Part shown: positions 1-64,000 of the stretch, in pieces
Position numbering within the stretch: the first letter of the stretch is position 1
How the letters are laid out: the number at the start of each line of letters is the position of its first letter
Assembly (NCBI GenBank): GCA_003285105.1
Contig: CP030158.1
Coordinates: 3,954,449-4,018,448, forward strand
DNA from: Roseithermus sacchariphilus
GTDB taxonomy: Bacteria; Bacteroidota; Rhodothermia; Rhodothermales; MEBIC09517
Length of the DNA stretch: 64,000 bases
Direction: 5' to 3'
Translations under genes and position numbers: made by a program
The notes under the pieces: generated by a model
Told to the model about the DNA's origin: nothing
Databases searched by the model: none
What the model saw: the letters and a program-made list of their open reading frames with translations, nothing else

Positions 1-3000
1 GCCGGCGCGGTCGACCTCGATCTCCAGAGGCTGCCGGTAGGTAAAGCTGCCCCCCGCTCCGGGCAGGATCCACACCCGTTCAAAGATGCCGGGCGAGGTC
101 TCGCCCTCCCCCTGGGCCTGCTGCATGAACCGGAAGAGCGCCCAGATCCCGTCAGTCTGGAGGCGGGCCAGCGGCCCCGTGGGTCCGGCGACCTGGAGTT
201 CCAGCCCGCGCTCGGTACCGGGCCACTGGAAGGCCCACCACTCGCGGAAGCGGCCCTGGTCGTACTGCCGACGCTGCCCGTGCAGGGTCAGGATCAGCGG
301 TCCGGCCGGCGGCGCACCCTCCCCGCGAACCGTGCGGTCCGGTCGGATCCGGAAGGTGAGGTTGCCGCGGGCCAGCGCCTGCCCGATGGTTTCGGCCTGT
401 TCGAGCGCCGGGCGGATGGCGTCGAGTTCGAGGCCGTAGCCCTGCCACCGGCGCGGCCGGCGCAGGTCGCCGCGCTCCAGGAACGGCTCCAGATCCCGCC
501 GGAAGGCGGCGACACGTCCGATCCCCGGGTCCGGGTCGAAGTAGTCCCGGACGGCGCCGTAGTCGGCATCGGGCGCGGACGCATCCGGGGTGAAGGGGTA
601 CTGCTCGGCCATGCGCTGGAAGGGGTCGTAGACCTCCCGGCGCCACCGTTCGGCGAAGCTGCGCCGGGCGGCGGCAATGACGGCCCCGCCGGCCTGCAGC
701 ACCGGCGCCTCGAAGAGGTTGTCTCGCACGCGCCGGTCGAAGGACGCCCCCAGCGCCCGCTGGAGCTCCCGCAGCTTGCCGCCAATGCCGAACTGCTCGT
801 CCTGCACCAACTGCTCGGCATACAGCACCGCATCCTCCCCGCTGCCGCTGACCTCGTCCAGGTCGGCTGCGATGTCCTCGAAGCTCCGCAGCAGCAAGTC
901 GACGTCCGGCGAGCCGCTGCCGGACTCGGCGCGGTTGAAGCCAAAGGCATGCAGCCACTGGAAGCGGTCGTTGACGATCTGTCCGTCGCAGGTCATCACC
1001 TCCCCCACCTGCGCACTACCGGCATCGGCCAGCAGGCCGGAGACGCGGTTGCAGACGTCCGTCTCCACCGTGGCCACCCCCAGCAGACGCACCACGGGCG
1101 AGCGCTGAGCGCTGCTGAGGGTTTCGATGGCATCGCGCGCCTCCGGGATGGTCGTCAGACGGCGCAGGGTGACGCTGCGGAGGAAGGCACTCCAGGCCGT
1201 CGCATACGCCTCGTAATAGCGGGCCTTGAGCTTCTTTTCGAGGTCTTCGAGCTGTTCGGAGGAGCTTTGCTGCTGTCGCTGCCCCAGCACCCAGGCATCG
1301 CTGTAGGGGTTTTCGCTCTTCAGCCGGATCTCGTCCATCACGAGCTCGTGCGCCCCACGCGTGAAGACGCCGTCGACGCCGAGGGAGTCGTTCGTGAAGA
1401 AGCCGCTACCGGCGCGCACGATGTCGCGGAGTTCGAGGCGAGCGGCCTCGCCCTGAAGGCGGCTCTGCACGTTGTCAAGCACCTGGAGGTAATAGACCCC
1501 CTCGTCGATGTCACCGATGGCGGCGCGGGCCCGGTCGGCCCGGCTGGACTGGCCGGGGAACGGCTCCTGCTCGCCGCGGGCCAGGGCGTCGACGAAGGCC
1601 TGCAGGTGCACCCGCGCCGGGCCGTGCCCCGGTGCGGCGGTGGCGGCCCGGTGGCTGAGCCGCCGGACCAGGTCGTAGGTGTTGACGCGGATCAGGCTGT
1701 CGCGGCGTGGCGCCAGCTCCTGGTCGGCGTCGGTCAGCAGCAGGTAGGCCTTCAGGTCTTTGAAGAGCGTATCCTTCTCCGCCCGCTCCATCCCGCTGCG
1801 GGCCTGCGCCAGGTGCCGTTCCAGCTCCTGCAGCGGGTAGGCCGCGACGAAGGCCCGCAGGTTGGTCTGGTAGAGCGATCGCGCCGCCTCGACCACGGGT
1901 TGCCGGGGCCGCAGGCCGAGGCGCAGCCAGGACGGATCCTCCAGCGCATCCAGGCGCATCCGCAGCGAGTCGAGGGCCTGCAACTCGGCCTCCAGGGCCT
2001 GCGGGCGCTCCCAGCGGATCGTCTGGAACGGGGTCACCGCCTGCTCGACGGCCTCCAGCTCTCGCAGCCCGCTCCGCAGGGCCAGCACGGCCCAGAGCAC
2101 GAACAGCCCCAGCCCCACCGCCGCCGCCACGCCGATCCCGGCCCGCACGAGATGCCCCCGCCGCGTCGCCTTCGTCGTGCGCTCCACGAGGAACTGGTCG
2201 GGGATGACGACCTCGGTGAAGAGGTTGCGGATGAAGTAGCTCTTCGTCTCCGTAGCTTCTGCGGCGGTATCCTGCACCGCCGGCGCGAACCCGAACTGCT
2301 TCGCCAGCGCCTGGATGACCCGGTCCAGCGGAACGCCCTCCTGCGTGCCGCTGGTGAAATAAAACCCCCGGAACAGGGGCGACTCCTGGTAGGGGTTGGG
2401 CAGGAACACCTGCTGCACGAAGCGGCCCAGAGGCTCCCGCGCCGCGGCAAACTGCAGGGGAAACGTGTAGACCCGGTTGCGCTCCTCCCGCTTGAGCGAG
2501 CGGCCCAGCCGCTCGATGCGGTGGATGCTCAACGCCTCGCAGAGCCGGTCGAACTCTTCCTCGAACAGCGCCCGGACCTCCGGGGCCTCCCACTGCACGG
2601 GGCCGAGCGTGACGCCCCAGACCTCGTCGCGCTCCTGCCGCGTCAGGTCGCCGAAGAACTCGACGAAGCCCTGCAGCAGGTCGCATTTGGTGAAGACCAG
2701 ATAGACGGGGAAGCGCACGCCGAGGTGTTTGACCAGCTCGTCGATCCGGCGGCGGATGGTCTCCGCGTGGGCGTCGATCTCGTGCGGGTCGGCCGCGATC
2801 AGATCGGCGATGCTGATGCCGACGAGCACGCCGTTGATGGGCTGCTCCGGCCGGTGGCGGGCCAGGGTTTCGAGGAAGGCGATCCACTCCTCGTTGTCCT
2901 CATACTCGGTGGTGTAGCGCCCGGCGGTGTCGAGCAGGATGGCGGTGTCCGAGAAGAACCAGTCGCAATTGCGCGTGCCGCCGACGCCCTGGATGCGGTC

Positions 3001-3456
3001 CGTGCCGATGGGGAAGTTGAGCCCGGAGTTGACGATGGTGGTGGTCTTGCCGGCGGCCGGCGGGCCGATGAACAGGTACCACGGCAGGGCATAGAGGGCG
3101 GCCTTGCCCCGCTTCCCCCGGCCGAGCTTCGACTGCTTGAGCTGCTCGATGGCCCGCTCCAGCCGCTCCTGCAGCGCCTCGATCTCCGCCCGGCGGTCCG
3201 GCCGCGCGCTCATCAGCTGCTGCTGCGCCTGGGCCTTGATCGACTGCTCGATCTTGGCGGCGCTCTGATTGGCCCGGATGAACCCGACGGCCAGCACCAC
3301 GATGAACACGACGAGCACGACGATCACCGCCAGCAACTGGTACACGGCCGACAGTTCCAGCACCGAACCCACCAGCAACACCAGCGCGACCACGACCAGC
3401 ATGACGAGGGTCGTCAGGAAGTAGCGGCTCTTGAGGAAGCGCAGAAGGTTCTGCAT
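1..3456 (-). CDS. tssM: Type VI secretion inner-membrane protein TssM/IcmF (3' end beyond window)
   Basis: Large inner-membrane subunit of the T6SS membrane complex, which anchors the baseplate and spans to the outer-membrane lipoprotein TssJ. 1152 codons are visible from ATG at 3456 and the frame is still open at base 1, so the C-terminus is missing. The N-terminus (about residues 12-60) is two closely spaced hydrophobic segments. A cytoplasmic NTPase domain follows, with Walker A GPPAAGKT at 131-138 and a downstream LLDTAGRY switch-like motif. A third membrane segment lies near residue 440, after which the long periplasmic IcmF-type region begins. The gene is the last visible member of a minus-strand run tagH-tssJ-tssK-tssL-tssM. 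The P-loop is intact, so this is probably an ATP-binding TssM. Family assignment is very secure. Confidence 0.95.
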   Translation of the reverse strand, partial: MQNLLRFLKSRYFLTTLVMLVVVALVLLVGSVLELSAVYQLLAVIVVLVVFIVVLAVGFIRANQSAAKIEQSIKAQAQQQLMSARPDRRAEIEALQERLERAIEQLKQSKLGRGKRGKAALYALPWYLFIGPPAAGKTTTIVNSGLNFPIGTDRIQGVGGTRNCDWFFSDTAILLDTAGRYTTEYEDNEEWIAFLETLARHRPEQPINGVLVGISIADLIAADPHEIDAHAETIRRRIDELVKHLGVRFPVYLVFTKCDLLQGFVEFFGDLTRQERDEVWGVTLGPVQWEAPEVRALFEEEFDRLCEALSIHRIERLGRSLKREERNRVYTFPLQFAAAREPLGRFVQQVFLPNPYQESPLFRGFYFTSGTQEGVPLDRVIQALAKQFGFAPAVQDTAAEATETKSYFIRNLFTEVVIPDQFLVERTTKATRRGHLVRAGIGVAAAVGLGLFVLWAVLALRSGLRELEAVEQAVTPFQTIRWERPQALEAELQALDSLRMRLDALEDPSWLRLGLRPRQPVVEAARSLYQTNLRAFVAAYPLQELERHLAQARSGMERAEKDTLFKDLKAYLLLTDADQELAPRRDSLIRVNTYDLVRRLSHRAATAAPGHGPARVHLQAFVDALARGEQEPFPGQSSRADRARAAIGDIDEGVYYLQVLDNVQSRLQGEAARLELRDIVRAGSGFFTNDSLGVDGVFTRGAHELVMDEIRLKSENPYSDAWVLGQRQQQSSSEQLEDLEKKLKARYYEAYATAWSAFLRSVTLRRLTTIPEARDAIETLSSAQRSPVVRLLGVATVETDVCNRVSGLLADAGSAQVGEVMTCDGQIVNDRFQWLHAFGFNRAESGSGSPDVDLLLRSFEDIAADLDEVSGSGEDAVLYAEQLVQDEQFGIGGKLRELQRALGASFDRRVRDNLFEAPVLQAGGAVIAAARRSFAERWRREVYDPFQRMAEQYPFTPDASAPDADYGAVRDYFDPDPGIGRVAAFRRDLEPFLERGDLRRPRRWQGYGLELDAIRPALEQAETIGQALARGNLTFRIRPDRTVRGEGAPPAGPLILTLHGQRRQYDQGRFREWWAFQWPGTERGLELQVAGPTGPLARLQTDGIWALFRFMQQAQGEGETSPGIFERVWILPGAGGSFTYRQPLEIEVDRAG

Positions 3457-3505
3457 GACCACGGGGAGGACGAGATGAGGGGGAGGCGACCGGCCGGCGG
3501 CGGGG

Positions 3506-4243
3506 TCAGGGGCGGAGTCCCTGGGCCTGTTGCACGGTGCGGATCTGTTCGAGGACGTCCCCGGAGGCGCTACCCATGATCAGGTGCAGCACGACGTACA
3601 CGAGGAGCCCGAGGACAACGGCCCCGCCGACGAGCAGCCAGGGCGGAAAGGTGCGGCGCACCCGCGAGGCGACCTGGCCCCGGGGCTTGCCGTGCGGGGC
3701 CAGCGGCACGTCGGCGAAGCCCGGCAGCTTCTGCAGCGCCTGCCGGGCCTCCTCGATCAGCAACCGGAGCCGGGCCTGATCGTGCAGCTGATACTGGCCC
3801 TTGAAGCCCAGCGCCATGCACAGGTAGTAGATCTCCAGCACCTCGCCGTAACGCACCGGCTCCCGGAGGAACGTCTCGAGCCGGTCGAAGAACGCCTCAC
3901 CGGCATCGTAGCGATCATACAGCTCCAGCTGGAGAGGCCGGGCGATCCACTGGTCACGGTAGATCCAGTCGGAGGACAGAATGGTTTCGTCGAGGAACGC
4001 CACGAGGGCAAACCGGGCGTGGGCGATGTCGTCAGCCGGGATGCCCAGGCGCTGGGCCTCCCGCTCGGCGCGATCCAGCAGTTCCCGGACGCGGGTGCGC
4101 AGCGCCTCGGGGTCGCCATAGTCGGCCACCCCGCGCAGGTGCACGATGAGGGCCAGAGCCGGGGCAAAGACCTCGGCCAGCCGCTCGTCGTGCTGCGCGT
4201 CGAACAGCGGCGTGGAAGGAGCCGGTGCCTGAGAGGGAGCCAT
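3506..4243 (-). CDS. tssL: Type VI secretion protein TssL/DotU (IcmH)
   Basis: 245-residue TssL, the tail-anchored inner-membrane partner of TssM. The DotU hallmarks are visible: an acidic, helical cytoplasmic domain with the FALVAFLDETILSS motif (about 77-90) and the EIYYLCMALGFKGQY motif (about 138-152). One C-terminal transmembrane segment (about residues 203-223, PPWLLVGGAVVLGLLVYVVL) is followed by only about 22 residues. It therefore lacks the OmpA-type peptidoglycan-binding extension found on some TssL proteins. It lies 49 bp upstream of tssM and 37 bp downstream of tssK on the same strand, so co-transcription is likely. Confidence 0.93.
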   Translation of the reverse strand: MAPSQAPAPSTPLFDAQHDERLAEVFAPALALIVHLRGVADYGDPEALRTRVRELLDRAEREAQRLGIPADDIAHARFALVAFLDETILSSDWIYRDQWIARPLQLELYDRYDAGEAFFDRLETFLREPVRYGEVLEIYYLCMALGFKGQYQLHDQARLRLLIEEARQALQKLPGFADVPLAPHGKPRGQVASRVRRTFPPWLLVGGAVVLGLLVYVVLHLIMGSASGDVLEQIRTVQQAQGLRP

Positions 4244-4280
4244 GGAGGAAGGACGTCCGATCTGAAGGAGGATACCGCGT

Positions 4281-5642
4281 TCAGGCGTTCACCGCGATCA
4301 ACTGGAGGCGCACTCGGTCCAGTTCGGAGGGCACGAACACCGCAATGCCCCCGTCGGCCCGGATGGATTCCCAGAACGGCCCACGCTTCTGAAGCTGGAA
4401 GTAGTTGGCCTGCTGGTCGACCGGCATTCCCACCGGCAGCCGGTGGGTGTGCTCGATGGGCAGCGCGCGCGTGTAGCTGCGCAGGACCGCCTCGATGTTG
4501 GAGGGAGCGGCCACGCGCAGCTTCATCGGCACGTCGGCGATCAGGTCGGCTTCCGCGAGCGCGTCGCTGCGGGCGACGAGGAACAGCTGGGCCGACTGCA
4601 ACAGCCCGGCATCGACCCGGGCCGTGTAGAGGTTGTCCCGCTGCCGTTCCAGCGGCAGGTCGACGTAGTTGGCCTGCGGACGAGCCTCGCCGAGCAGGTC
4701 CCGGATCACGGCTTCGAGCCGGTTGAACGCCTCGGCCGGGCGGGCGTGGTCGTAGGCCGGCAGGTCCCCCACCGTCATCCCGGCGTCCGGCAGAAAGGCC
4801 GAGAGATGGCCGATGAGCCTCACCAGCGTCAGGTACAACCGCTCGGGATGCGTACCGGGCTGATCGTGGAAGTGCCGCAGGACGGGCAGGTGCGTGTTGA
4901 TCGCGGCGAGCAGCCCCAGCGTGGCGATGTCGCCCGGAGACAACTCGCGCTGCTTGAGCAGATTCCGCCGGCGTTCGCCGAGGGCGCTGCTCTTGGTCAC
5001 CAGCAGCTCGATCAGCCGCCGCACCACCCGTTGCAGCCGCTCCGATCCACTCAGGCTCAGGCTGGCCGGGACGAAGCGCTCGTCCAGCACGAAGCGGCCG
5101 CTGGTATCCCGCTGGAGCACGGCGATCTGGAGCGTGGTATAGGCCTCCAGCTGCTCCCCTTCGAAGCGGATCTGCAGGTTCGCCCGGGCGACCTCCACCT
5201 GCCGCTCGTCGGCCCCCGTGTTGTCGTCCTTCAGCGTGATGGTGTGGGCGGTGTAGCGCGACTCCCGGCGCGGGGGGGCGCCCTGCAGCAGCACGTTCCC
5301 CCCGTCGGGGCGGCGAGCCGGCAGCGCCAGGTAGACGCCGAGCCGCTCCTGCGTGGCCGGGAATCGCTCCTGCACGCTGCGCGGCGGCGGCGGCGCATCG
5401 GCCTCCGGGACGTCCACGAACTGCCCGTCCGGCAGCACGGCCGTGCATCCGGTCAGGACGAACTCGCCATTGGCCAGCCGCTCCCGGTCCACGTCCAGGC
5501 GGGTCAGCCCCCAGCCGTGCGGGGCCAGCACCCGGAGCCGCCCGTTGAGGAGCCCTTCGAAGTACCGCTCCCACTGCTGGAAGTGGTGCGGATCCAGGGT
5601 CATCCCCTCGAACCAGACGACGCGTTGGCGGTCCTGTGTCAT
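4281..5642 (-). CDS. tssK: Type VI secretion baseplate protein TssK (ImpJ/VasE)
   Basis: 453-residue TssK, the trimeric adaptor that connects the T6SS baseplate to the TssJLM membrane complex. The N-terminus VVWFEGMTLDPHHFQQWERYF is the family signature (Q-x-W-x-x-G-M-x-L-x-P-x-H-F-Q-Q type), and the length is standard. The C-terminus includes the conserved QANYFQLQKRGPFWESI stretch seen in TssK head domains. The start ATG at 5642 leaves 25 bp to the end of tssJ. No truncation or unusual feature was seen. Confidence 0.94.
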   Translation of the reverse strand: MTQDRQRVVWFEGMTLDPHHFQQWERYFEGLLNGRLRVLAPHGWGLTRLDVDRERLANGEFVLTGCTAVLPDGQFVDVPEADAPPPPRSVQERFPATQERLGVYLALPARRPDGGNVLLQGAPPRRESRYTAHTITLKDDNTGADERQVEVARANLQIRFEGEQLEAYTTLQIAVLQRDTSGRFVLDERFVPASLSLSGSERLQRVVRRLIELLVTKSSALGERRRNLLKQRELSPGDIATLGLLAAINTHLPVLRHFHDQPGTHPERLYLTLVRLIGHLSAFLPDAGMTVGDLPAYDHARPAEAFNRLEAVIRDLLGEARPQANYVDLPLERQRDNLYTARVDAGLLQSAQLFLVARSDALAEADLIADVPMKLRVAAPSNIEAVLRSYTRALPIEHTHRLPVGMPVDQQANYFQLQKRGPFWESIRADGGIAVFVPSELDRVRLQLIAVNA

Positions 5643-5667
5643 GCTTGAAACGATGCGTAACGAAGGG

Positions 5668-6111
5668 CTAGGGTTCGATGAGCACGCGGTTTTCCCCGAC
5701 GGTCACCCGCACGCGCCGGCCCGTCAGGCCGTCGGTGCGGACCACGCGCCGCCACTGGTTGCCGTCCGGCTCCCGGAGGTCGACGGCCACCCCGAGGTAG
5801 GCCGCCTGCTCGTCCAGGACGATCTCGAAGCTGCGCTCGGTGCCGGGGTAGAGCAGGAAATCCTGCTCGACGCGGATCAGGTCCTCCTGCAACGCCGCCG
5901 CGGCGTCCCGCCAGAACGACTCCAGCGGCACCGCCATGAAGCGCGCGTCGCTCTTGAGCTGGCTCACCTGCACGCGCGCCACGTTGCCCAGGTTCATGTT
6001 GGCGGACCCGGCGACGAGCATCGACAGCGAGGCGGGCCCGGTGCTCTTGCACCCGATCCCGACGGCGACGAGGAGCACCCCGGCGACGAGCCGGCAGACG
6101 ATTCGGGACAT
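5668..6111 (-). CDS. tssJ: Type VI secretion outer-membrane lipoprotein TssJ (VasD)
   Basis: Small lipoprotein of about 147 residues that tethers the TssJLM complex to the outer membrane. I start at ATG 6111 because it gives a compact lipoprotein signal with cleavage before Cys21 (VAVGIGC). An alternative ATG at 6135 adds eight residues. The mature part matches the TssJ/VasD family: an SANMN motif, then a central WRDAAAAL...DLIRVEQDFLLYPG stretch, typical of the TssJ beta sandwich, and a C-terminal VRVTVGENRVLIEP strand. Position between tagH and tssK supports the call. The family is short and divergent, so identification rests equally on synteny and motif. Confidence 0.85.
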   Translation of the reverse strand: MSRIVCRLVAGVLLVAVGIGCKSTGPASLSMLVAGSANMNLGNVARVQVSQLKSDARFMAVPLESFWRDAAAALQEDLIRVEQDFLLYPGTERSFEIVLDEQAAYLGVAVDLREPDGNQWRRVVRTDGLTGRRVRVTVGENRVLIEP

Positions 6112-6167
6112 GACGGAACGGAGGGGAGAGGGCATGACGAACGAACGGACATCGAGAGCGACGCGGC

Positions 6168-7388
6168 TCACCGGCTCGACGAGGCGGCTTCCCGCGCCAG
6201 ATAGGCCCGGATGAAGGCGGGCCGGTAGAATCGCTGTTCGGAGACGGACCAGTCGGAGGCGCGCAGTTCGCGGCATCGCTCCTGGACCTGCTCGAAGGCT
6301 TCCTGCCGGGCGATGGCGGGCAGGAAGCGGCGCAGCCCCTTCTCCTCCTCCGTCTCCTCGACCACGCGGTCGGGGTCCAGGTAGTCGATCAGCCGCTCGG
6401 CGCCGTCGCGGACGGCCGCCTTGTAGCCTTCGAGCATGGCGACCTGATGCGCGGCCAGATCCTCCAGCGCCTCCTTCAGCAACGCCAGCCGCTCCCGTGC
6501 TTCCTCCTCCGGCAGGCCGGGGTCGAGCAGGTGGCGAGCCAGCACCTCCCCGCTCTGCTCGTAGAGGAACGAGGCTTCGGGCGCGTGCATGATGGTCTGG
6601 CCGATGAATTCGTACCGGAACTGGGCCGGCATGGCGATGAGCCGCGCCACGGCGTCGAGCAGCACCTGAAGGACCTGCGCCTGCCGCGAGGCCGGCGCGC
6701 CCGTGACGGCCGGCGAAGCCGACGACGGCGGCGGCGCGGGCGACGGCGTCGGGAGACGGGCGGGCTCCGGCGGGCGGGCAGGCTCCGGCGCCCGGGCAGG
6801 CGTCGGCGGATGCTGCGGGGCGAGCGTGGCGTCCGGGTCGTACGGTGGGGCTCCCTCCAGCCCGAGCAGGCTCGCCAGCAGCGCCCGGGCCTCCTGCGGC
6901 TCGCTCTCGACGATGAAGCCCTGCATGGCGTCGCGCAGCGCATCGGCCCGGCGGGCCGGCGGCTCCCCTTCGAAGGTCTGGCAGATCCGGTTGAACGCCT
7001 CGACCAGCCGCTGGGCATCTTCTTCGAAGGGATTCACGAAGGCCGCGTCGAAGACCGTGCGGTCGTCATCGAGCGCCACCACCGGCTCGAAGCGCAGCTC
7101 GAAGTCGCCCACCTGGATCAGATCCCCGCTGTGCAGGGCCCGCGGCCGTCCACTCTCCAGGCGCTCGCCGTTGAGGTAGGTGAAGTTCTTGCTGCCCAGA
7201 TCCACGAGATAGGCCCCGTCCTCCCGGCACTGAATCTCGGCGTGCCGCTTGCTGATGACGCGGTTGGGGTCCGGCAACGTCAGCACGTTGGCACCGTCCC
7301 GACCGATGGTGATCACCTCCTCGTCGAAGGTGTACAGGTCGGGCGCAGCGGTGTCCGACGCCTTTCTGACAAAGAGATTGACGGGCAT
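6168..7388 (-). CDS. tagH: Type VI secretion-associated FHA-domain protein (TagH/ImpI/Fha)
   Basis: 406-residue scaffold expected to act in the threonine-phosphorylation pathway that activates T6SS assembly. The N-terminal FHA domain (about 1-100) shows ITIGRDGANVLTLPD, the S-K-R-H-A phosphothreonine-binding core and LVDLGSKNFTYLNGERL. A low-complexity Pro/Ala/Arg/Glu linker follows (about 195-240). The C-terminal domain (about 255-406, including LPAIARQEAFEQVQERCRELRAS) is the T6SS-type FHA C-terminal module. ATG 7388 is chosen because the FHA strand starts directly after it; the upstream in-frame extension looks non-coding. It heads the minus-strand operon, divergent from a PP2C phosphatase and kinase likely to be its regulatory partners. 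Confidence 0.88.
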   Translation of the reverse strand: MPVNLFVRKASDTAAPDLYTFDEEVITIGRDGANVLTLPDPNRVISKRHAEIQCREDGAYLVDLGSKNFTYLNGERLESGRPRALHSGDLIQVGDFELRFEPVVALDDDRTVFDAAFVNPFEEDAQRLVEAFNRICQTFEGEPPARRADALRDAMQGFIVESEPQEARALLASLLGLEGAPPYDPDATLAPQHPPTPARAPEPARPPEPARLPTPSPAPPPSSASPAVTGAPASRQAQVLQVLLDAVARLIAMPAQFRYEFIGQTIMHAPEASFLYEQSGEVLARHLLDPGLPEEEARERLALLKEALEDLAAHQVAMLEGYKAAVRDGAERLIDYLDPDRVVEETEEEKGLRRFLPAIARQEAFEQVQERCRELRASDWSVSEQRFYRPAFIRAYLAREAASSSR

Positions 7389-7882
7389 GATGAGTCGACG
7401 TCCTGAGCGCAGTGCCGGGTGAATCCAGACGCTTCGAGACGTTCCCTCCCCCGCACCGGCACGGTCCATCCGGGGGACGCCCCGGTCCGGCCAACCGCAA
7501 GACGTTGCGGTTCCCGGTTGTCTGGAACCGTGCGCAATGTATGGCGGGCCTCCCGGACAAATCAAGGGACATCCCCATCGAGCCTGCCGTCCCGGCGGAT
7601 TCCGCGGCGGATTCAGCGGCGGATTCCGCCCATGGCGACCGCTCTGTTCGACCTCGGTTCCGCAGCGGTTCGGGCGAATAATCGAACGTCGGCTTGCACA
7701 GATCGCCCGGCATGCGTTTTATTCGGTTTCGTGCGTGCCCCGTCATACGCCCTTCGATCCGCACGCCCGCGTCGATCCGTCTGATCGGCGGCTTCCGAAT
7801 GCCGGGTCGTACCTGTGCCGCTTCCCCTCCCGGCTCCCCCGCCGGGTGCCCGTTGTCATCGTCGTCTTTCTTCCGCGGCCTG
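7389..7882. promoter_or_regulatory. Divergent intergenic region between T6SS operon and phosphatase-kinase operon
   Basis: About 490 bp without a convincing gene, separating tagH (minus) from the PP2C phosphatase (plus), so it must hold both promoters. Open frames here have arginine/proline-rich non-coding composition. A triplicated 12-mer is listed separately. I could not identify a confident -10 or TAnnTTTG element. Confidence 0.5.
7594..7629. repeat. Three tandem copies of a 12-bp repeat
   Basis: GGCGGATTCCGC occurs at 7594-7605 and 7618-7629, with the one-mismatch copy GGCGGATTCAGC at 7606-7617. The array sits in the divergent T6SS/phosphatase intergenic region. It could be a regulator-binding array or simple replication slippage. 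Confidence 0.85.
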
Positions 7883-8647
7883 ATGCCTCTCTGGTTCAAA
7901 AAGAAGCACAGGACCCTCCTCCGCACGGGCGGGCATTCCGACATCGGGCTCGTCCGCTCTGAAAACCAGGACGCCTACGGCTGTTTCCCCGAGGGCGCCT
8001 CCGATGCCCCCCCGGAGCGGCTGTTCATCGTAGCCGACGGGATGGGCGGCCACACGGGCGGTCGGCAGGCCAGCCGCCTGGCCGTCGCCACCATCCCGGC
8101 GGTGTTCTTCGCGCACCCCGGGCTTCCGCCCGAAGACCGCCTGCGCCGGGCCTTCCTGGACGCCAACGCGCGCGTCTACGGACAGTCCCGTGCCCTCGAC
8201 GAACGGACGCGGCCCGGCACGACGTGCACGGCCCTGGCGCTCTCCGGCGGGCTCCTCTACACCGCCCACGTGGGCGACAGCCGGGCCTACCGCATCCGCG
8301 AGGGCCGGATCGACCTCCTCACGACGGACCACACGCTGGTCGAGCAGCTCCGGCGGGACGGCCTGCTGACGCCGGAAGAAGCGCAGCGACACCCGCGGCG
8401 CAACGTGCTGAACCGGGCCCTGGGCGTGCACGAGACGATCGACGTAGACGTCGACGGCATCGGCCCGCCGGCCTCCGACGACCGATACCTGCTGTGTACC
8501 GACGGGCTGGCCACGCTCTCCGAGGACGAACTCCTGGAGATCGTCTCCAGCCTCCCCCCGCAGGAAGCCTGCGAGCGGCTGACGGCCCTCGCCAACGAAC
8601 GCGGAGGCCGGGACAATGCCACGGCCGTCGTCGTACACTTTTTATGA
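7883..8647 (+). CDS. PP2C-family Ser/Thr protein phosphatase (PppA/Stp1-like)
   Basis: 254-residue metal-dependent phosphatase. All PP2C motifs are visible: SENQDAY (26-32), ADGMGGHTGG (51-60), VGDSRAYR, LLCTDGLATL and GGRDNATAVVV at the C-terminus, with the Asp residues that bind two Mn/Mg ions. ATG 7883 is the first start that leaves only a short N-terminus before the catalytic core. It precedes a Ser/Thr kinase and is divergent from tagH. This matches the kinase-phosphatase-FHA trio that controls T6SS firing in Pseudomonas (PpkA-PppA-Fha), so it probably dephosphorylates Fha or the kinase. A housekeeping PP2C role cannot be excluded. Confidence 0.92.
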   Translation: MPLWFKKKHRTLLRTGGHSDIGLVRSENQDAYGCFPEGASDAPPERLFIVADGMGGHTGGRQASRLAVATIPAVFFAHPGLPPEDRLRRAFLDANARVYGQSRALDERTRPGTTCTALALSGGLLYTAHVGDSRAYRIREGRIDLLTTDHTLVEQLRRDGLLTPEEAQRHPRRNVLNRALGVHETIDVDVDGIGPPASDDRYLLCTDGLATLSEDELLEIVSSLPPQEACERLTALANERGGRDNATAVVVHFL

Positions 8648-8720
8648 CGCCCCTTTGCTGAACCGCCGCCGGCCCCCGCACGCCGCGGCACCGTCCGGCT
8701 CCCTGCTCTTCACCGCCTCC

Positions 8721-10097
8721 ATGATCACCCCCGTGTCAGACCTTCGCATCGGCACCGAGTTCGACGGGTATCGCATCCTGGGCGTGCTGGGTCAGGGGGG
8801 CATGGGCATCGTCTACAAAGCCGAGGACGTCGCCCTGTCCCGCGAAGTCGCGCTCAAGATCATCGACCCGAAGCTGGCGCGGAGCGAGACCTTCGTGCGC
8901 CGCTTCCGGGCCGAGGCACGGGCCCTGGCTCGCGTCCACAGCCCGCACATCGTCGTCATCCACGCTCTGCGCAAGTCGGACCCGTACCTGTTCATCGTGA
9001 TGGAGTACGTGGATGGCGGAACGCTCAAGGACCGGATCCGCTCCGGCCCGATGCCCTGGGAGCAGGCGGCGCCACTGATCCACCAGATGCTGCTGGCCTT
9101 CGACGCCGCCCACAGCGTCGGCGTCATCCACCGGGACATCAAGCCCGGCAACATCATGATCAGCCGGGACGGCACGGTGAAGGTGACGGACTTCGGCCTG
9201 GCGAAGCTGCACGACCCGAACGCGGATGCGACGATGACGCAGGGCGTGGCCGGGACGTTGTTCTACATGTCGCCGGAGCAGGCCCGCGGCGCGGCCGACC
9301 TGGACCACCGCAGCGACCTCTACTCCCTCGGGATGACGATCTACGAGATGCTGGCGGGACGGCTGCCGTTCGACCGGCAAAGCGGCGAATACGCGATCAT
9401 GAAGACGATCGTGGAGGGAGAGTTACCGGCGCTGCACGAACTCAACCCCCGGGTGCCGCGGGCGCTCTCGGACGTCGTCCACCGGGCGCTGGAGAAGGAT
9501 CCGGCCGACCGCTACCAGACGGCCCGGGAGATGATGCGGGCCTTCGAGGCGTACCACGGCGGCGGGGCCACGGCAACGCCGGAGGACGCCACGATCGTCG
9601 CGCCGCGGTTCGAGCCGCCCCCGGCGCAGGAGGAGCGGCCCCCGGCCGCTTCCCGCCTCTCGAAGCCGCTGGTGCTCGGAGGAACCGCCCTGCTGGCGGT
9701 GCTGCTGGCCGTCGGCTGGTTCGTCTGGTCCGGCCGCGGCACGACCTCCTCCGGCGCTGCCGAGCCCGCCTCCCTCCGCCTCGGCTCGACCCCGCCGGGG
9801 GCGACCGTGCGGCTCGACGGCGCCCCCGTCGGCACGACGCCGCTGCGGATCGACACGCTCTCGGCCCGGCCCGTCCGCCTCGAACTCGCCCTGGACGGCT
9901 ACGAACCCTGGGAGCAACGCATCGTCCTGCAACCGGGCCAGCAGCTGGACCTGACCCCGTCCCTGCAAGCGCGCTCTGCGACGCTCGCCATCACGTCGAC
10001 GCCGTCCGAGGCCGCCGTCTGGGTGAACAATGAGCCACGGGGCACCACCCCCCTCACGCTGACCGACATCCCCCCGGGGAGGTGCGCCTGCGCCTGA
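8721..10097 (+). CDS. Membrane Ser/Thr protein kinase with PEGA repeats (frame ends at an apparent frameshift)
   Basis: Hanks-type kinase, 458 residues in this frame. Glycine loop GQGGMG (24-29), catalytic Lys46 in VALKII, HRDIKPGN (137-144), DFG (157-159) and a SPEQARG-type activation segment are intact. One transmembrane helix (about 316-334) leads to an extracytoplasmic part with one and a half PEGA domains (PPGATVRLDGAPVGTTPLR; then TPSEAAVWVNNEPRGTTPL). The second PEGA is cut in mid-domain: after IPPG the frame reads RCACA and stops. The expected continuation VRLRLTRPNHDPYEET lies in the -1 frame directly after a C5G4 run at 10071-10079. The kinase is therefore either a sequencing/assembly indel victim, a real mutant, or expressed by -1 slippage. 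It is the probable PpkA counterpart for the adjacent T6SS. Confidence 0.9.
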   Translation: MITPVSDLRIGTEFDGYRILGVLGQGGMGIVYKAEDVALSREVALKIIDPKLARSETFVRRFRAEARALARVHSPHIVVIHALRKSDPYLFIVMEYVDGGTLKDRIRSGPMPWEQAAPLIHQMLLAFDAAHSVGVIHRDIKPGNIMISRDGTVKVTDFGLAKLHDPNADATMTQGVAGTLFYMSPEQARGAADLDHRSDLYSLGMTIYEMLAGRLPFDRQSGEYAIMKTIVEGELPALHELNPRVPRALSDVVHRALEKDPADRYQTAREMMRAFEAYHGGGATATPEDATIVAPRFEPPPAQEERPPAASRLSKPLVLGGTALLAVLLAVGWFVWSGRGTTSSGAAEPASLRLGSTPPGATVRLDGAPVGTTPLRIDTLSARPVRLELALDGYEPWEQRIVLQPGQQLDLTPSLQARSATLAITSTPSEAAVWVNNEPRGTTPLTLTDIPPGRCACA

Positions 10098-10714
10098 CGC
10101 GGCCGAACCACGATCCCTACGAAGAAACCCTGACGCTCGCCCCCGGCGAAGAGCGGCCGCTGGCCGTCTCGCTCGTCCGCCGCCCCTCCACCGAGCCGCC
10201 CGACGACACCCCCCCGCCCCCGTCTCCCATGACCCTCACCGTCCGCGTCCTCCCCGCGTCCCTGGCCTCGGAGGTGACGGTCACGGTCGATGGCGCGGCG
10301 GCAGACGGGGCCGTGACGCTCCGGCCGGGCACGCACCAGCTGGTCTGCTCGCATCCGCGCTACGGCACCGCGCGGGCCCGCCTCTCCGGCGCCGCCGGAG
10401 CCACCCTCGCCCGCACCTGCGTCTTCGGCGCCGAGGTCGTCGTCACCGGCGAGTGGGCCGACGGCTCCGACATCGCCCCGCTCAACGTCGTCATCACCGA
10501 CGACGCGGGCGCCGTGGTGGCCCGCACCACCCAGGTCGAATACACCTTCAAGCACGTGCTGCCCCCCGGCACCTACCGCATTCGCGCCGACCGAGACGAC
10601 CTGCCGATTGTGTCTGTACAGGATGCCGAGCGTACGCTTACCATAGAACCGTCGGTCCAGGAATCGCCCGAGCTGCCCCGGCACACCGTCACGTTCCGGG
10701 TGCAACAGAACTGA
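10082..10714 (+). CDS. C-terminal extracytoplasmic part of the PEGA kinase, in the -1 frame
   Basis: About 210 codons continuing the upstream kinase after a one-base frame change. The first part (RLRLTRPNHDPYEETLTLAPGE) completes the second PEGA domain. A Pro-rich linker (DDTPPPPSP) follows, then two beta-rich segments resembling Ig-like or PEGA-like modules, ending FRVQQN. The GTG at 10082 is only the first start-like codon; there is no sign of an independent gene (no ribosome site, no signal peptide, mid-domain beginning). Corrected by one base, kinase plus this part would be one protein of about 664 residues. It ends 72 bp before the first CsgG-like gene. Confidence 0.75.
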   Translation: MRLRLTRPNHDPYEETLTLAPGEERPLAVSLVRRPSTEPPDDTPPPPSPMTLTVRVLPASLASEVTVTVDGAAADGAVTLRPGTHQLVCSHPRYGTARARLSGAAGATLARTCVFGAEVVVTGEWADGSDIAPLNVVITDDAGAVVARTTQVEYTFKHVLPPGTYRIRADRDDLPIVSVQDAERTLTIEPSVQESPELPRHTVTFRVQQN

Positions 10715-10786
10715 CCCGGCCCGCAGCCGGGACCGGCGTTCGACCGTCTTTCTCGATCCTTCGTGATCCCTTTCAAGGTGCTGACC

Positions 10787-11845
10787 ATGAACCGACACCG
10801 CCCCTTCCGCCGCCTGCTCCTGCTCGCGCTCCTGCTCACCGCCGGCGGCCTCGTGCCGGCCGCACAGGCCCAGGATGCCCTGGAAGAAGCCCGGGCGGCC
10901 TTCCGCAACGGCGAGATCGACCAGGCCATCACCCTGCTCGTCGGCCTGACCCAGGACCCCGCCATCGACAAGGAAACGAAGGCCGAAGTCTACACGGTGC
11001 TCGGCCGGGCCTACGTCGCCAAGCGGCGTGCCGACGAGGCCAAGCAGGCCATGGCCAAACTGCTCGAACTGGAGCCGCCGTTCATCGAGCTGGACCCCGT
11101 CCGCGAGACTCCGCAGTTGATGCGCGCCTACTACGAAGCCCGCTACGAGCTGTGCGGCAGCTACACCGTCGACCCCCGCTGCGGCCAGGACGAGGGCCCG
11201 CGCGTGAAAACCCTGGCCGTGGCCGACTTCACCAACGCGGCCACCGTCGACCACGAGACGTACGACCCGCTCCGCCAGGGCATCGCCTCGCTCCTCGTCG
11301 GGCAGTTGAACGCCGGGGTGGACCTGAAGGTGGTCGAACGCGAGCGCATCCAGTGGCTGCTCGACGAACTCGAACTCCAGCGCAACGCGGCCGTCGTCGA
11401 CCAGTCCACTGCGGTCCGCGTCGGGCGGCTGCTCGGGGCCACGCACGTCATCTTCGGCACTTTCTACGTGCAGAAGCGGTTTCTCAGCCGGAAGATGGTG
11501 CTTCAGGCCCGCATCGTGGACGTGGAGACGGGCGAGATCCTGCGCTCCGAGAGCGTCACCGGCAAACCCGGGGACGTTTACGATCTGGCCGAGGATCTCG
11601 GGCTGAAGATGGCGCAGGCCATCAACGTGACGCTGGCCAACGTGGCGGACGACCCGGTGCGCCGGTTCACCAAGTCGCTCGATGCCATGATGGCCTATGC
11701 CCGCGGGGAGGCCTTCCTGGAGCGCGGCGCCTACCGGGAGGCCCGTGAGAAATTCCTCGAAGCCCTCTCGTACGACCCGCAATTCACGCTGGCCCGCATC
11801 AAGGCCGACTCGGTCGAGCCGATGCTGCTGGCCTCGTCCAACTGA
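10787..11845 (+). CDS. Exported TPR protein with CsgG-like domain (paralogue 1)
   Basis: 352 residues from ATG 10787; an upstream in-frame ATG at 10763 is less likely because the signal peptide (RRLLLLALLLTAGGLVPAAQAQ) begins at the later Met. Residues about 25-105 look like TPR helices (ALEEARAAFRNGEIDQAITLL). From about 145 a CsgG-like fold follows: LAVADFTN, VGQLNAG, VVERERIQWLLDELELQ, and GRLLGATHVIFGTF. A further TPR-like helical pair ends the protein. No lipobox, so soluble periplasmic or surface. CsgG relatives form outer-membrane assembly or secretion structures, but the exact role here is unknown. It shares the VVER-x-R-x-Q-x-LLDE block with the next gene, showing local duplication. 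Confidence 0.8.
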   Translation: MNRHRPFRRLLLLALLLTAGGLVPAAQAQDALEEARAAFRNGEIDQAITLLVGLTQDPAIDKETKAEVYTVLGRAYVAKRRADEAKQAMAKLLELEPPFIELDPVRETPQLMRAYYEARYELCGSYTVDPRCGQDEGPRVKTLAVADFTNAATVDHETYDPLRQGIASLLVGQLNAGVDLKVVERERIQWLLDELELQRNAAVVDQSTAVRVGRLLGATHVIFGTFYVQKRFLSRKMVLQARIVDVETGEILRSESVTGKPGDVYDLAEDLGLKMAQAINVTLANVADDPVRRFTKSLDAMMAYARGEAFLERGAYREAREKFLEALSYDPQFTLARIKADSVEPMLLASSN

Positions 11846-11896
11846 CCGCCATCCTTCGCGCTCAAACTGGCTCGGTGCAGCCAGGGATCGGATGCC

Positions 11897-13174
11897 ATGC
11901 GCCTGCCCGTTCTTCTCCTCCTGCTCCTGGCCGGCCTGCTCGCGGCCGGCTGCAGCGGCCCGGCCCGCAGCCTCGACGCCGACGCCGGGGAGATCGCTCG
12001 CCTGGAAGCCGAGCTGCGGGCGAATCCGGGGAATGCCGAGGCCCTGCGCGACCTCGGCGTCATCTACATGCAGGCGCAGAAGTATCCCCGGGGCTATGAG
12101 TACCTGCGGGACGCCTTCGCCCGGGGCGCGAACGACCCGGAAACGCTCTACTACCTCGGGCTGGCCAACGAACTGCTCAACAAGCCGCAGACGGCGCTGA
12201 GCCTCTACGAGCAGTACGACGAGGTGCCCCGCTCCTCGCCCTACCGGCGGTTGATGCGCGGGCGCTACGAGTTGCTGAGCCGGCACCTGGCCCGGCTGGA
12301 GATGCAGGCGCGCCTGGCGGCCCCGGATACGCTGGCGGCGGTGACGCCCTCGCCGGACATCATCGCCGTCTATCCCCTCCAGTACGTCGGCTCGGACGAG
12401 CGCTACGCCGCGCTGAGCCGGGGCCTGGCCGAGATGATCAGCGCGGACCTGCTGCAGGTGCCGGGGTTGCGCGTGGTCGAGCGCGCACGCGTGCAGTACC
12501 TGCTGGACGAGATGGCGCTCGGAGCATCGGCCTACATGGACCCGTCGACGACACCACGCACCGGGCGGCTGCTGGGTGCAGGCCGGCTCGTGGGCGGCAC
12601 GTTCGCGCTGGACGGCACCCGCGAGGCCCGCTTGAACGTGGCCCTCTCCCGACTGGAAACCGGGACGGTCGAGTCGCTACCCAGCCAGTCCGGTCCGCTG
12701 AACACGCTGCTGGACCTGCAGAAGCAGGTCGTCTTCGCCCTGCTGGATCAACTGGGCATCGTGCTGACACCGGCACAGCGTGAACGGATCCAGCGCGTCC
12801 CGACGGCCAACCTGGAGGCGTTTCTGGCCTACAGCCGGGGGCTGGAACGCGAAGACGCCGGCGACATCGAGGGCGCGCAGAGCTTCTACCGACAGGCCGT
12901 CGACCTGGACCCGGCCTTCCAGGCCGCTGTGAATCAGCTGGAGGAGGTCGAGGCCCTCGCCACGGCCGGCACCCCGGAGGCGGCCCTGACGGACCTCATC
13001 TCCACCGGGCAACCCGGCCCCATCGACCCGATGACCGACCGGCTCGACCGGCTCGGCACGTACCTGGACGCGCAGTTCTTTCCCGGGCCAGACAGCCGCC
13101 AGCCCGCCACGGAGGCCACCACGCGCCTGCCGTTGCCCCCCCGCCCTCCGACCCGCCCACCGTCCGGCAACTGA
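11897..13174 (+). CDS. Lipoprotein with TPR and CsgG-like domain (paralogue 2)
   Basis: 425-residue lipoprotein: signal with lipobox LLAAGC, Cys19 as acylation site. TPR region about 28-110 (ARLEAELRANPGNAEALRDLGVIYMQAQKYPRGYEYL). A CsgG-like core follows from about 150 (IIAVYPLQYVGSDERY; VVERARVQYLLDEMALGASAYMDPS; GRLLGAGRLVGGTF). A C-terminal TPR-like pair and a disordered Pro/Thr tail end the protein. The core is clearly paralogous to the protein encoded immediately upstream. Curli CsgG is itself a lipoprotein nonamer in the outer membrane, so a pore or scaffold role is plausible, but that is inference. The gene ends only 6 bp before the next start, indicating tight operon linkage with the outer-membrane barrel. 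Confidence 0.82.
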   Translation: MRLPVLLLLLLAGLLAAGCSGPARSLDADAGEIARLEAELRANPGNAEALRDLGVIYMQAQKYPRGYEYLRDAFARGANDPETLYYLGLANELLNKPQTALSLYEQYDEVPRSSPYRRLMRGRYELLSRHLARLEMQARLAAPDTLAAVTPSPDIIAVYPLQYVGSDERYAALSRGLAEMISADLLQVPGLRVVERARVQYLLDEMALGASAYMDPSTTPRTGRLLGAGRLVGGTFALDGTREARLNVALSRLETGTVESLPSQSGPLNTLLDLQKQVVFALLDQLGIVLTPAQRERIQRVPTANLEAFLAYSRGLEREDAGDIEGAQSFYRQAVDLDPAFQAAVNQLEEVEALATAGTPEAALTDLISTGQPGPIDPMTDRLDRLGTYLDAQFFPGPDSRQPATEATTRLPLPPRPPTRPPSGN

Positions 13175-13180
13175 CCGCGC

Positions 13181-14260
13181 ATGACCTCCTCTCTCTCGAA
13201 ACGGCTGGTGTGGCTGCTGCTGTGGGCGAGCCTGGCCGCCCCGGCCGCCGCGCAATCCCTGACCCCCCGCCCCTCCGTCTCGATGATGGGGCTCTACCAG
13301 CGCTATACGCTGGACGGCACCACGCTCGCCGAAGCCAGCATGCCCATCCGCCTCGTGGTGCCGCTGGGCACCGGCTTCGTGGCCTCGCTGGCCACCACGC
13401 CGGCCCTGGCCTCCGGTGAGGCCGTCGCCGACCTCGGCGGGATGACGGACGTGCAGGCCGGCCTGAGCTACACCATCGAACTGGGAAACGCCCGGATGGC
13501 CTTCAGCCTGCGCTCCAACGTGCCCAGCGGCAAGAGCACGCTGAACGCCGAGGAGTTCAGCACCGCCTGGCAGCTCAGCCAGTCCTTCTACGAGTTCCAG
13601 GTCCCCGGCTTCGGGCAGGGCTTCAACATCGGCCCCGGCCTGATGGGCGCCTTTCCGATCACCGAGGACTTCGTCATCGGCCTGGGCGTCTCCTATCAGT
13701 ACCGGGGCGCCTACACCCCGGTCGAAGGCGGCCTCGGCGCCTATGACCCGGGGGATGAGTTTTTCTTCGTCGGCGGGCTGGACTACCGCTTCAACCCGGA
13801 GACGTCCGTCTCGCTCGATCTGACCTACACCCTCTACGGTACCGACGAACTCGCGGACGGCCGCACCTTCGAGGCGGGCAACAAGCTGACCGCCGCCGTG
13901 CAACTCCGGCGGCTCTTCGGCTTCCACGAAGGGCGCCTGGCGCTCCGCTACCGCGCCGCCACGACGAGCAACCTGGCCGTCGACGGGGTCCTGCTCGACG
14001 AACTCCAGACCGTCCCGAGCCGCGGCGACCTCCGCACCGCCGTCGTGCTCCGCCTCGCCCCGGACGTCTCCGCCGAGCTGTTGCTGCACGGCCGCTACTA
14101 CGACGCCACGGCCGACTTCGACCGCCAGACGGTGCTCGACATCGGGCTGTCTCCGCACTACGAGGTCAACGACCAGCTCACGGTCCGCAGCCGGTTCGTC
14201 TACACCACCGGCACGTTCGGCGGGCTCGAAGGCGGACTGGGGCTGGCCGTGCGGCTTTGA
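13181..14260 (+). CDS. Putative outer-membrane beta-barrel protein
   Basis: 359 residues with a cleavable signal (LVWLLLWASLAAPAAAQ). The remainder alternates polar and hydrophobic residues in amphipathic strands, rich in Gly, Tyr and Phe. It ends with LGLAVRL, close to an outer-membrane insertion signal although the last residue is Leu rather than Phe or Trp. No enzyme motif was found. It starts 6 bp after the CsgG-like lipoprotein and is probably the membrane partner of that pair. It could instead be a general transport-type (toluene/FadL-like) barrel; the specific substrate cannot be inferred. Confidence 0.7.
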   Translation: MTSSLSKRLVWLLLWASLAAPAAAQSLTPRPSVSMMGLYQRYTLDGTTLAEASMPIRLVVPLGTGFVASLATTPALASGEAVADLGGMTDVQAGLSYTIELGNARMAFSLRSNVPSGKSTLNAEEFSTAWQLSQSFYEFQVPGFGQGFNIGPGLMGAFPITEDFVIGLGVSYQYRGAYTPVEGGLGAYDPGDEFFFVGGLDYRFNPETSVSLDLTYTLYGTDELADGRTFEAGNKLTAAVQLRRLFGFHEGRLALRYRAATTSNLAVDGVLLDELQTVPSRGDLRTAVVLRLAPDVSAELLLHGRYYDATADFDRQTVLDIGLSPHYEVNDQLTVRSRFVYTTGTFGGLEGGLGLAVRL

Positions 14261-14267
14261 GCCGTGG

Positions 14268-14332
14268 GCCTTCAGCAGAGGCCTTCAGCAGAGGCCTTCA
14301 GCAGAGGCCTTCAGCAGAGGCCTTCAGCCAGG
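14268..14332. repeat. Tandem 13-bp repeat between convergent genes
   Basis: Four perfect copies of GCCTTCAGCAGAG start at 14268, 14281, 14294 and 14307, followed by a degenerate fifth (GCCTTCAGCCAGG, 14320-14332). The array fills the short gap between two convergent genes. Each junction contains AGGCCT, so hairpins are possible, but no U-tract is present. Copy number is likely to vary between strains. Confidence 0.95.
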
Positions 14333-14358
14333 GCAGCCAGTCACGGGCCTCAACAGGC

Positions 14359-15408
14359 TCACCATGCTAGGCCTAGCCCGCCGGTGTAGGTCGTGAACGA
14401 GCCGAAGGTCGCACCGGCGTTCAGCAGCACCGGCCCCAGGTGCAGCGCGGTACCGAGCACCAGCCGGGTCTTCATGGCACCCGTCAACGTAAAGTCGACC
14501 GGCACCGTGGCCCCCCGGTCTTCGAAGGTGTACTGCACGCGCAGCTTCGTCTCCTCCGTTTGCACGCCGCCGTAGAGGGAAACGAATCGCCATTGTTTGC
14601 TGGCCTGCAGGCTTGCCGCAAACGCATCGACGCGCAGGATCTCCTCCTCGGCGGCGTCGGCCAGACGCGCCCGCTGCCACAGGACCTGCACGGCCAGATC
14701 CATCGGCAGGACAGGCAGGTAGGTGTTCAGCCCGTGCCGGACGCCCAGGCCGAAGAGCTCGGCCGAGCCCACCTCGTCCGGGTTGCCGCCCGCCGCCCGA
14801 ATGCCCTGCTCGACGAGACGCGCCGGAATCCAGCGGACGATCAGGTCGGTGCTCAGCACCGAGCCCACCCGCAGGTGCAGCATCGGCGCCCCGATCAGGT
14901 CGATGTTGGCCAGCCCGCCGATCGTCTCGACCTGCCCGGCTTCCTCCCCCGCCACGGGCAGGGTGATGCCCAGATAGGTCACCGTCGTGTCGTAGCGGGA
15001 GAGGTAATCGACCTGAGGCTCCTCCTCCTCGCCGAAGATGGTCGGGGCCTCGCGGGCTTCGAAGGTTGCCGGCAGCGTCAGCGTCCGGCGCACAGGGCCC
15101 GCCTCCACCTCGACGTCGACCTGCCCCGTGTAGGTCAGGCTGAAGCGTCGGCTGGAGGCGGGGATCCGCACGGCCGCGCCGCTGATGCCCAGGTAGACGT
15201 TCAGCCCGAGGCGCCTGACGCGGGCGGTGTGGAACAACCCGGCGTTGAAGTCGGCCCCCAGCACATCGGCCAGCGGCTGGGTGTAGGCGCGGGCGTAGGC
15301 TTCCCCGACCTCGCCGAGCGTGGCCTCCAGCTCATTGTCGTTCTCCTGAGCCTGTGCCGGCGGTGCCAGGGCGAGGGCGAGTCCGGTGAAAAGCAGCAAC
15401 CAGCGCAT
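14359..15408 (-). CDS. DUF6588-like outer-membrane protein
   Basis: 349 residues from ATG 15408, where a clean signal peptide begins (MRWLLLFTGLALALAPPAQAQ). The sequence continues with ELEATLGEVGEAYARAYTQPLADVLGADFNAGLFHTA, which I associate with the DUF6588 family of Bacteroidetes outer-membrane proteins of unknown function. That assignment is from memory. The later part is strand-rich with periodic Gly/Tyr, ending GGLGLAW with a terminal aromatic residue as in outer-membrane barrels. It lies 59 bp downstream of the PQQ-propeller gene on the same strand and converges on the plus-strand barrel gene. Confidence 0.65.
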   Translation of the reverse strand: MRWLLLFTGLALALAPPAQAQENDNELEATLGEVGEAYARAYTQPLADVLGADFNAGLFHTARVRRLGLNVYLGISGAAVRIPASSRRFSLTYTGQVDVEVEAGPVRRTLTLPATFEAREAPTIFGEEEEPQVDYLSRYDTTVTYLGITLPVAGEEAGQVETIGGLANIDLIGAPMLHLRVGSVLSTDLIVRWIPARLVEQGIRAAGGNPDEVGSAELFGLGVRHGLNTYLPVLPMDLAVQVLWQRARLADAAEEEILRVDAFAASLQASKQWRFVSLYGGVQTEETKLRVQYTFEDRGATVPVDFTLTGAMKTRLVLGTALHLGPVLLNAGATFGSFTTYTGGLGLAW

Positions 15409-15467
15409 GGCATCGAAGCAAGAATGAATGGGGCACCGGAGCGGGCGCGCCGCAGCGCCGGGGGCGG

Positions 15468-18302
15468 TCATCGTACGCGCAGCAGCGTGCGGGTGGCCAC
15501 GGCCTCGCCGGCGGTGAGCCGGCACACGTAGAGCCCGCCGGCCACGGCACGGCCCTGTTCGTCGCGGCCGTCCCAGCGCACCGCATGACGTCCCGCCTCC
15601 TGGACCGCGTCGACCAGCGTCGCCACGCGCTGGCCCAGCAGGTTGAACACCTCGAGCCGGATGGGCCCCGGGGTGCGCAGGGTGTACGGGATGGTCGTGG
15701 CGGTGCGGAACGGATCGGGGTAGGCGGCTCCCAGGGCGAACGCCGCCGGCGCCTCGGTGAGGGCCGGGTACGAGCGGTCCAGATACACCGGCGTGCCGAG
15801 CAGCAATTCAAGCACCTGCTCCTCGCCGGGCGGCACGGTCACCACCGCCTGCCCCTCGTCCAGGAGCACGTGGTGATTCCGGGCGGGATCGACGAGGTAG
15901 ACGTCAAACCCTTCGGGGAGCCGCCCCTCCGGGCGAATCGTGAGGCGGACCTCCTGAGTCCGGGGCCGGTCGTGGCGCAGCCGCAGCGTCCAGCGCGCTC
16001 CCTCTCGCGTCATCGGCTTCAGGACGCTGGCGTGGGGCCGGTCGTCCTCCCACACCGACAGGCGCAGCGAGGCGTCGAGCGGCGGGGCTTCGGCCATCGT
16101 GTAGCGGGCGGCCCGGTCGGCATCGGCGAATCCCACCCAGTTGTACACGTCACGCGCCCCGGTGCCCGGCACCTCGGCCTGCACGGCCACGAGCACGGGA
16201 GACGCCGCCGTGCGCGCCGGCACGACCTCGGGCTCGGCCACCGCCTCGTCCGCCGGGATCCGCAGCGTCGTGGACGTGCCGGAGCGGTTGAACACGAAGT
16301 AGCCCTCCCAGGGCATCAGCCGCAGGGTGTCCAGCATGGCCGGCGTCTGTACGACCCCATCCCGGAACACCGCGATGTCGCCCGGGCTCACCGCCGCCGG
16401 ATCACGCCCGACGGCCGACCAGGCCACCGGGAACGGGAACGGGTTGCCGATCTGGTTCCACCCCGGGCGGAGTGTGAGGAGGTAGGGACCGGCGGTGTTG
16501 ACCGATACCCCGCTGCCGGTGCGAAAGGGCGTACCCCATTGCGTGATCAGAAAATAGGCCCGGCCGGGCGTCGCTGGCGGGTTGAGCGCCGGCCCTTCGA
16601 CGTACTCCTGGCCGTTCCACCGCAGCAGGCGCCATTGATCCGGCTGGTACGGCCCGTACCCGGCAAAGACCGCGGGCAGGGCCGGATCATCCAGTTCGAG
16701 CGGAATCGACACCATGCGATACCGGCGCGGCAGGAACGCCCCACCGGGATCGGCCTGCGGGACGCGCACGCGCAGCGTCGCCGGATGGCTCTGCGGCTGG
16801 TCCGACGGGTACGTCTCGACGCGCTCGTCGAACACCAGCTGGATGTAATATTCGAGGCCGCGCAGGGTGACCATGGATTCCGGGATGGCGGCCTGCACCT
16901 GCGCACCGGCCCCCGTCGGGGTCATGTCGATGGGCACGAAGTCATGCCCGCCGCCGGGGCGGACGAAGAGCGTAGCGGCCGTGGGCGCCTCCGCCGGGTC
17001 GGCGGTCACGGCGACCGGCCGCCCGGCCTCTCCTTCGAGCGGATCGGTGCGCACGATGAACGGGGCGGACCCGATGGCATAGAGCGTGCCCGTTCGTTGT
17101 GCCGTGCCGGAGGTGACCACATAGAGGACCTCGCCCGGCCCGATCGACGGGGAGGCCCACACCGGCCCGTCCAGGCTCATCTGCCAGCGAACCGTCCCGT
17201 CCGCCTCGATGGCATAGAGCGTGCCGTTCAACGTACCCACGTAGATCCGCCCGCCGGCATCCACGGCCGGGGAAGACACCACGGGGCCGTCCAGAGCACG
17301 CGTCCAGCGCACGAGCCCGGTGGCGGCATCCAGCGCGACCAGCTCCCCGCCGACGGCCCCGTCCTCGTCGTAGGTCGCCACGTAGACCACCGCCCCCGCC
17401 ACGGCCGGCGAGGCGATGAGGTCGCGCCCGATCCGGGTGGTCCACCGCAGCGAGCCCGTGGCGGGGTCGACGGCATAGACGCTGCTGTCCCGCGAGGCGA
17501 CGATGACGGCGGCGTCCGATCCGCCGGTGCCGGCCACGGCGGGGGTCGCCACGATCTCCCCGCCCGTCTGAAACGGCGCCCAGCGATCCTGGCCGTCGGG
17601 GCGGACGGCATAGAGCCGGCCGTCGGTGGAGCCGAGATAGATCGTTCCGTCCCGCCCCAGCGCCGGGGAGGCGATGATCTCGGCGGCCTCCTCGCCACCG
17701 AGTGGGGCGGTGAGGGTGGCGTAGAAGCGCTCCGGGACCGGGGTCTGGCTGGAGCGCGCCCCGTCGAGGCGATAGAGGTAGCCGTCGAAGGCCCCGACGT
17801 AGGCCCGGTTCGAGCGGCCGGCCGGCAGCAGCGGAGAGGCCCACACCTCATCCCCCAGCGGAACGGCCTCTACCCGCGGCCGGGCCGCCTCCTCCCAGAT
17901 CACATACAGGTTCCGATCCCGCGAACCGACGAAGACGGTGCCGTCGGTGGCGACGGCGGGCGACGAGATGACGTAGTCCTGTACCGGCACCGCCTGCGCC
18001 CAGCGCCGCGCGCCGTCCGGGTTCACGGCGTAGACGCTGTCCGCCGAGCCGACGAAGACGACCCCACCGGGGCCGACGGCGGGCGAGGAATAGGCATAGC
18101 CGCCCAGGTCATAGCGCCAGCGGACCTCCGGGGTGCCCGGCCCGGGCAGCGTGCTCGCGCCGGTGCGCTGGGCATTCTGGCGAAAAGTGGGCCAGGCTCC
18201 CTGCCCCTGGGCGCGCCCGACCCCGAAGGCACCCGCCAGGCACCCGACCAGCACCAGGGAAAGGCCGGTCCCCCGCCCGAGGCATCGAAGAAGAGAGAAC
18301 AT
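15468..18302 (-). CDS. Secreted PQQ-type beta-propeller protein with T9SS sorting domain
   Basis: 944 residues from ATG 18302. A signal peptide (SLVLVGCLAGAFGVGRAQ) precedes about eight repeats of a propeller blade of the SSPAV...G-x-V/I-Y-V/L-G-S...LYA-x-x type (about 30-410), the WD40/PQQ-enzyme-like fold. No quinoprotein catalytic residues could be recognised, so it may be a binding scaffold. A middle Ig-like region follows. The last 85 residues (AYPDPFRTATTIPYTL...LEVFNLLGQRVATLVD...WDGRDEQGRAVAGGLYVCRL) form a type A T9SS C-terminal sorting domain. The protein should therefore cross the outer membrane and be surface-attached or released. An in-frame upstream extension lacks a signal peptide at its start and is rejected. 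Confidence 0.88.
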   Translation of the reverse strand: MFSLLRCLGRGTGLSLVLVGCLAGAFGVGRAQGQGAWPTFRQNAQRTGASTLPGPGTPEVRWRYDLGGYAYSSPAVGPGGVVFVGSADSVYAVNPDGARRWAQAVPVQDYVISSPAVATDGTVFVGSRDRNLYVIWEEAARPRVEAVPLGDEVWASPLLPAGRSNRAYVGAFDGYLYRLDGARSSQTPVPERFYATLTAPLGGEEAAEIIASPALGRDGTIYLGSTDGRLYAVRPDGQDRWAPFQTGGEIVATPAVAGTGGSDAAVIVASRDSSVYAVDPATGSLRWTTRIGRDLIASPAVAGAVVYVATYDEDGAVGGELVALDAATGLVRWTRALDGPVVSSPAVDAGGRIYVGTLNGTLYAIEADGTVRWQMSLDGPVWASPSIGPGEVLYVVTSGTAQRTGTLYAIGSAPFIVRTDPLEGEAGRPVAVTADPAEAPTAATLFVRPGGGHDFVPIDMTPTGAGAQVQAAIPESMVTLRGLEYYIQLVFDERVETYPSDQPQSHPATLRVRVPQADPGGAFLPRRYRMVSIPLELDDPALPAVFAGYGPYQPDQWRLLRWNGQEYVEGPALNPPATPGRAYFLITQWGTPFRTGSGVSVNTAGPYLLTLRPGWNQIGNPFPFPVAWSAVGRDPAAVSPGDIAVFRDGVVQTPAMLDTLRLMPWEGYFVFNRSGTSTTLRIPADEAVAEPEVVPARTAASPVLVAVQAEVPGTGARDVYNWVGFADADRAARYTMAEAPPLDASLRLSVWEDDRPHASVLKPMTREGARWTLRLRHDRPRTQEVRLTIRPEGRLPEGFDVYLVDPARNHHVLLDEGQAVVTVPPGEEQVLELLLGTPVYLDRSYPALTEAPAAFALGAAYPDPFRTATTIPYTLRTPGPIRLEVFNLLGQRVATLVDAVQEAGRHAVRWDGRDEQGRAVAGGLYVCRLTAGEAVATRTLLRVR

Positions 18303-18745
18303 GCACCCGCACGCGAAAGGAGGAGAGATGAAGCGCAGGCCCCGACCGCGGAGGGGCTCCGATGCCGGACCCTCATCCCGGGTCCCACGGAGCGTCCGGG
18401 GCGGCGACCCGGAGAGGAGCCGTGCATCGGACTCACCGGCGGCAACCGCATCATCGCGCGAGCCCGGCACACCGCTACATGGTAGCGTCTCGAAGGCGCT
18501 TCTTCAAGCACCGACCCCGCTTTTGTGCCAAGCGCCCCCGCCTTCCCGGGCGGCCTTCGTTTCTGCCTCCTCCAATCATTCCCTGCCTATGCCCCTTGCC
18601 CTGAACCCTTCCAGCCCATATGTTTCATCGTTCCTTCGAAAAGCATCTGATCTAGCTCCGACCCGGAAGCGCTTCCCGGATTTCGAGAAACGCGTCCGGC
18701 CGAGCCCACTCCTCGTTCCATTTCTACCAGTAACCCGATCATGCC
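18303..18745. promoter_or_regulatory. Divergent intergenic region upstream of the cox operon
   Basis: About 440 bp between the PQQ-propeller gene (minus) and coxM (plus), with no convincing gene. The stretch 18590-18730 is visibly less GC-rich than the surroundings. A weak Bacteroidetes-like promoter candidate is a CTTG at 18595-18598, a 20-bp spacer, and TATGTTTC at 18619-18626 (one mismatch to TAnnTTTG), about 120 bp before coxM. It is offered as a candidate only. Confidence 0.35.
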
Positions 18746-19627
18746 ATGATCCCCGAACCCTTCGAGTACAGCGCCCCGACCTCGCTATCCGAGGCGCTGA
18801 CCCTCCTGCGAGAGCTGGGTGATGAGGCCAAGATCCTGGCCGGCGGCCACAGCCTCATTCCCATGATGAAGCTTCGCTTCGCCACCCCGACCCACCTGGT
18901 CGACCTCAACCGCGTGCCGGGCCTGTCCTACGTGACCGAAGAGAACGGAGTGCTCAGGATCGGCGCCATGACACGCGAGCACGAACTCGACGAGTCCCCG
19001 ATCGTGGCCGAGAAGTTCCCCATCTTCCGGGACGCCGCGCGGCTGATCGCCGACCCGCAGGTCCGCAACTTTGGCACCGTCGGGGGCAACCTGGCACACG
19101 GAGACGCCGCCAACGACCAGCCGGCCGTCATGATCGCCCTCAACGCCGAGGTCGTCATCGCCAGCCTGGACGGCGAGCGTACCGTGCCGATCGACGACTT
19201 CTTCTACGGTTTCTACATGACGGCCGTTCAGGAAGGCGAGATCCTGACCGAGATCCGCGTGCCCATCCAGCCGGGCCGCACCGGCAACGCCTACCACAAG
19301 AGCGAACGGAAGGTGGGCGACTACGCCACGGCCGGGGTTGCGGTGCAGGTTTCGCTGGACGACGACGGCGTGTGCACCTACGCCGGCATCGGTCTGACCA
19401 ACGTCAACCCTACCCCGATGCGGGCCCGGCGCTCCGAGGAAGCCCTGCTCGGCCGCCGGATCGACGAGGACGCCATCGCCGCGGCGGCCCGGTATGCCGC
19501 CGAGGACTGCAACCCGTCGGACGACCTGCGCGGCTCGACGGCCTACAAGCGCCGGCTCGTCCGCGTACTGACGCAGCGCATGATCCACAAGGCCCTGGAG
19601 CGCGCCCACGGACGTTCAACCCACTGA
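18746..19627 (+). CDS. coxM: Carbon monoxide dehydrogenase medium subunit (FAD-binding)
   Basis: 293-residue flavoprotein subunit of the aerobic Mo-Cu CO dehydrogenase, passing electrons from the iron-sulfur subunit to the quinone pool. FAD-binding motifs AGGHS (32-36) and TVGGN (111-115) fall at the positions expected for CoxM, and the length is standard. It is the first gene of a plus-strand operon in the order M-S-L, the arrangement of form I (true) CO dehydrogenases; form II loci are usually S-L-M. The coxS start follows the stop by 11 bp. Confidence 0.95.
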
Positions 19628-19638
19628 CCCCCCCTCCC

Positions 19639-20142
19639 ATGACCCGAGACATCACCGTCACCATCAACGGGGAACAGCACACCGTAGCCGTCGAACCCCG
19701 GCTGCTGCTGGTACACCTGATCCGCGAGAAGCTGAACCTGACCGGCACCCACATCGGCTGCGACACCTCCAGCTGCGGCGCCTGCACCGTCCTGATCAAC
19801 GGCAAATCCGCCAAGTCGTGCACTATCCTGGCCGTGCAGGCAGACGGCGCCTCCATCACGACGATCGAAGGCGTGGGCACGCCCGAGGCGCTGCACCCGC
19901 TCCAGGAAGGCTTCCGGGAGTGCCACGGGCTGCATTGCGGCTTCTGCACGCCCGGCATGATCATGCGGGCGATGGAGTTGCTGGAGAAAAACCCCAACCC
20001 GACCGAGGAAGAGATCCGCTGGGGCATCGCCGGCAATCTCTGCCGGTGCACGGGCTACAACAACATCGTCAAGGCCATCCAGTATGCCGCCGCCAAGCTG
20101 CGCGGCGAGGAGACGCCGTCGACCGAGCCCGAGTTCGTCTGA
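19639..20142 (+). CDS. coxS: Carbon monoxide dehydrogenase small subunit (2Fe-2S)
   Basis: 167-residue iron-sulfur subunit. The N-terminal plant-type ferredoxin cluster is bound by Cys41, Cys46, Cys49 and Cys61 ([12 protein letters not shown]...C). The C-terminal cluster is bound by Cys100, Cys103, Cys135 and Cys137 ([15 protein letters not shown]). Both are intact. ATG 19639 is chosen because the ferredoxin beta strand (DITVTINGE) begins just after it. It carries electrons from the Mo-Cu site in CoxL to the FAD in CoxM. A 68-bp gap precedes coxL. Confidence 0.96.
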
Positions 20143-20210
20143 CCGCCCCTGCCACAACGAGCCCTGCGGGGCCCGACACCGATCACCGATCGTCCTGACC
20201 CATACGACCT

Positions 20211-22583
20211 ATGATTACCTGCAAGACCTCCCGCGAGATCGGGGGAATGGGGCACCCCATCAAACGCAAGGAAGACATTCGCTTCATCCAGGGCAAGGGC
20301 CGCTACGTCGACGACATCAAGCTGCCCGGGATGCTGCACATGGACATCGTCCGCAGCCCCTACGCCTATGCCCGGATCAAACACATCGACGCCTCGGAGG
20401 CCCTCAAGATACCGGGCGTGGTGGCCGTCGTGACGGGCAAGGATCTAGAAAAATACAACCTGCACTGGATGCCGACGCTGATGTCGGACACGCAGATGGT
20501 GCTGCCGACCGACACGGTGATGTACCAGGCGCAGGAAGTCGCCGCCGTCATCGCCACCGACCGCTACACGGCGCGGGACGCCAAGGAGGCCGTGCGCGTC
20601 GAGTATGAGCCGATGAAGCCGGTCGTCGACCCCTACAAGGCCCTCGAGCCGGACGCGCCGGTGCTGCGCACGGACAAAGAAGGCAAGACCGACAACCACA
20701 TCTGGCACTGGGAGGTCGGGGACCGCGAGAAGACGGAGGCCGTTTTCCGCAGCGCGGACGTGGTGGTGAAGGAGCACATGCACATCCCGCGGATCCACGT
20801 CGTCTCCATCGAGACGTGCGGCTGCGTGGCGGATTACGACAAGGTGAACAATCACCTGACGATGTACATGACCACGCAGGCACCCCATGCCATACGCACG
20901 GTGATCGCGCTGGTGGCCGGGCACCTGGGGCTCACCGAGGAAAAGATCCGGGTGATCTCTCCGGACATCGGGGGCGGCTTCGGCGGCAAGGTGCCGGTCT
21001 ATCCCGGCTACGTCATCGCCATCGCCGTCTCGTTCCTGACGGGCAAGCCGGTCAAGTGGATCGAAGACCGCAGCGAGAACCTCCAGGCGGACTCCTTCGC
21101 CCGGGACTACCACATCACGGCCGAGATGGCGGCCACCCGCGAGGGCAAGATCCTGGCGACGCGCTTCAAGGTGCTGGCCGACCACGGCTACACGGACGCC
21201 GCGGCCAACCCGTCGAAGTTCCCCACGGGGCTGTTCTCCATCGGCACCGGGTCGTACGACTACGACACCGCGTTCATGGAGGCGGACGCCGTCTACACCA
21301 ACAAGCCGCCGGGCGGGGTGGCCTACCGCTGCTCCTTCCGCGTGACGGAGGCCGTGCACGCCATCGAACGGCTCACCGACAGCATGGCACGGGCCCTCGG
21401 CATGGACCCGGCCGAGTTTCGGATGAAGAACTTCATCAAGAAGGAAGACTTCCCCTGGAAGTCGCCCACCGGCTGGACCTACGACAGCGGCGACTACCAC
21501 GCCGGCCTGAAGAAGGCCATGGAGGTCATCGGCTACGACGACCTGCGGCGGGAACAGGCCGAAAAGCGCAAGAAGGGAGAACTGATGGGCATCGGCATCT
21601 CCACCTTCACCGAGATCGTCGGCGCCGGCCCGTCGAGGGACTTCGACATCCTCGGCATCAAGATGTTCGACAGCTGCGAGATCCGCGTCCACCCCACGGG
21701 CAAGGCCATCGCGCGTTTCGGCACGAAGAGCCAGGGCCAGGGCCATGAGACCACCTACGCGCAGATCATCGCGGAGGAACTGGGCATCCCGGCCGAGCAC
21801 ATCCAGGTGGAGGAGGGGGACACCGACACGGCGCCCTACGGACTGGGCACCTACGCCAGCCGCAGCACCCCCACGGCCGGCGCCGCCGCCGCCGTGGCCG
21901 CCCGCAAGCTGCGCGACAAGGCCCGGAAGATTGCGGCCTACCTGCTGGAGGTCAGCGAGGAAGACCTGGAATGGGAGCCGGGGAAGTTTTACGTCAAAGG
22001 CGCCCCCGAGAAAGCCAAAACCATCCAGGACATCGTCTTCGCCGCCTACACGAACCATCCCCCCGGCATGGAAGCCGGCTTCGAGGCGACGCACTACTAC
22101 GACCCGCCCAACCTGACCTTCCCCTCGGGCGCGTACATCTGCGTCGTCGACATCGACAAGGAGACGTTCGAGATCAAGATCCGGCGCTTCGTGGCCATCG
22201 ACGACTGCGGCAACATCATCAACCCGATGGTCGTTCAGGGTCAGGTCCACGGCGGCCTCACGCAGGGCCTCGCCCCGGCCATGTACGAGGAGCTGATCTA
22301 CGACGAAGACGGCAACATCCTCAACGGCACCCTGATGGACTACCTCGTGCCGACGGCCGTCGAGTCGCCCCGATGGGAGACGGGGCATACGATCACCCCG
22401 TCGCCCCATCACCCGATCGGGGCCAAGGGCGTCGGAGAATCCCCGACGGTGGGCGCCCCGCCGGCCATTGCCAACGCCATCGTCGATGCGCTGTCGGTCT
22501 ACGGCATCACCCACCTGGACATCCCGATCACACCGTACAAGATCTACGAAGCCCTCAAGGCAAAAGGGGTCATCGAAGACTGA
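20211..22583 (+). CDS. coxL: Carbon monoxide dehydrogenase large subunit, form I (Mo-Cu active site)
   Basis: 790-residue catalytic subunit that oxidises CO with water to CO2. The active-site loop reads AYRCSFR (371-377), the diagnostic form I sequence; Cys374 corresponds to the cysteine that bridges copper to molybdenum (Cys388 in Oligotropha carboxidovorans). Moco-binding stretches GGGFGGK (254-260) and a GVGESPTVGAP segment with the conserved catalytic Glu near the C-terminus are present. Form II relatives carry AYRGAGR instead, so CO is the likely true substrate. Surrounded by coxM, coxS and maturation genes coxG, D, E and F. A very long open frame on the opposite strand is a GC shadow. 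Confidence 0.96.
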   Translation: MITCKTSREIGGMGHPIKRKEDIRFIQGKGRYVDDIKLPGMLHMDIVRSPYAYARIKHIDASEALKIPGVVAVVTGKDLEKYNLHWMPTLMSDTQMVLPTDTVMYQAQEVAAVIATDRYTARDAKEAVRVEYEPMKPVVDPYKALEPDAPVLRTDKEGKTDNHIWHWEVGDREKTEAVFRSADVVVKEHMHIPRIHVVSIETCGCVADYDKVNNHLTMYMTTQAPHAIRTVIALVAGHLGLTEEKIRVISPDIGGGFGGKVPVYPGYVIAIAVSFLTGKPVKWIEDRSENLQADSFARDYHITAEMAATREGKILATRFKVLADHGYTDAAANPSKFPTGLFSIGTGSYDYDTAFMEADAVYTNKPPGGVAYRCSFRVTEAVHAIERLTDSMARALGMDPAEFRMKNFIKKEDFPWKSPTGWTYDSGDYHAGLKKAMEVIGYDDLRREQAEKRKKGELMGIGISTFTEIVGAGPSRDFDILGIKMFDSCEIRVHPTGKAIARFGTKSQGQGHETTYAQIIAEELGIPAEHIQVEEGDTDTAPYGLGTYASRSTPTAGAAAAVAARKLRDKARKIAAYLLEVSEEDLEWEPGKFYVKGAPEKAKTIQDIVFAAYTNHPPGMEAGFEATHYYDPPNLTFPSGAYICVVDIDKETFEIKIRRFVAIDDCGNIINPMVVQGQVHGGLTQGLAPAMYEELIYDEDGNILNGTLMDYLVPTAVESPRWETGHTITPSPHHPIGAKGVGESPTVGAPPAIANAIVDALSVYGITHLDIPITPYKIYEALKAKGVIED

Positions 22584-22703
22584 GGAGCGAACACGGCCGG
22601 CCGGGAGCAAGCGGATCGGCTCCGTGCCGGACCCCGACTTCGTGCCGGATCCCGGCCGGCCGTGCCCTCCTTCCCATGCCCATCCCATTCCGAGGCATCC
22701 ACC

Positions 22704-23243
22704 ATGCAAACGACCATTTCCAACACCTTCTTCATCGAGGAGCCCATCGACAAGGTCTGGGCGAGCCTCAGCGATCCCATGGAGGTGGTGACGTGCGTTC
22801 CCGGCGCCTCCATCACCGAAAAGATCGACGACACCCACTACAAGGGCGCCGTGACGCTGAAGTTCGGCCCCGTCAAGGCCGAGTATGCCGGAGAGATCGA
22901 GATCCTGGAATCGGACCCCTCGGCCCATCGCCTGGTGCTCAAGGGCGTCGGGCTGGACGCCAAAGGCAAGGGGCAGGCCGAGATGACGATGAACGGCCAC
23001 CTCGCCGAGAAAGACGGGGGCACGGAGGTGAGCTTTACGATGGACGTATCCATCGTCGGTATGCTGGCCCAGTTCGGCTCCCGGCTGATCAACGACGTCT
23101 CGGACCACCTGCTCAAGCAATTCGTCAGCAACTTCAAGGCGAAGCTGTCCGGCGGCGAGGTCGACAACACCGCCAGCGCCGGCTCCATCGCCCGGTCGGT
23201 GCTGAAGGAGAAGGTGGGCGGCCTGTTCAGGAAAGAGGGGTGA
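22704..23243 (+). CDS. coxG: CoxG-family protein (SRPBCC fold)
   Basis: 179 residues of the carbon monoxide dehydrogenase subunit G family. The N-terminus NTFFIEEPIDKVWASLSDPMEVVTCVPGA is the family signature, with a START/SRPBCC-type fold over about 1-150. A C-terminal tail (about 155-179) is basic and might contact the membrane. CoxG is thought to help recruit or anchor CO dehydrogenase at the cytoplasmic membrane, and in mycobacteria a homologue carries quinone; both are family knowledge. ATG 22704 places the signature at the N-terminus; an upstream ATG at 22662 adds only a Pro/Ser-rich stretch. Confidence 0.93.
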   Translation: MQTTISNTFFIEEPIDKVWASLSDPMEVVTCVPGASITEKIDDTHYKGAVTLKFGPVKAEYAGEIEILESDPSAHRLVLKGVGLDAKGKGQAEMTMNGHLAEKDGGTEVSFTMDVSIVGMLAQFGSRLINDVSDHLLKQFVSNFKAKLSGGEVDNTASAGSIARSVLKEKVGGLFRKEG

Positions 23244-23300
23244 TCGGCGCCGGGCGGGCCGATGAAACGGCCCCGTACCGCCGCGCATACCGGAGTGCCC

Positions 23301-24176
23301 ATGCAGGAGATTCATGCGTTGGCCCGGGCCTGTGACGCCCTGGGCTACGTCGTCGAGGACGAACTGGCCACGGTGCTGTACCTGATGCTCCGGCTGGAAA
23401 AGCCGTTGCTGCTGGAAGGGAATCCGGGCGTCGGGAAGACGGAGGTGGCGCAGATCATGGCGGCCTACCTGGAGACGGACCTGATTCGCCTGCAATGCTA
23501 CGAAGGGCTCGACGCCCACGCGGCGCTGTATGAATGGAACTACCAGAAGCAGCTGCTGGCGATCAAGATCAACGAGCAATCCGGCCTGCATGCCGAGGAG
23601 CAGGAAGCCCGCATCTTCGGCGAGGCCTACCTGCTCAAACGCCCCCTGCTCCAGGCCATCACCGCCCCGGACCGCGCGCCCGTCCTGCTGATCGACGAGG
23701 TCGACCGGGCGGATGAGGAGTTCGAGGCGTTTCTGCTGGAGTTGCTCTCGGCCTACCAGATCAGCATCCCGGAGATGGGCACCATCCGCGCCACGCACAA
23801 GCCGGTGGTGATCCTGACCTCCAACCGCACCCGGGAACTCAGCGACGCCCTGAAGCGCCGCTGCCTCTACCACTGGGTCGACTACCCGCCCTTCGAACGC
23901 GAGCTGAAGATCATCCACAAACACCTGCCCGATATCGACGACGAGCTGGCCACCCGGCTCGTCCGGTTCGTCGAGCAGTTGCGCACGATGCGGCTGGACA
24001 AAGCCCCCGGCATCGCCGAGACGATCGACTGGGCGCGCAGCCTGCTGGCCCTCGGGGCGACGCGCTTCGAAGAGCCCTACGTCAGCCGCAGCCTCGGCGC
24101 CGTGCTCAAGTCGGACGCCGACATCCGAGCCGTCCGGGAGCACGGCGTGGAGGCCCTGCTGGAATCCACCCGGTGA
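23301..24176 (+). CDS. coxD: CoxD, MoxR-type AAA+ ATPase for CO dehydrogenase maturation
   Basis: 291 residues from ATG 23301 (an ATG at 23262 would add 13 residues; the later one is preceded by GGAG and aligns better with family starts). Walker A GNPGVGKT (40-47), Walker B LLIDEVDR (129-136) and sensor LTSNRTREL identify a MoxR-family AAA+ ATPase. In O. carboxidovorans CoxD is needed for sulfuration of the Mo centre, working with the VWA protein CoxE and with CoxF. The stop overlaps the next start (GTGA), so coxD and coxE are translationally coupled. Confidence 0.93.
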   Translation: MQEIHALARACDALGYVVEDELATVLYLMLRLEKPLLLEGNPGVGKTEVAQIMAAYLETDLIRLQCYEGLDAHAALYEWNYQKQLLAIKINEQSGLHAEEQEARIFGEAYLLKRPLLQAITAPDRAPVLLIDEVDRADEEFEAFLLELLSAYQISIPEMGTIRATHKPVVILTSNRTRELSDALKRRCLYHWVDYPPFERELKIIHKHLPDIDDELATRLVRFVEQLRTMRLDKAPGIAETIDWARSLLALGATRFEEPYVSRSLGAVLKSDADIRAVREHGVEALLESTR

Positions 24177-25336
24177 CCCCCGTGACGACGGCGCCCGAAC
24201 ATCCGCACTACACGCACTTTGCCTCGCTCAAGGAGAGCGTGCTGGGGTTCTGTGCGCTCTGCCGCCGGCACGACCTGCAGGTGGGCATCCACCACACCCG
24301 GGACGCGCTGGAGGTGGCCCGCCTCGGGCTGGTCCACGACCCGACCGCCTTTCGCTATGCCCTCCGTGCGCTCTTCTGTAGCACGCCCGAACAGCAGGCT
24401 ACCCTCGATGCGCTCTTCGACTCGTTCTGGGGCCGACGCAGGGCAGCGATCCGCAACCGGGTCACGTACCACAACCAGGCTCGCCCCCCCCAGCGGCCGC
24501 CCGGCTCGCTGGTGCTGCTCGGCATCGGGCAGGACCGGCAGCTGCCGGATCGCGAGGACTCCCGGAACGTCTCGGGCGCCAACCGGGTGGAGGCGCTCCG
24601 CCGTACGGATTTCTCGAAGGTGGCCGACATGGACAGCGCGCTGCTGGACGAGATCGCGGACCGGCTGTTGCGGGAGATGAGCCACCGGCTTCGTCGCCGG
24701 ATGCAGCACGACCGTCAGGGCCGCATCGACCTGCGGCGGACGATCCGCACCAACCTGAGCCACGGCGGGCTGCTGCTGCGCCTGAAACGACGCAACCGCC
24801 GGCTGGAGCGCTATCGCCTGGTCGTCCTGCTGGACGTGAGCGGCTCGATGGATACGTACTCGTTCTACCTGCTGAAATTCATCTGGGCGCTGAAATCGCA
24901 CTTCAAGTCGATCGAGGCGTTTCTCTTCAGCACGAAGCTGGTACGCATCACGGACTGCCTGGACGAGGGGCCGCTGGAGCGCGTGCTGGCCTCGCTCAGC
25001 CGCGAAGCCGATCACTGGTCCAGCGGGACGCGCATCGGGGCCTGCCTGCAAACGTTCAACGAGCGCTATGCGCGGCGCGTCCTCCATGGCCGCAACGTCA
25101 CGATCATCCTGAGCGACGGCCTGGACACGGGTCCGCCGGAGCTTCTGGCCGATGAGTTGCAACGCATCAAGCTCCGCACGAACAAGCTGGTCTGGCTCAA
25201 CCCGCTCAAAGGCATGCCGGGCTACCAGCCCCTGGCCCGCGGCATGAGCGCGGCCCTGCCCTCGCTCGACACCTTTGCCTCGGCCCACAACCTGGACAGC
25301 CTCCTGGAACTGGAGGATCTGCTCAGCCAGGTGTGA
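24173..25336 (+). CDS. coxE: CoxE, VWA-domain partner of CoxD
   Basis: 387 residues beginning with GTG at 24173, overlapping the coxD stop by four bases. The C-terminal half is a von Willebrand A-type domain with the MIDAS motif DVSGS (221-225), a Thr in SSGTRIG and ILSDGLD completing the metal site. The N-terminal half is helical and basic. CoxE-type proteins pair with MoxR ATPases. In Oligotropha CoxE is implicated, with CoxF, in inserting copper into the CO dehydrogenase active site. Operon position between coxD and coxF supports this role. Confidence 0.93.
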   Translation: MTPVTTAPEHPHYTHFASLKESVLGFCALCRRHDLQVGIHHTRDALEVARLGLVHDPTAFRYALRALFCSTPEQQATLDALFDSFWGRRRAAIRNRVTYHNQARPPQRPPGSLVLLGIGQDRQLPDREDSRNVSGANRVEALRRTDFSKVADMDSALLDEIADRLLREMSHRLRRRMQHDRQGRIDLRRTIRTNLSHGGLLLRLKRRNRRLERYRLVVLLDVSGSMDTYSFYLLKFIWALKSHFKSIEAFLFSTKLVRITDCLDEGPLERVLASLSREADHWSSGTRIGACLQTFNERYARRVLHGRNVTIILSDGLDTGPPELLADELQRIKLRTNKLVWLNPLKGMPGYQPLARGMSAALPSLDTFASAHNLDSLLELEDLLSQV

Positions 25337-25372
25337 CCTCATGAGACGCGCCCTACCGGTTCCCATACGCCC

Positions 25373-26398
25373 ATGTTTGACATCTTTTACGACAAGGCGC
25401 AGACGCTGAAGCAGGCGGGCGTGCCGTTCGCCCTGGCCGTGGTGGTGCGCCACGAACCGCCAATCTCCGGCAAGCCCGGCGACAAAGCCATCATCCTGGC
25501 CGACGGCACGCTCCATGGCTGGATCGGGGGCGGGTGTACCCAGCCGGTCATCATCAAGGAAGCCCGCAAGACGCTGGAGGACGGTACGCCCCGTCTCGTA
25601 CGCATCACCCCTTCGGCCAGCGAGGTCGTCGTCGAGGGCATCAAGGAATACCCGATGACCTGCTACAGCGGCGGCGCGCTCGACATCTACATCGAACCCG
25701 TCATGCCTCGTCCCCAGCTCGTCATCCTCGGCCACTCTGCCGTGGCTCAGGCGCTGGCCCGGCTTGGCCGCGTCATGAGCTACCGCATCGTGGTGCAGGC
25801 CCCCGAGGCCACCGCCGATCTGTTCCCGGACGCCCATGCCTTCCGGCCCGCGTTCGACCTGACCGAGATCACGCCGACGCCGCAGACCTTCGTGGTGGTG
25901 TCGACCCAGGGCCACGGAGACGAGGACGCGCTGAAGGCGGCCCTGGCACGGGAGATGCCCTACGTGGCCTTCGTGGCCAGCCGGCGCAAGGCGCTGCAGG
26001 TGTTTGCCAACCTGGAGGATCAGGGAATGGACCCCACCCGCCTGGAGCACGTCCACACCCCGGCCGGCCTCGACATCGGCGCCCGCCTGCCCGAGGAGAT
26101 CGCGGTGAGCATCCTGGCCCAGATCGTCCAGGTCCTTCGCCGGCGCCCGGAGGAGTCGCCCCCGTCCTCCACACCCCACCGGCACACGCTGCACGTCGAC
26201 GCCATGAGCTGCGCCCACTGCATCCATCGCGTCCAGAAGGCCCTGGGCAGCGTCGAGGGGGTGACGGTGCACGACGTCGAGATCGGCTGGGCCGAGGTCA
26301 GCTACGATCCGGCCGACGTCGCCCTCACGGACATCGCGGCCGCCCTCGAAGCCGCCGGCTACCACCTGCGGCCCGACCCGGCGCCCGCTACGCCCTGA
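25373..26398 (+). CDS. coxF: CoxF (XdhC family) fused to a C-terminal HMA copper-binding domain
   Basis: 341 residues in two parts. Residues about 1-258 are XdhC/CoxF-like: an N-terminal domain with GWIGGGCTQPVIIKEARK (49-66) and a Rossmann-like part beginning PQLVILGHSAVAQAL (114-128). After a short Pro/Ser/Arg linker (about 258-270), residues 271-337 form a complete heavy-metal-associated domain: HTLHVDAMSCAHCIHRVQKAL, with the metal-binding pair in MSCAHC (278-283), GVTVHDVEIGWAEVSYDP and a final DIAAALEAAGYHL. This is the CopZ/Atx1 fold that carries Cu(I). CoxF is known to be needed for copper insertion into CO dehydrogenase, so the fusion plausibly delivers copper directly. I know of no standard CoxF with this tail. 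Confidence 0.92.
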   Translation: MFDIFYDKAQTLKQAGVPFALAVVVRHEPPISGKPGDKAIILADGTLHGWIGGGCTQPVIIKEARKTLEDGTPRLVRITPSASEVVVEGIKEYPMTCYSGGALDIYIEPVMPRPQLVILGHSAVAQALARLGRVMSYRIVVQAPEATADLFPDAHAFRPAFDLTEITPTPQTFVVVSTQGHGDEDALKAALAREMPYVAFVASRRKALQVFANLEDQGMDPTRLEHVHTPAGLDIGARLPEEIAVSILAQIVQVLRRRPEESPPSSTPHRHTLHVDAMSCAHCIHRVQKALGSVEGVTVHDVEIGWAEVSYDPADVALTDIAAALEAAGYHLRPDPAPATP

Positions 26399-26424
26399 AC
26401 CCCCACCGGCCACCCGGTGCGCCC

Positions 26425-27048
26425 ATGCCTGCCCGACCGACCGTTTCCGCGATCCTTCTGGCGGCCGGCGAATCCCGGCGGATGGGAGACGCCAACAAGC
26501 TGCTCCTGCCGTTCCAGGGCCGCCCGCTCATCGAGCACGTCGTCCGCGCCCTGACGAACGCGGACGTCGACGAAACCGTCGTCGTGCTCGGCCACGAGGC
26601 CGAGCGCATCCGGCCCGTGCTCGCGGCCTACCCGGTCCGCACCGTGCTCAACCCGGACTATGCCGACGGGATGACGACGTCGATCCGGGCGGGCGTCCGG
26701 GCCGCGGCGGCCGATGGCGACGGGTTCATGATCTGCCTGTCCGACCTGCCGCTGATCGAGGCGGCCGAGTTCACGTACCTGGCGAACGCCTTCCGGAAGG
26801 CGTTGGCGACGGACCCGCAGTGCATCGTGCGCCCGGTCTACGAAGGACGCCCCGGCAACCCCGTGCTGTTTTCCGCAGCCTACCGACCGGCCATCGAGGC
26901 GCACGAGGCCGTGACGGGCTGCCGGGGGCTGATCAAACGCCACCGGACCCACGTGATCGAGGTGCCGATGGCGACGGATCACGTCGTCCGGGACATCGAC
27001 ACGCCGGAGGCCTACGCCACGCTCACGGCCACGACGAGATCGTCGTAG
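26425..27048 (+). CDS. MocA-like molybdenum cofactor nucleotidyltransferase
   Basis: 207-residue MobA-like NTP-transferase. The N-terminus ILLAAGESRRMGDANKLLLPFQGRPLIEHV is the nucleotide-binding signature (LAAGxSxRMG-x-x-K-LL), and SDLPLI holds the metal-binding Asp. The MocA subfamily attaches CMP to molybdopterin for xanthine dehydrogenase-family enzymes, and CO dehydrogenase uses exactly this MCD cofactor. It starts 26 bp after coxF and is the last plus-strand gene of the cox run. Its 3' end overlaps the convergent XdhC gene by 26 bp. Confidence 0.88.
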   Translation: MPARPTVSAILLAAGESRRMGDANKLLLPFQGRPLIEHVVRALTNADVDETVVVLGHEAERIRPVLAAYPVRTVLNPDYADGMTTSIRAGVRAAAADGDGFMICLSDLPLIEAAEFTYLANAFRKALATDPQCIVRPVYEGRPGNPVLFSAAYRPAIEAHEAVTGCRGLIKRHRTHVIEVPMATDHVVRDIDTPEAYATLTATTRSS

Positions 27049-28204
27049 GCAGGCCCGCACGGCCGCCGTGGATCGGCGCCTCGCGCTCGCGCAGGAACCC
27101 GGCCGGGCGCCCGTGCAGCACCGCCTGAACCTCGGCCAGCGTCGCCAGCGCAATCTCCTCCGGGGTCTCGGTGCCGATGTCCAGCCCGATGGGGCCATAG
27201 ATGCGCGCGCGCTGGTCGTCCGTGAGCGGCTGGTTCATCTCGACCTCCGTGATGATCCGCGCCGTCCGCTCCCGCGGCCCGAGCATCCCGATGTAGCGCA
27301 GCGGCGTTGCCTCCAGCAGCGTCTGCAGCAGGCGGCGGTCCCGCAGGTAGGTGTGGTTCATCACCAGCACGGCCGTACGCGAATCCACCGTCACGTGCTT
27401 CAGCGCCTCTTCGGGATGCATCAGGTAGGTCCAGGCCTCGGCGTCCGGGAAGCGTTCCTGCAACTCGGCGGCCGGTTTGCGCCCGACGACCTGCACGCGC
27501 CACCCGAGGCCGGCCGCAAACCGCACGAGGGGGCCGACGTCGTGCCCCTCGCCGAAGATCACCAGCCGCACGGGCGGCAGGACACGCTCGTAGAGCACCT
27601 CGGCCTTGCCGGCATCGAGCGTGTAGCGCTGCGTCTCCCAGACGTACGGATCCGAGGACGCCGCGTGCTCCGCCATGACGTGCCGGGCGTGGTCACGGAC
27701 GCGTTCGAAGAGCGGGGATCCCTCCAGATCGCCGTGGAGCGAGCCGTCGTCGAGCAACAGCAGGTGCCGCGCCAGGCTGTCCTGCAGGCCGGGCTCGACG
27801 TCGATCACCGTCGCCAGCAGACCGGTGTGGCGATCTTCCACGCACCGGTTGAGCAAGTCGATGGGGCTGGCCCGGCCCTCGACCGGGACGGGCTCCAGCA
27901 GCACGTGGGCGACGCCGTTGCAGCCCGTGCCAAAGCCAAAGATCAGATCGTCGTCGTCGAGGTCGAACGGCAGTAGTTCGGGCCGGCTCGTCTCCAGCAC
28001 GTGCAGCGCGCGCTGGGCTACCTCCCCTTCCAGACACCCGCCGCTCACCGTACCCCAGCGGCGGCCGTCCTCGGCCACCAGCATGCGGGCGCCGGGCCGG
28101 CGGTACGTCGAACCCCCGATGCGGACGACCGTGCCCACGGCGAACGGCCGCCCCTCGCGCTGCAGCGCCCCGGCCTGGTTCAGCATGTCGAGCAGTTCTT
28201 TCAT
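27023..28204 (-). CDS. XdhC/CoxI-family molybdenum cofactor maturation protein
   Basis: 393 residues of the XdhC family, which bind Moco and promote its sulfuration or insertion into xanthine dehydrogenase-type enzymes. Visible: N-terminal GTVVRIGGSTYRRPGARMLV with GTVSGGCLEGEV (the conserved Cys motif), a central GFGTGCNGV, then VRLVIFGEGHDVGPLVRFAAGLGWRVQVV (Rossmann) and YIGMLGPRERT near the end. The C-terminal IGLDIGTETPEEIALATLAEV is also typical. It is the second XdhC-type gene here, distinct from coxF (no HMA domain), and is transcribed towards the cox operon with overlapping 3' ends. Likely the general Moco chaperone for CoxL. Confidence 0.9.
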   Translation of the reverse strand: MKELLDMLNQAGALQREGRPFAVGTVVRIGGSTYRRPGARMLVAEDGRRWGTVSGGCLEGEVAQRALHVLETSRPELLPFDLDDDDLIFGFGTGCNGVAHVLLEPVPVEGRASPIDLLNRCVEDRHTGLLATVIDVEPGLQDSLARHLLLLDDGSLHGDLEGSPLFERVRDHARHVMAEHAASSDPYVWETQRYTLDAGKAEVLYERVLPPVRLVIFGEGHDVGPLVRFAAGLGWRVQVVGRKPAAELQERFPDAEAWTYLMHPEEALKHVTVDSRTAVLVMNHTYLRDRRLLQTLLEATPLRYIGMLGPRERTARIITEVEMNQPLTDDQRARIYGPIGLDIGTETPEEIALATLAEVQAVLHGRPAGFLREREAPIHGGRAGLPTTISSWP

Positions 28205-28404
28205 GCGATCGCTGGAGTCCCGTTCCGAAGGTTTCCCGCCCCGCTACGGAAGCGGTTTTCTGTGAGACAAGAGCAGAATACACATCGCAACCCAGTAAGC
28301 TCAAGCGCCAGTAAAGAACACCTGGTTCCTCCACACTGCGCAGGAGTCAACTTTCGCTTTCCCGTTTTCTGGGCCAATCTACGATATAGATTCCCAGGAG
28401 GAGG

Positions 28405-28836
28405 TCAGATCCCTTTTCGCCGTCGATGCTCTCGAATGCGATGGCAATTTGCGCACACGACCTCGCACTTTGCGATTTCTCGCTCCACTTCTCGGAGACT
28501 CCAATTGCTAAGGCCACGTCCAATGTTAAAGCGCTTCTCTCCATCAATGTGGTCAAAATCCATCACATAATAGGGAAATCGAATCCCGCAGTCCGCGCAT
28601 GGAACGTCTTTAGCTCTACGGATCAGGCGACGTATTTTCTTTCGTTTGGCCTGAGTGTGCGCCACAGCCTTGGCCTTGTAGTAAGCCGGATGCTTTTTAT
28701 AATGAGCTCGGACGTAGCCGCGCTGGCAAGCTTTGCACACGCTTTGTCGGCCGTCTGAACGTGCTTTGTTCTTGTGAAAAGCGTCCAGGCTCTTCTGCTC
28801 CCCACAATGCGGACAGATCTTGTATTCTAGAGCCAT
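28405..28836 (-). CDS. Small HNH-type nuclease-like protein
   Basis: About 143 residues from ATG 28836 (MALEYKICPHCGE; a start nine codons earlier is also possible). An N-terminal zinc ribbon (CPHCGE...CKACQR) and a basic helix lead to an HNH-like core: CADCG, the DFDHIDG motif and CEVVCANCHRIREHRR. Proteins of this kind are common in phages and mobile elements and are probably DNA nicking or cutting enzymes. Base composition is clearly less GC-rich than every neighbour and codon use is different, suggesting recent transfer. It sits next to a tRNA gene, but I found no integrase or att duplication. Confidence 0.75.
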   Translation of the reverse strand: MALEYKICPHCGEQKSLDAFHKNKARSDGRQSVCKACQRGYVRAHYKKHPAYYKAKAVAHTQAKRKKIRRLIRRAKDVPCADCGIRFPYYVMDFDHIDGEKRFNIGRGLSNWSLREVEREIAKCEVVCANCHRIREHRRRKGI

Positions 28837-28875
28837 GACTACGAAACGCGCCTTTTTAGTCAAACTGGAATCAAT

Positions 28876-28910
28876 AAAAAACCCCAGAACCGTGCAAGAC
28901 GATTCTGGGG
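28876..28910 (-). terminator. Intrinsic terminator of tRNA-Arg
   Basis: Inverted repeat CCCCAGAA (28882-28889) / TTCTGGGG (28903-28910) with a 13-bp loop; on the minus strand the stem is followed directly by six T residues (28881-28876). It lies 8 bp past the tRNA 3' end and just before the HNH gene start, so it should separate tRNA transcription from that gene. Confidence 0.85.
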
Positions 28911-28918
28911 TTTGCAGC

Positions 28919-28991
<73 letters not shown>

Positions 28992-29013
28992 GTGGCCTCC
29001 GAAGAGGGCTGCT

Positions 29014-29042
29014 ATGATAGTGCGTTTCCGGAGCCTCTGCAA
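29014..29042 (-). promoter_or_regulatory. Promoter of tRNA-Arg
   Basis: On the minus strand TTGCAG (29042-29037) and TATCAT (29019-29014) are separated by exactly 17 bp, a good sigma-70-type pair. The predicted start would be about 15-20 nt before the tRNA 5' end. Unlike the TAnnTTTG elements expected in this lineage, this is a classical -35/-10 arrangement. Confidence 0.5.
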
Positions 29043-29085
29043 GTGAAGCGCCCGTTAAAACGCACGGCGCGTGGCCACGTCGGTT

Positions 29086-29904
29086 TCACTCGTCCTCGAC
29101 CGGGAAGATCCCGAGCCCCTGGAGGAAATAGAAGTGGTGCGTCGGGCCATGCCCCTGGCCGATGGCGAGGCCGTGGCGGATCGCCTCGGTGACGTAGCGT
29201 TTGGCGCGCGCCACGGCTCCGCGTAGCGGGTAGCCACGCGCCAGGTTGGCGGCAATGGCCGCGGCATAGGTGCAGCCCGTGCCGTGCGTGTGTGGCGTGT
29301 CGATCCGGGGCGCCCGGTACGTGTGGAAGCGCTGGCCGTCGTAGAGCACATCCACCGCCTCGCTCTCCCCGTCCAGATGGCCGCCTTTGACGAGCACCGC
29401 CTGCGCCCCCATCGCCTGAATCCGCTGCGCCGCTTCCCGGGCATCGTCCAGCGTCTGGATGGTCAGCCCCGTCAGATGGGCGGCTTCGTGGACGTTCGGC
29501 GTCACGAGCGTCGCCCGCGGCAGCAGCCGGGTCTTGAGCGTCTCGACGGCCTCGGCCTGCAGCAGGGGGTACCCGCTCTTGGAGATCATGACGGGATCCA
29601 CCACGAGCGGCTCGATCCCGCGCTCCTCGATCTTTCGCGCCACCGTCTCGATGATGGCGGACGAGGAGAGCATGCCGGTTTTGGTGGCCGCCACCGGCAG
29701 GTCGTCGAGCACGGCGTCGAGCTGGGCCTCGATCAGATCCAGCGGCAACTCGAACGCCGCCGTGACGGCCCGCGTGTTCTGGGCGGTGACGGCCGTCAGC
29801 ACGGAGGCCGCGAACACGCCGTTGGCCTGCATGGCCTTGATGTCGGCCTGGATGCCGGCACCGCCCCCGGAGTCACTGCCGGCGATGGTCAGGGCAACGT
29901 TCAT
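29086..29904 (-). CDS. thiD: Hydroxymethylpyrimidine (phosphate) kinase
   Basis: 272-residue ThiD of the ribokinase fold, phosphorylating HMP and HMP-P to HMP-PP for thiamine synthesis. N-terminus ALTIAGSDSGGGAGIQADIKAM is the classical ThiD motif. VDPVMISKSG and the anion-hole/catalytic stretch DTPHTHGTGCTYAAAIAANLARG (catalytic Cys/Asp region) are intact. The start ATG overlaps the thiE stop (29901-29904), so it is the last gene of the thiamine operon. Confidence 0.95.
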   Translation of the reverse strand: MNVALTIAGSDSGGGAGIQADIKAMQANGVFAASVLTAVTAQNTRAVTAAFELPLDLIEAQLDAVLDDLPVAATKTGMLSSSAIIETVARKIEERGIEPLVVDPVMISKSGYPLLQAEAVETLKTRLLPRATLVTPNVHEAAHLTGLTIQTLDDAREAAQRIQAMGAQAVLVKGGHLDGESEAVDVLYDGQRFHTYRAPRIDTPHTHGTGCTYAAAIAANLARGYPLRGAVARAKRYVTEAIRHGLAIGQGHGPTHHFYFLQGLGIFPVEDE

Positions 29905-30548
29905 GTGGATTCGGACGAGTGGGCGTGAATCGAAGCGAGATAGGCCCGGACGGCGGCGCGCGGGTCAGCGGCGTCCATCAGGCCGGACAGCACGGCGACG
30001 CCGTGGGCGCCGGCCTGCAGGCAGGGTCCCACGCGGTCGGGCGTGATGCCGCCCAGCGCCAGCACGGGCCGGGCTGCGGGGTCTGCGCAGACCGCGACGA
30101 GCCGGGCCAGCCCCTGGCCGGGATGGCCGGGCTTGCTGGTCGTCGGGAAGATAGGGCTCAGGAACACGTAATCCGCCCCCGCCTGCCGGGCTTTCACGGC
30201 GTCTTCGAGCCCGTGGGCCGAGTACCCCAGCCGCCGCCCGGCACCGAGCCGCGCCCGCGCCGCCGCGACGGCCGGCCCGCGCCCGCCCACGTGCAGATCC
30301 ACGTCCAGCGCCTCGGCAACGGCCAGGCGGGTGTTGACGGCAATCTGCACGTCCGGGGCCACCCGCCGCAGCGCCTCCACCAGCCCGGCGGCCGCCCGGC
30401 GGAAGGCGGCCTCACCGGCGGCATGATCACGCAGATGCACCCAGCGCACCCCGGCTTCGACGAGGGCCACGACGCGCGAGGCCCGCCTCGGTTCGGTGAA
30501 GCGATCGGCGACGAGGGCGAGCCGTGGCATCACGGCGGCACCGCTCAT
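29901..30548 (-). CDS. thiE: Thiamine-phosphate synthase (ThiE/TenI family)
   Basis: 215 residues from ATG 30548, overlapping the end of thiG by four bases. TIM-barrel protein with VRWVHLRDH, the HVGGRG motif (usually HLGQ-D in ThiE), [33 protein letters not shown] and [12 protein letters not shown]. These match ThiE, which joins HMP-PP and thiazole phosphate, but also its relative TenI (thiazole tautomerase); HVGG in place of HLGQ and the short N-terminus lean somewhat towards TenI. Operon position between thiG and thiD suits either. Confidence 0.8.
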
Positions 30549-31369
30549 CCCAGGCCAACCCGCCCTTCGAGCGGCGAGGAGGCGCGGGCGTAGAACCGCC
30601 GCGGGATCCGCCCGGCCTGCCAGGCCAGACGGCCGGCCTCGACGGCCCGCCGCATGGCCTGCGCCATCATCACCGGATGCTGGGCGTTCGAGATGGCCGT
30701 GTTGAGCAGAATGCCGTCGTAGCCCAGCTCCATCGCCCGGGCGGCATCGCTGGCCGTGCCAATGCCGGCATCCACGATGAGCGGCGTCTGGGGCAGGAGT
30801 TCGCGGATGAGGGCGAGGTTGTACGGGTTGACGAGGCCCATCCCGCTGCCGATGGGCGAGGCCAGCGGCATCACGGCGGTGCAACCCAGATCGGCCAGCT
30901 TGCGGCAGGTGATGGGATCGTCATTGCAATAAGCCAGCACCCGGAAGCCGTCGTCGATGAGCGTGCGGGCTGCCCGTAGGAGCTGCTCCACGTCCGGCAT
31001 CAGCGTCTCGTCGTCACCGATCACCTCCAGCTTGATCAGGTCGGTTTCCAGCGCTTCGCGGGCCAGCTGGGCCACCAGCACCGCCTCTTTCGCGGTGTAG
31101 CAACCCGCCGTGTTGGGCAGGAGCCGGTACCCCTCCCGCCGCAGCAGTTCGAGCAGGCTTTCCTCCGAGGTATCCTGGAGGTTCACCCGACGGATGGCGA
31201 CCGTCACCAGCTCGGTCCCGGAGGCACGCAGGGCGTCCAGCATGACCTGCGGGTTCGGGTAGCCGCTGGTACCGACCAGCAGGCGCGACCGCAGGGTGCA
31301 CACCCCGAGATCCAGCCGATCGGCCGTCTCGGTAGCGGGCGGGGTGTCGGTCATCAGATCGTCGGGCAT
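30545..31369 (-). CDS. thiG: Thiazole synthase
   Basis: 274 residues from ATG 31369 (ATG 31354 is an equally possible start). ThiG forms the thiazole ring from deoxyxylulose phosphate, ThiS-thiocarboxylate and dehydroglycine. The Schiff-base lysine lies in [34 protein letters not shown] and [29 protein letters not shown] are characteristic. It is flanked by thiS upstream and thiE downstream on the same strand with small gaps or overlap. Confidence 0.95.
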
Positions 31370-31419
31370 AGCGGTATGAACATGAAAAAGGGTTGCAGGG
31401 GATCGGGATTCCAACCGTT

Positions 31420-31629
31420 TCAACCACCCTGAACAGCCGTAATCACCTCCACCGTATCCCCCGCGGCCAGGGTCACCTCACCCCAGCGGGCACGGCGGAC
31501 GACCTCCTCGTTCACGGCCACGGCGATCCCGCGTGCCCCTTCCGGGTCGATGCCGAGCGTCGCCAGCAGGTCCGGCAGGGTCGCCCCGGCCGGCACCTCG
31601 CGCGGCTCGCCGTTGACCGCGATGGTCAT
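31420..31629 (-). CDS. thiS: Sulfur carrier protein ThiS
   Basis: 69 residues from ATG 31629 (an ATG at 31650 adds seven residues). Ubiquitin-like fold: [32 protein letters not shown] and the obligatory C-terminal Gly-Gly (VITAVQGG), which is adenylated and thiocarboxylated to supply thiazole sulfur. Located 17 bp after thiO and 50 bp before thiG. No thiF-type activating enzyme is in the window. Confidence 0.93.
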
Positions 31630-31646
31630 GGCCGAATGAGCGCGGT

Positions 31647-32786
31647 TCATGAGAGCGGGGATGCAGGTGTATGGGTCGAAAAACGCCGGGGAGAAAACGG
31701 CTGGAGCCAGGGCGAGGTTTCTCCGGTGAGCACGAGCCGGGCCACCTCCTGCGCCGTCACGGGCATCAGGAGGATGCCGTGCCGGTAGTGGCCGGTCGCC
31801 ACGACGACGCCGGGGGCGGCCATGCCAAGGATCGGCGCATGGTCACGGCTGGCCGGACGCAGGCCGGCCCACGTGTCGGTCACCGGCAGGTCGTAGATGC
31901 CGGGCACGATCTCCCAGGCCCCTTCCAGGATCGTGTAGAGGCCACCGGCCGTCACGCGCGTGTCGAACCCCATCTCCTCGCTCGTCGCCCCGACCAGCAC
32001 GCGCCCGTCGCTCTTGGGGGCGAGATAGGCCTGCGGCCCGCGGACGACGTGCCGCAGGGCAAAGGGGCGCTCGACGCGAAGCTCGATCATCTGTCCCTTG
32101 ACGGGACGCACCGGCGGGCGAACGTCCGGCTCCAGCCCCTCGACCTGACGCGACCAGGCGCCCGCCGCCAGGATCACGGTGCCGCCCTCGATGCGTTCCC
32201 CGGCTTCGGTGACGACGGCCGGGGCGGCGGCATCGGGCACGACGGCCTGCACCGGCGTGTGCTCGCGCAACACGCCGCCGGCCCGGACGAACGCCCGCTT
32301 GCAGGCCTCCAGCACACGGCGGTTGTCGACCTGATGATCGTCGGGTGCAAAGACGGCGGCCGCCAGACGCGGGGCCAGGAAGGGCTCGCGCTCCAGCGCC
32401 TCGGCCCCCGTCAGCCACTCGACGGCGAGGCCCTGCTCCTTCTGGAAGGTATAGCGGCGACGCAGCGCGGCGGCGCTGTCCGGGTCGTCGGCGACGAGCA
32501 GCGTGCCTTCGTCGCGGTAGTCGACGGTGTCGCCGGCGGCGGCTTCGAGTGCGCGGGCGAAATCCGGCCAGCGGCGCATGCTCTCGCGGCTGAGGCGGTA
32601 GAGCTCCGGTTCTTCGAACTGCAACTCGGCGTCGGCGGCCAGCATGCCGGCGGCCAGCCAGGAGGCCCCCCGCCCGGCGAGGCCGCGGTCGAAGATGGTG
32701 ACGGGACGGCCCTGCCGGACGAGCTCCCAGCCGATGCCGAGGCCGACGGCGCCGCCGCCTACGATCAGGATGGATGGATCGGTCAT
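31647..32786 (-). CDS. thiO: Glycine oxidase ThiO
   Basis: 379-residue FAD-dependent oxidase that makes dehydroglycine for the thiazole synthase. The N-terminal dinucleotide motif ILIVGGGAVGLGIGWELVRQG begins at residue 5, followed by ASWLAAGMLAADAELQF, the usual ThiO stretch, and a C-terminal GLRPASRDHAPILG...VVATGHYRHGILLMPVTA. ATG 32786 gives a start right before the Rossmann strand; a long upstream in-frame extension is non-coding in character. First gene of thiO-thiS-thiG-thiE-thiD. Oxygen-dependent thiamine synthesis through ThiO fits an aerobic organism. Confidence 0.93.
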   Translation of the reverse strand: MTDPSILIVGGGAVGLGIGWELVRQGRPVTIFDRGLAGRGASWLAAGMLAADAELQFEEPELYRLSRESMRRWPDFARALEAAAGDTVDYRDEGTLLVADDPDSAAALRRRYTFQKEQGLAVEWLTGAEALEREPFLAPRLAAAVFAPDDHQVDNRRVLEACKRAFVRAGGVLREHTPVQAVVPDAAAPAVVTEAGERIEGGTVILAAGAWSRQVEGLEPDVRPPVRPVKGQMIELRVERPFALRHVVRGPQAYLAPKSDGRVLVGATSEEMGFDTRVTAGGLYTILEGAWEIVPGIYDLPVTDTWAGLRPASRDHAPILGMAAPGVVVATGHYRHGILLMPVTAQEVARLVLTGETSPWLQPFSPRRFSTHTPASPLS

Positions 32787-32813
32787 GGAACCGAAGGGCG
32801 ATGATGAGGGAAG

Positions 32814-32835
32814 CGCCCCCGAACGTCGGGGGGCG
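32814..32835. promoter_or_regulatory. GC-rich hairpin in the thiO leader
   Basis: CGCCCCCGA (32814-32822) pairs with TCGGGGGGCG (32826-32835) around a 3-nt loop, with one bulged G. It lies 28 bp upstream of the thiO ATG, in the divergent gap to the FAD oxidase gene. No thi-box (CTGAGA/ACCTGATC) was found on either strand, so it is not a recognisable TPP riboswitch. Confidence 0.5.
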
Positions 32836-32931
32836 GGGTCTCCGGGAGATCCGGCGGCCCTCCACAACCTGCTCGAAGGTAGGTCGTTCTTTATACAGCC
32901 GCTCGCCGGAACGATCCACCCTCCGCCCTGC

Positions 32932-34002
32932 ATGCGCGATTTTAACGACATCCTCATCGTGGGCGCCGGGCTGGCCGGCGCGTGTGCGGCGCTGTTTCTG
33001 AGCGAAAGCCACCGGGTGCGGGTGCTGGAGGCGGAGCGGCCCGCGGCCGGCGCCTCGGGCGCGGCGGCGGGGCTGGCCAACCCGTTCATGGGCCGGCGCG
33101 CCCGCCCCGTCTGGCGCATGCCGGAAGCGCTGGATGCCCTGCACGAAGCCCGCGCCCGCGCCGACGCGGAGGCGGCCTTCACAGCCGCCGGCGTGCTCCG
33201 CCCGGCGCTGGACGCTCGGCAGGCCGAGCCCTTCCGGCAGACCGCCGACCGGTTTCCCGACCGGGCGTGCTGGCTGCCGGCTCCGGCCGTGACCGAACGC
33301 TACCCGGCCGTGCACGCCCCCCACGGTGCGCTGCTCGTGACCGCCGGCGGCGCCATCGCCGTGCCGGCCTTCGTCGAGGCGATGCTGGCGGCAGCCCGGA
33401 AGCGCGGCGCCGAGGTGCACACCGGCCACCGCCTCCGGGCCTGGGGCGAGCACGACGGCATCGCCTACGTGGACCTCGACTCGGGCGAGCGGCTGCACGC
33501 CGGCACGGTCCTCCTGGCGATGGGCTACGGCGGGCTCCTCCACCCGGCGCTGAGCAACCTGCACCTGCACGGCGTCAAAGGCCAGACCGTGCGCCTCCGG
33601 CGTCCCGCAGGCCTCGAGCCCCTGCCTCCCCTCTCCGGCAGCGGCTACGTCGTCCCCGACGGCGAGACGCTCGTGCTCGGCAGCTCGTACGAGCACACCT
33701 TCGACGACCTCCGCCCCTCGCCCGAGCAGACCCGGAGGATCCTGGACCAGGCACGGCGCATGGTGCCGACCCTCCCCGATGCCGCCCTCGTCGAGGAAAC
33801 CGCCGGCGTGCGCGTTGGCGTGCCGGGGACCCGCCGGCCCCTGCTCGGGCCGCTGCCCGGGCACCGCCGCTGCTGGATCTTCACCGGCCTCGGCTCCAAA
33901 GGCCTGCTGATGGCCCCGCTGCTGGCCCGCTGGCTGCCCCGGGCCCTCACCGACCCCGCCATTCTCCCCCTCGAGGTCAGGGTTTCCCTGAAACCGGCGT
34001 AA
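32932..34002 (+). CDS. FAD-dependent amine/amino-acid oxidase (DAO family)
   Basis: 356 residues. N-terminal FAD-binding DILIVGAGLAGACAALFLSE, with the second-strand acidic residue in VRVLEAERP, then ASGAAAGLANPFMGRRARP. The C-terminal DAO-type FAD closure is ETAGVRVGVPGTRRPLLGPLPG...IFTGLGSKGLLMAPLLARWL. The ANPFMGRRARPVWR and GLGSKGLLMAPL stretches resemble the oxidase half of MnmC-type proteins and glycine/sarcosine oxidases; the substrate cannot be fixed. It is divergent from thiO, a member of the same superfamily, over a 145-bp gap. Confidence 0.8.
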   Translation: MRDFNDILIVGAGLAGACAALFLSESHRVRVLEAERPAAGASGAAAGLANPFMGRRARPVWRMPEALDALHEARARADAEAAFTAAGVLRPALDARQAEPFRQTADRFPDRACWLPAPAVTERYPAVHAPHGALLVTAGGAIAVPAFVEAMLAAARKRGAEVHTGHRLRAWGEHDGIAYVDLDSGERLHAGTVLLAMGYGGLLHPALSNLHLHGVKGQTVRLRRPAGLEPLPPLSGSGYVVPDGETLVLGSSYEHTFDDLRPSPEQTRRILDQARRMVPTLPDAALVEETAGVRVGVPGTRRPLLGPLPGHRRCWIFTGLGSKGLLMAPLLARWLPRALTDPAILPLEVRVSLKPA

Positions 34003-34089
34003 GCACCGCCGTGCAGTTGCCTCGAAATGCACGGCGATCCGCCGCACCCCCATGACGACCGCTTCTGTTTTTCGTACCTTGAAGCTCTA

Positions 34090-35205
34090 ATGACCGACGA
34101 TCCTCTCTCAGCCAACCCGGAAACCGACATGGAATTGACCACCACCCGCATCGAAGAACTCCTCGGCGACGAGGCGGACTCGCTGCTGAACCACACCTGC
34201 CAGACGGTGCCGAAGGAGCAACTCCACCTGCCCGGACCGGACTTCGTGGACCGCGTCTGGCGCGACTCCGACCGCAACCCGCAGGTGCTGCGCTCCATGC
34301 AGCAGCTCTTCGACCACGGCCGCCTCGGCGGAACCGGCTACCTCTCCATCCTGCCCGTCGACCAGGGCGTCGAGCATGCCGGCGGCGCGTCGTTCGCCAA
34401 GAATCCCGCCTACTTCGACCCCGAGAACATCGTCAAACTCGCCATTGAAGGCGGGTGCAATGCCGTCGCGTCGACCTTCGGGGTGCTCGGGGCCGTGGCA
34501 CGCAAGTACGCCCACAAGATCCCGTTCATCCTGAAGTTCAACCACAACGAGCTGCTGACCTATCCGAACACGTACGACCAGATCCTCTTTGCCCGCATCG
34601 AGGATGCCTGGAACATGGGCTGCGTCGGCGTCGGGGCGACGATCTACTTCGGCTCGCCGGAATCGAACCGGCAGATCCAGGAGGTCTCCGAAGCCTTTGC
34701 GCTGGCCCACGAGATGGGCATGACCACGATCCTGTGGTGCTACGTCCGCAACAATGCCTTCAAGGTCAACGGCGTCAACCACGAAACCTCGGCGGACCTG
34801 ACCGGCCAGGCCAACCACCTCGGCGTCACCATCGAAGCGGACATCATCAAGCAGAAGCAGCCCACGAGCAACGGCGGCTACAAAGCCCTCAACACAGGGG
34901 ACTCCAGCTACGGCAAGCTCGATGAGCGCATCTACACGGAGCTGGCGACCGACCACCCGATCGACCTGACGCGCTACCAGGTGATCAACAACTACATGGG
35001 CCGCGCCGGGCTGATCAACTCGGGCGGCGGCTCGGGCAAGAACGACCTGGCCCAGGCCGTCCGCACGGCCGTCATCAACAAACGCGCCGGCGGCATGGGG
35101 CTGATCTCGGGACGCAAAGCCTTCCAGCGCCCCATGAAGGAAGGCGTCGAGATCCTGCACGCCATCCAGGACGTCTACCTCGACGCCGACATCACGGTTG
35201 CCTGA
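34090..35205 (+). CDS. fbaB: Class I fructose-bisphosphate aldolase
   Basis: 371 residues of the archaeal/bacterial DhnA-type class I aldolase, closely similar along its length to E. coli FbaB. Shared blocks include [52 protein letters not shown], the [17 protein letters not shown] block and a C-terminal [12 protein letters not shown]...[17 protein letters not shown]. The Schiff-base Lys is expected in the ADIIKQKQP stretch. It cleaves fructose 1,6-bisphosphate in glycolysis or condenses it in gluconeogenesis. ATG 34090 gives a short N-terminal extension; ATG 34129 is an alternative nearer the E. coli start. Monocistronic, closed by an intrinsic terminator. Confidence 0.96.
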
Positions 35206-35266
35206 GTGGACCCGGCGGCGGCCGTACCCGACGGCCCGCCCCACCCGCTCCGAGCCTTCGGACCCG

Positions 35267-35302
35267 GAGGACGCCTGCTGCACGCGGGCGTCCTCTTTTT
35301 TT
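35267..35302 (+). terminator. Intrinsic terminator after fbaB
   Basis: Perfect 9-bp stem GAGGACGCC (35267-35275) / GGCGTCCTC (35287-35295) with an 11-nt loop and seven T residues immediately after. It lies about 60 bp past the fbaB stop. Confidence 0.93.
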
Positions 35303-35391
35303 GGGCATGCCGGCCGGCCGCTCCGGAATGAACCCATCCACACCGGCCCTCGTATCACCGCCGCTCCCTTTTCCTCCAGCCCCTCCCCGTC

Positions 35392-37212
35392 ATGGCCACC
35401 ACCTCTCCGCAGGCCTCCGAGCCTCGCCCGCAGCACGAACCCCGTCCCGCCGATACCTCGCCCCCGGCAAGTCCCTTCGAAGCCCCCATCCAGCACTATC
35501 CGGCCTGGGCACGGGAATTCGCCCGCAAGTACTTCACCAAAACCATCACCCAGTTCATTCTCTACGGCAACGTCCGGGACCTCGTCCCGACCGTCGACGA
35601 ACAGGGCGAGCCGACGTACGTCCCCCTGCGCGAATTCCTCAACGACGACCTCTTCGCCGCCCGGGACCTGACGCTGTTCTACGACCGCTCCACCGGCATC
35701 CACTTCGGAGACAAAACCACCCAGGCCGACTTCAACCGCGCGCTCTCGGGCTACGACACCATCTTCGGAACCGATTATGCCCGGCGGCTCCCCAAGGACC
35801 CCGTTCGCGTCCTCTCCGTCCTGGAAAACTACTTCCGCCTCCGCCTGGCCGAAGGCAAGCGCATCGCCTGCATCATCGATTACGCCGAAACCATCGCCCC
35901 GATGGCCGAAGCGTCGATGTACTCCGCCGAGGACCGCAACGCCCTGGTCTTCCTCCAGAAGTGGTCCCACGACGCGCTCTTCATGCGCAGCGATTTCACT
36001 ATTTGCCTGATTACGGAAAACCTGAACGACCTGAACCAGCAGCTCGTCCAGAGTCCGTACACGGCCGAGATCTTCATCCCTCTGCCCGACGAAGACGCCC
36101 GCCTGAAATTCGTGCACTGGTACCTGCGCGGCCGCACCGATGCCTTCCGGGCCCACTCCTCCGTCTCGCTCGAAGCCCTTGCCAAAAACACCGCCGGACT
36201 GGACTACATCCAGCTCCGCACCATCCTCGCCGACGTCCTCGAAAACCGCACGGAACTGACCTTCGACGTCCTGGCCGAGATCAAGAAGGAGTTCATCGAG
36301 GCCGATGCCTACGGGCTGCTGGAGTTCATCGAAACCGACTACAACCTGGATATGGTGGCCGGCCATGCGATGGCCAAGGAGCATCTCCGCCAGGCCGCCC
36401 AGGCGCTACGCAACGGACGCCCGGACGTGATGCCGATGGGCTACCTCGTCGCCGGGCCCGTCGGGACCGGGAAGACGTTCCTGATCACCTGCTTCGCCGG
36501 AGAGATCGGCATCCCGATGGTGAAGCTGAAGAACTTCCGCTCGCAATGGCAGGGCGTGACCGAGGGCAACCTGGAGAAGATCCTGAACCTGCTCGAAGCG
36601 ATGACCCCCGTGGCCGTCATGATCGACGAGGCCGACGCGGCCCTGGGCGACCGCGACGTGCAGGGGGACTCGGGCGTCTCGAAACGGGTCTTCGGGCAGA
36701 TCGCCTCGTTCATGAGCAACCCGAAGCACCGCGGCCGCGTCATCTTCTTCCTCGTCACCGCCCGCCCCGATCTGATGCCCGTGGACCTGAAACGGCAGGG
36801 CCGGGCCGAGGAACACCTGGCGCTGTTCTACCCCTCCACCCGCACCGAACGCGAGGAATTGCTGACCGTCATGATGGTCCGCACGGGCGTCGACCTGGCG
36901 CTGGAGGCCGTCCCGGACGCGCTCCTCAACGGAGAACGCACCTTCAGCGGGGCGGACATGGAGGCCCTGCTGACCCGCGCCAAGTTCCGCGCCGCCGCAC
37001 GGGACGACCAGAGCAACGGACAGGTGACCACGGACATCTTGCAGGAAGTGGTCGATGATTTCATCCCACCGACCTACCCGCTGGAGGTCGAGCTCCAGAC
37101 GCTGGTCGCCGTGCTGGAATGCACGAGCCAGGCCCTGCTCCCGGAGCAATATCGGTCGATGGACCGGGAGGCCATCGTGCGCCGGGTCGAGGAACTGAAG
37201 CGGCTGATCTAG
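35392..37212 (+). CDS. AAA+ ATPase with a degenerate N-terminal module
   Basis: 606 residues. The C-terminal AAA+ module is intact: Walker A GPVGTGKT (355-362), Walker B with DEAD (412-415), and a sensor region VTARPDLMPVDLKRQGR. The N-terminal half (about 30-300: YFTKTITQFILYGNVRDLV, LRLAEGKRIACIIDYAETI, CLITENLNDLNQQLV) has the layout of another AAA fold (Walker B-like ACIIDYAE, sensor-like LITEN) but no Walker A. It is therefore probably a non-hydrolysing module. The organisation resembles Ycf46-like and CDC48-class remodelling ATPases, but I cannot name its substrate. It appears monocistronic, between fbaB and an antitoxin gene. Confidence 0.8.
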   Translation: MATTSPQASEPRPQHEPRPADTSPPASPFEAPIQHYPAWAREFARKYFTKTITQFILYGNVRDLVPTVDEQGEPTYVPLREFLNDDLFAARDLTLFYDRSTGIHFGDKTTQADFNRALSGYDTIFGTDYARRLPKDPVRVLSVLENYFRLRLAEGKRIACIIDYAETIAPMAEASMYSAEDRNALVFLQKWSHDALFMRSDFTICLITENLNDLNQQLVQSPYTAEIFIPLPDEDARLKFVHWYLRGRTDAFRAHSSVSLEALAKNTAGLDYIQLRTILADVLENRTELTFDVLAEIKKEFIEADAYGLLEFIETDYNLDMVAGHAMAKEHLRQAAQALRNGRPDVMPMGYLVAGPVGTGKTFLITCFAGEIGIPMVKLKNFRSQWQGVTEGNLEKILNLLEAMTPVAVMIDEADAALGDRDVQGDSGVSKRVFGQIASFMSNPKHRGRVIFFLVTARPDLMPVDLKRQGRAEEHLALFYPSTRTEREELLTVMMVRTGVDLALEAVPDALLNGERTFSGADMEALLTRAKFRAAARDDQSNGQVTTDILQEVVDDFIPPTYPLEVELQTLVAVLECTSQALLPEQYRSMDREAIVRRVEELKRLI

Positions 37213-37223
37213 CCGAACGCGAA

Positions 37224-37260
37224 ACGGGGCGTGGCTCCTTCTGCGGATGCCACGCCCCGT
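37224..37260. terminator. Hairpin between convergent genes, likely bidirectional terminator
   Basis: Perfect 12-bp inverted repeat ACGGGGCGTGGC (37224-37235) / GCCACGCCCCGT (37249-37260) with a 13-nt loop, between the AAA+ gene stop and the convergent antitoxin gene. Flanking T-tracts are weak on both strands, so termination efficiency is uncertain. Confidence 0.6.
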
Positions 37261-37298
37261 CTTCGTCTCAGAAGTCGTCTCAACGACAACGGGCCGAT

Positions 37299-37511
37299 TT
37301 ACTTCGAACGGCTACGCTTGCGGGCCAGTTCTTCGCTGGCTTCGAGCAGTTTGATGTACAGATCGTAGCTCAGCAAAACAGCATACGGTTCGTTGTTTTT
37401 CTGCACCAGGATCCCCCGGTCGATTTGCTTGGCGCGCTCGACCAGATCGGACGTGTTGGACCGGAGTTCCGTGATGGTGGCGACGGCGTCGATGCCTCGG
37501 GTGCTGTACAT
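37299..37511 (-). CDS. Orphan Phd/YefM-type antitoxin
   Basis: 70 residues from ATG 37511. The sequence ATITELRSNTSDLVERAKQIDRGILVQKNNEPYAVLLSYDLYIKLLE is a typical Phd/YefM antitoxin: N-terminal dimerisation/DNA-binding part with the L-R-x-N-x-x-D/S-L-V signature, then the NEPYAVLLSYDLY block. These proteins normally neutralise a toxin encoded immediately downstream. Here the downstream side is the hairpin and the convergent AAA+ gene, and upstream there is only non-coding DNA, so no partner toxin is visible. Confidence 0.82.
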   Translation of the reverse strand: MYSTRGIDAVATITELRSNTSDLVERAKQIDRGILVQKNNEPYAVLLSYDLYIKLLEASEELARKRSRSK

Positions 37512-38014
37512 GAGAACGGGGGGCTGATGGATAGGAACATAGCGAGAAATACGCACAAAAACGCGCAGCATACTCGCACATCCGCCCGGGGTTTCCCGGC
37601 CTGCTCATTTTACAAATTCCTGGCACTCGATCCTTCCGATCGGCGGTGCACCGCCCGCCGGATCGCGGGCCCTCCACCCCACCCGGGGCATCCTTTCGTC
37701 GACGTTCATGCCCTGTTCTAACCGTGTACACCTGTCCTCATATCGCATGACGTTCTCCCGTGACCCTGACCGCCGAACGCCGTGCCGGCCCGGGCGCGTC
37801 GGGTGGAGGAAAAGATCCATGTTCTCTTCGGAGGGGCTGTAACGACCTTCCTCCACGCGTGCAGATCGTTGGTGTAGCCTGTATCTTTCCGTAGTGGATC
37901 GGCGGCCGGGATCCGCCCGGATGATGCCCGGGTTCTGGCGGTGTGCGTCGTGACGCCACCGACCGGCGCCGATCGCCCTCTACGCCTGCCTGTACCCCTT
38001 TTGTGTTGCTTTCC
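37512..38014. other. Gene-free divergent region
   Basis: About 500 bp between the antitoxin (minus) and the first amidohydrolase (plus). Short open frames present are arginine/proline-rich and lack recognisable features, start context or homology cues. Presumably carries the promoter of the amidohydrolase operon; I see no convincing element. Confidence 0.5.
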
Positions 38015-39769
38015 ATGATGCACCTTCGCCCCCCTGCCCGGCCCGGTGTGCTCCTGATGCTGGCCGCCCTGACGGCCTTCGCCATCCCGGCCCGGGCCCA
38101 GTCGAACGACGACATCGTCGTACCGACGGTGACACGCACGTACGCGATCGAGAACGCCCGCGTCGTCCAGGCGCCCGGCCGGGTGCTGGATCGCGCCACC
38201 ATCGTGATCCGCGACGGCCTCATCACCGCCGTCGGGCCGGACGCCGCCATCCCCTTCGATGCCGAACGCATCGCCGGCGACTCGCTGGTGGTCTACGCCG
38301 GCTTCATCGACGCGCTCTCTCACACCGGTGTGCCCCGGCCCCGGCCCGAAAACAACCGGGAGCGCGTCCCCGAGCCGGGCAACCCCCCGAACGACCGTGC
38401 CGGGGTGCTGCCCGAACGGGACGTGCGCACGCTCCTCCAGCCGGAGGACAAGTCCGTGGCGGAGCTGCGGCAGGCCGGCTTCACCGTGGCGCACGTGGTC
38501 CCGCACGGCCCGCTGCTGCCGGGCTCCGGCGCCGTGATCCTGCTGGCCGGCGACACCCCGCCCGCCCTGGTGCTGAAAGGGGACGCCTCGCTCTTCGCCC
38601 GCTTCGACACCAACCGGGGCGTGTACCCGAGCACGCCGATGGGCGTCATCGCGAAGCTGCGCCAGCTCTACCGGGAGGCCGAACGCCGCCGGCAGATCGA
38701 GACGATGTATGCCGCCAACGCCACCGGGCTGGAACGCCCCCCCTACGACCCCGTGCACTATGCCTTCTTCCCGGTCATCGACGGGACCAAGCCCGTGGTG
38801 TTCTACGTGGAGGATCCGCTGGAAGCCCACCGGGCGCTCGCCCTCAGCCGGGAGCTTGGCTTCGACCTGGTGCTGGCCGGGCTGGCCGGCAGCGGCGACG
38901 CCCTCGGGGAGATCCAGGCCGCCGGGGTCCCCGTCTTCTTCTCCCTGGCCCTGCCCGAAGCGCCGAAGGACGCGGACACCCCGGCCGACAGCACCGAGCA
39001 CGCCGAGCCGATGACGCCGGATGATCCGTTCATCTCCGACTTCCGGACCCGATCGTATGAGGACGTCGAGGCGGAGAAGGAGCAGCTGGAGGCGCGGCAG
39101 GCCCGGGCGCGGCGGCAACACTACGAACTGGCCGCCCGCCTCCAGGAAGCCGGCATCCCCTTCGCGTTCATGACGATGGACCTCAAACCGTCCGACATCC
39201 ACGAGAGCCTGACGACGATGATCGAGCACGGCCTCTCCGAAGACGCCGCGCTGGCGGCGCTGACGACGACGCCCGCACGGCTGCTGGGCCTGGCGCAGAA
39301 CCTGGGCACCATTGAACCCGGCAAGATCGCCAACCTGGTGGTCACCGACGGCCCCTACTTCGCCGAGGACAGCGCCATCCGGTACGTCTTCGTGGACGGG
39401 CAGCCGTTCGAGATGGAGCAACGCCCCGCCCGGAGCGCCTCGGCCGCCGCCGGCGACGCAGCCGCCAATCCCGTCGGGACCTGGGACTATGCCATCAGCA
39501 CGCCCGACGGCTCGTACGAGGGGACCATCACCATCACCGGAACGCCCGGGGCGTACTCGGGCACCATCACGAGCGCGCTCGGCACCACCGTCCTGGAGAA
39601 TGTGGTCCTCAACGGCCGCTCCCTGACGTTCCGCTTCGACTCCGGCCAGATGGGGCTGATCGAGGCCGACCTCACCATCGAGGGGAACGACCTGTCCGGC
39701 ACGATGAACGTGAGCAGCTACGGCAGCTTCCCCGTCACCGGCACCCGCACCAGCGGCCCCGACCGCTGA
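38015..39769 (+). CDS. Exported amidohydrolase-family protein, metal site degenerate (1 of 3)
   Basis: 584 residues from the first of two adjacent ATGs; signal peptide LMLAALTAFAIPARAQ. The amidohydrolase composite fold is evident from AIENARVVQAPGRVLDRATIVIRDGLITAVG at the start and EPGKIANLVVTDGP near residue 440. The diagnostic metal-binding motif, however, reads FIDALSH instead of DAHxH, so the first His is lost. A C-terminal domain of about 100 residues (GTWDYAISTPDGSYEGTITITG...SSYGSFPVTGTR) is a lipocalin-like beta sheet found appended to some Bacteroidetes hydrolases. Probably periplasmic and possibly catalytically inactive; forms an operon with two paralogues. Confidence 0.85.
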   Translation: MMHLRPPARPGVLLMLAALTAFAIPARAQSNDDIVVPTVTRTYAIENARVVQAPGRVLDRATIVIRDGLITAVGPDAAIPFDAERIAGDSLVVYAGFIDALSHTGVPRPRPENNRERVPEPGNPPNDRAGVLPERDVRTLLQPEDKSVAELRQAGFTVAHVVPHGPLLPGSGAVILLAGDTPPALVLKGDASLFARFDTNRGVYPSTPMGVIAKLRQLYREAERRRQIETMYAANATGLERPPYDPVHYAFFPVIDGTKPVVFYVEDPLEAHRALALSRELGFDLVLAGLAGSGDALGEIQAAGVPVFFSLALPEAPKDADTPADSTEHAEPMTPDDPFISDFRTRSYEDVEAEKEQLEARQARARRQHYELAARLQEAGIPFAFMTMDLKPSDIHESLTTMIEHGLSEDAALAALTTTPARLLGLAQNLGTIEPGKIANLVVTDGPYFAEDSAIRYVFVDGQPFEMEQRPARSASAAAGDAAANPVGTWDYAISTPDGSYEGTITITGTPGAYSGTITSALGTTVLENVVLNGRSLTFRFDSGQMGLIEADLTIEGNDLSGTMNVSSYGSFPVTGTRTSGPDR

Positions 39770-39810
39770 GCCCCGCCTCCCTCCGATCGTTTTCCATGCG
39801 CAGACATCCC

Positions 39811-41160
39811 ATGAAACGTCTTTCCCTCCTCCTGCTGGCGTGCCTCCTGGCCGGTCCGGCATCGGCGCAGGACCTGTTCATCCAGGGCGGCACCGTGCTG
39901 ACCGTCACCAACGGCACGCTCGAACGGGCCGACATCCTGATCCGCGACGGCAAGATCGCCCGCGTCGGGCAGGGCCTGCGGGCCCCGCGCGGCGTCCGCA
40001 CGATCGACGCGACCGGCCTGTACGTCATGCCCGGCATCATCGACGCCCATTCCCACATCGCCATCAGCAGCGTCAACGAAGCCACCAACCCCATCACCGC
40101 CGAGGTCGCCGTGGGCGACGTCATCGACCCGTACGACATCGCCATCTACCGGGCCCTGGCCGGCGGCGTGACCACCTCCCACGTTATGCACGGCTCGGCC
40201 AACGTCATCGGCGGGCAATGCGAGACGATCAAGCACCGCTGGGGTGAGAAGAACCCCGAGGCGCTGAAGATGGAAGGCGCCCCGCGCACCATCAAGTTCG
40301 CCCTCGGGGAGAACCCCACGCGCGTCCACGGCCGCGGCAACAACGTGCCCCCCGCCACCCGCATGGGCGTCGAAATGGTCATCCGCGACGCCTTCAACGA
40401 GGCGCAGCGCTACATGGACGCCTGGGCTCAGTACGAAGCGCGGCTGGCCGCCGGCGAGCGCGTCGCCCCCCCGCCCTACAGCGAACGCCTGGAGGTCCTG
40501 GCCGACATCCTGCGCGGCGAGATCATCGTGCATTGCCATAGCTACCGCGCCGACGAGATCCTCATGCTGATGCGCGTCTTCGAGGACTTCGGCATCGACC
40601 GCCTCGTATTCCAGCACGTCAATGAAGGCTTCAAGGTGGCCCCAGAGCTGGCCGACTTCGGCGCGGGCGCCTCGGTCTTCTCCGACTGGTGGGCCTACAA
40701 GTTCGAGGTCTACTACTCCACCGCCTACAACGCCGCCATCCTCACCCGCAACGGCGTCACCACCTCGATCAACTCTGACTCGGCCGAACTCAACCGCCAC
40801 CTCTACCACGAAGCGGCCAAGACGCAGAAATACGGGCAGCTGACGGACGATGAGGCGCTGGCGCTCATCACCATCAACCCGGCCCGGCAACTCGGCATCG
40901 AAGACCGCGTGGGCTCGATCGAGGAAGGCAAGGAAGCCGACCTGGCGATCTTCAACGCCCACCCGCTCTCCATCTATGCCGTGCCCCAGATGACCATCGT
41001 CGACGGCGTCGTCCGCTTCGACATCCACGCTGACCCCGACGACATGCGCCTGAACGTGCCCGCCGAGGGCGACGTCGAGACGGCCACGCTCTGGAGCGAA
41101 GAGCACGCCCACCGCTGCATGCAGGGCGTGGACCTGCTGGAGTTCCTCGGCACGCGCTGA
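39811..41160 (+). CDS. Exported metal-dependent amidohydrolase (2 of 3)
   Basis: 449 residues from ATG 39811 (ATG 39796 adds five residues); signal MKRLSLLLLACLLAGPASAQ. This paralogue keeps the metal ligands: DAHSH, EIIVHCHSYRADE, VFQHVNEG and the late TSINSDSAELNRH. These are the amidohydrolase-superfamily HxH, two His and Asp positions. Imidazolonepropionase- or prolidase-like enzymes are near relatives; the substrate is unknown. It lies 41 bp after the first and 56 bp before the third paralogue, so the three are very likely made together. Confidence 0.88.
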   Translation: MKRLSLLLLACLLAGPASAQDLFIQGGTVLTVTNGTLERADILIRDGKIARVGQGLRAPRGVRTIDATGLYVMPGIIDAHSHIAISSVNEATNPITAEVAVGDVIDPYDIAIYRALAGGVTTSHVMHGSANVIGGQCETIKHRWGEKNPEALKMEGAPRTIKFALGENPTRVHGRGNNVPPATRMGVEMVIRDAFNEAQRYMDAWAQYEARLAAGERVAPPPYSERLEVLADILRGEIIVHCHSYRADEILMLMRVFEDFGIDRLVFQHVNEGFKVAPELADFGAGASVFSDWWAYKFEVYYSTAYNAAILTRNGVTTSINSDSAELNRHLYHEAAKTQKYGQLTDDEALALITINPARQLGIEDRVGSIEEGKEADLAIFNAHPLSIYAVPQMTIVDGVVRFDIHADPDDMRLNVPAEGDVETATLWSEEHAHRCMQGVDLLEFLGTR

Positions 41161-41216
41161 CGCTGCGTGCAGGCACCGGATCCGTCCTCCTTCGACCTTC
41201 GACCTTCCGATTCCCC

Positions 41217-42581
41217 ATGCATCTCCTCCTGACCCTCCTGCTGACCCTCGGGCTGATGGCCGCCCCGGCCACGCCCGGCGACGGCCTGCCCAAGGCCCGG
41301 CAGGGCACGTTCGCTCTGACCAACGCCCGCATCGTAACGGTCACCCACGGCGTCATCGAGAACGGCACCCTCATCATCCGCAATGACCGGATCGTCGCCC
41401 TCGGCACCGACGTGAAGATCCCCCCGGACGCCGAGGTCATCGATTGCGCCGGCCTGCACATCTACCCCGGCCTGATCGACAGCGGCACCCAGCTCGGCCT
41501 GGCCGAGATCGGCTCGGTGGCCGAGACGCGCGACTACGCTGAGCTCGGCGAGCTGACCCCGCACGTGCAGGCCCTGACGGCCGTCAACCCCAACTCCGTG
41601 CTGATCCCCGTCACCCGCGTCAACGGCGTCACCACGGTCCTCACCGAACCCTCCAGCGGCCTGCTCTCGGGCCAGGCGGCACTCATCAACCTGCACGGGT
41701 ACACCCCCGAGCAGATGCTCCTGGCCGGGCGCGAGGTGATGGTGCTGGAGTTTCCCACCACCGGCCGACGTGGCCGCTGGGACCGCCGCTCGGACGAGGA
41801 CATCAAGAAAGCAGCGGAAAAGGCGATCAAGACGCTCGATGAGACGTGGGAACGTGCGCGCCTCTACGCCCGCATCGACTCGGCCTACCAGGCCTCGCCG
41901 GACAAGAGCCGCAAACCGGCCTACGTGCCGGAGATGATCGCCATGCTGCCGGTGATCCGCGGCACGATGCCGTTGATGATCAAGGTGGATGCCGCACGCG
42001 ACATCGAGAAGGCGCTGGAGTGGGTGGCGAAGCAGCAGATCGAAAACGTCATCTTCAGCGGCGTCGCCGAGGGCTGGCGCGTGGCGGACCAGATCGCCGA
42101 AGCCGGCATCCCCTGCCTCGTCGGCCCCGTCCTCTCGATCCCGACCCGGGAGAGCGATCGCTACGACAAGGCCTACGCCAATGCAGCCCTGCTCAAGAAG
42201 GCCGGGGTGACGATCGCCCTCCGCACGGGCGAGACGGAGAACGTGCGCAACCTGCCCTATCACGCCGGCTTTGCCGCCGCCTACGGCCTCGGCACGGAGG
42301 AGGCCCTGCGCGCCGTCACCATCGTGCCGGCCCAGATCTTCGGCGTCGCGGACGAGGTGGGCTCGCTGGAGGTGGGCAAGAAGGCCAACCTGTTCGTGAC
42401 CGACGGCGACCCGTTAGAAACGAAGACACAGGTGCTCCACGTCTTCATCGACGGCTACCAGATCCCGATGGTCAGCCGCCACACGCGCCTCTACGACGAG
42501 TTCCTGGAACGCAACCCCGGCCTGGTGAAGCACCCGGGCGCCACGCCCGACCCCACCCCCGCAGGCAGCGACGACCGCTGA
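41217..42581 (+). CDS. Amidohydrolase-family protein, metal site lost (3 of 3)
   Basis: 454 residues; N-terminus MHLLLTLLLTLGLMAAPATPG is a signal peptide. Overall fold as in its two neighbours (FALTNARIVTVTHGVIENGTLIIRNDRIVALG; GSLEVGKKANLFVTDGDP). The expected DAHxH reads IDSGTQLG and the late Asp region reads LRTGETEN, so the metal site has gone. Either a structural partner of the middle enzyme, or a protein with a different activity. It converges on the subtilisin-like protease gene with a 29-bp gap. Confidence 0.85.
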   Translation: MHLLLTLLLTLGLMAAPATPGDGLPKARQGTFALTNARIVTVTHGVIENGTLIIRNDRIVALGTDVKIPPDAEVIDCAGLHIYPGLIDSGTQLGLAEIGSVAETRDYAELGELTPHVQALTAVNPNSVLIPVTRVNGVTTVLTEPSSGLLSGQAALINLHGYTPEQMLLAGREVMVLEFPTTGRRGRWDRRSDEDIKKAAEKAIKTLDETWERARLYARIDSAYQASPDKSRKPAYVPEMIAMLPVIRGTMPLMIKVDAARDIEKALEWVAKQQIENVIFSGVAEGWRVADQIAEAGIPCLVGPVLSIPTRESDRYDKAYANAALLKKAGVTIALRTGETENVRNLPYHAGFAAAYGLGTEEALRAVTIVPAQIFGVADEVGSLEVGKKANLFVTDGDPLETKTQVLHVFIDGYQIPMVSRHTRLYDEFLERNPGLVKHPGATPDPTPAGSDDR

Positions 42582-42610
42582 CGACCCCCCCTGACTGCCG
42601 GCCGCTCCGC

Positions 42611-45600
42611 CTACCGCACCAGCAGCAACGACTCCAGAGCGTCGTAGACCTGCCCGTCCGCCCTGGCGGTGATCCGGTAGAAGTAGACCCCGCTGGCGAC
42701 CGGCTGCCCGGCGTCGTTGATGCCCGTCCATCGCAGGCGCTGCGGCCCGGGCGGCAGGTCGCCGTCCACGAGCGTGGCCACGGTGCGGCCGAGCACGTCG
42801 AAGACCTTCACGGACACGGTCGCCTGCGCGGGGAGCTGGAAGGACAGCGTCATCGCGCCGGCCGCCGGGCTGAACGGGCTCGGATACGCCCCCGCCACCC
42901 TGAACGCCGGCTCGATCACCGTCACGGTGGCCTCCGCGACGACGCTCGTCTGCCCGTCGCTCGCCTCCACGCGGATGACGACCGCGCCCACCTGCTCCAG
43001 GGACGGAACGAAGGTGAACACGCCCGTCTGCGGGTCGATGGTGGCGTTGGGGACGGCGTCGACGAGGCGATAGGTGACCCCGTCTCCGTCCGGGTCCTGC
43101 ACGTCGAAGGTGAACTGCAACGTCTGCGCGGCGGTGATGAGCGTGTCGGGCAGGACCCGGGCGAGCACCGGCGGGCGGTTCGTCTCGGTCACGTTGATGA
43201 CGACGCCGATCCGGTCTTCGTCGCGCCCATCGGTGACGACTACGGTGAAGGCATACAGCCCTGCCTGATCGAAGTCGGGAGAGAACAGGAACTGCCCCGT
43301 CTGGGCGTTGATCGTCGCCCGGGCCGGCACCTCGCCGTCGAGGGCATAGGCCAGCACGTCACATTCGTCCTCGTCCCGTGCCTCGAAGGTAAAGGCCAGC
43401 GTCTGCCCCTCGGCCACGGAGAGGGACAGGCCGTCGGCTGTGGTGAAGACCGGCGGGCGGTTCGGCTGGATCTCGCCGAGCGTGCTTTCCCAGAACGCCT
43501 GCGCGGCATCGGCGCTCGCCTGTATGGCCTCGGGGCTGGTGCCACCGATCACGGCAAAAGCCATGTCGAACGCACACCCCGGCTTCAGCCCCACCGGACC
43601 GGCGCCGAGCAGCGTCGAGATGTCGGCCCCGTCCAGGTCGGTGCGCTGGACGCCGCCGCTGAGGAAGCTCCACTTCTCCGCATCCGTGAAGCCGTTGCCG
43701 GCATCTCCGCCGTAGATCTCCGTCTCGTTGTCGATGGCACGGTAGGAGACGTCGGCATTGGTGGTGAGCAGCTTCGTGGCCAGCAGCACCGTCGGCGCCG
43801 TGGCCGCGTTCTGCGCGACACCCATGCGGCGCTCGGCGTCGAAGCGCGCGTAGTCGAGCGCGTCCGCGTTGAGATCCCAGTCGAAGAAGAGCCCGGCGTG
43901 GACGTTGTTGAGGGTCGTCAGGCCGGCGTTGGTGATGCGGTATTTGAAAATGACGAAGTCGTTGCGGGCCTCGCTCGTGTCGGCGAAGGTTTCCTGATCG
44001 ACGGTGATGCCGAGCGGTAGCGGGGCCGGGCTGTCGACCAGCGTGATCTGCCCTTCCTCGTGCGCCAGCACGCCCGGCCGGGTGATCTCGAGCACGGACC
44101 CTGGCGCCGGGGCAAAGTCGGCATCCTGACCGACGCCGTCCTGCACACCGCGCACGGCGTCGGAGATGCGCCCCGGCCCGTTGGCGATCATCAGACCGCC
44201 CTCGAACAGGTAATTGACGCCCTGATACACGAACCCGACACCCCGTGAGTCCGGATCGAAGGTGTCGCTGAAGGTCGTCCAGCCGATGTTGCCTTCCTCC
44301 GTGATGGAGACCTGCACGGGGCCGGTGTCGTGCGTCAGGACCGAGGCCGGGTTGGCGAGCAGCTCGAAGCGCGTGGCATCGGTATAGGCACCGCCGTCGG
44401 CCTCGACTTCGGCAAAGAACACCAGGGTGTACTCGTTCGGGGTGTCCGCCCCGACGGTGAACGTGAAGGGCACCTCCAGGCTCGTGCCGCCCGGCAGCGC
44501 CGTCGCCGTCACCTCGCCCTGCTCCACCGTGATCCGGTCGTCCGGCGTCGTCAGCCGAAACGTGAGGTTCGTCGCATCCGCCAGGAAGTTGGTATAGGTC
44601 AGCGTCAGCGTGATGGTCTCCTCCCGGTTGATGGCCCCGTCTCCGCCTTCGTCGGCCACGGCCACGTTCGTCGTGCGGACGGCCGGGTGATCGAACTCGG
44701 TCACGGCCCGCAGGGCATTGACGCGGCCGCGCCCCAGGCGCCCCGTGAAGCCCGCGTTGGCGTCGTCGATGGGATCGGCGGTGACGCGCAACTGCTCGCG
44801 GACCTGCGCCATCGACCAGTCCGGTTGCCGGGTTTTGACCAGGGCGGCGATGCCGGCCACGAGCGGCGAGGAGAACGACGTGCCGTTGAGTTGATCGTCA
44901 TAGGCATCGCCCGGATACGTGCTGTTGAGGGACGACCCCGGCGCAAAGACGTCGACGCTGCGGCCGAAGTTGGAATAGACCGCCTTCTGGTCGCTCGCCT
45001 TGTTCGTCGCCCCGACGGAGAGCACCCCGAACAGGTTGGCCGGGTTCTGAGGCTGGGTGTCGTTGTTCGTCCCGAAGCCCCCGGATCCGTTGCCGGCCGA
45101 GGTGACGACGAGCGTGCCGTTGGCCACGGCAAAGTCGATCACGTCCTGGGCGAAGCGTGAGAGGCCGGGTCCGCCCCAGCTTGCGTTGGCGATATGCGCT
45201 CCGTTCTCGGCGGCATAGACGATGCCGGCGTAGCCGTAGCAGACCAAGTTGTCCAGATCCGGACAACCCGCGTTGATGGGCATGAACTGCGCGTTCCAGC
45301 TGCTGCCGGCCACCCCGAGGCCGTTGTTCGTCACCGCCGCCGCCACCCCGGCGACGACCGTGCCGTGCTGGGCGTTGCCGGGCGTAGCCGAGAGCCCCGT
45401 CGGATCGGCCGAGTCGTTGGCGAAGTTCCAGCCGTGGACGTCGTCCTCGTAGCCGTTCTGATCGTCATCGACGCCGTTGCCCGGGATCTCTCCGGGGTTC
45501 GTCCAGACGTTGTCGATGAGGTCTTCGTGCCGCCACTCCGTGCCGCCGTCGATGATGGCGATGACGACGCGCTCGTCGGGGCTGCCGAGGCCCTGCTCCC

Positions 45601-46186
45601 CGCGGACGACGTCCCAGGCCTCGGGCAGCAGCACCTGCTGGAGGTGCGACATCTGGCTGACGAGCGGGTCATTCGGCAGGATCGCTGCGGCCGCCGGACT
45701 CGCCGGGGCCGCCGGGCTCGCCGGCAGATCGTGCAGGCGGTGGATCTGGAGCGGCTCGGCGTAGACCACCTCGGCCAGGCGCTCGAAGTCGGCGGCAACG
45801 GCCCGCGGGTCGGCGGAGCCTTCGTAGCGGACGTAGAAGACCTGCCGGAGGTCTTCCGCTCGCTTCCGGGCGCTGCGGGCCAGGAACGGGAAGGCCGGCT
45901 CGACGGCATAGACGCGATGCCGCCGGCCCAGCTTGTCGAAGCCGGCCAGCCCGGTCGTTCCGCCCTGGAGGGACAGGGCCTGCCGCGCCTGCGGCCGGAG
46001 CTTGACCACCACGACGCCGGGCTGTACCTGGCCGGCCACCGAGGGACGGTCCGGGCCCGCCCCCTCCGGTGCCGCGTCGAGAGGGAGAGCCCCGATCAGG
46101 GCCAGCATCACAATCATGCCGAGCCGAAGCGAGAAAGAAGGCCGGGCGGAACGCCGGATCGTCTGCATCATGGGTTCAGGCTTCAT
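42611..46186 (-). CDS. Secreted subtilisin-like protease with T9SS sorting domain
   Basis: 1191 residues from ATG 46186, chosen because AGAAGG lies about nine bases upstream and the signal peptide (RLGMIVMLALIGALPLDAA) follows. A propeptide region (about 45-160) precedes an S8 catalytic domain with Asp213 (AIIDGGTEW), His274 (HGTVVAGVAA) and Ser437 (NGTSFSSPLVAG), all intact. Further beta-sandwich modules follow, including two cadherin-like repeats starting NRPPVF and NRPPVL. The last about 90 residues (AYPSPFSPAAGAMTLSF...VKVFDVLGRTVATLVDGDLPPG...GVYFYRI) form a type A T9SS sorting domain. It is therefore a cell-surface or released protease. Confidence 0.93.
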   Translation of the reverse strand: MKPEPMMQTIRRSARPSFSLRLGMIVMLALIGALPLDAAPEGAGPDRPSVAGQVQPGVVVVKLRPQARQALSLQGGTTGLAGFDKLGRRHRVYAVEPAFPFLARSARKRAEDLRQVFYVRYEGSADPRAVAADFERLAEVVYAEPLQIHRLHDLPASPAAPASPAAAAILPNDPLVSQMSHLQQVLLPEAWDVVRGEQGLGSPDERVVIAIIDGGTEWRHEDLIDNVWTNPGEIPGNGVDDDQNGYEDDVHGWNFANDSADPTGLSATPGNAQHGTVVAGVAAAVTNNGLGVAGSSWNAQFMPINAGCPDLDNLVCYGYAGIVYAAENGAHIANASWGGPGLSRFAQDVIDFAVANGTLVVTSAGNGSGGFGTNNDTQPQNPANLFGVLSVGATNKASDQKAVYSNFGRSVDVFAPGSSLNSTYPGDAYDDQLNGTSFSSPLVAGIAALVKTRQPDWSMAQVREQLRVTADPIDDANAGFTGRLGRGRVNALRAVTEFDHPAVRTTNVAVADEGGDGAINREETITLTLTYTNFLADATNLTFRLTTPDDRITVEQGEVTATALPGGTSLEVPFTFTVGADTPNEYTLVFFAEVEADGGAYTDATRFELLANPASVLTHDTGPVQVSITEEGNIGWTTFSDTFDPDSRGVGFVYQGVNYLFEGGLMIANGPGRISDAVRGVQDGVGQDADFAPAPGSVLEITRPGVLAHEEGQITLVDSPAPLPLGITVDQETFADTSEARNDFVIFKYRITNAGLTTLNNVHAGLFFDWDLNADALDYARFDAERRMGVAQNAATAPTVLLATKLLTTNADVSYRAIDNETEIYGGDAGNGFTDAEKWSFLSGGVQRTDLDGADISTLLGAGPVGLKPGCAFDMAFAVIGGTSPEAIQASADAAQAFWESTLGEIQPNRPPVFTTADGLSLSVAEGQTLAFTFEARDEDECDVLAYALDGEVPARATINAQTGQFLFSPDFDQAGLYAFTVVVTDGRDEDRIGVVINVTETNRPPVLARVLPDTLITAAQTLQFTFDVQDPDGDGVTYRLVDAVPNATIDPQTGVFTFVPSLEQVGAVVIRVEASDGQTSVVAEATVTVIEPAFRVAGAYPSPFSPAAGAMTLSFQLPAQATVSVKVFDVLGRTVATLVDGDLPPGPQRLRWTGINDAGQPVASGVYFYRITARADGQVYDALESLLLVR

Positions 46187-46346
46187 CCCGCGGCCTTCTG
46201 CCACCAGAAGCTCCGCGCTGATTCGATGGGACATTTCAATGGATCGGGTATGGCGTCCGCCGGAGGGGCTCCGCCGGATGCGGGGACACAGTCTCACGAT
46301 TCAGGAACAGGTTCGCAAGGCCCATATCAGGCCACCTGAAGCTCTC

Positions 46347-47471
46347 TCATACCACCTGGCGGAAGAGCGCACCTTCGAGCGTCAGGCCCGGCCCGAAGGC
46401 CACGGCCACGCCCTGCTCGAAGCCGCGTTCGCCCCGGCGGCGCGCCGCCCGATGCCGCTCCAGCAGCCGGGCCAGGACGAACAGGATCGTCGCCGAGCTC
46501 ATGTTGCCGTACTGCCGCAGCACCTCCAGGCTGTCGGCCACGTCGGCATCGGAGAGCCCGAGCACGTCCCGCGCCTTCTCCACGATGGCCCGTCCGCCGG
46601 GGTGGATGGCCCAGAAATCGACGTCCGGAAGGGTCAGGCCGTGGCGTGCCAGGAGCGTCTGCACGAAGCCCGGTAGATGCCGTGCCAGCACCGACGGAAC
46701 GCGATGCGAGAGCCCCATCCGGAAACCGGTGTCGCCGATGTCCCACGTCATGTACTCCATCGAATCGTCGTCGAGGAGACAGAGGTTGTCGGCATAGGCC
46801 AGGCTGCCCCGGGCTTCGTCGGCCGGGCGGGCCGCCAGCACGGCCGCCGCCGCGCCATCCGAAAAGATCGCGTTGACGACGGCACTCTCCATCGTCTCCT
46901 CGACCTGAAAGTGCAGCGTGCACAGTTCGAGGCAGACCAGGAGCACGCGCGCCCCGGGATCGGCCTGGCAGAAGCCGTGCGCCACGCGCAGGGCATTGAA
47001 GGCGGCGTAGCATCCCATGAAGCCCACCATGACGCGCTGCGTGTCCGGCCGCAGCCCGAGCCGCTTCACCAGCTCCACGTCGAGGCCCGGCGCAAAGAAA
47101 CCCGTGCAACTGACCGTGATCACGTGCGTGACGGCTTCGGGGGCCAGATCCGCCTCGGTCAGCGCCGCCCGGGCCACCGCCTCGGCCAGCGGGATGGCCG
47201 CCTCCCGGTACTTCCGGTTCCGCGTGCCCGTCGACGGAGCCGGCTGGAGCGTCCAGGTGGGCGGATAAAACGTGAAGGCCTCCGGTGTGCGGGCGTAATC
47301 GTCGATGCACGACGAGCGGGCGTCGATGCCGGAGCGGGCATACAGCTCGGGCAGACGTTCGCGGACCGCCGGCGGGATGCTCTCTACACGCTGCATGAAC
47401 GCCGCCGCGTGGGCCTGTGAGCGTCGGAGCGGTGGCGTGCCGGTGGCGATGGCTTCGAGCACGGTGGGCAT
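46347..47471 (-). CDS. Type III polyketide synthase (chalcone synthase-like)
   Basis: 374 residues from ATG 47471. Catalytic triad Cys154 (VGFMGCYAAFNAL), His290 (FWAIHPGG) and Asn323 (YGNMSSATILFVL) is complete, with the C-terminal VAFGPGLTLEGALF of the family. These homodimeric enzymes extend an acyl-CoA starter with malonyl-CoA; bacterial members make alkylpyrones, alkylresorcinols or tetrahydroxynaphthalene. No methyltransferase or cytochrome P450 partner is adjacent. The next upstream gene on the same strand is mazG, 54 bp away, which suggests no shared pathway. The product is not predictable from sequence alone. Confidence 0.93.
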   Translation of the reverse strand: MPTVLEAIATGTPPLRRSQAHAAAFMQRVESIPPAVRERLPELYARSGIDARSSCIDDYARTPEAFTFYPPTWTLQPAPSTGTRNRKYREAAIPLAEAVARAALTEADLAPEAVTHVITVSCTGFFAPGLDVELVKRLGLRPDTQRVMVGFMGCYAAFNALRVAHGFCQADPGARVLLVCLELCTLHFQVEETMESAVVNAIFSDGAAAAVLAARPADEARGSLAYADNLCLLDDDSMEYMTWDIGDTGFRMGLSHRVPSVLARHLPGFVQTLLARHGLTLPDVDFWAIHPGGRAIVEKARDVLGLSDADVADSLEVLRQYGNMSSATILFVLARLLERHRAARRRGERGFEQGVAVAFGPGLTLEGALFRQVV

Positions 47472-47525
47472 GGGGGGAAGGCACGGCTGTGGCACGGCAG
47501 CCCGGCATCGCCGGACCACCGGCCT

Positions 47526-48344
47526 TCATTCTTGCTCGAGCGACTTGGCTTCCTCCCAGAACCGGTCCATCTCGGCCAGGTCCGCCTGCGCGAGCGTGCG
47601 TCCCTGTTCGGCCAGACGCTGCTCGATGTGGCGGAAGCGGCGAGTGAAGGTGTCGTTGGTAGCCCGCAGCGCATTTTCCGCGTTGATGCCGGCCAGCCGG
47701 GCGTAGTTGACGAGGGCGAAGAGCACATCCCCGAACTCGGCCTCCTGCCGCTCCGGAGGCGCAGCCTCCTGCACCGCCTCGCGGAACTCCGCCAGCTCCT
47801 CCTCCACCTTGGCCCAGGCTGCCTCCCGGTCCGGGAAGTCGAATCCTACACCAGCCGCCTTCTCCTGCACCCGGTGCGCCCGCAGCAGCGCCGGCAGCTG
47901 GCGCGGCACTCCGTCGAGCGCCGAGGTCCGGCCGTTGCCCTCGGTCATCTTGATCTGCTCCCAGTTGGCAAGCACCTCGTCCGTGCCCCGTACCTGCACG
48001 TCACCGAAGACGTGGGGATGACGCCGAACGAGCTTGTCCGTCTCGGCTTCGATGACGTCCTGCAACGTGAAGCGGCCGTCCTCTTCTGCCATCACGCTAT
48101 GAAAAACCACGTGGAGCAGCAGATCTCCCAGCTCGCGCTTCAACTCATCCCAGTCCCCTGCATCGATGGCCTCGACGGCCTCGTAGGCTTCCTCGATCAG
48201 CAGGTGCTTGACCGATTCGTGGGTCTGCTCCCGGTCCCACGGGCAGTCACGGCGAAGCTGACGGACGATCGCCACGAAGTCGGCATAGACAGCCAGCCGC
48301 TCGGCCGGTTCGCTGAAGCAGGTGTCGTAGAGGGGGTCTGACAT
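47526..48344 (-). CDS. mazG: Nucleoside triphosphate pyrophosphohydrolase MazG
   Basis: 272 residues from ATG 48344, the usual MazG length with two MazG domains. The N-terminal domain shows CPWDREQTHESVKHLLIEEAYEAVEAID and ELGDLLLHVVFH; the second shows KVEEELAEF and EFGDVLFALVNYAR, holding the EExxE/ExxD Mg ligands. Hydrolyses non-canonical or damaged NTPs to NMPs. An in-frame upstream extension translates only a 30-bp duplicated repeat and is not coding in appearance. Confidence 0.95.
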   Translation of the reverse strand: MSDPLYDTCFSEPAERLAVYADFVAIVRQLRRDCPWDREQTHESVKHLLIEEAYEAVEAIDAGDWDELKRELGDLLLHVVFHSVMAEEDGRFTLQDVIEAETDKLVRRHPHVFGDVQVRGTDEVLANWEQIKMTEGNGRTSALDGVPRQLPALLRAHRVQEKAAGVGFDFPDREAAWAKVEEELAEFREAVQEAAPPERQEAEFGDVLFALVNYARLAGINAENALRATNDTFTRRFRHIEQRLAEQGRTLAQADLAEMDRFWEEAKSLEQE

Positions 48345-48350
48345 ACGGCA

Positions 48351-48410
48351 GTCTGAGAAGGAGGCAGGTGGGAAAAAATAGTCTGAGAAGGAGGCAGGCG
48401 GGGAAAAATA
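48351..48410. repeat. Tandem duplication of 30 bp in the mazG leader
   Basis: Two adjacent 30-bp units, 48351-48380 and 48381-48410, differ at two positions. Each contains GAGAAGGAGGCAGG on the plus strand, so the mazG-side transcript carries CCTCCTTCTC twice, complementary to Shine-Dalgarno sequences. The first unit ends seven bases before the mazG ATG. Confidence 0.93.
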
Positions 48411-48638
48411 AGGAACACGGTGCACCCGGCGAGCGCGCTTCCGCCGGGCACACCCCGACACAGGACACGTTAGCCGGGCTGTCCCCTACCCACAACCGGC
48501 GCGAATGTTTTTTCCCAGCCTGTGACATAGTGTTGACACCAGGCTGAAATAATTTTGCCTCCGAGGTTACGGCCGGTCACAGCAGATGTCTTCCGGTCGT
48601 ATCTTCACCCGGGACGGTACGTCCGTACATCTCTTGGC

Positions 48639-48695
48639 GGACTCATGTAGCAGCACAACGGACAGGCCGGCGTCAGCCGGTGGACTCATGTAGCA
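48639..48695. repeat. Direct repeats in the ssb leader
   Basis: GGACTCATGTAGCA occurs at 48639-48652 and again at 48682-48695, 43 bp apart start to start (about four helical turns), ending 41 bp before the ssb ATG. Possible protein-binding or RNA-level site; no function can be assigned. Confidence 0.85.
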
Positions 48696-48736
48696 TCGCC
48701 AAGGACCTTGTTCAACCCAAACTCAAGAGGTGTATC

Positions 48737-49249
48737 ATGGCACGAGGAGTCAACAAAGTCATCCTGATCGGCAACCTGGGGCAGGACCCGGAACTGCGCT
48801 ACACGGGCAGCGGCACGGCCGTCTGCAACATGCGCCTGGCGACGAACGAGTCGTACAAGGACGCCGACGGCCAGCTCGTCGAGAAGACGGAGTGGCACAA
48901 CGTGGTCACGTGGGGCCGCCTGGCGGAGATCTGCGGCGAGTACCTGAAGAAAGGCTCGCAGGTCTACTTCGAGGGGTCGCTCCAGACGCGCTCCTGGGAA
49001 GACCGCGACGGCAACACGCGCTACACGACGGAGGTCAAGGCGCGTGAGATGATGATGCTGTCGGACCGCGGATCGGGCGGATCGTACGGCGGCGGGGACT
49101 CGGATGACTACGGCTACGATCAGCGGCCGCAGCAGAGCCGCTCGCAGGGGCGGCCGCAGCAGGGCCGCTCGCAGCCGCGCCGTGCGCCGCAGGCCGCCGA
49201 ACCCGCCATGGACGACAGCTTCGGCCTGGACGACGATCTGCCGTTCTGA
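48737..49249 (+). CDS. ssb: Single-stranded DNA-binding protein
   Basis: 170 residues from ATG 48737, preceded by AAGAGG. OB-fold domain about 1-112: [50 protein letters not shown] and [17 protein letters not shown]. The linker is Gly/Ser, then Arg/Gln-rich with imperfect repeats ([14 protein letters not shown]). The acidic tip DDDLPF is the canonical tail that recruits replication and repair partners. Followed by an intrinsic terminator. Confidence 0.97.
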
Positions 49250-49272
49250 TCGCCTCCGCACGTCGGCTTCAG

Positions 49273-49305
49273 ACGCCGCGCCTCGCTTCGGGGCGCGGCG
49301 TTTTT
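49273..49305 (+). terminator. Intrinsic terminator after ssb
   Basis: Stem ACGCCGCGCC (49273-49282) / GGCGCGGCGT (49292-49301) with a 9-nt loop and a run of five T (49301-49305), 24 bp past the ssb stop. The convergent hydrolase gene ends just beyond. Confidence 0.9.
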
Positions 49306-49326
49306 CGTTCAGCGCCCCGTTTCCGT

Positions 49327-50445
49327 TCAGCGCCTCCGGCCCGCCCGTTCCGCCCAGCGCCGCTCGGCCTCGACCGCGGGCGTGACGGCCGCGAGAAGGC
49401 CCCTCTCCAGCAGATCGTAGATCCGCCGGTTGTGATTCACGCCGCGGGGCCGGTCGTTCAGCGATGCGGTGCAGACCACCACGAGATCCAGCGCAGGCAG
49501 GACGAACACGTACTGCCCGCCGTATCCCCAGGCAAACCAGCTTTCATAGCCCCCGAACCGCCGGATCCACCAGAAATAGCCGTACTGATTCCCGCTGTAC
49601 CGGGACCGGGTCCGCGGCGTCGTCGAGGCCCGGATCCAGGCTTCGGGGATGATCCGCCGGCCCTCATACCATCCGCCCCGACGATACAATTCGCCGATGC
49701 GGAGCAACTCGCGGGGGGACAGCGCCATGTTGTTGCCACCGAGAAAATAGCCCTGCGGGTCGCGATCCCATCGGCGGAGGTCGATGCCCAGCGGGTCCAT
49801 CAGCCTCGTTCGCGCAAACGCCAGCGTGCTCATCCCCGTGGCCTTCGTCAGGATCACCGAGACGAGATGCGAGGTGCCGGTGCTGTAGATCATTCGTCCT
49901 CCGGGCGCCTCCACGACCGGCCGGTCGAGGGCGTCCCGGACCCAGTCCCGGCTCGACACCCAGGCGCCGTAGTTCTGAAAGCTCGTCGTCTCCAGCCCGG
50001 ACCGCATCGTGAGCAAGTCCTCCAGCGTGATCGTCCGCTTACGCGGGTCTACGTCCTCCTGCTCGAAGTACGCCGGGAAAAAGGGGGCGATGGGCTGCCG
50101 GAGGCTGTCCAGATATCCCTCGGCGAGGGCAATCCCGACGAGCGCCGACAGGATGCTCTTCGACGCCGACTTGATGTTGACCTGCGTGTGCGGCGTCATG
50201 CCGCGGTAGTACGCCTCCAGCACCACCGTCCCGCGGTGGGCGACGAGCAGGCTGTTGAGCGGGTCCAGGTCCGCGGCCTGCGCTTCCACACGGGCCAGCA
50301 CGTCGGCCGCCAGCGAGGGGAGCCGCATGGGCGGGTGCCACGCCGGATCGAACACCCCGGGCTCGGCAGCGCGGGTGCCGGGCACCAGCAGCACCAGCAG
50401 CAGCACCAGCAGCCAGCCGTGCCATCCGTGTCGTCTGTGCCTCAT
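49327..50445 (-). CDS. Exported beta-lactamase-fold serine hydrolase
   Basis: 372 residues from ATG 50445; signal peptide GWLLVLLLVLLVPGTRAA. Class C beta-lactamase/esterase family: nucleophile motif SASK (Ser93-Lys96, SxxK), Tyr motif YST in GGRMIYSTGTSHLVSVIL (YxN-like position), and a late GYGGQYVFVLPALDLVVVC region in place of KTG. LEDLLTMRSGLE is typical of the family. Such proteins are usually esterases or D-amino peptidases rather than true beta-lactamases. Periplasmic location is expected. Monocistronic, convergent with ssb. Confidence 0.88.
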   Translation of the reverse strand: MRHRRHGWHGWLLVLLLVLLVPGTRAAEPGVFDPAWHPPMRLPSLAADVLARVEAQAADLDPLNSLLVAHRGTVVLEAYYRGMTPHTQVNIKSASKSILSALVGIALAEGYLDSLRQPIAPFFPAYFEQEDVDPRKRTITLEDLLTMRSGLETTSFQNYGAWVSSRDWVRDALDRPVVEAPGGRMIYSTGTSHLVSVILTKATGMSTLAFARTRLMDPLGIDLRRWDRDPQGYFLGGNNMALSPRELLRIGELYRRGGWYEGRRIIPEAWIRASTTPRTRSRYSGNQYGYFWWIRRFGGYESWFAWGYGGQYVFVLPALDLVVVCTASLNDRPRGVNHNRRIYDLLERGLLAAVTPAVEAERRWAERAGRRR

Positions 50446-50620
50446 CGGGGGTCGTCGGTCCAGGTCGAAGCATGCCCTTCGGGCGCAGTTACGACCCGGC
50501 CCCGGAAGAGGGTCCCCGACGTACCGACCGGCCCCCGCCGATGGGTGAAGATCCGGCGGAACCTGCGGGACGCACCGGGACGTTTGGGAGACGCTGGCCT
50601 CCCCCATACCGTCCCTGTCC

Positions 50621-51718
50621 ATGGCAACGCGGCTCGACGTCCCGGCCTTCCTCGAAGGCAGCACACAGCATCCCGTGTTCGACGTGCGCACCCCTGCCGA
50701 GTACGCCCAGGGGCACATCCCAGGCGCGCGGAACCTGCCGCTGTTCACGAACGAGGAACGGGCCGAGGTCGGCACCCTCTACAAGCAGGCCGGACGGCAG
50801 GCGGCCATCCTGCGCGGCCTCGAACGGGTCGGGCCGCGCCTGCGCGATCTGGTGGACGCCGTGCAGGCGATCCGCGCGGCGCCCGCAACGGTGCTGGTCC
50901 ATTGCTGGCGTGGTGGGATGCGAAGTGAGAGTGTGGCCTGGCTCCTCGAAACCTGCGGCTATCGCGCCTTCACGCTGCGGGGCGGCTACAAAGCCTTCCG
51001 TCGGCACGTGCTGGACGTGCTGGAGCAACCCCGGCGCGTGATCGTGCTGGGCGGCATGACGGGGTCGGGCAAGACGGACGTGCTGCACGCGCTGCGTGAA
51101 CGCGGTGAGCAGATCCTCGACCTGGAAGCGCTGGCCCACCACAAAGGCTCCGTCTTCGGCGGGCTCGGCGAAGCGCCCCAGCCCACACAGCAGCAGTTCG
51201 AGAACGACCTGGCCCTCGTCTGGGCCACGCTCGACCCGGACCGGCCGGTGTGGATCGAAGACGAGAGCCGCCGGATCGGCCAGCTCTCCATCCCGGCCGC
51301 CTGCTGGCACCGCCTGCAACACGCCCCCGTCATGGTGCTGGAGGTACCCCGCCCGGCACGCATCGACCGCCTGATGGCCCTCTACGGCACACAGCCGCCC
51401 GAGGTGCTGGCCCGGTCCTTCGAGCGCATCCGGCGGCGCCTCGGCGGGCAGCGCACGCAGGAGGCCCTGGACGCGCTCCGCCGCGGCGACCTCCGCACCG
51501 CCTGCGCCCACGCCCTCCATTACTACGACCGCGCCTACCGGCACGCCCTGACCCGGCGCCCCGCCGGACTCGTCCACGCCCTGCCCGTCTCGCCCCCGGC
51601 CGATCCCGCGGCCCTGGCCGAAGCGCTGCGGGCCGCTGCCGGGCACGCCCTCGCAGCGGCGGCCGACACCCGACCACCGGCAGCGCCTCCGCGTTCACCC
51701 GTTTCACCGGCCTCATGA
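50621..51718 (+). CDS. selU: tRNA 2-selenouridine synthase
   Basis: 365 residues (SelU/MnmH/YbbB). N-terminal rhodanese domain with catalytic Cys95 in [14 protein letters not shown]-terminal P-loop domain GMTGSGKT (145-152). It replaces sulfur by selenium in 2-thiouridine at the tRNA wobble position, using selenophosphate, by way of a geranylated intermediate. The tail (about 320-365) is Ala/Pro-rich and looks disordered. The stop overlaps the selD start (ATGA), so enzyme and selenophosphate donor are translationally coupled. Confidence 0.95.
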
Positions 51719-52764
51719 CGACCTCCTCGATCCGCCTCACCCAGTACAGCCACGGCGCCGGTTGCGGCTGCAAGATCGCACCGAACGTGCTCGAATCCAT
51801 CCTGGCCACGAGCCTGGCCGGCCCGGACGACGCGCGCCTGCTGGTCGGAAACCACACGCGCGACGACGCGGCGGTCTACGACCTCGGTACCGGTCAGGCG
51901 CTCATCAGCACCACCGACTTTTTCATGCCCATCGTGGACGATCCCCACACCTTCGGACGGATCGCCGCCGCCAATGCCATCAGCGACGTCTACGCCATGG
52001 GAGGCACCCCGACGCTCGCCATCGCCATCCTGGGCTGGCCGGTCGGCACGCTGGGGCCGGAGGTGGCGAGCGCCGTGGTCGAAGGCGGGCGCGATGCATG
52101 CCGGGAGGCCGGCATCGCCCTGGCCGGCGGACATAGCATCGACAACCCGGAGCCGCTCTTCGGCCTCGCCGTGAGCGGACTCGTCGACCTGAACCGCCTC
52201 AAAACGAACGCCGCCGCACGGGAAGGGGACCTGCTGTACCTGACCAAGCCGCTGGGCGTCGGCATCCTGACCACGGCCGAGAAACGCGGCCTCCTCCGCG
52301 ACGAGGACCGCGGCCGGGCCGCCGGCTGGATGACGCAACTCAACCGCATCGGGGAAGCCCTCGGCCGGCTCGATGCGGTGCATGCCATGACGGACGTGAC
52401 GGGCTTCGGGCTGCTCGGTCACCTGGCGGAGGTATGCACCGCCTCGCGCTGCACGGCCACGCTCACCTTCGAGGCCATCCCCTGCCTGCCGGGCCTGGAG
52501 GAGTACCTGGACCAGCAGGCCATCCCCGGCGGAACGAACCGCAACTGGACCAGCTACGGCCACCACATCGGCCCGCTCTCGGAACGGCAACGGGCCGTCC
52601 TGTGCGATCCGCAGACGAGCGGCGGCCTGCTGGTGGCCGTCGACCCGGCAGGCACGGCAGCCGTGGAATCGCTGTTCCGCGAGCAGGGACTCGATGCCTT
52701 CGCCCACCCCATCGGCACCGTCGGCTCGGCCCCGGGCGACGGCCCGCTGATCACGGTGCGCTGA
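51715..52764 (+). CDS. selD: Selenide, water dikinase (selenophosphate synthase)
   Basis: 349 residues from ATG 51715 overlapping the selU stop. The N-terminus [18 protein letters not shown] is the SelD signature with Cys at the catalytic position (often selenocysteine in other organisms) followed by the essential Lys. [30 protein letters not shown] and a C-terminal [13 protein letters not shown] are all present. It makes selenophosphate from selenide and ATP. With no selA, selB or tRNA-Sec in the window, the visible use of selenium is tRNA modification. Confidence 0.96.
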
Positions 52765-52837
52765 GCCGCAGGCACGGAGAACCCCCCGACGCCCTCTCCT
52801 CCCCCACAAAAAAATCCTCCGTGCCGAAACCTCTTTT

Positions 52838-52856
52838 CACTTTGTCGTACAAAGTG
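52838..52856. promoter_or_regulatory. Perfect palindrome, candidate operator
   Basis: CACTTTGT (52838-52845) and ACAAAGTG (52849-52856) form a perfect 8-bp inverted repeat with a CGT spacer, 25 bp upstream of the membrane-protein start. The second downstream gene encodes a winged-helix regulator, which makes this a good candidate autoregulatory operator. Not followed by a T-tract and not near an upstream gene end, so it does not look like a terminator. Confidence 0.6.
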
Positions 52857-52881
52857 CTTGCAACAACAAACCCGAACACCC

Positions 52882-53502
52882 ATGACACAGGACCGCCCAC
52901 CCGTAGCCTCCCGGACCGGCGCCGGGGACCCTCCGCCGGCGGAGGCAGCCGCCGAGCATCTGCGGTACATCCGCGAGGTGATGGCCCGCTCCGGCACGTT
53001 CACGGCCGTGCCGGGCCGGGGCAGCATGGCCATGGGCCTCACGGCCGTGGTCGCCGCCGTGGTTGCCGGCCTGCAGCCGACGCCGGAACGCTGGCTGGCC
53101 GTATGGCTCGGCAGCGCGGTGGTGGCGGCTACGGTGGGCGGCTGGGCCATGTACCGCAAAGCCCGCGCCGGGCGCGTGCCGTTGCTGACCGGAACCGGCC
53201 GTCGCTACGTCCTGGGTCTGTTGCCGGCGCTGGTGGCCGGCGGGCTGCTGACCCTGGCCCTGGTCCAGGCCGGGAGCACGTCCCTGCTGCCGGGGCTCTG
53301 GATGCTGCTCTACGGCACCGCCCTGATGGCTGCCGGAGCCTACTCCATCCGGCTGCTCCCCCTCATGGGGCTCGGCTTCCTGATCTTCGGGACGGTGGCG
53401 CTCTTCGCGCCCTTCCCATGGAGTAACGTCCTCCTGGGCCTCGGTTTCGGCGGCCTTCACCTGCTCTTCGGCTGGATCATCGCCACGCGCCATGGCGGAT
53501 AA
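52882..53502 (+). CDS. Hypothetical membrane protein, probably six transmembrane helices
   Basis: 206 residues from ATG 52882. A hydrophilic N-terminus contains EAAAEHLRYIREVMARSGTFTAVPGRGSMAMG. About six hydrophobic helices follow, between about 55 and 200 (GLTAVVAAVVAGL; WLAVWLGSAVVAATVGGWAMY; YVLGLLPALVAGGLLTLALV; LWMLLYGTALMAAGAY; LPLMGLGFLIFGTVALFA; LGLGFGGLHLLFGWII). The R-Y-I-R-E-V-M-x-R-x-x-x-F-T-A-V-P-G-x-G stretch recurs in uncharacterised proteins paired with winged-helix regulators, from memory. Overlaps the regulator gene by 11 bp. Confidence 0.75.
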   Translation: MTQDRPPVASRTGAGDPPPAEAAAEHLRYIREVMARSGTFTAVPGRGSMAMGLTAVVAAVVAGLQPTPERWLAVWLGSAVVAATVGGWAMYRKARAGRVPLLTGTGRRYVLGLLPALVAGGLLTLALVQAGSTSLLPGLWMLLYGTALMAAGAYSIRLLPLMGLGFLIFGTVALFAPFPWSNVLLGLGFGGLHLLFGWIIATRHGG

Positions 53503-53848
53503 CCCCACGAACACCACCCACGGACGGCAGCCCCCTCCACCGGCCGCCTCGTTTCCGGCCGAACTGGACCGGCTGATCCACGAGCGCATCCGGCTGGGCA
53601 TCGTCAGCGCCCTCGCTGCCGCCGGGCGGCTCAGCTTCAACGACCTGAAGGCCCTGCTGGGCACCAGCGACGGGAACCTCAGCGTGCACGCCCGCAAGCT
53701 CGAAGAAGCAGGCTACCTCACCACCATCAAATCCTTCGACGACCGAACCCCGCGGACCGAATACGAACTGACCCCGGCCGGCCGGGACGCCCTGAGCACC
53801 TATCTCGACCAGATGGAGCAGATCATCCGGCTGGCTCGCCCTTCCTGA
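53492..53848 (+). CDS. Winged-helix transcriptional regulator (MarR/ArsR-like, HTH_27 type)
   Basis: 118 residues. The winged helix-turn-helix (about 27-100) reads LIHERIRLGIVSALAAAGRLSFNDLKALLGTSDGNLSVHARKLEEAGYL, then the wing FDDRTPRTEYELTPAGRDAL. No metal-binding cysteines, so not a classical ArsR metal sensor. The start overlaps the end of the preceding membrane-protein gene by 11 bp, implying coupled translation, and a DUF4153-type membrane protein follows after 24 bp. The palindrome upstream of the operon is a plausible binding site. Confidence 0.88.
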   Translation: MADNPTNTTHGRQPPPPAASFPAELDRLIHERIRLGIVSALAAAGRLSFNDLKALLGTSDGNLSVHARKLEEAGYLTTIKSFDDRTPRTEYELTPAGRDALSTYLDQMEQIIRLARPS

Positions 53849-53872
53849 TCCCTCTTCTCTTTCGACCGCCCG

Positions 53873-55117
53873 ATGGCTACGCACGACCTCCTCGACCAGC
53901 CGGAAGCGCTGGAGCAACTCTACCGCGAAGCCCCCGAACGCTTCCATGACCAGTTCCAGGTGCTTCGGCTGAAGCATCCCGACGCCCTCCTGACCCGTGC
54001 CTGGGTAGCCCGCCTTACCTATGACGAAGCCCCCGGCACCGGCCTCTCGCTCCGCGACATCGGGCTCGTCATCCTGCTCAGCGTGCTGGCCGGCACCCTC
54101 GCCAACCTGCCGCGCTTTTTCGACGGACTGCCGGAGGCGTACTATTACCCGCGGCACCTCGGCTTCATCGTCTTCCCGGCCCTGGCCGCCCTCTTTCTGC
54201 TGCGCACCCCGCCCGGACGCTCCATCGTCCTGACGGTGACGGGCCTCTTCGCCGGCGGACTGCTCTTCGTCAATCTGCTCCCCCGCCTGGACGACTCGGA
54301 TACGCTGCTGCTGACCTGGATGCATCTGCCGCTCGCCCTGTGGCTGGTCGTCGGGCTGGCCTACACCGGCGCGCGCTACCGCGAGCGGGAGCCCTGGATG
54401 AACTACCTGCGGCTGAACGGGGAGATGCTGGTCTATGCCGCCATCATCGGGCTGGCAGGGTTACTGCTGAGCGGCATCACCGTGGGGCTCTTCGAGGCCA
54501 TCGGCATCTCCGTGGAGGACCTGTGGTTCACGCCGTATCTCGTGGGGTACGGCGCGGCCGCCATCCCCGTCGTGGCCGCCTACCTTGCCATCTACCGCAG
54601 CCGGCCGGGGCAGCAGCTGGCGCCACTCGTCGCGCGCCTGTTCAGCCCGCTGGCGCTGCTGGTGCTGGCCGGCTACCTGGGCACGATGCTGGTGCAGGGC
54701 CGAAGCCCCTTCACCGACCGGGACTTCCTCATCATCTTCAACGCCATGCTGCTCGGCGTGCTGGCGCTGACGGTGTTCACCCTGTCCGAACGCCCGGCCG
54801 CCGGACGCCAGACCTTCAGCGACCTCGTCTGCCTCGTCCTCATCTTCATGGCGCTCATCATCGACCTCGTCGCGCTGGCCGCCATCGGGTTCCGCCTGGC
54901 CTCGTTCGGGCTGACGCCGAACCGCCTGGCCGTGCTGGGCGCCAACCTGCTCATCTTCATCCACCTTGTGGATCTGCTGGTGGGCTACGGACGCTTCCTG
55001 CGCGACGCAGCGCCCATCGCGGCCGTAGAGGGCCGGGTGACGCGCTTCCTGCCCGTCTACGGCGGCTGGGTGGTCTTCGTCGCCGTTGGCTTCCCGTTCC
55101 TCTTCGGCTTCGCCTGA
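53873..55117 (+). CDS. DUF4153-like multi-pass membrane protein
   Basis: 414 residues. The N-terminal 60 residues are soluble (an acidic/basic helix, then LTRAWVARLTYDEA). About eleven hydrophobic segments follow to the C-terminus, including IGLVILLSVLAGTLANLP, LGFIVFPALAALFLL and ALIIDLVALAAIGFRL. The layout and the GFDGLP-EAYYYPRHLGFIVFP-like region match DUF4153, a family of unknown function in Bacteroidetes and others. Third gene of the membrane protein-regulator operon; role unknown. Confidence 0.7.
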   Translation: MATHDLLDQPEALEQLYREAPERFHDQFQVLRLKHPDALLTRAWVARLTYDEAPGTGLSLRDIGLVILLSVLAGTLANLPRFFDGLPEAYYYPRHLGFIVFPALAALFLLRTPPGRSIVLTVTGLFAGGLLFVNLLPRLDDSDTLLLTWMHLPLALWLVVGLAYTGARYREREPWMNYLRLNGEMLVYAAIIGLAGLLLSGITVGLFEAIGISVEDLWFTPYLVGYGAAAIPVVAAYLAIYRSRPGQQLAPLVARLFSPLALLVLAGYLGTMLVQGRSPFTDRDFLIIFNAMLLGVLALTVFTLSERPAAGRQTFSDLVCLVLIFMALIIDLVALAAIGFRLASFGLTPNRLAVLGANLLIFIHLVDLLVGYGRFLRDAAPIAAVEGRVTRFLPVYGGWVVFVAVGFPFLFGFA

Positions 55118-55209
55118 CCTCCCTGGCCGGTTCGGCCGGCTCGGTTCAGCCCCTGCCGGAACCCGTCACGCGCGATGGAATAGGCTGGCTTTTTCCGTGG
55201 CCTTTCCCC

Positions 55210-55217
55210 TACCTTTG
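55210..55217 (+). promoter_or_regulatory. Bacteroidetes-type -7 element upstream of transporter
   Basis: TACCTTTG is a perfect match to the TAnnTTTG consensus used by Bacteroidetes housekeeping sigma factors, 62 bp before the transporter ATG in an otherwise gene-free 160-bp gap. No clear TTTG partner was found 19-21 bp upstream. Confidence 0.4.
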
Positions 55218-55278
55218 CGGGGTCTTGCCCGCATGGCGGGCCGGCTGTGGACCGTTTCGCCCATCCATCGACGTGCAT

Positions 55279-56688
55279 ATGGACGCAACACCAACGACAT
55301 CGACCCGGGGCTCCTGGAACTCGAAGATCGGTTTCATCCTGGCCGCTGCGGGTTCGGCCGTAGGGCTGGGTAACATCTGGAAGTTTCCGTTCGAGGTGGC
55401 CGATGGCGGAGGCGGGGCGTTCGTCCTGATCTACCTCGTCTGCTGCTTCCTCCTCTGCTTCCCCGTGATGGTCACCGAGATCGCCATCGGGCGGCGTGCA
55501 CACAAGAACGCGGTGGGGGCGTTCGAGGCGCTCGGCTACCGGAACTGGCGCTTCGTGGGGCTGCTGGGCGTGACCAGCGGCGTGCTGATCCTGTCGTTCT
55601 ACAACGTCGTCGCCGCGTGGGCGCTCGGGTATTTCGTCGAACTGGCGGGCGGGCATTTCTCCATCGGCAGCGAGTTCGGCACCTTCATCACCGACGTGGT
55701 CAAGATCGGGCTCTACGCGGCCCTGTTCATGGTGCTGACCGCGGGGATCGTCTCCGGCGGGATCTCGAGCGGCATCGAGCGCGCCTCGAAGCTCCTGATG
55801 CCCACGTTGCTCGTCATCATCCTCGGGCTGGTGCTCTACGGCCTCACGCTCCCCCACGCCGCCGAAGGGCTCCGCTTCTACCTCATCCCCGACTTCTCGG
55901 AGGTCACGCTGGAGGTGGTCTACAATGCCCTCGGGCAGGCCTTCTTCTCGCTGTCGCTCGGCATGGGTGCGCTGATCACCTACGGCAGCTACCTCAGCAA
56001 ACGCGAGAACATCATCGAGTCGGCCGCGCTGATCACGCTGACGGACGTCGGCATCGCCTTCACGGCGGGCCTGCTGATGTTTCCGCTGGTGGCATTCCTG
56101 AACGCCGGCGACATGACGGACGTGCAGGGCGGCGCCGGCCTGATCTTCGTCACCCTGCCGGGCGCGTTCGAATCGATGGGGCCGGGGCTGGGGGCGTTCG
56201 TCGGAGCCACGTTCTTCCTGCTGCTGTCCTTCGCGGCGCTCACCTCCACGGTGTCGCTGCTGGAGGTCCCGACCTCCTTCGTCATCGACGAGTTCAACGT
56301 GCCTCGCCGCCGGGCTGCCATCGGCATCGCCGTCCTGGTCTTTCTCATCGGGATTCCCTCGCTGCTGTCCAACGGCGCCTCGCCCTTCTTCACGAACTTC
56401 GTGACCTACTTCGGGTCGGACACCCCGAACACGTTCATGGACCTCGTCGAGCACCTCTCCAGCGACACGTTCCTGCCGCTGGGGGGCTTCCTGATCGTGG
56501 TGTTCGCGGCGTACGTGTGGAAGACGGAAAACCTGAGCGAGGAACTGGCCCAGGGAGCGCCGGGCTTCCGGGGCAGCGCCCTGGAGCGGTTCATCCACGT
56601 GTGCGTGGCCTACGTCTGCCCGGTGCTGCTGGGGATCATCTTCGTCCTGACGGTGCTCAACCGCTTCTTCGGCGTTTCGGTCTTTTGA
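55279..56688 (+). CDS. Sodium-dependent transporter of the NSS (SNF) family
   Basis: 469 residues from ATG 55279; an in-frame extension upstream is rejected because TM1 begins only about 15 residues after this start. TM1 carries the NSS signature IGFILAAAGSAVGLGNIWKFPFEVADGGGGAFVL with the unwound Gly-containing centre, as in LeuT and the bacterial tryptophan transporter TnaT. About 11 to 12 transmembrane helices follow. TM6 contains AFFSLSLGMGALITYGSYL, the substrate-binding hinge. It imports an amino acid or similar amine with sodium; the substrate cannot be given. Confidence 0.93.
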   Translation: MDATPTTSTRGSWNSKIGFILAAAGSAVGLGNIWKFPFEVADGGGGAFVLIYLVCCFLLCFPVMVTEIAIGRRAHKNAVGAFEALGYRNWRFVGLLGVTSGVLILSFYNVVAAWALGYFVELAGGHFSIGSEFGTFITDVVKIGLYAALFMVLTAGIVSGGISSGIERASKLLMPTLLVIILGLVLYGLTLPHAAEGLRFYLIPDFSEVTLEVVYNALGQAFFSLSLGMGALITYGSYLSKRENIIESAALITLTDVGIAFTAGLLMFPLVAFLNAGDMTDVQGGAGLIFVTLPGAFESMGPGLGAFVGATFFLLLSFAALTSTVSLLEVPTSFVIDEFNVPRRRAAIGIAVLVFLIGIPSLLSNGASPFFTNFVTYFGSDTPNTFMDLVEHLSSDTFLPLGGFLIVVFAAYVWKTENLSEELAQGAPGFRGSALERFIHVCVAYVCPVLLGIIFVLTVLNRFFGVSVF

Positions 56689-56858
56689 GGAGATCGGAGC
56701 GAGCGGGGATCGTCGGGCCTGCTTTTTGCGGGGGATTGCGGCTGAAACCGTGGATACCGCACGGCGTTTGCACACACGGCTACCCGTGCCACGCGATCTC
56801 TCGGTCCGCGCGACCTACCGGATAGACCCGTTGAACTAATCGAGGGCACGCCCCCTCT

Positions 56859-58277
56859 GTGGCCTTGGACCCTGACCCTGCTTCTAGTATCGGCGTCCCC
56901 GTTCTCTCTCTGCTGCCTTCTCTACCCGGTTCTGCCCAGGCGCTCCCTCCCGACGCCGCGTGGTTCGCCGCCGATCCGGCCCTGCTCGCGCTGAAGGCCG
57001 TGCTGCTGCTCGTGCTGCTGCTGCTCACCGCCTTCCTGGCCGGCACCGACGCGGCCGTGCGGGCGCTCACCCGAGCCGCCCGCCCCCTCCGGCAGGACGA
57101 CCTCAGCGAACGGGCCCGTGCGCTGCTCCAGCGCCCGCGCGCGACGCTGTTCACGGTCCTCATCCTCAGCACGCTCAGCCGCCTCGGCGTCGTCACCCTG
57201 GCCGTGTTGCTGGTCATCGACACGGCCCTGCTGACCGGCTGGAACCCGTCGTTGCTCCTGCTGATCGGGCTGGCGGTGCTGGCCGCGGTGCTCATCGCCC
57301 TGATCGAGATCGGGCCGCGCTTCCCGGCGACGCGCCACGCCGACGCCTACTGCCACCGGGCTTCTTTCTTGCTCCTGCCCCTGCACCGGCTGCTCGAACC
57401 CCTCGTCGTCTACCTCGACCAGCGCCTCGGCACGGCGCAGCGGCACCTGCGCTCCAGGCTGGCCCCCACCGCCTCGGACGGCGCAGAGGCCACCGCCGCC
57501 GCCGACGGCCACCCCTTCGGGGCGGACGAAGACGATCTGGTCACCTCCATCGCCGAATTCAGCGAAACGACGGTGCGCGAGGTCATGGTCAGCCGGATGG
57601 ACATCGTCGCCCTGCCCGTCTCGGCGACGCTGCCGGAGGCCCTGGAGATCATCCGCGAGAGCGGGTACTCCCGGCTGCCGCTCTACGTGCAGCACCTCGA
57701 CAACATCCTCGGCGTCGTCTATACCAAGGATCTGCTGCCCTACCTGATCGACGGCGTCGAGGGCGCAGGGACGTTCGACTGGATGCGCATCGCGCGCCCG
57801 GCGATGTTCGTGCCTCTCAACAAGCGTCTCGACGCCCTGCTGCGGGACTTCCAGGCGCGCAAAACCCACATGGCGATCGTCGTGGACGAGTACGGCGGCA
57901 CCGCCGGGCTGGTGACCATGGAGGACGTGCTCGAAGAGATCGTCGGGGACATCCGCGACGAGCACGATGAGGAAGAGGAGGAGGAATGCGTGCAGATCGA
58001 CGCCCACACCTACAGCGTCGATGCGCGCATGAACCTCGACGACCTGAGCGACCTCCTGGAGATCCCGCTGAACACGGAAGATTTCGACTTCGAGACGCTC
58101 GGCGGCCTGATCCTGCACCTGACCGGCACCGTGCCCTCCGAAGGCGACGTGATCGATTACCCCCCCCTGCACATGACCGTCGAAACCGTGGAGAATCACC
58201 GCATCGGCCGGGTGCGGGTGCAGATCGACGTGCCGGCGGAAGAAGTCCCGGAAGACGAGCCTGCCCCCCGTGCCTGA
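56859..58277 (+). CDS. CNNM/CorC-type membrane protein with CBS pair
   Basis: 472 residues with GTG start at 56859 (no ATG is suitably placed). N-terminal DUF21/CNNM region with about four hydrophobic segments (38-165). The CBS pair (about 225-360) includes VREVMVSRMDIVALPVSATLPEALEIIRESGYSRLPLY and HMAIVVDEYGGTAGLVTMEDVLEEIVGDI. A CorC_HlyC domain follows (about 380-460: YSVDARMNLDDLSDLLEIPL). Family members export magnesium or, in Bacteroidetes, include gliding-motility protein GldE. The intramembrane region is short and less conserved than usual. Overlaps the next gene by eight bases. Confidence 0.88.
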   Translation: MALDPDPASSIGVPVLSLLPSLPGSAQALPPDAAWFAADPALLALKAVLLLVLLLLTAFLAGTDAAVRALTRAARPLRQDDLSERARALLQRPRATLFTVLILSTLSRLGVVTLAVLLVIDTALLTGWNPSLLLLIGLAVLAAVLIALIEIGPRFPATRHADAYCHRASFLLLPLHRLLEPLVVYLDQRLGTAQRHLRSRLAPTASDGAEATAAADGHPFGADEDDLVTSIAEFSETTVREVMVSRMDIVALPVSATLPEALEIIRESGYSRLPLYVQHLDNILGVVYTKDLLPYLIDGVEGAGTFDWMRIARPAMFVPLNKRLDALLRDFQARKTHMAIVVDEYGGTAGLVTMEDVLEEIVGDIRDEHDEEEEEECVQIDAHTYSVDARMNLDDLSDLLEIPLNTEDFDFETLGGLILHLTGTVPSEGDVIDYPPLHMTVETVENHRIGRVRVQIDVPAEEVPEDEPAPRA

Positions 58278-58788
58278 CGTCGAAACGCGCTTTCCTGGCT
58301 GGATCCTGCGCCCCCTCGGGGCGCTGCTGCTGGGCCTGGTGCTGGGCCTGATGCTGGTGGCTCCGGTCCGGGCACAGGAGGCGGCCCGGGGGCCGTCCGG
58401 GCGGCAGGCGGTGCGGGTCCTGCTGTTGTACGGGGAGGCTGAATTCTCTAGCTTTCCACCGAGCCGCCCGAACGCCCTGCTCCAGACTCCGTTGCACGCC
58501 CCGGCCCGGCAGGCCGCCCCGCCGCGCGACCGCTGGCTGGCCCGGGACAAGGCGCTGCACGTGGCCTTCAGCACCCTGTGGACCCTGAGCCTCCAGTATG
58601 CTTTCGTCAGCAAGGCCAACTGGTCCGAACGGCGCGCCCTGCCCGTTTCGGCCGGCGTGAGCGGCACCATCGGGCTGAGCAAAGAGTGGTACGACTGGCG
58701 CCACAGTCCGTCCCGCACTTTCAGCACCCGCGATCTCGTGGCCGACGCCGTGGGCATCGCGCTGGCCGCCGGCTTCATCCTTCTCTGA
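58270..58788 (+). CDS. Exported DUF2279/YfiM-like protein
   Basis: 172 residues from GTG 58270, overlapping the CNNM-type gene. A hydrophobic signal segment (about 14-36, LGALLLGLVLGLMLVAPVRAQ) is followed by a disordered stretch. A conserved core then reads DKALHVAFSTLWTLSLQYAF, VSAGVSGTIGLSKEWYDWR and STRDLVADAVGIALAAGFILL. This pattern (D-K-x-x-H, GxxKExxD, DL-x-A-D) is typical of the DUF2279/YfiM lipoprotein-like family of unknown function. No lipobox Cys here, so an anchored or secreted form. Confidence 0.72.
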   Translation: MPDVETRFPGWILRPLGALLLGLVLGLMLVAPVRAQEAARGPSGRQAVRVLLLYGEAEFSSFPPSRPNALLQTPLHAPARQAAPPRDRWLARDKALHVAFSTLWTLSLQYAFVSKANWSERRALPVSAGVSGTIGLSKEWYDWRHSPSRTFSTRDLVADAVGIALAAGFILL

Positions 58789-58843
58789 CCCTGACTCCAC
58801 CGGCCTCCCCCACTCCTTCCCGCCCTCAACCGGAACCGGTAGC

Positions 58844-60346
58844 ATGCGCACCATCAAAGATCATTGCGGCATCTTCGGCATCTACAACGCCCCCGATGCG
58901 GCCCGGCTGACCTACTACGGCCTGCACGCCCTGCAACACCGCGGGCAGGAATCGTCCGGGATCGTCACCTCCACGTACGACGAACGCCGGGGCCGCAAGA
59001 TCATGCCGGTCTACAAGGATGCCGGCCTCGTGCTGGACGTCTTCGACGACCCCGCCATCTTCGACACCCGGCTGCTCGGCGATGCCGCCATCGGCCACAA
59101 CCGGTACTCCACCAGCGGCTCGGCCAACAACCGGGCGAACATCCAGCCGTTCGTGGTGCATTACCACAACGGGAACATCGCGCTGGCCCACAACGGCAAC
59201 CTGTCCAACGCGCGCGAGCTGCGGCGGGCCTTCAGCGAGCGCGGAACGCTGTTCCAGACGACCAGCGACAGCGAGCTCATCCTGCACCTGATCGCGCAGA
59301 GCCGCCGGCGCAAGCAGATCGACCAGATCATCGACGCCCTCAACCAGGTCGAGGGGGCCTACTCGCTGGTCATCCTGACGGACGATCACCTCATCGCTGT
59401 GCGGGACCCCAACGGCTTCCGTCCGCTCGCGCTGGGCCGCATCGGCGACGCCGACAAGCCGGGCGGTGCGGCGTACTGCGTCGCCAGCGAAACGTGCGCT
59501 TTCGACATGATCGGCGCGGAGTACCTGCGTGACATCGAGCCCGGCGAGATCCTCGTGATCGACCGCAAGGGCTGCCAGACGGGCCGCTTCAAGAGCTACC
59601 GCCTCGCCCAGCGCTACGGCGTCAGCCAGTGCGTCTTCGAATACGTCTACTTCTCCCGGCCGGACTCCAAGGTCTTCGGGGAGATGGTGGACAAGGTCCG
59701 CCGCAAGATCGGCAAGCAACTCGCCCACGACGCGCCGGTGCCCGTCGTCCCGCCCGACGAGAAGCAGCCCATCGTGATCTCGGTGCCGGACTCGTCGAAC
59801 ACCGCCACGCTCGGATACGTGAGCGAATGCCAGAAGCTCGGGTACCGCTGCCGCTACGAGATCGGGCTGATCCGCAACCACTACATCGGCCGGACCTTCA
59901 TCGCCCCCGGCCAGGACACGCGCGAGATGAAGGTCCGCTGCAAGTTCAACACCGTCGAGGGCGTGCTGAAGGATCGCATCGTGGTGATGGTGGACGACTC
60001 GGTGGTGCGCGGCACGACGGCGAAGTTCCTGGTCAACATGATCCGGGAGGCGGGTGCCCGGGAGGTCCATTTCCGCGTGGCCTCTCCGCCGGTCGTGAGC
60101 CCGTGTTTCTACGGCATGGACTTCCCCAGCGCCGAGGAATTGCTCGCCAACAAGTTCGACGACGTCGAGGCCATGGCCCGGTGGCTGGGGGTCGACTCGC
60201 TGGCCTACCTGTCCGTGGAGGGCCTGATGAAGGCCGTTCGCAACGCCAACGTGAGCGAACTGGGCTATTGCAACGCCTGCTTCACCTCGGCGTACCCGGT
60301 GCCGGTGGAGATGGGCGTGACGAAAGAGGAAAACGAGTGGCGGTAG
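58844..60346 (+). CDS. purF: Amidophosphoribosyltransferase
   Basis: 500-residue PurF, committing step of purine synthesis (PRPP + glutamine to phosphoribosylamine). A seven-residue propeptide precedes the catalytic Cys8 (MRTIKDHCGIFGIYN). The glutaminase half shows LQHRGQESSGI, HNRYSTSG and LAHNGNLSNA. The PRTase half carries the PRPP loop VVMVDDSVVRGTT. Late cysteines (SPCFYGMDF; YCNACF) and an earlier one are compatible with the oxygen-sensitive 4Fe-4S cluster of the B. subtilis-type enzyme. Its 3' end is four bases from the convergent lipoprotein gene. Confidence 0.97.
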   Translation: MRTIKDHCGIFGIYNAPDAARLTYYGLHALQHRGQESSGIVTSTYDERRGRKIMPVYKDAGLVLDVFDDPAIFDTRLLGDAAIGHNRYSTSGSANNRANIQPFVVHYHNGNIALAHNGNLSNARELRRAFSERGTLFQTTSDSELILHLIAQSRRRKQIDQIIDALNQVEGAYSLVILTDDHLIAVRDPNGFRPLALGRIGDADKPGGAAYCVASETCAFDMIGAEYLRDIEPGEILVIDRKGCQTGRFKSYRLAQRYGVSQCVFEYVYFSRPDSKVFGEMVDKVRRKIGKQLAHDAPVPVVPPDEKQPIVISVPDSSNTATLGYVSECQKLGYRCRYEIGLIRNHYIGRTFIAPGQDTREMKVRCKFNTVEGVLKDRIVVMVDDSVVRGTTAKFLVNMIREAGAREVHFRVASPPVVSPCFYGMDFPSAEELLANKFDDVEAMARWLGVDSLAYLSVEGLMKAVRNANVSELGYCNACFTSAYPVPVEMGVTKEENEWR

Positions 60347-60349
60347 CCG

Positions 60350-61156
60350 TCATCGCGGCTCGTCCGATCCCGGCAGGGCGAGCAGCCGCACGGCTCCGCC
60401 GGTTTCCACCTCCACCAGCGCATCGCATACCGGGCCGACGGCTTCGAAGCGGACGGTCGCCGGCCGGCCGGCCGGCGTACGCGTGACGGTCATGGTTCCG
60501 GCCTGCGGGTAGGGGCAGGCGGCGTCCCACACCAGCGCCTCGCCGATCTCGAAGCGCAGCGTACCCCGGCCCGTCTGCACCACACCCTCCCCGGCGATGC
60601 GCCACCGCCCTGCCGCCGCGGGAGCGTCGTCGGCCAGCGTCAGCGTCATCGCCACGGTGGCGTCCTCGTTCGGCCGTGCCAGCACCCCGTGGTGGACATG
60701 CATCCGGGCCGGCACGCCCGGTCGCCACACCACCTCGCCGTCGATGGCCGTCTCCCCGACCCGGTAGCGCTCGTAGCCCAGCTGGAGGGCAAAAGCCGGA
60801 GGCGCGACCGGGCCGGGCGTTGCCAGGAGCCGGCCGCGGCGCGGGCGGCGACCGATCTGCGAGCAGGCGACGGTGTCTTCCCACCCCTCCCAGGCCGCCG
60901 CTGGCCCTTCCACCTGGATCGTCCGGCCGTAGACGTCCGCCACGCAGATCCCCCCCTCGGCGAACGACAGAACGGCCCAGGTGACCGTGTGAACGGCGGT
61001 GAGGGCGCTATCGTCACCGCTCCCACCCCCGTCCGGGGTACCGCCATCATCGGACGTCGCGTCGTGGCATCCGCCCGCCGCCAGCAGAGCGAGCACGAGC
61101 ATCCCCCGGGCCGCCCGGGCGACCCGGCGAGGTGGAAGGGTCGAGAAGACAGGCAT
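60350..61156 (-). CDS. Hypothetical lipoprotein
   Basis: 268 residues; a twin-Arg-free basic N-terminus and hydrophobic run end in lipobox LLAAGGC with Cys30 as acylation site. A Gly/Asp/Ser-rich linker (32-50) is followed by a beta-rich domain with about six cysteines (GICVADVYG, DTVACSQIG, AACPYPQAG, GPVCDAL), perhaps forming disulfides in the envelope. I do not recognise the family. Single gene, convergent with purF and divergent from the following operon. Confidence 0.72.
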   Translation of the reverse strand: MPVFSTLPPRRVARAARGMLVLALLAAGGCHDATSDDGGTPDGGGSGDDSALTAVHTVTWAVLSFAEGGICVADVYGRTIQVEGPAAAWEGWEDTVACSQIGRRPRRGRLLATPGPVAPPAFALQLGYERYRVGETAIDGEVVWRPGVPARMHVHHGVLARPNEDATVAMTLTLADDAPAAAGRWRIAGEGVVQTGRGTLRFEIGEALVWDAACPYPQAGTMTVTRTPAGRPATVRFEAVGPVCDALVEVETGGAVRLLALPGSDEPR

Positions 61157-61372
61157 GGCTGAGACGAGGTTGTTTGATCGGCAGGACGTCGTCTCTGCAC
61201 CTCCACCCGGAGCGAGGCGCCACTAGCGCCCCTGCGCAGAGCCGGTCTTGCCGCCTTGAACGACGCGAGGGCGCTTTGCTTCCCGCCGCGTCTCCCCTCA
61301 CTCGCCGCTTAATCGAGCGCGATCCGGGCCGATACCGCGAGGAAGCCCGGTCCGACAAGCTGGTTTCGTGGT

Positions 61373-61855
61373 ATGCGTGTGCTGTTCTCCCTGCCGGTGC
61401 GGCGGTGGCCCGTGCTCCTGTTGTTGATCCTGACCTGTGAGGCCCTCCCGGCGGCGGCGGACCCCCGCCTTCCACCGGGCGATAGCCTCTCGGCGTCACC
61501 GTTCGAGATCCTGATCGCCCCGAATCCCCTGCAGATCAGCCGGTACGCCAACGGGCCGCGGCTGCGCGTGATCGCCCGGCAGACGGGGCTGCTCATCGAG
61601 CGGCTGGACATCTACAGCATGGCCGGGGAGCCCATCCGCTCGCTGCACGGACGCGCGCTGGAGCTCCCGAACGGCCCCTTCGTGCCGGCCGGCACGACCC
61701 GCACGGCCGACGGCTGGTGGGACCTCCGCACGGCCGAGGGCACAATGGTCGCCAGCGGCTCCTACTGGATTCGCCTGACCGTCATCCCCATCGACGCAGA
61801 CGGCGTCCCGGCTCCGGCCACCACCCTCGTTCGTGCCCTCGTCCTCGTCCGCTGA
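61373..61855 (+). CDS. Small exported protein resembling a stand-alone T9SS/FlgD-type Ig domain
   Basis: 160 residues with a signal peptide (RRWPVLLLLILTCEALPAAAD). The rest is one compact domain: IAPNPLQISRYANGPRLRVIARQ...IERLDIYSMAGEPIRSLHG...GWWDLRTAEGTMVASGSYWIRLTV. It follows the order of T9SS type A sorting and FlgD Ig-like domains (PNP..., IY-x-x-x-G, W-D/x, G-x-x-V-A-S-G-x-Y). No cargo domain precedes it. The stop overlaps the next ATG (TGATG), so it is made together with the barrel-OmpA protein and may be its partner. Confidence 0.7.
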   Translation: MRVLFSLPVRRWPVLLLLILTCEALPAAADPRLPPGDSLSASPFEILIAPNPLQISRYANGPRLRVIARQTGLLIERLDIYSMAGEPIRSLHGRALELPNGPFVPAGTTRTADGWWDLRTAEGTMVASGSYWIRLTVIPIDADGVPAPATTLVRALVLVR

Positions 61856-63822
61856 TGCTCATGTACCGACTGCGACGGGCCTGCCTGTGGGCCGGCCGTC
61901 TCGGTGCCGCGCTGCTGCTGGCCGTGCTCCCGGCAGGGCCGGAGACGAGCCGGGCTCAGGCGGCCTACACCTACGCGGCGCCGCTGGTGCGGATGGATCC
62001 CCACGCCCGCTCCGCCGCCCTCGGTGGGGCCTTCACCGCTGTGACGACGGACTATAACCTGCTGCGGTACAACCCGGCCGGGCTGGGCCTGCTCTCCCGC
62101 CCCCTCCTCTCGGCCAGCTACCACAGCTGGATCGAGACGAGCCATCAGAACCACTTCGAGTTGGCCTTCCCGACCCGGCGGGGAGGGCTGGGCATGAGCG
62201 TTTCCTACCTCAACGCCGGCAGCATCGACGAGATCGACGCCTCGTTCCAGACCACCGGGCGGCGCCTGCACACGAGCGACCTGCTGTGGATGATCGGCGC
62301 CGCCCGGCAGCTCCGGCTTGGCGACGGCACCGCGGCCGTGGGCGTGGGCCTGCGATACCTCTACCAGAACCTGGCCTCGTTCCCGGGCACCGCCCTCGGA
62401 CTGGACGTGGGTTCGCTGCTGGCCTACGGCCCGCTGAGCATGGGGCTGGCGATCCAGAACCTGCCCCTGCAGGCAGCCCGGTTCGACCGCGCCCTGGAGC
62501 CGCTGCCCCGTATGTGGCGGGCTGGCGTGGCGTACTACCTGCGCCGGCACGCTCCGATCTCCTGGCTCGTGACGGCCGACCTCGTGCGGCCGCATCCGGC
62601 AGCACCCGTCGCCTGGCACACCGGCGCCGAGGCCCGCATGGCGGGGCTCACGCTCCGCAGCGGCTACCGCATACAGCCGGGCTCCTCCGGCCGCTGGCAG
62701 GCCGGCCTGGGCCTGACCATCCCGCTCTCCATGTTTGCCAACGGCGCACACGCGACGGTCGACTACACCTATGCCCTGCCGGCCGGCGGGTGGGAGCCGG
62801 TGCACTACCTGTCCGTCGCCCTGCGGCCGGGGCATCGCCCGGCCTCCACGCTCAGCGTCGCCGCGGTCGACAGCGACCTCCCGCCCGAGCTGACCACGCT
62901 TCCGCCGTGGTCCGGCGATAGGCCGGCTCCACGACCGCCGCGGGCCGCGCCCTCGCTGGCCCGTCTGGCCCCGGCCCCGACGGCTCCCCTGCCGCCGTTC
63001 ACCCCGCGCGTCTGGCCACCCGCCGCCGTCCGCCCCCCCGTGCTGCCGCCCGACCTGCTCGCCCTACGCCCGCCCCGGGCCGCCGCGGTGCAGCGCATCC
63101 CCCTCCGCCCCCTGCACGAACCGCCGGCGCTGATCCGGGTCCATATTCTATTCGACTATGGCGAGGACACCATCCCCCCCGGGGAATACGCCCGGCTGGA
63201 CCGACTGGCCGCGCAACTCCTGGCCATGCCGGATGAACCGCTCTGGGTATCCGGCCATACCGACGACCACGGTCCTCTGGCCTGGAACCTGGACCTCTCG
63301 GCCCGACGGATCGACCGCGTCCTGGATGCGCTCGAACGCCGGTATGGCATCCCGCGCTCGCGCTTCGTCAAACCCACGGCCTACGGAGAGACGCGCCCCA
63401 TCGCCGACAACCGCACCGAAGCCGGACGCGCCCTGAACCGGCGCGTCGAGTTCATGCGGTTGCCGCCGGGAACCGACCCGGACACCTTCGTACCCGAAGG
63501 TAGCCTCGTGGAGGGCGTCCACGCGCTGAGCGAAACCACCGTCGCCGTCTTCCGCAACGGGTGCTCGGCCTGGGAGGTGCGGGTCGAAGACGGCGGGCGT
63601 CGGCTCGTGCTCGTGTTGCCCGGGCTGTTCCGCCTGGACCCCACCCCGCCGGTGCCCCCGCTGGAGCGTCGCCTCATCCGTCGCCTGCGTACCGAAGAGA
63701 CCGCCACGCCACGACGCACGCTCGTGGTGCTGGACCTCACACAGCCGGTCCATTACCGGGTGGAGGAACAGGGCCGCGTGCTTCTGCTCCACCTCCAGCC
63801 GTCCGGCACGGCCACTCAGTAA
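61855..63822 (+). CDS. PorV/PorQ-type barrel fused to OmpA domain and AMIN-like tail
   Basis: 655 residues from ATG 61855; signal peptide GRLGAALLLAVLPAGPETSRAQA. Residues about 40-335 match the UPF0164/PorV-PorQ family of outer-membrane barrels (DPHARSAALGGAFTAVTTDYNLLRYNPAGLGLL). A Pro/Ala-rich linker (about 345-420) reaches an OmpA C-terminal domain (about 428-540: HILFDYGEDTIPPGEYARLD, VSGHTDDHG, NLDLSARRIDRVLDAL, NRRVEFM) expected to bind peptidoglycan. The final about 100 residues (RLVLVLPGLFRLD; LVVLDLTQPVHYRVEEQGRVLLLHL) look like an AMIN domain, also envelope-targeting. The three-part arrangement is unusual. Ends six bases into a convergent gene. Confidence 0.8.
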   Translation: MLMYRLRRACLWAGRLGAALLLAVLPAGPETSRAQAAYTYAAPLVRMDPHARSAALGGAFTAVTTDYNLLRYNPAGLGLLSRPLLSASYHSWIETSHQNHFELAFPTRRGGLGMSVSYLNAGSIDEIDASFQTTGRRLHTSDLLWMIGAARQLRLGDGTAAVGVGLRYLYQNLASFPGTALGLDVGSLLAYGPLSMGLAIQNLPLQAARFDRALEPLPRMWRAGVAYYLRRHAPISWLVTADLVRPHPAAPVAWHTGAEARMAGLTLRSGYRIQPGSSGRWQAGLGLTIPLSMFANGAHATVDYTYALPAGGWEPVHYLSVALRPGHRPASTLSVAAVDSDLPPELTTLPPWSGDRPAPRPPRAAPSLARLAPAPTAPLPPFTPRVWPPAAVRPPVLPPDLLALRPPRAAAVQRIPLRPLHEPPALIRVHILFDYGEDTIPPGEYARLDRLAAQLLAMPDEPLWVSGHTDDHGPLAWNLDLSARRIDRVLDALERRYGIPRSRFVKPTAYGETRPIADNRTEAGRALNRRVEFMRLPPGTDPDTFVPEGSLVEGVHALSETTVAVFRNGCSAWEVRVEDGGRRLVLVLPGLFRLDPTPPVPPLERRLIRRLRTEETATPRRTLVVLDLTQPVHYRVEEQGRVLLLHLQPSGTATQ

Positions 63823-64000
63823 CCGATGGCCGCCCCGTTGCCCCGGGGGTCGACGCCGCCGAGCAACACCCGCCGGGCAGTGACCACCTCGAAGCGCTCC
63901 GTCGCGGCATCGTTGGCGCGCACCTCCGTCTCCCCCTCCGCCACCGCGATGGCATGGGCTCGCCCCCAGGGAGCGCCCCGATCCACCACGCGCCATCCGC
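63816..64000 (-). CDS. Probable gamma-glutamyltransferase, C-terminal fragment (5' part beyond window)
   Basis: 61 codons visible in the minus frame before TGA at 63818-63816; the gene continues past the right edge. The visible end (VVDRGAPWGRAHAIAVAEGETEVRANDAATERFEVVTARRVLLGG, then VDPRGNGAAIGY) matches the C-terminus of gamma-glutamyltranspeptidases (GAADPR-x-x-G-A-A-x-G-Y type). The stop lies six bases inside the convergent barrel-OmpA gene. Identification rests on the tail motif only. Confidence 0.7.
   Translation of the reverse strand, partial: GWRVVDRGAPWGRAHAIAVAEGETEVRANDAATERFEVVTARRVLLGGVDPRGNGAAIGY

Follow-up and report, generated by a model that had tools for sequence, protein, structure and literature searches.

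The window analysed here, the whole 64,000-nt stretch of Roseithermus sacchariphilus CP030158.1 to which coordinates refer unless another locus or genome is named, contains a compact operon on the plus strand with the gene order coxMSLGDEF-mocA (Table 1). The genes are tightly spaced, with coxD and coxE overlapping and with 36 bp between coxE and coxF and 26 bp between coxF and mocA. The CoxL score of 1250.9, against the TIGR02416 equivalog cut-off of 991, and the form I loop AYRCSFR identify the enzyme as a Mo-Cu CO dehydrogenase, in which Cys374 presumably acts as the Cu ligand, a role carried over from the known Oligotropha enzyme.

A second XdhC gene lies convergent to mocA and overlaps its 3' end by 26 bp. 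Its product groups with XdhC proteins that neighbouring genomes encode beside their form II loci, and the form II locus of its own genome is far from it (G000:C1:129106-131400). The minus strand of 20211-27048, a GC-rich stretch, holds spurious antisense frames of up to 1232 aa, which are not genes.

Table 1. Features of the cox operon and of the CoxF-HMA protein (positions within the window).
Feature	Position	Strand	Evidence
coxM, FAD subunit	18746..19627	+	Pfam
coxS, [2Fe-2S] subunit	19639..20142	+	Pfam
coxL, form I CO dehydrogenase large subunit	20211..22583	+	TIGR02416 above cut-off
AYRCSFR active-site loop of CoxL	21321..21341	+	sequence
CoxL Cys374 (in AYRCSFR), expected Cu ligand	21330-21332	+	
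coxG, start codon uncertain	about 22704..23243	+	Pfam COXG
coxD, MoxR-type AAA+ ATPase	23262..24176	+	Pfam
coxE, VWA protein	24173..25336	+	Pfam VWA_CoxE
coxF-HMA fusion gene, 341 aa	25373..26398	+	ORF, Pfam, full-length homologues in 8 other genomes
XdhC_CoxI domain, residues 14-78	25412..25606	+	PF02625, 64 bits, cut-off 24.3
Cys97 in MTC(H/Y)SGG motif	25661..25663	+	alignments
XdhC_C Rossmann domain, residues 116-251	25718..26125	+	PF13478, 106 bits, cut-off 29.7
20-residue linker without Cys	26126..26185	+	sequence; residues 260-266 pLDDT below 50 in model
HMA domain, residues 272-331, CopZ-like	26186..26365	+	PF00403, 40.8 bits, cut-off 24.8
MSCAHC metal-binding motif (predicted)	26204..26221	+	sequence; MSC(A/Q/S)HC in all 9 fusions
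MocA-like molybdopterin cytidylyltransferase	26425..27048	+	Pfam NTP_transf_3; NCBIfam TIGR03310 just below cut-off
Second XdhC paralogue, without HMA or YHS	27023..28204	-	domain search, tree; internal control

The CoxF-HMA fusion protein

The fusion gene lies in an operon with form I coxL, coxD and coxE, as expected for coxF, and runs from ATG to TGA with no internal stops. The HMA match passes the Pfam gathering score, spans the whole profile (1-62 of 62) and includes MxCxxC. The ORF, Pfam and TIGR02416 thus confirmed the preliminary description, which had read the locus as an XdhC/CoxF protein with a full C-terminal HMA domain and MSCAHC beside an AYRCSFR CoxL. With Pfam, the C-terminus of the window CoxF gave HMA and no YHS domain (PF04945), and the protein reached 41.4 bits with the xanthine dehydrogenase XdhC equivalog TIGR02964, below its cut-off of 161.6 bits. 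A chance fusion or an assembly artefact was ruled out, because full-length fusions with MSC(A/Q/S)HC occur in eight further genomes at 51-59% identity and the nine genomes include single-contig ones.

In the XdhC_CoxI domain, GGGC55 is invariant in CoxF, and Cys55 and Cys97 (window numbering) are both invariant across all CoxF rows of alignments A2 and A3. The position of Cys97 is that of M107CPSHGTM in Oligotropha CoxF, which has been named as a putative Cu motif (PMC4240915).

The AlphaFold2 model of the fusion protein had a mean pLDDT of 90.5, with the HMA domain in the expected order beta-alpha-beta-beta-alpha behind a flexible linker; the model does not firmly place the tail against the body (pTM 0.67). 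Foldseek matched the body to the XdhC structures 2we7/2we8/3on5 and the tail to CopZ (2qif; TMt 0.79, 40% identity), the best small-domain match. The folding of the HMA domain, on which the initial idea of a copper-delivery device depended, is thus predicted with high confidence, closest to CopZ. Among the HMA models, the copper-type TIGR00003 scored highest at 51.9 bits, below its own cut-off of 62, followed by MerP (26.8) and ZntA (23.4). In the tree, the CoxF-HMA domain nests with the free CopZ of Rhodothermales, apart from the CopA HMAs (SH-aLRT 96). The fused HMA is thus closer to soluble CopZ than to the HMAs that CopA itself carries.

Distribution and history of the C-terminal modules

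Seven full-length fusions were found among 60 relatives, and one more in the complete order set. The HMA fusion is present in 9 of 114 Rhodothermales genomes, which belong to four families and include Rhodothermus, and all nine copies keep MSC(A/Q/S)HC. When form I CoxL above the cut-off was searched for independently, exactly these nine of the 114 genomes came up (Fisher p about 1.5e-13, with kinship ignored). Lower-scoring CoxL proteins were found in these nine genomes and in G007 and G019; ten of the eleven carry the form II loop AYRGAGR, and that of G069 has no recognised loop. Where an XdhC adjoins the form II locus in G000, G002, G007, G019, G030, G037 and G069, it has no HMA or YHS domain, and form II loci in these and neighbouring genomes do have coxD/coxE-like genes. 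The expectation that the fusion accompanies only form I (CSFR) CoxL was thus borne out at the loci examined, and the absence of the module from form II XdhC indicates that it tracks the copper enzyme rather than CO dehydrogenase-like enzymes generally.

For other lineages, one genome per species (84,980 species) was scanned with CoxF peptide patterns, which sit in the XdhC body and are blind to CoxL and to the tail, and the best 80 loci, namely those nearest to the query, were retained. Among these 80 loci, HMA endings occur only in the Rhodothermales entries, and nearly all others end in the block DPVCGM...YYFCCxGCKxxF...P..Y, which Pfam calls YHS in all six cases examined. The YHS model was matched by motif in 73 of the 77 non-Rhodothermales CoxF proteins, found blind to CoxL. 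Every complete copy has either YHS or HMA, with two copies (L056 and L095) cut by contig ends. HMA as the general copper donor domain, a possibility raised at first, was therefore rejected: among the loci examined it is seen only in Rhodothermales, YHS is the common form, and Oligotropha CoxF has neither.

An AYRCSFR CoxL is in place at 54 of the 80 loci, and the rest are mostly cut by contig ends. CoxL is missing from its place at the other 26 loci; form I above the cut-off was found elsewhere in 12 of their genomes, clear fragments in 3 and none in 11, and these 11 are fragmented MAGs and thus uninformative. Three loci whose 8 kb of upstream sequence lacks CoxL (L053, L059 and L104) were rejected as counter-examples, since their MAGs encode form I CoxL on a different contig. 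Outside Rhodothermales, YHS-CoxF was found in the majority of the form I operons examined, which come from Bacteroidota, Acidobacteriota, Verrucomicrobiota, Chloroflexota, Calditrichota, some Proteobacteria and a haloarchaeon.

In Chloroflexota, form I CoxL is present in 41 of 201 genomes, with a CoxF-type gene beside it in 41 of 41, one of them cut by a contig end; the complete copies all have YHS. Four apparent exceptions (G547, G522, G557 and G525) were rejected, all having YHS-CoxF beside form I CoxL, and in a fifth (G567) CoxF is cut by a contig end. The sole Chloroflexota genome with CoxF and no form I (G399) has a contig end just upstream. Form I was found in 16 of 329 Pseudomonadota genomes, all with a CoxF-type gene, two with YHS and 14 with no module. 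Form I therefore does not require the module, although within the sample the module occurs only with form I. Short CoxF-like XdhC proteins of Pseudomonadota away from form I (G759, G734 and G610 contig 56) carried no YHS or HMA, and neither was seen in any of about 30 non-CoxF XdhC proteins inspected, among them the other XdhC proteins encoded around the 80 loci. Among plasmid records, YHS is present in Thermomicrobium, Paraburkholderia, Caballeronia, the haloarchaeon Natronorubrum and, in degenerate form, Deinococcus, and absent from Oligotropha/Afipia pHCG3, Bradyrhizobium, Rhizobium, Roseivivax, Marivivens and Nonomuraea. These counts include related species repeatedly, and the E-values and the concordance ignore phylogeny. 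The form I restriction holds for the sampled genomes, and rare XdhC proteins with HMA or YHS may exist outside form I.

In the YHS alignment, C284 and FCC(307-308)xxC(311) are invariant across the phyla sampled, and the tail of a YHS-type CoxF was confidently predicted in a structure model. Several variants were observed. Four loci (L101, L111, L128 and L072) have an extra Cys-rich linker stretch (SCCGG, CSCGCGEE, TSCCSG) that might bind metal as well, and two (L046 and L119) have two tandem YHS domains. The Deinococcus CoxF (L126 8001-9062) has a degenerate YHS, in which the first Cys is lost (SPVDGEE) and which reads FTCANC; it may be an intermediate towards loss. An alphaproteobacterial-type CoxF (L211 1456-2532) has a long unrelated tail ending in FCCM. 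Some Chloroflexota and Nonomuraea (L203, L204 and L166) have a variant CoxL loop, AYACSFR for AYRCSFR.

The maximum-likelihood tree of 95 XdhC bodies, from which the tail columns were excluded, gave a CoxF clade with support of 100/99 containing 60 YHS, 7 HMA and 6 plain proteins. Oligotropha CoxF falls inside this clade together with the window protein, and CoxI and the tailless paralogues fall outside. The HMA rows share a 98/91 clade with 33 YHS rows, and the plain alphaproteobacterial clade that includes Oligotropha is sister to the gamma- and betaproteobacterial YHS proteins (98/92). The simplest reading is that YHS was gained once at the base of CoxF and is ancestral, that it was lost in Alphaproteobacteria and Nonomuraea, and that HMA replaced it in Rhodothermales. 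The CoxF-body and HMA trees are compatible with an arrival of HMA once or more often.

The tree also contained a second plain XdhC, in a sister clade to CoxF (100/92), which is encoded in several cox operons and often right after mocA (L047 829-1698; L048 4539-5444; L072 9642-10523; L083 9703-10506; L102 10207-11034; L104 9745-11172; L105 9845-10693). These operons thus pair a tailed CoxF with an untailed relative.

Possible role of CoxF in copper loading

In Oligotropha, coxE and coxF mutants produce a CO dehydrogenase that contains sulfur and lacks Cu, and sulfuration has been linked to CoxD (PMC4240915). From this joint phenotype and the putative motif, in one species, CoxF was already proposed as the copper supplier by the authors of that study; since CoxE and CoxF are interdependent for expression, what a coxF mutant shows cannot be pinned on CoxF alone (PMC4240915). 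The term 'Cu-chelatase' was used in the CoxD paper (PMC3471820). What the present data add is a dedicated, predicted metal-binding module of CoxF, of two unrelated kinds and tied to the copper enzyme. Open-access full text contained no paper joining YHS with carbon monoxide dehydrogenase or XdhC, and none joining the heavy-metal-associated domain with carbon monoxide dehydrogenase and XdhC, and the wider YHS/HMA pattern on CoxF appears to be undescribed.

In most lineages other than the one studied in the laboratory CoxF carries a small, predicted metal-binding tail, and the exchange of this tail for a copper-chaperone domain in Rhodothermales suggests that copper is loaded into CO dehydrogenase by CoxF. 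Further support comes from the finding that the slot is filled by soft-metal domains of two unrelated kinds and that, in the loci examined, these accompany the copper enzyme alone. We therefore consider, with a probability of roughly two in three, that CoxF is a form I-specific member of XdhC whose C-terminal slot holds a soft-metal module for copper loading, ancestrally YHS and later a CopZ-type HMA. Somewhat less securely, we lean towards the fuller proposal that CoxF is the long-sought copper donor, in which the XdhC body reads the target and the exchangeable YHS or HMA supplies Cu(I) by a logic like that of CCS, the lineage of the model organism having lost the module.

Beyond the module and its association with form I, which were observed here, we infer the following steps. 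The module would take Cu(I) from the cytosolic pool via the CxxC ligands of HMA or the Cys-rich ligands of YHS, and the XdhC body would recognise the sulfurated apo-CO dehydrogenase. Cu(I) would then pass, perhaps via Cys97/Cys55, to Mo-SH and Cys374 of AYRCSFR in CoxL. As the Mo site is buried at a depth of about 17 A (PMC4240915), a direct handover is hard to picture; the AAA+/VWA pair CoxD/CoxE may open the buried site. The module is not essential to the chemistry, since the alphaproteobacterial and one actinobacterial CoxF proceed without it.

The YHS domain is a TRASH-like module for which copper binding has indirect support, while TRASH domains bind other metals too, and YHS mediates the Cu activation of an adenylyl cyclase (PMC4626032). 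As this only functionally studied YHS fusion acts as a copper sensor, and as the genome of the window has a separate CopZ-CopA pair, the module might instead gate the CoxD/E/F machinery on Cu(I), with the copper coming from another donor such as CopZ. We regard such sensing as unlikely, because the HMA that replaced YHS is of the soluble carrier type rather than a typical sensor, and because loss of coxE or coxF leads to a Cu-free and not a mis-regulated enzyme (PMC4240915).

A Cys-rich module could also carry a persulfide for Mo sulfuration, in line with the action of XdhC in the sulfuration and protection of Moco in xanthine dehydrogenase (PMC2997495, PMC4240915), or it could be a zinc or structural element, as other metals are bound by TRASH/YHS folds. 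The assignment of sulfuration to CoxD and the retention of S by the coxE/F mutants that lose Cu speak against the persulfide role (PMC4240915), as does the lack of the module in xanthine dehydrogenase and form II XdhC proteins, which need none. The exchange of one soft-metal domain for another argues against structural and neutral readings alike and does not separate delivery from sensing. We know of no CopZ-type HMA family that serves as a sulfur carrier or structural zinc module, and consider these roles still less likely than sensing. Least likely of all is a neutral fusion, in which the tail arose by chance and hardly affects maturation, as its loss in Alphaproteobacteria and Nonomuraea and the degenerate Deinococcus copy might suggest. 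Against this reading, the metal ligands are invariant in every HMA fusion and, across phyla, in the sampled YHS alignment, a metal domain of unrelated origin came to fill the slot again, and the form I restriction is strict in the sample.

Under the copper-loading reading, the tail on CoxF makes the copper-donor question directly testable through single-domain deletions and domain swaps. As the Oligotropha lineage lost the module, work on Oligotropha would miss it. A tailed CoxF may help in the heterologous production of active CO dehydrogenase, and an XdhC with YHS or HMA is a practical marker that flags form I CO dehydrogenase operons. Mo-Cu CO dehydrogenase handles much of the share of the atmospheric CO sink that is due to soil and marine microbes.

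Comparison with known systems

The window CoxF shares with the CoxF of Oligotropha (Afipia) carboxidovorans pHCG3 the XdhC subfamily, the place after coxE and the body Cys motif. The Oligotropha protein, on which copper insertion depends jointly with CoxE (PMC4240915), differs in having 280 aa and no HMA or YHS tail and in belonging to a clade that probably lost the module. The XdhC of xanthine dehydrogenase (TIGR02964) and the form II XdhC have the same XdhC_CoxI and XdhC_C body, whereas they lack a metal tail and fall in a different clade.

The tail itself has the HMA fold of Bacillus subtilis CopZ (2qif), with an MxCxxC of the MSCxHC kind; however, CopZ is a free 69-aa protein serving CopA, and the HMA of the window is fused to an XdhC body. 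In most other CoxF proteins this C-terminal position is taken by YHS/TRASH (PF04945), which is absent from the window protein and is unrelated to HMA in fold and in ligand pattern (about C-x22-FCCxxC). An analogous logic is known from CCS, the eukaryotic Cu chaperone for SOD1, in which an Atx1-like HMA is joined to a target-recognising domain, although the recognition domains of CCS and CoxF-HMA are not homologous and their target enzymes differ.
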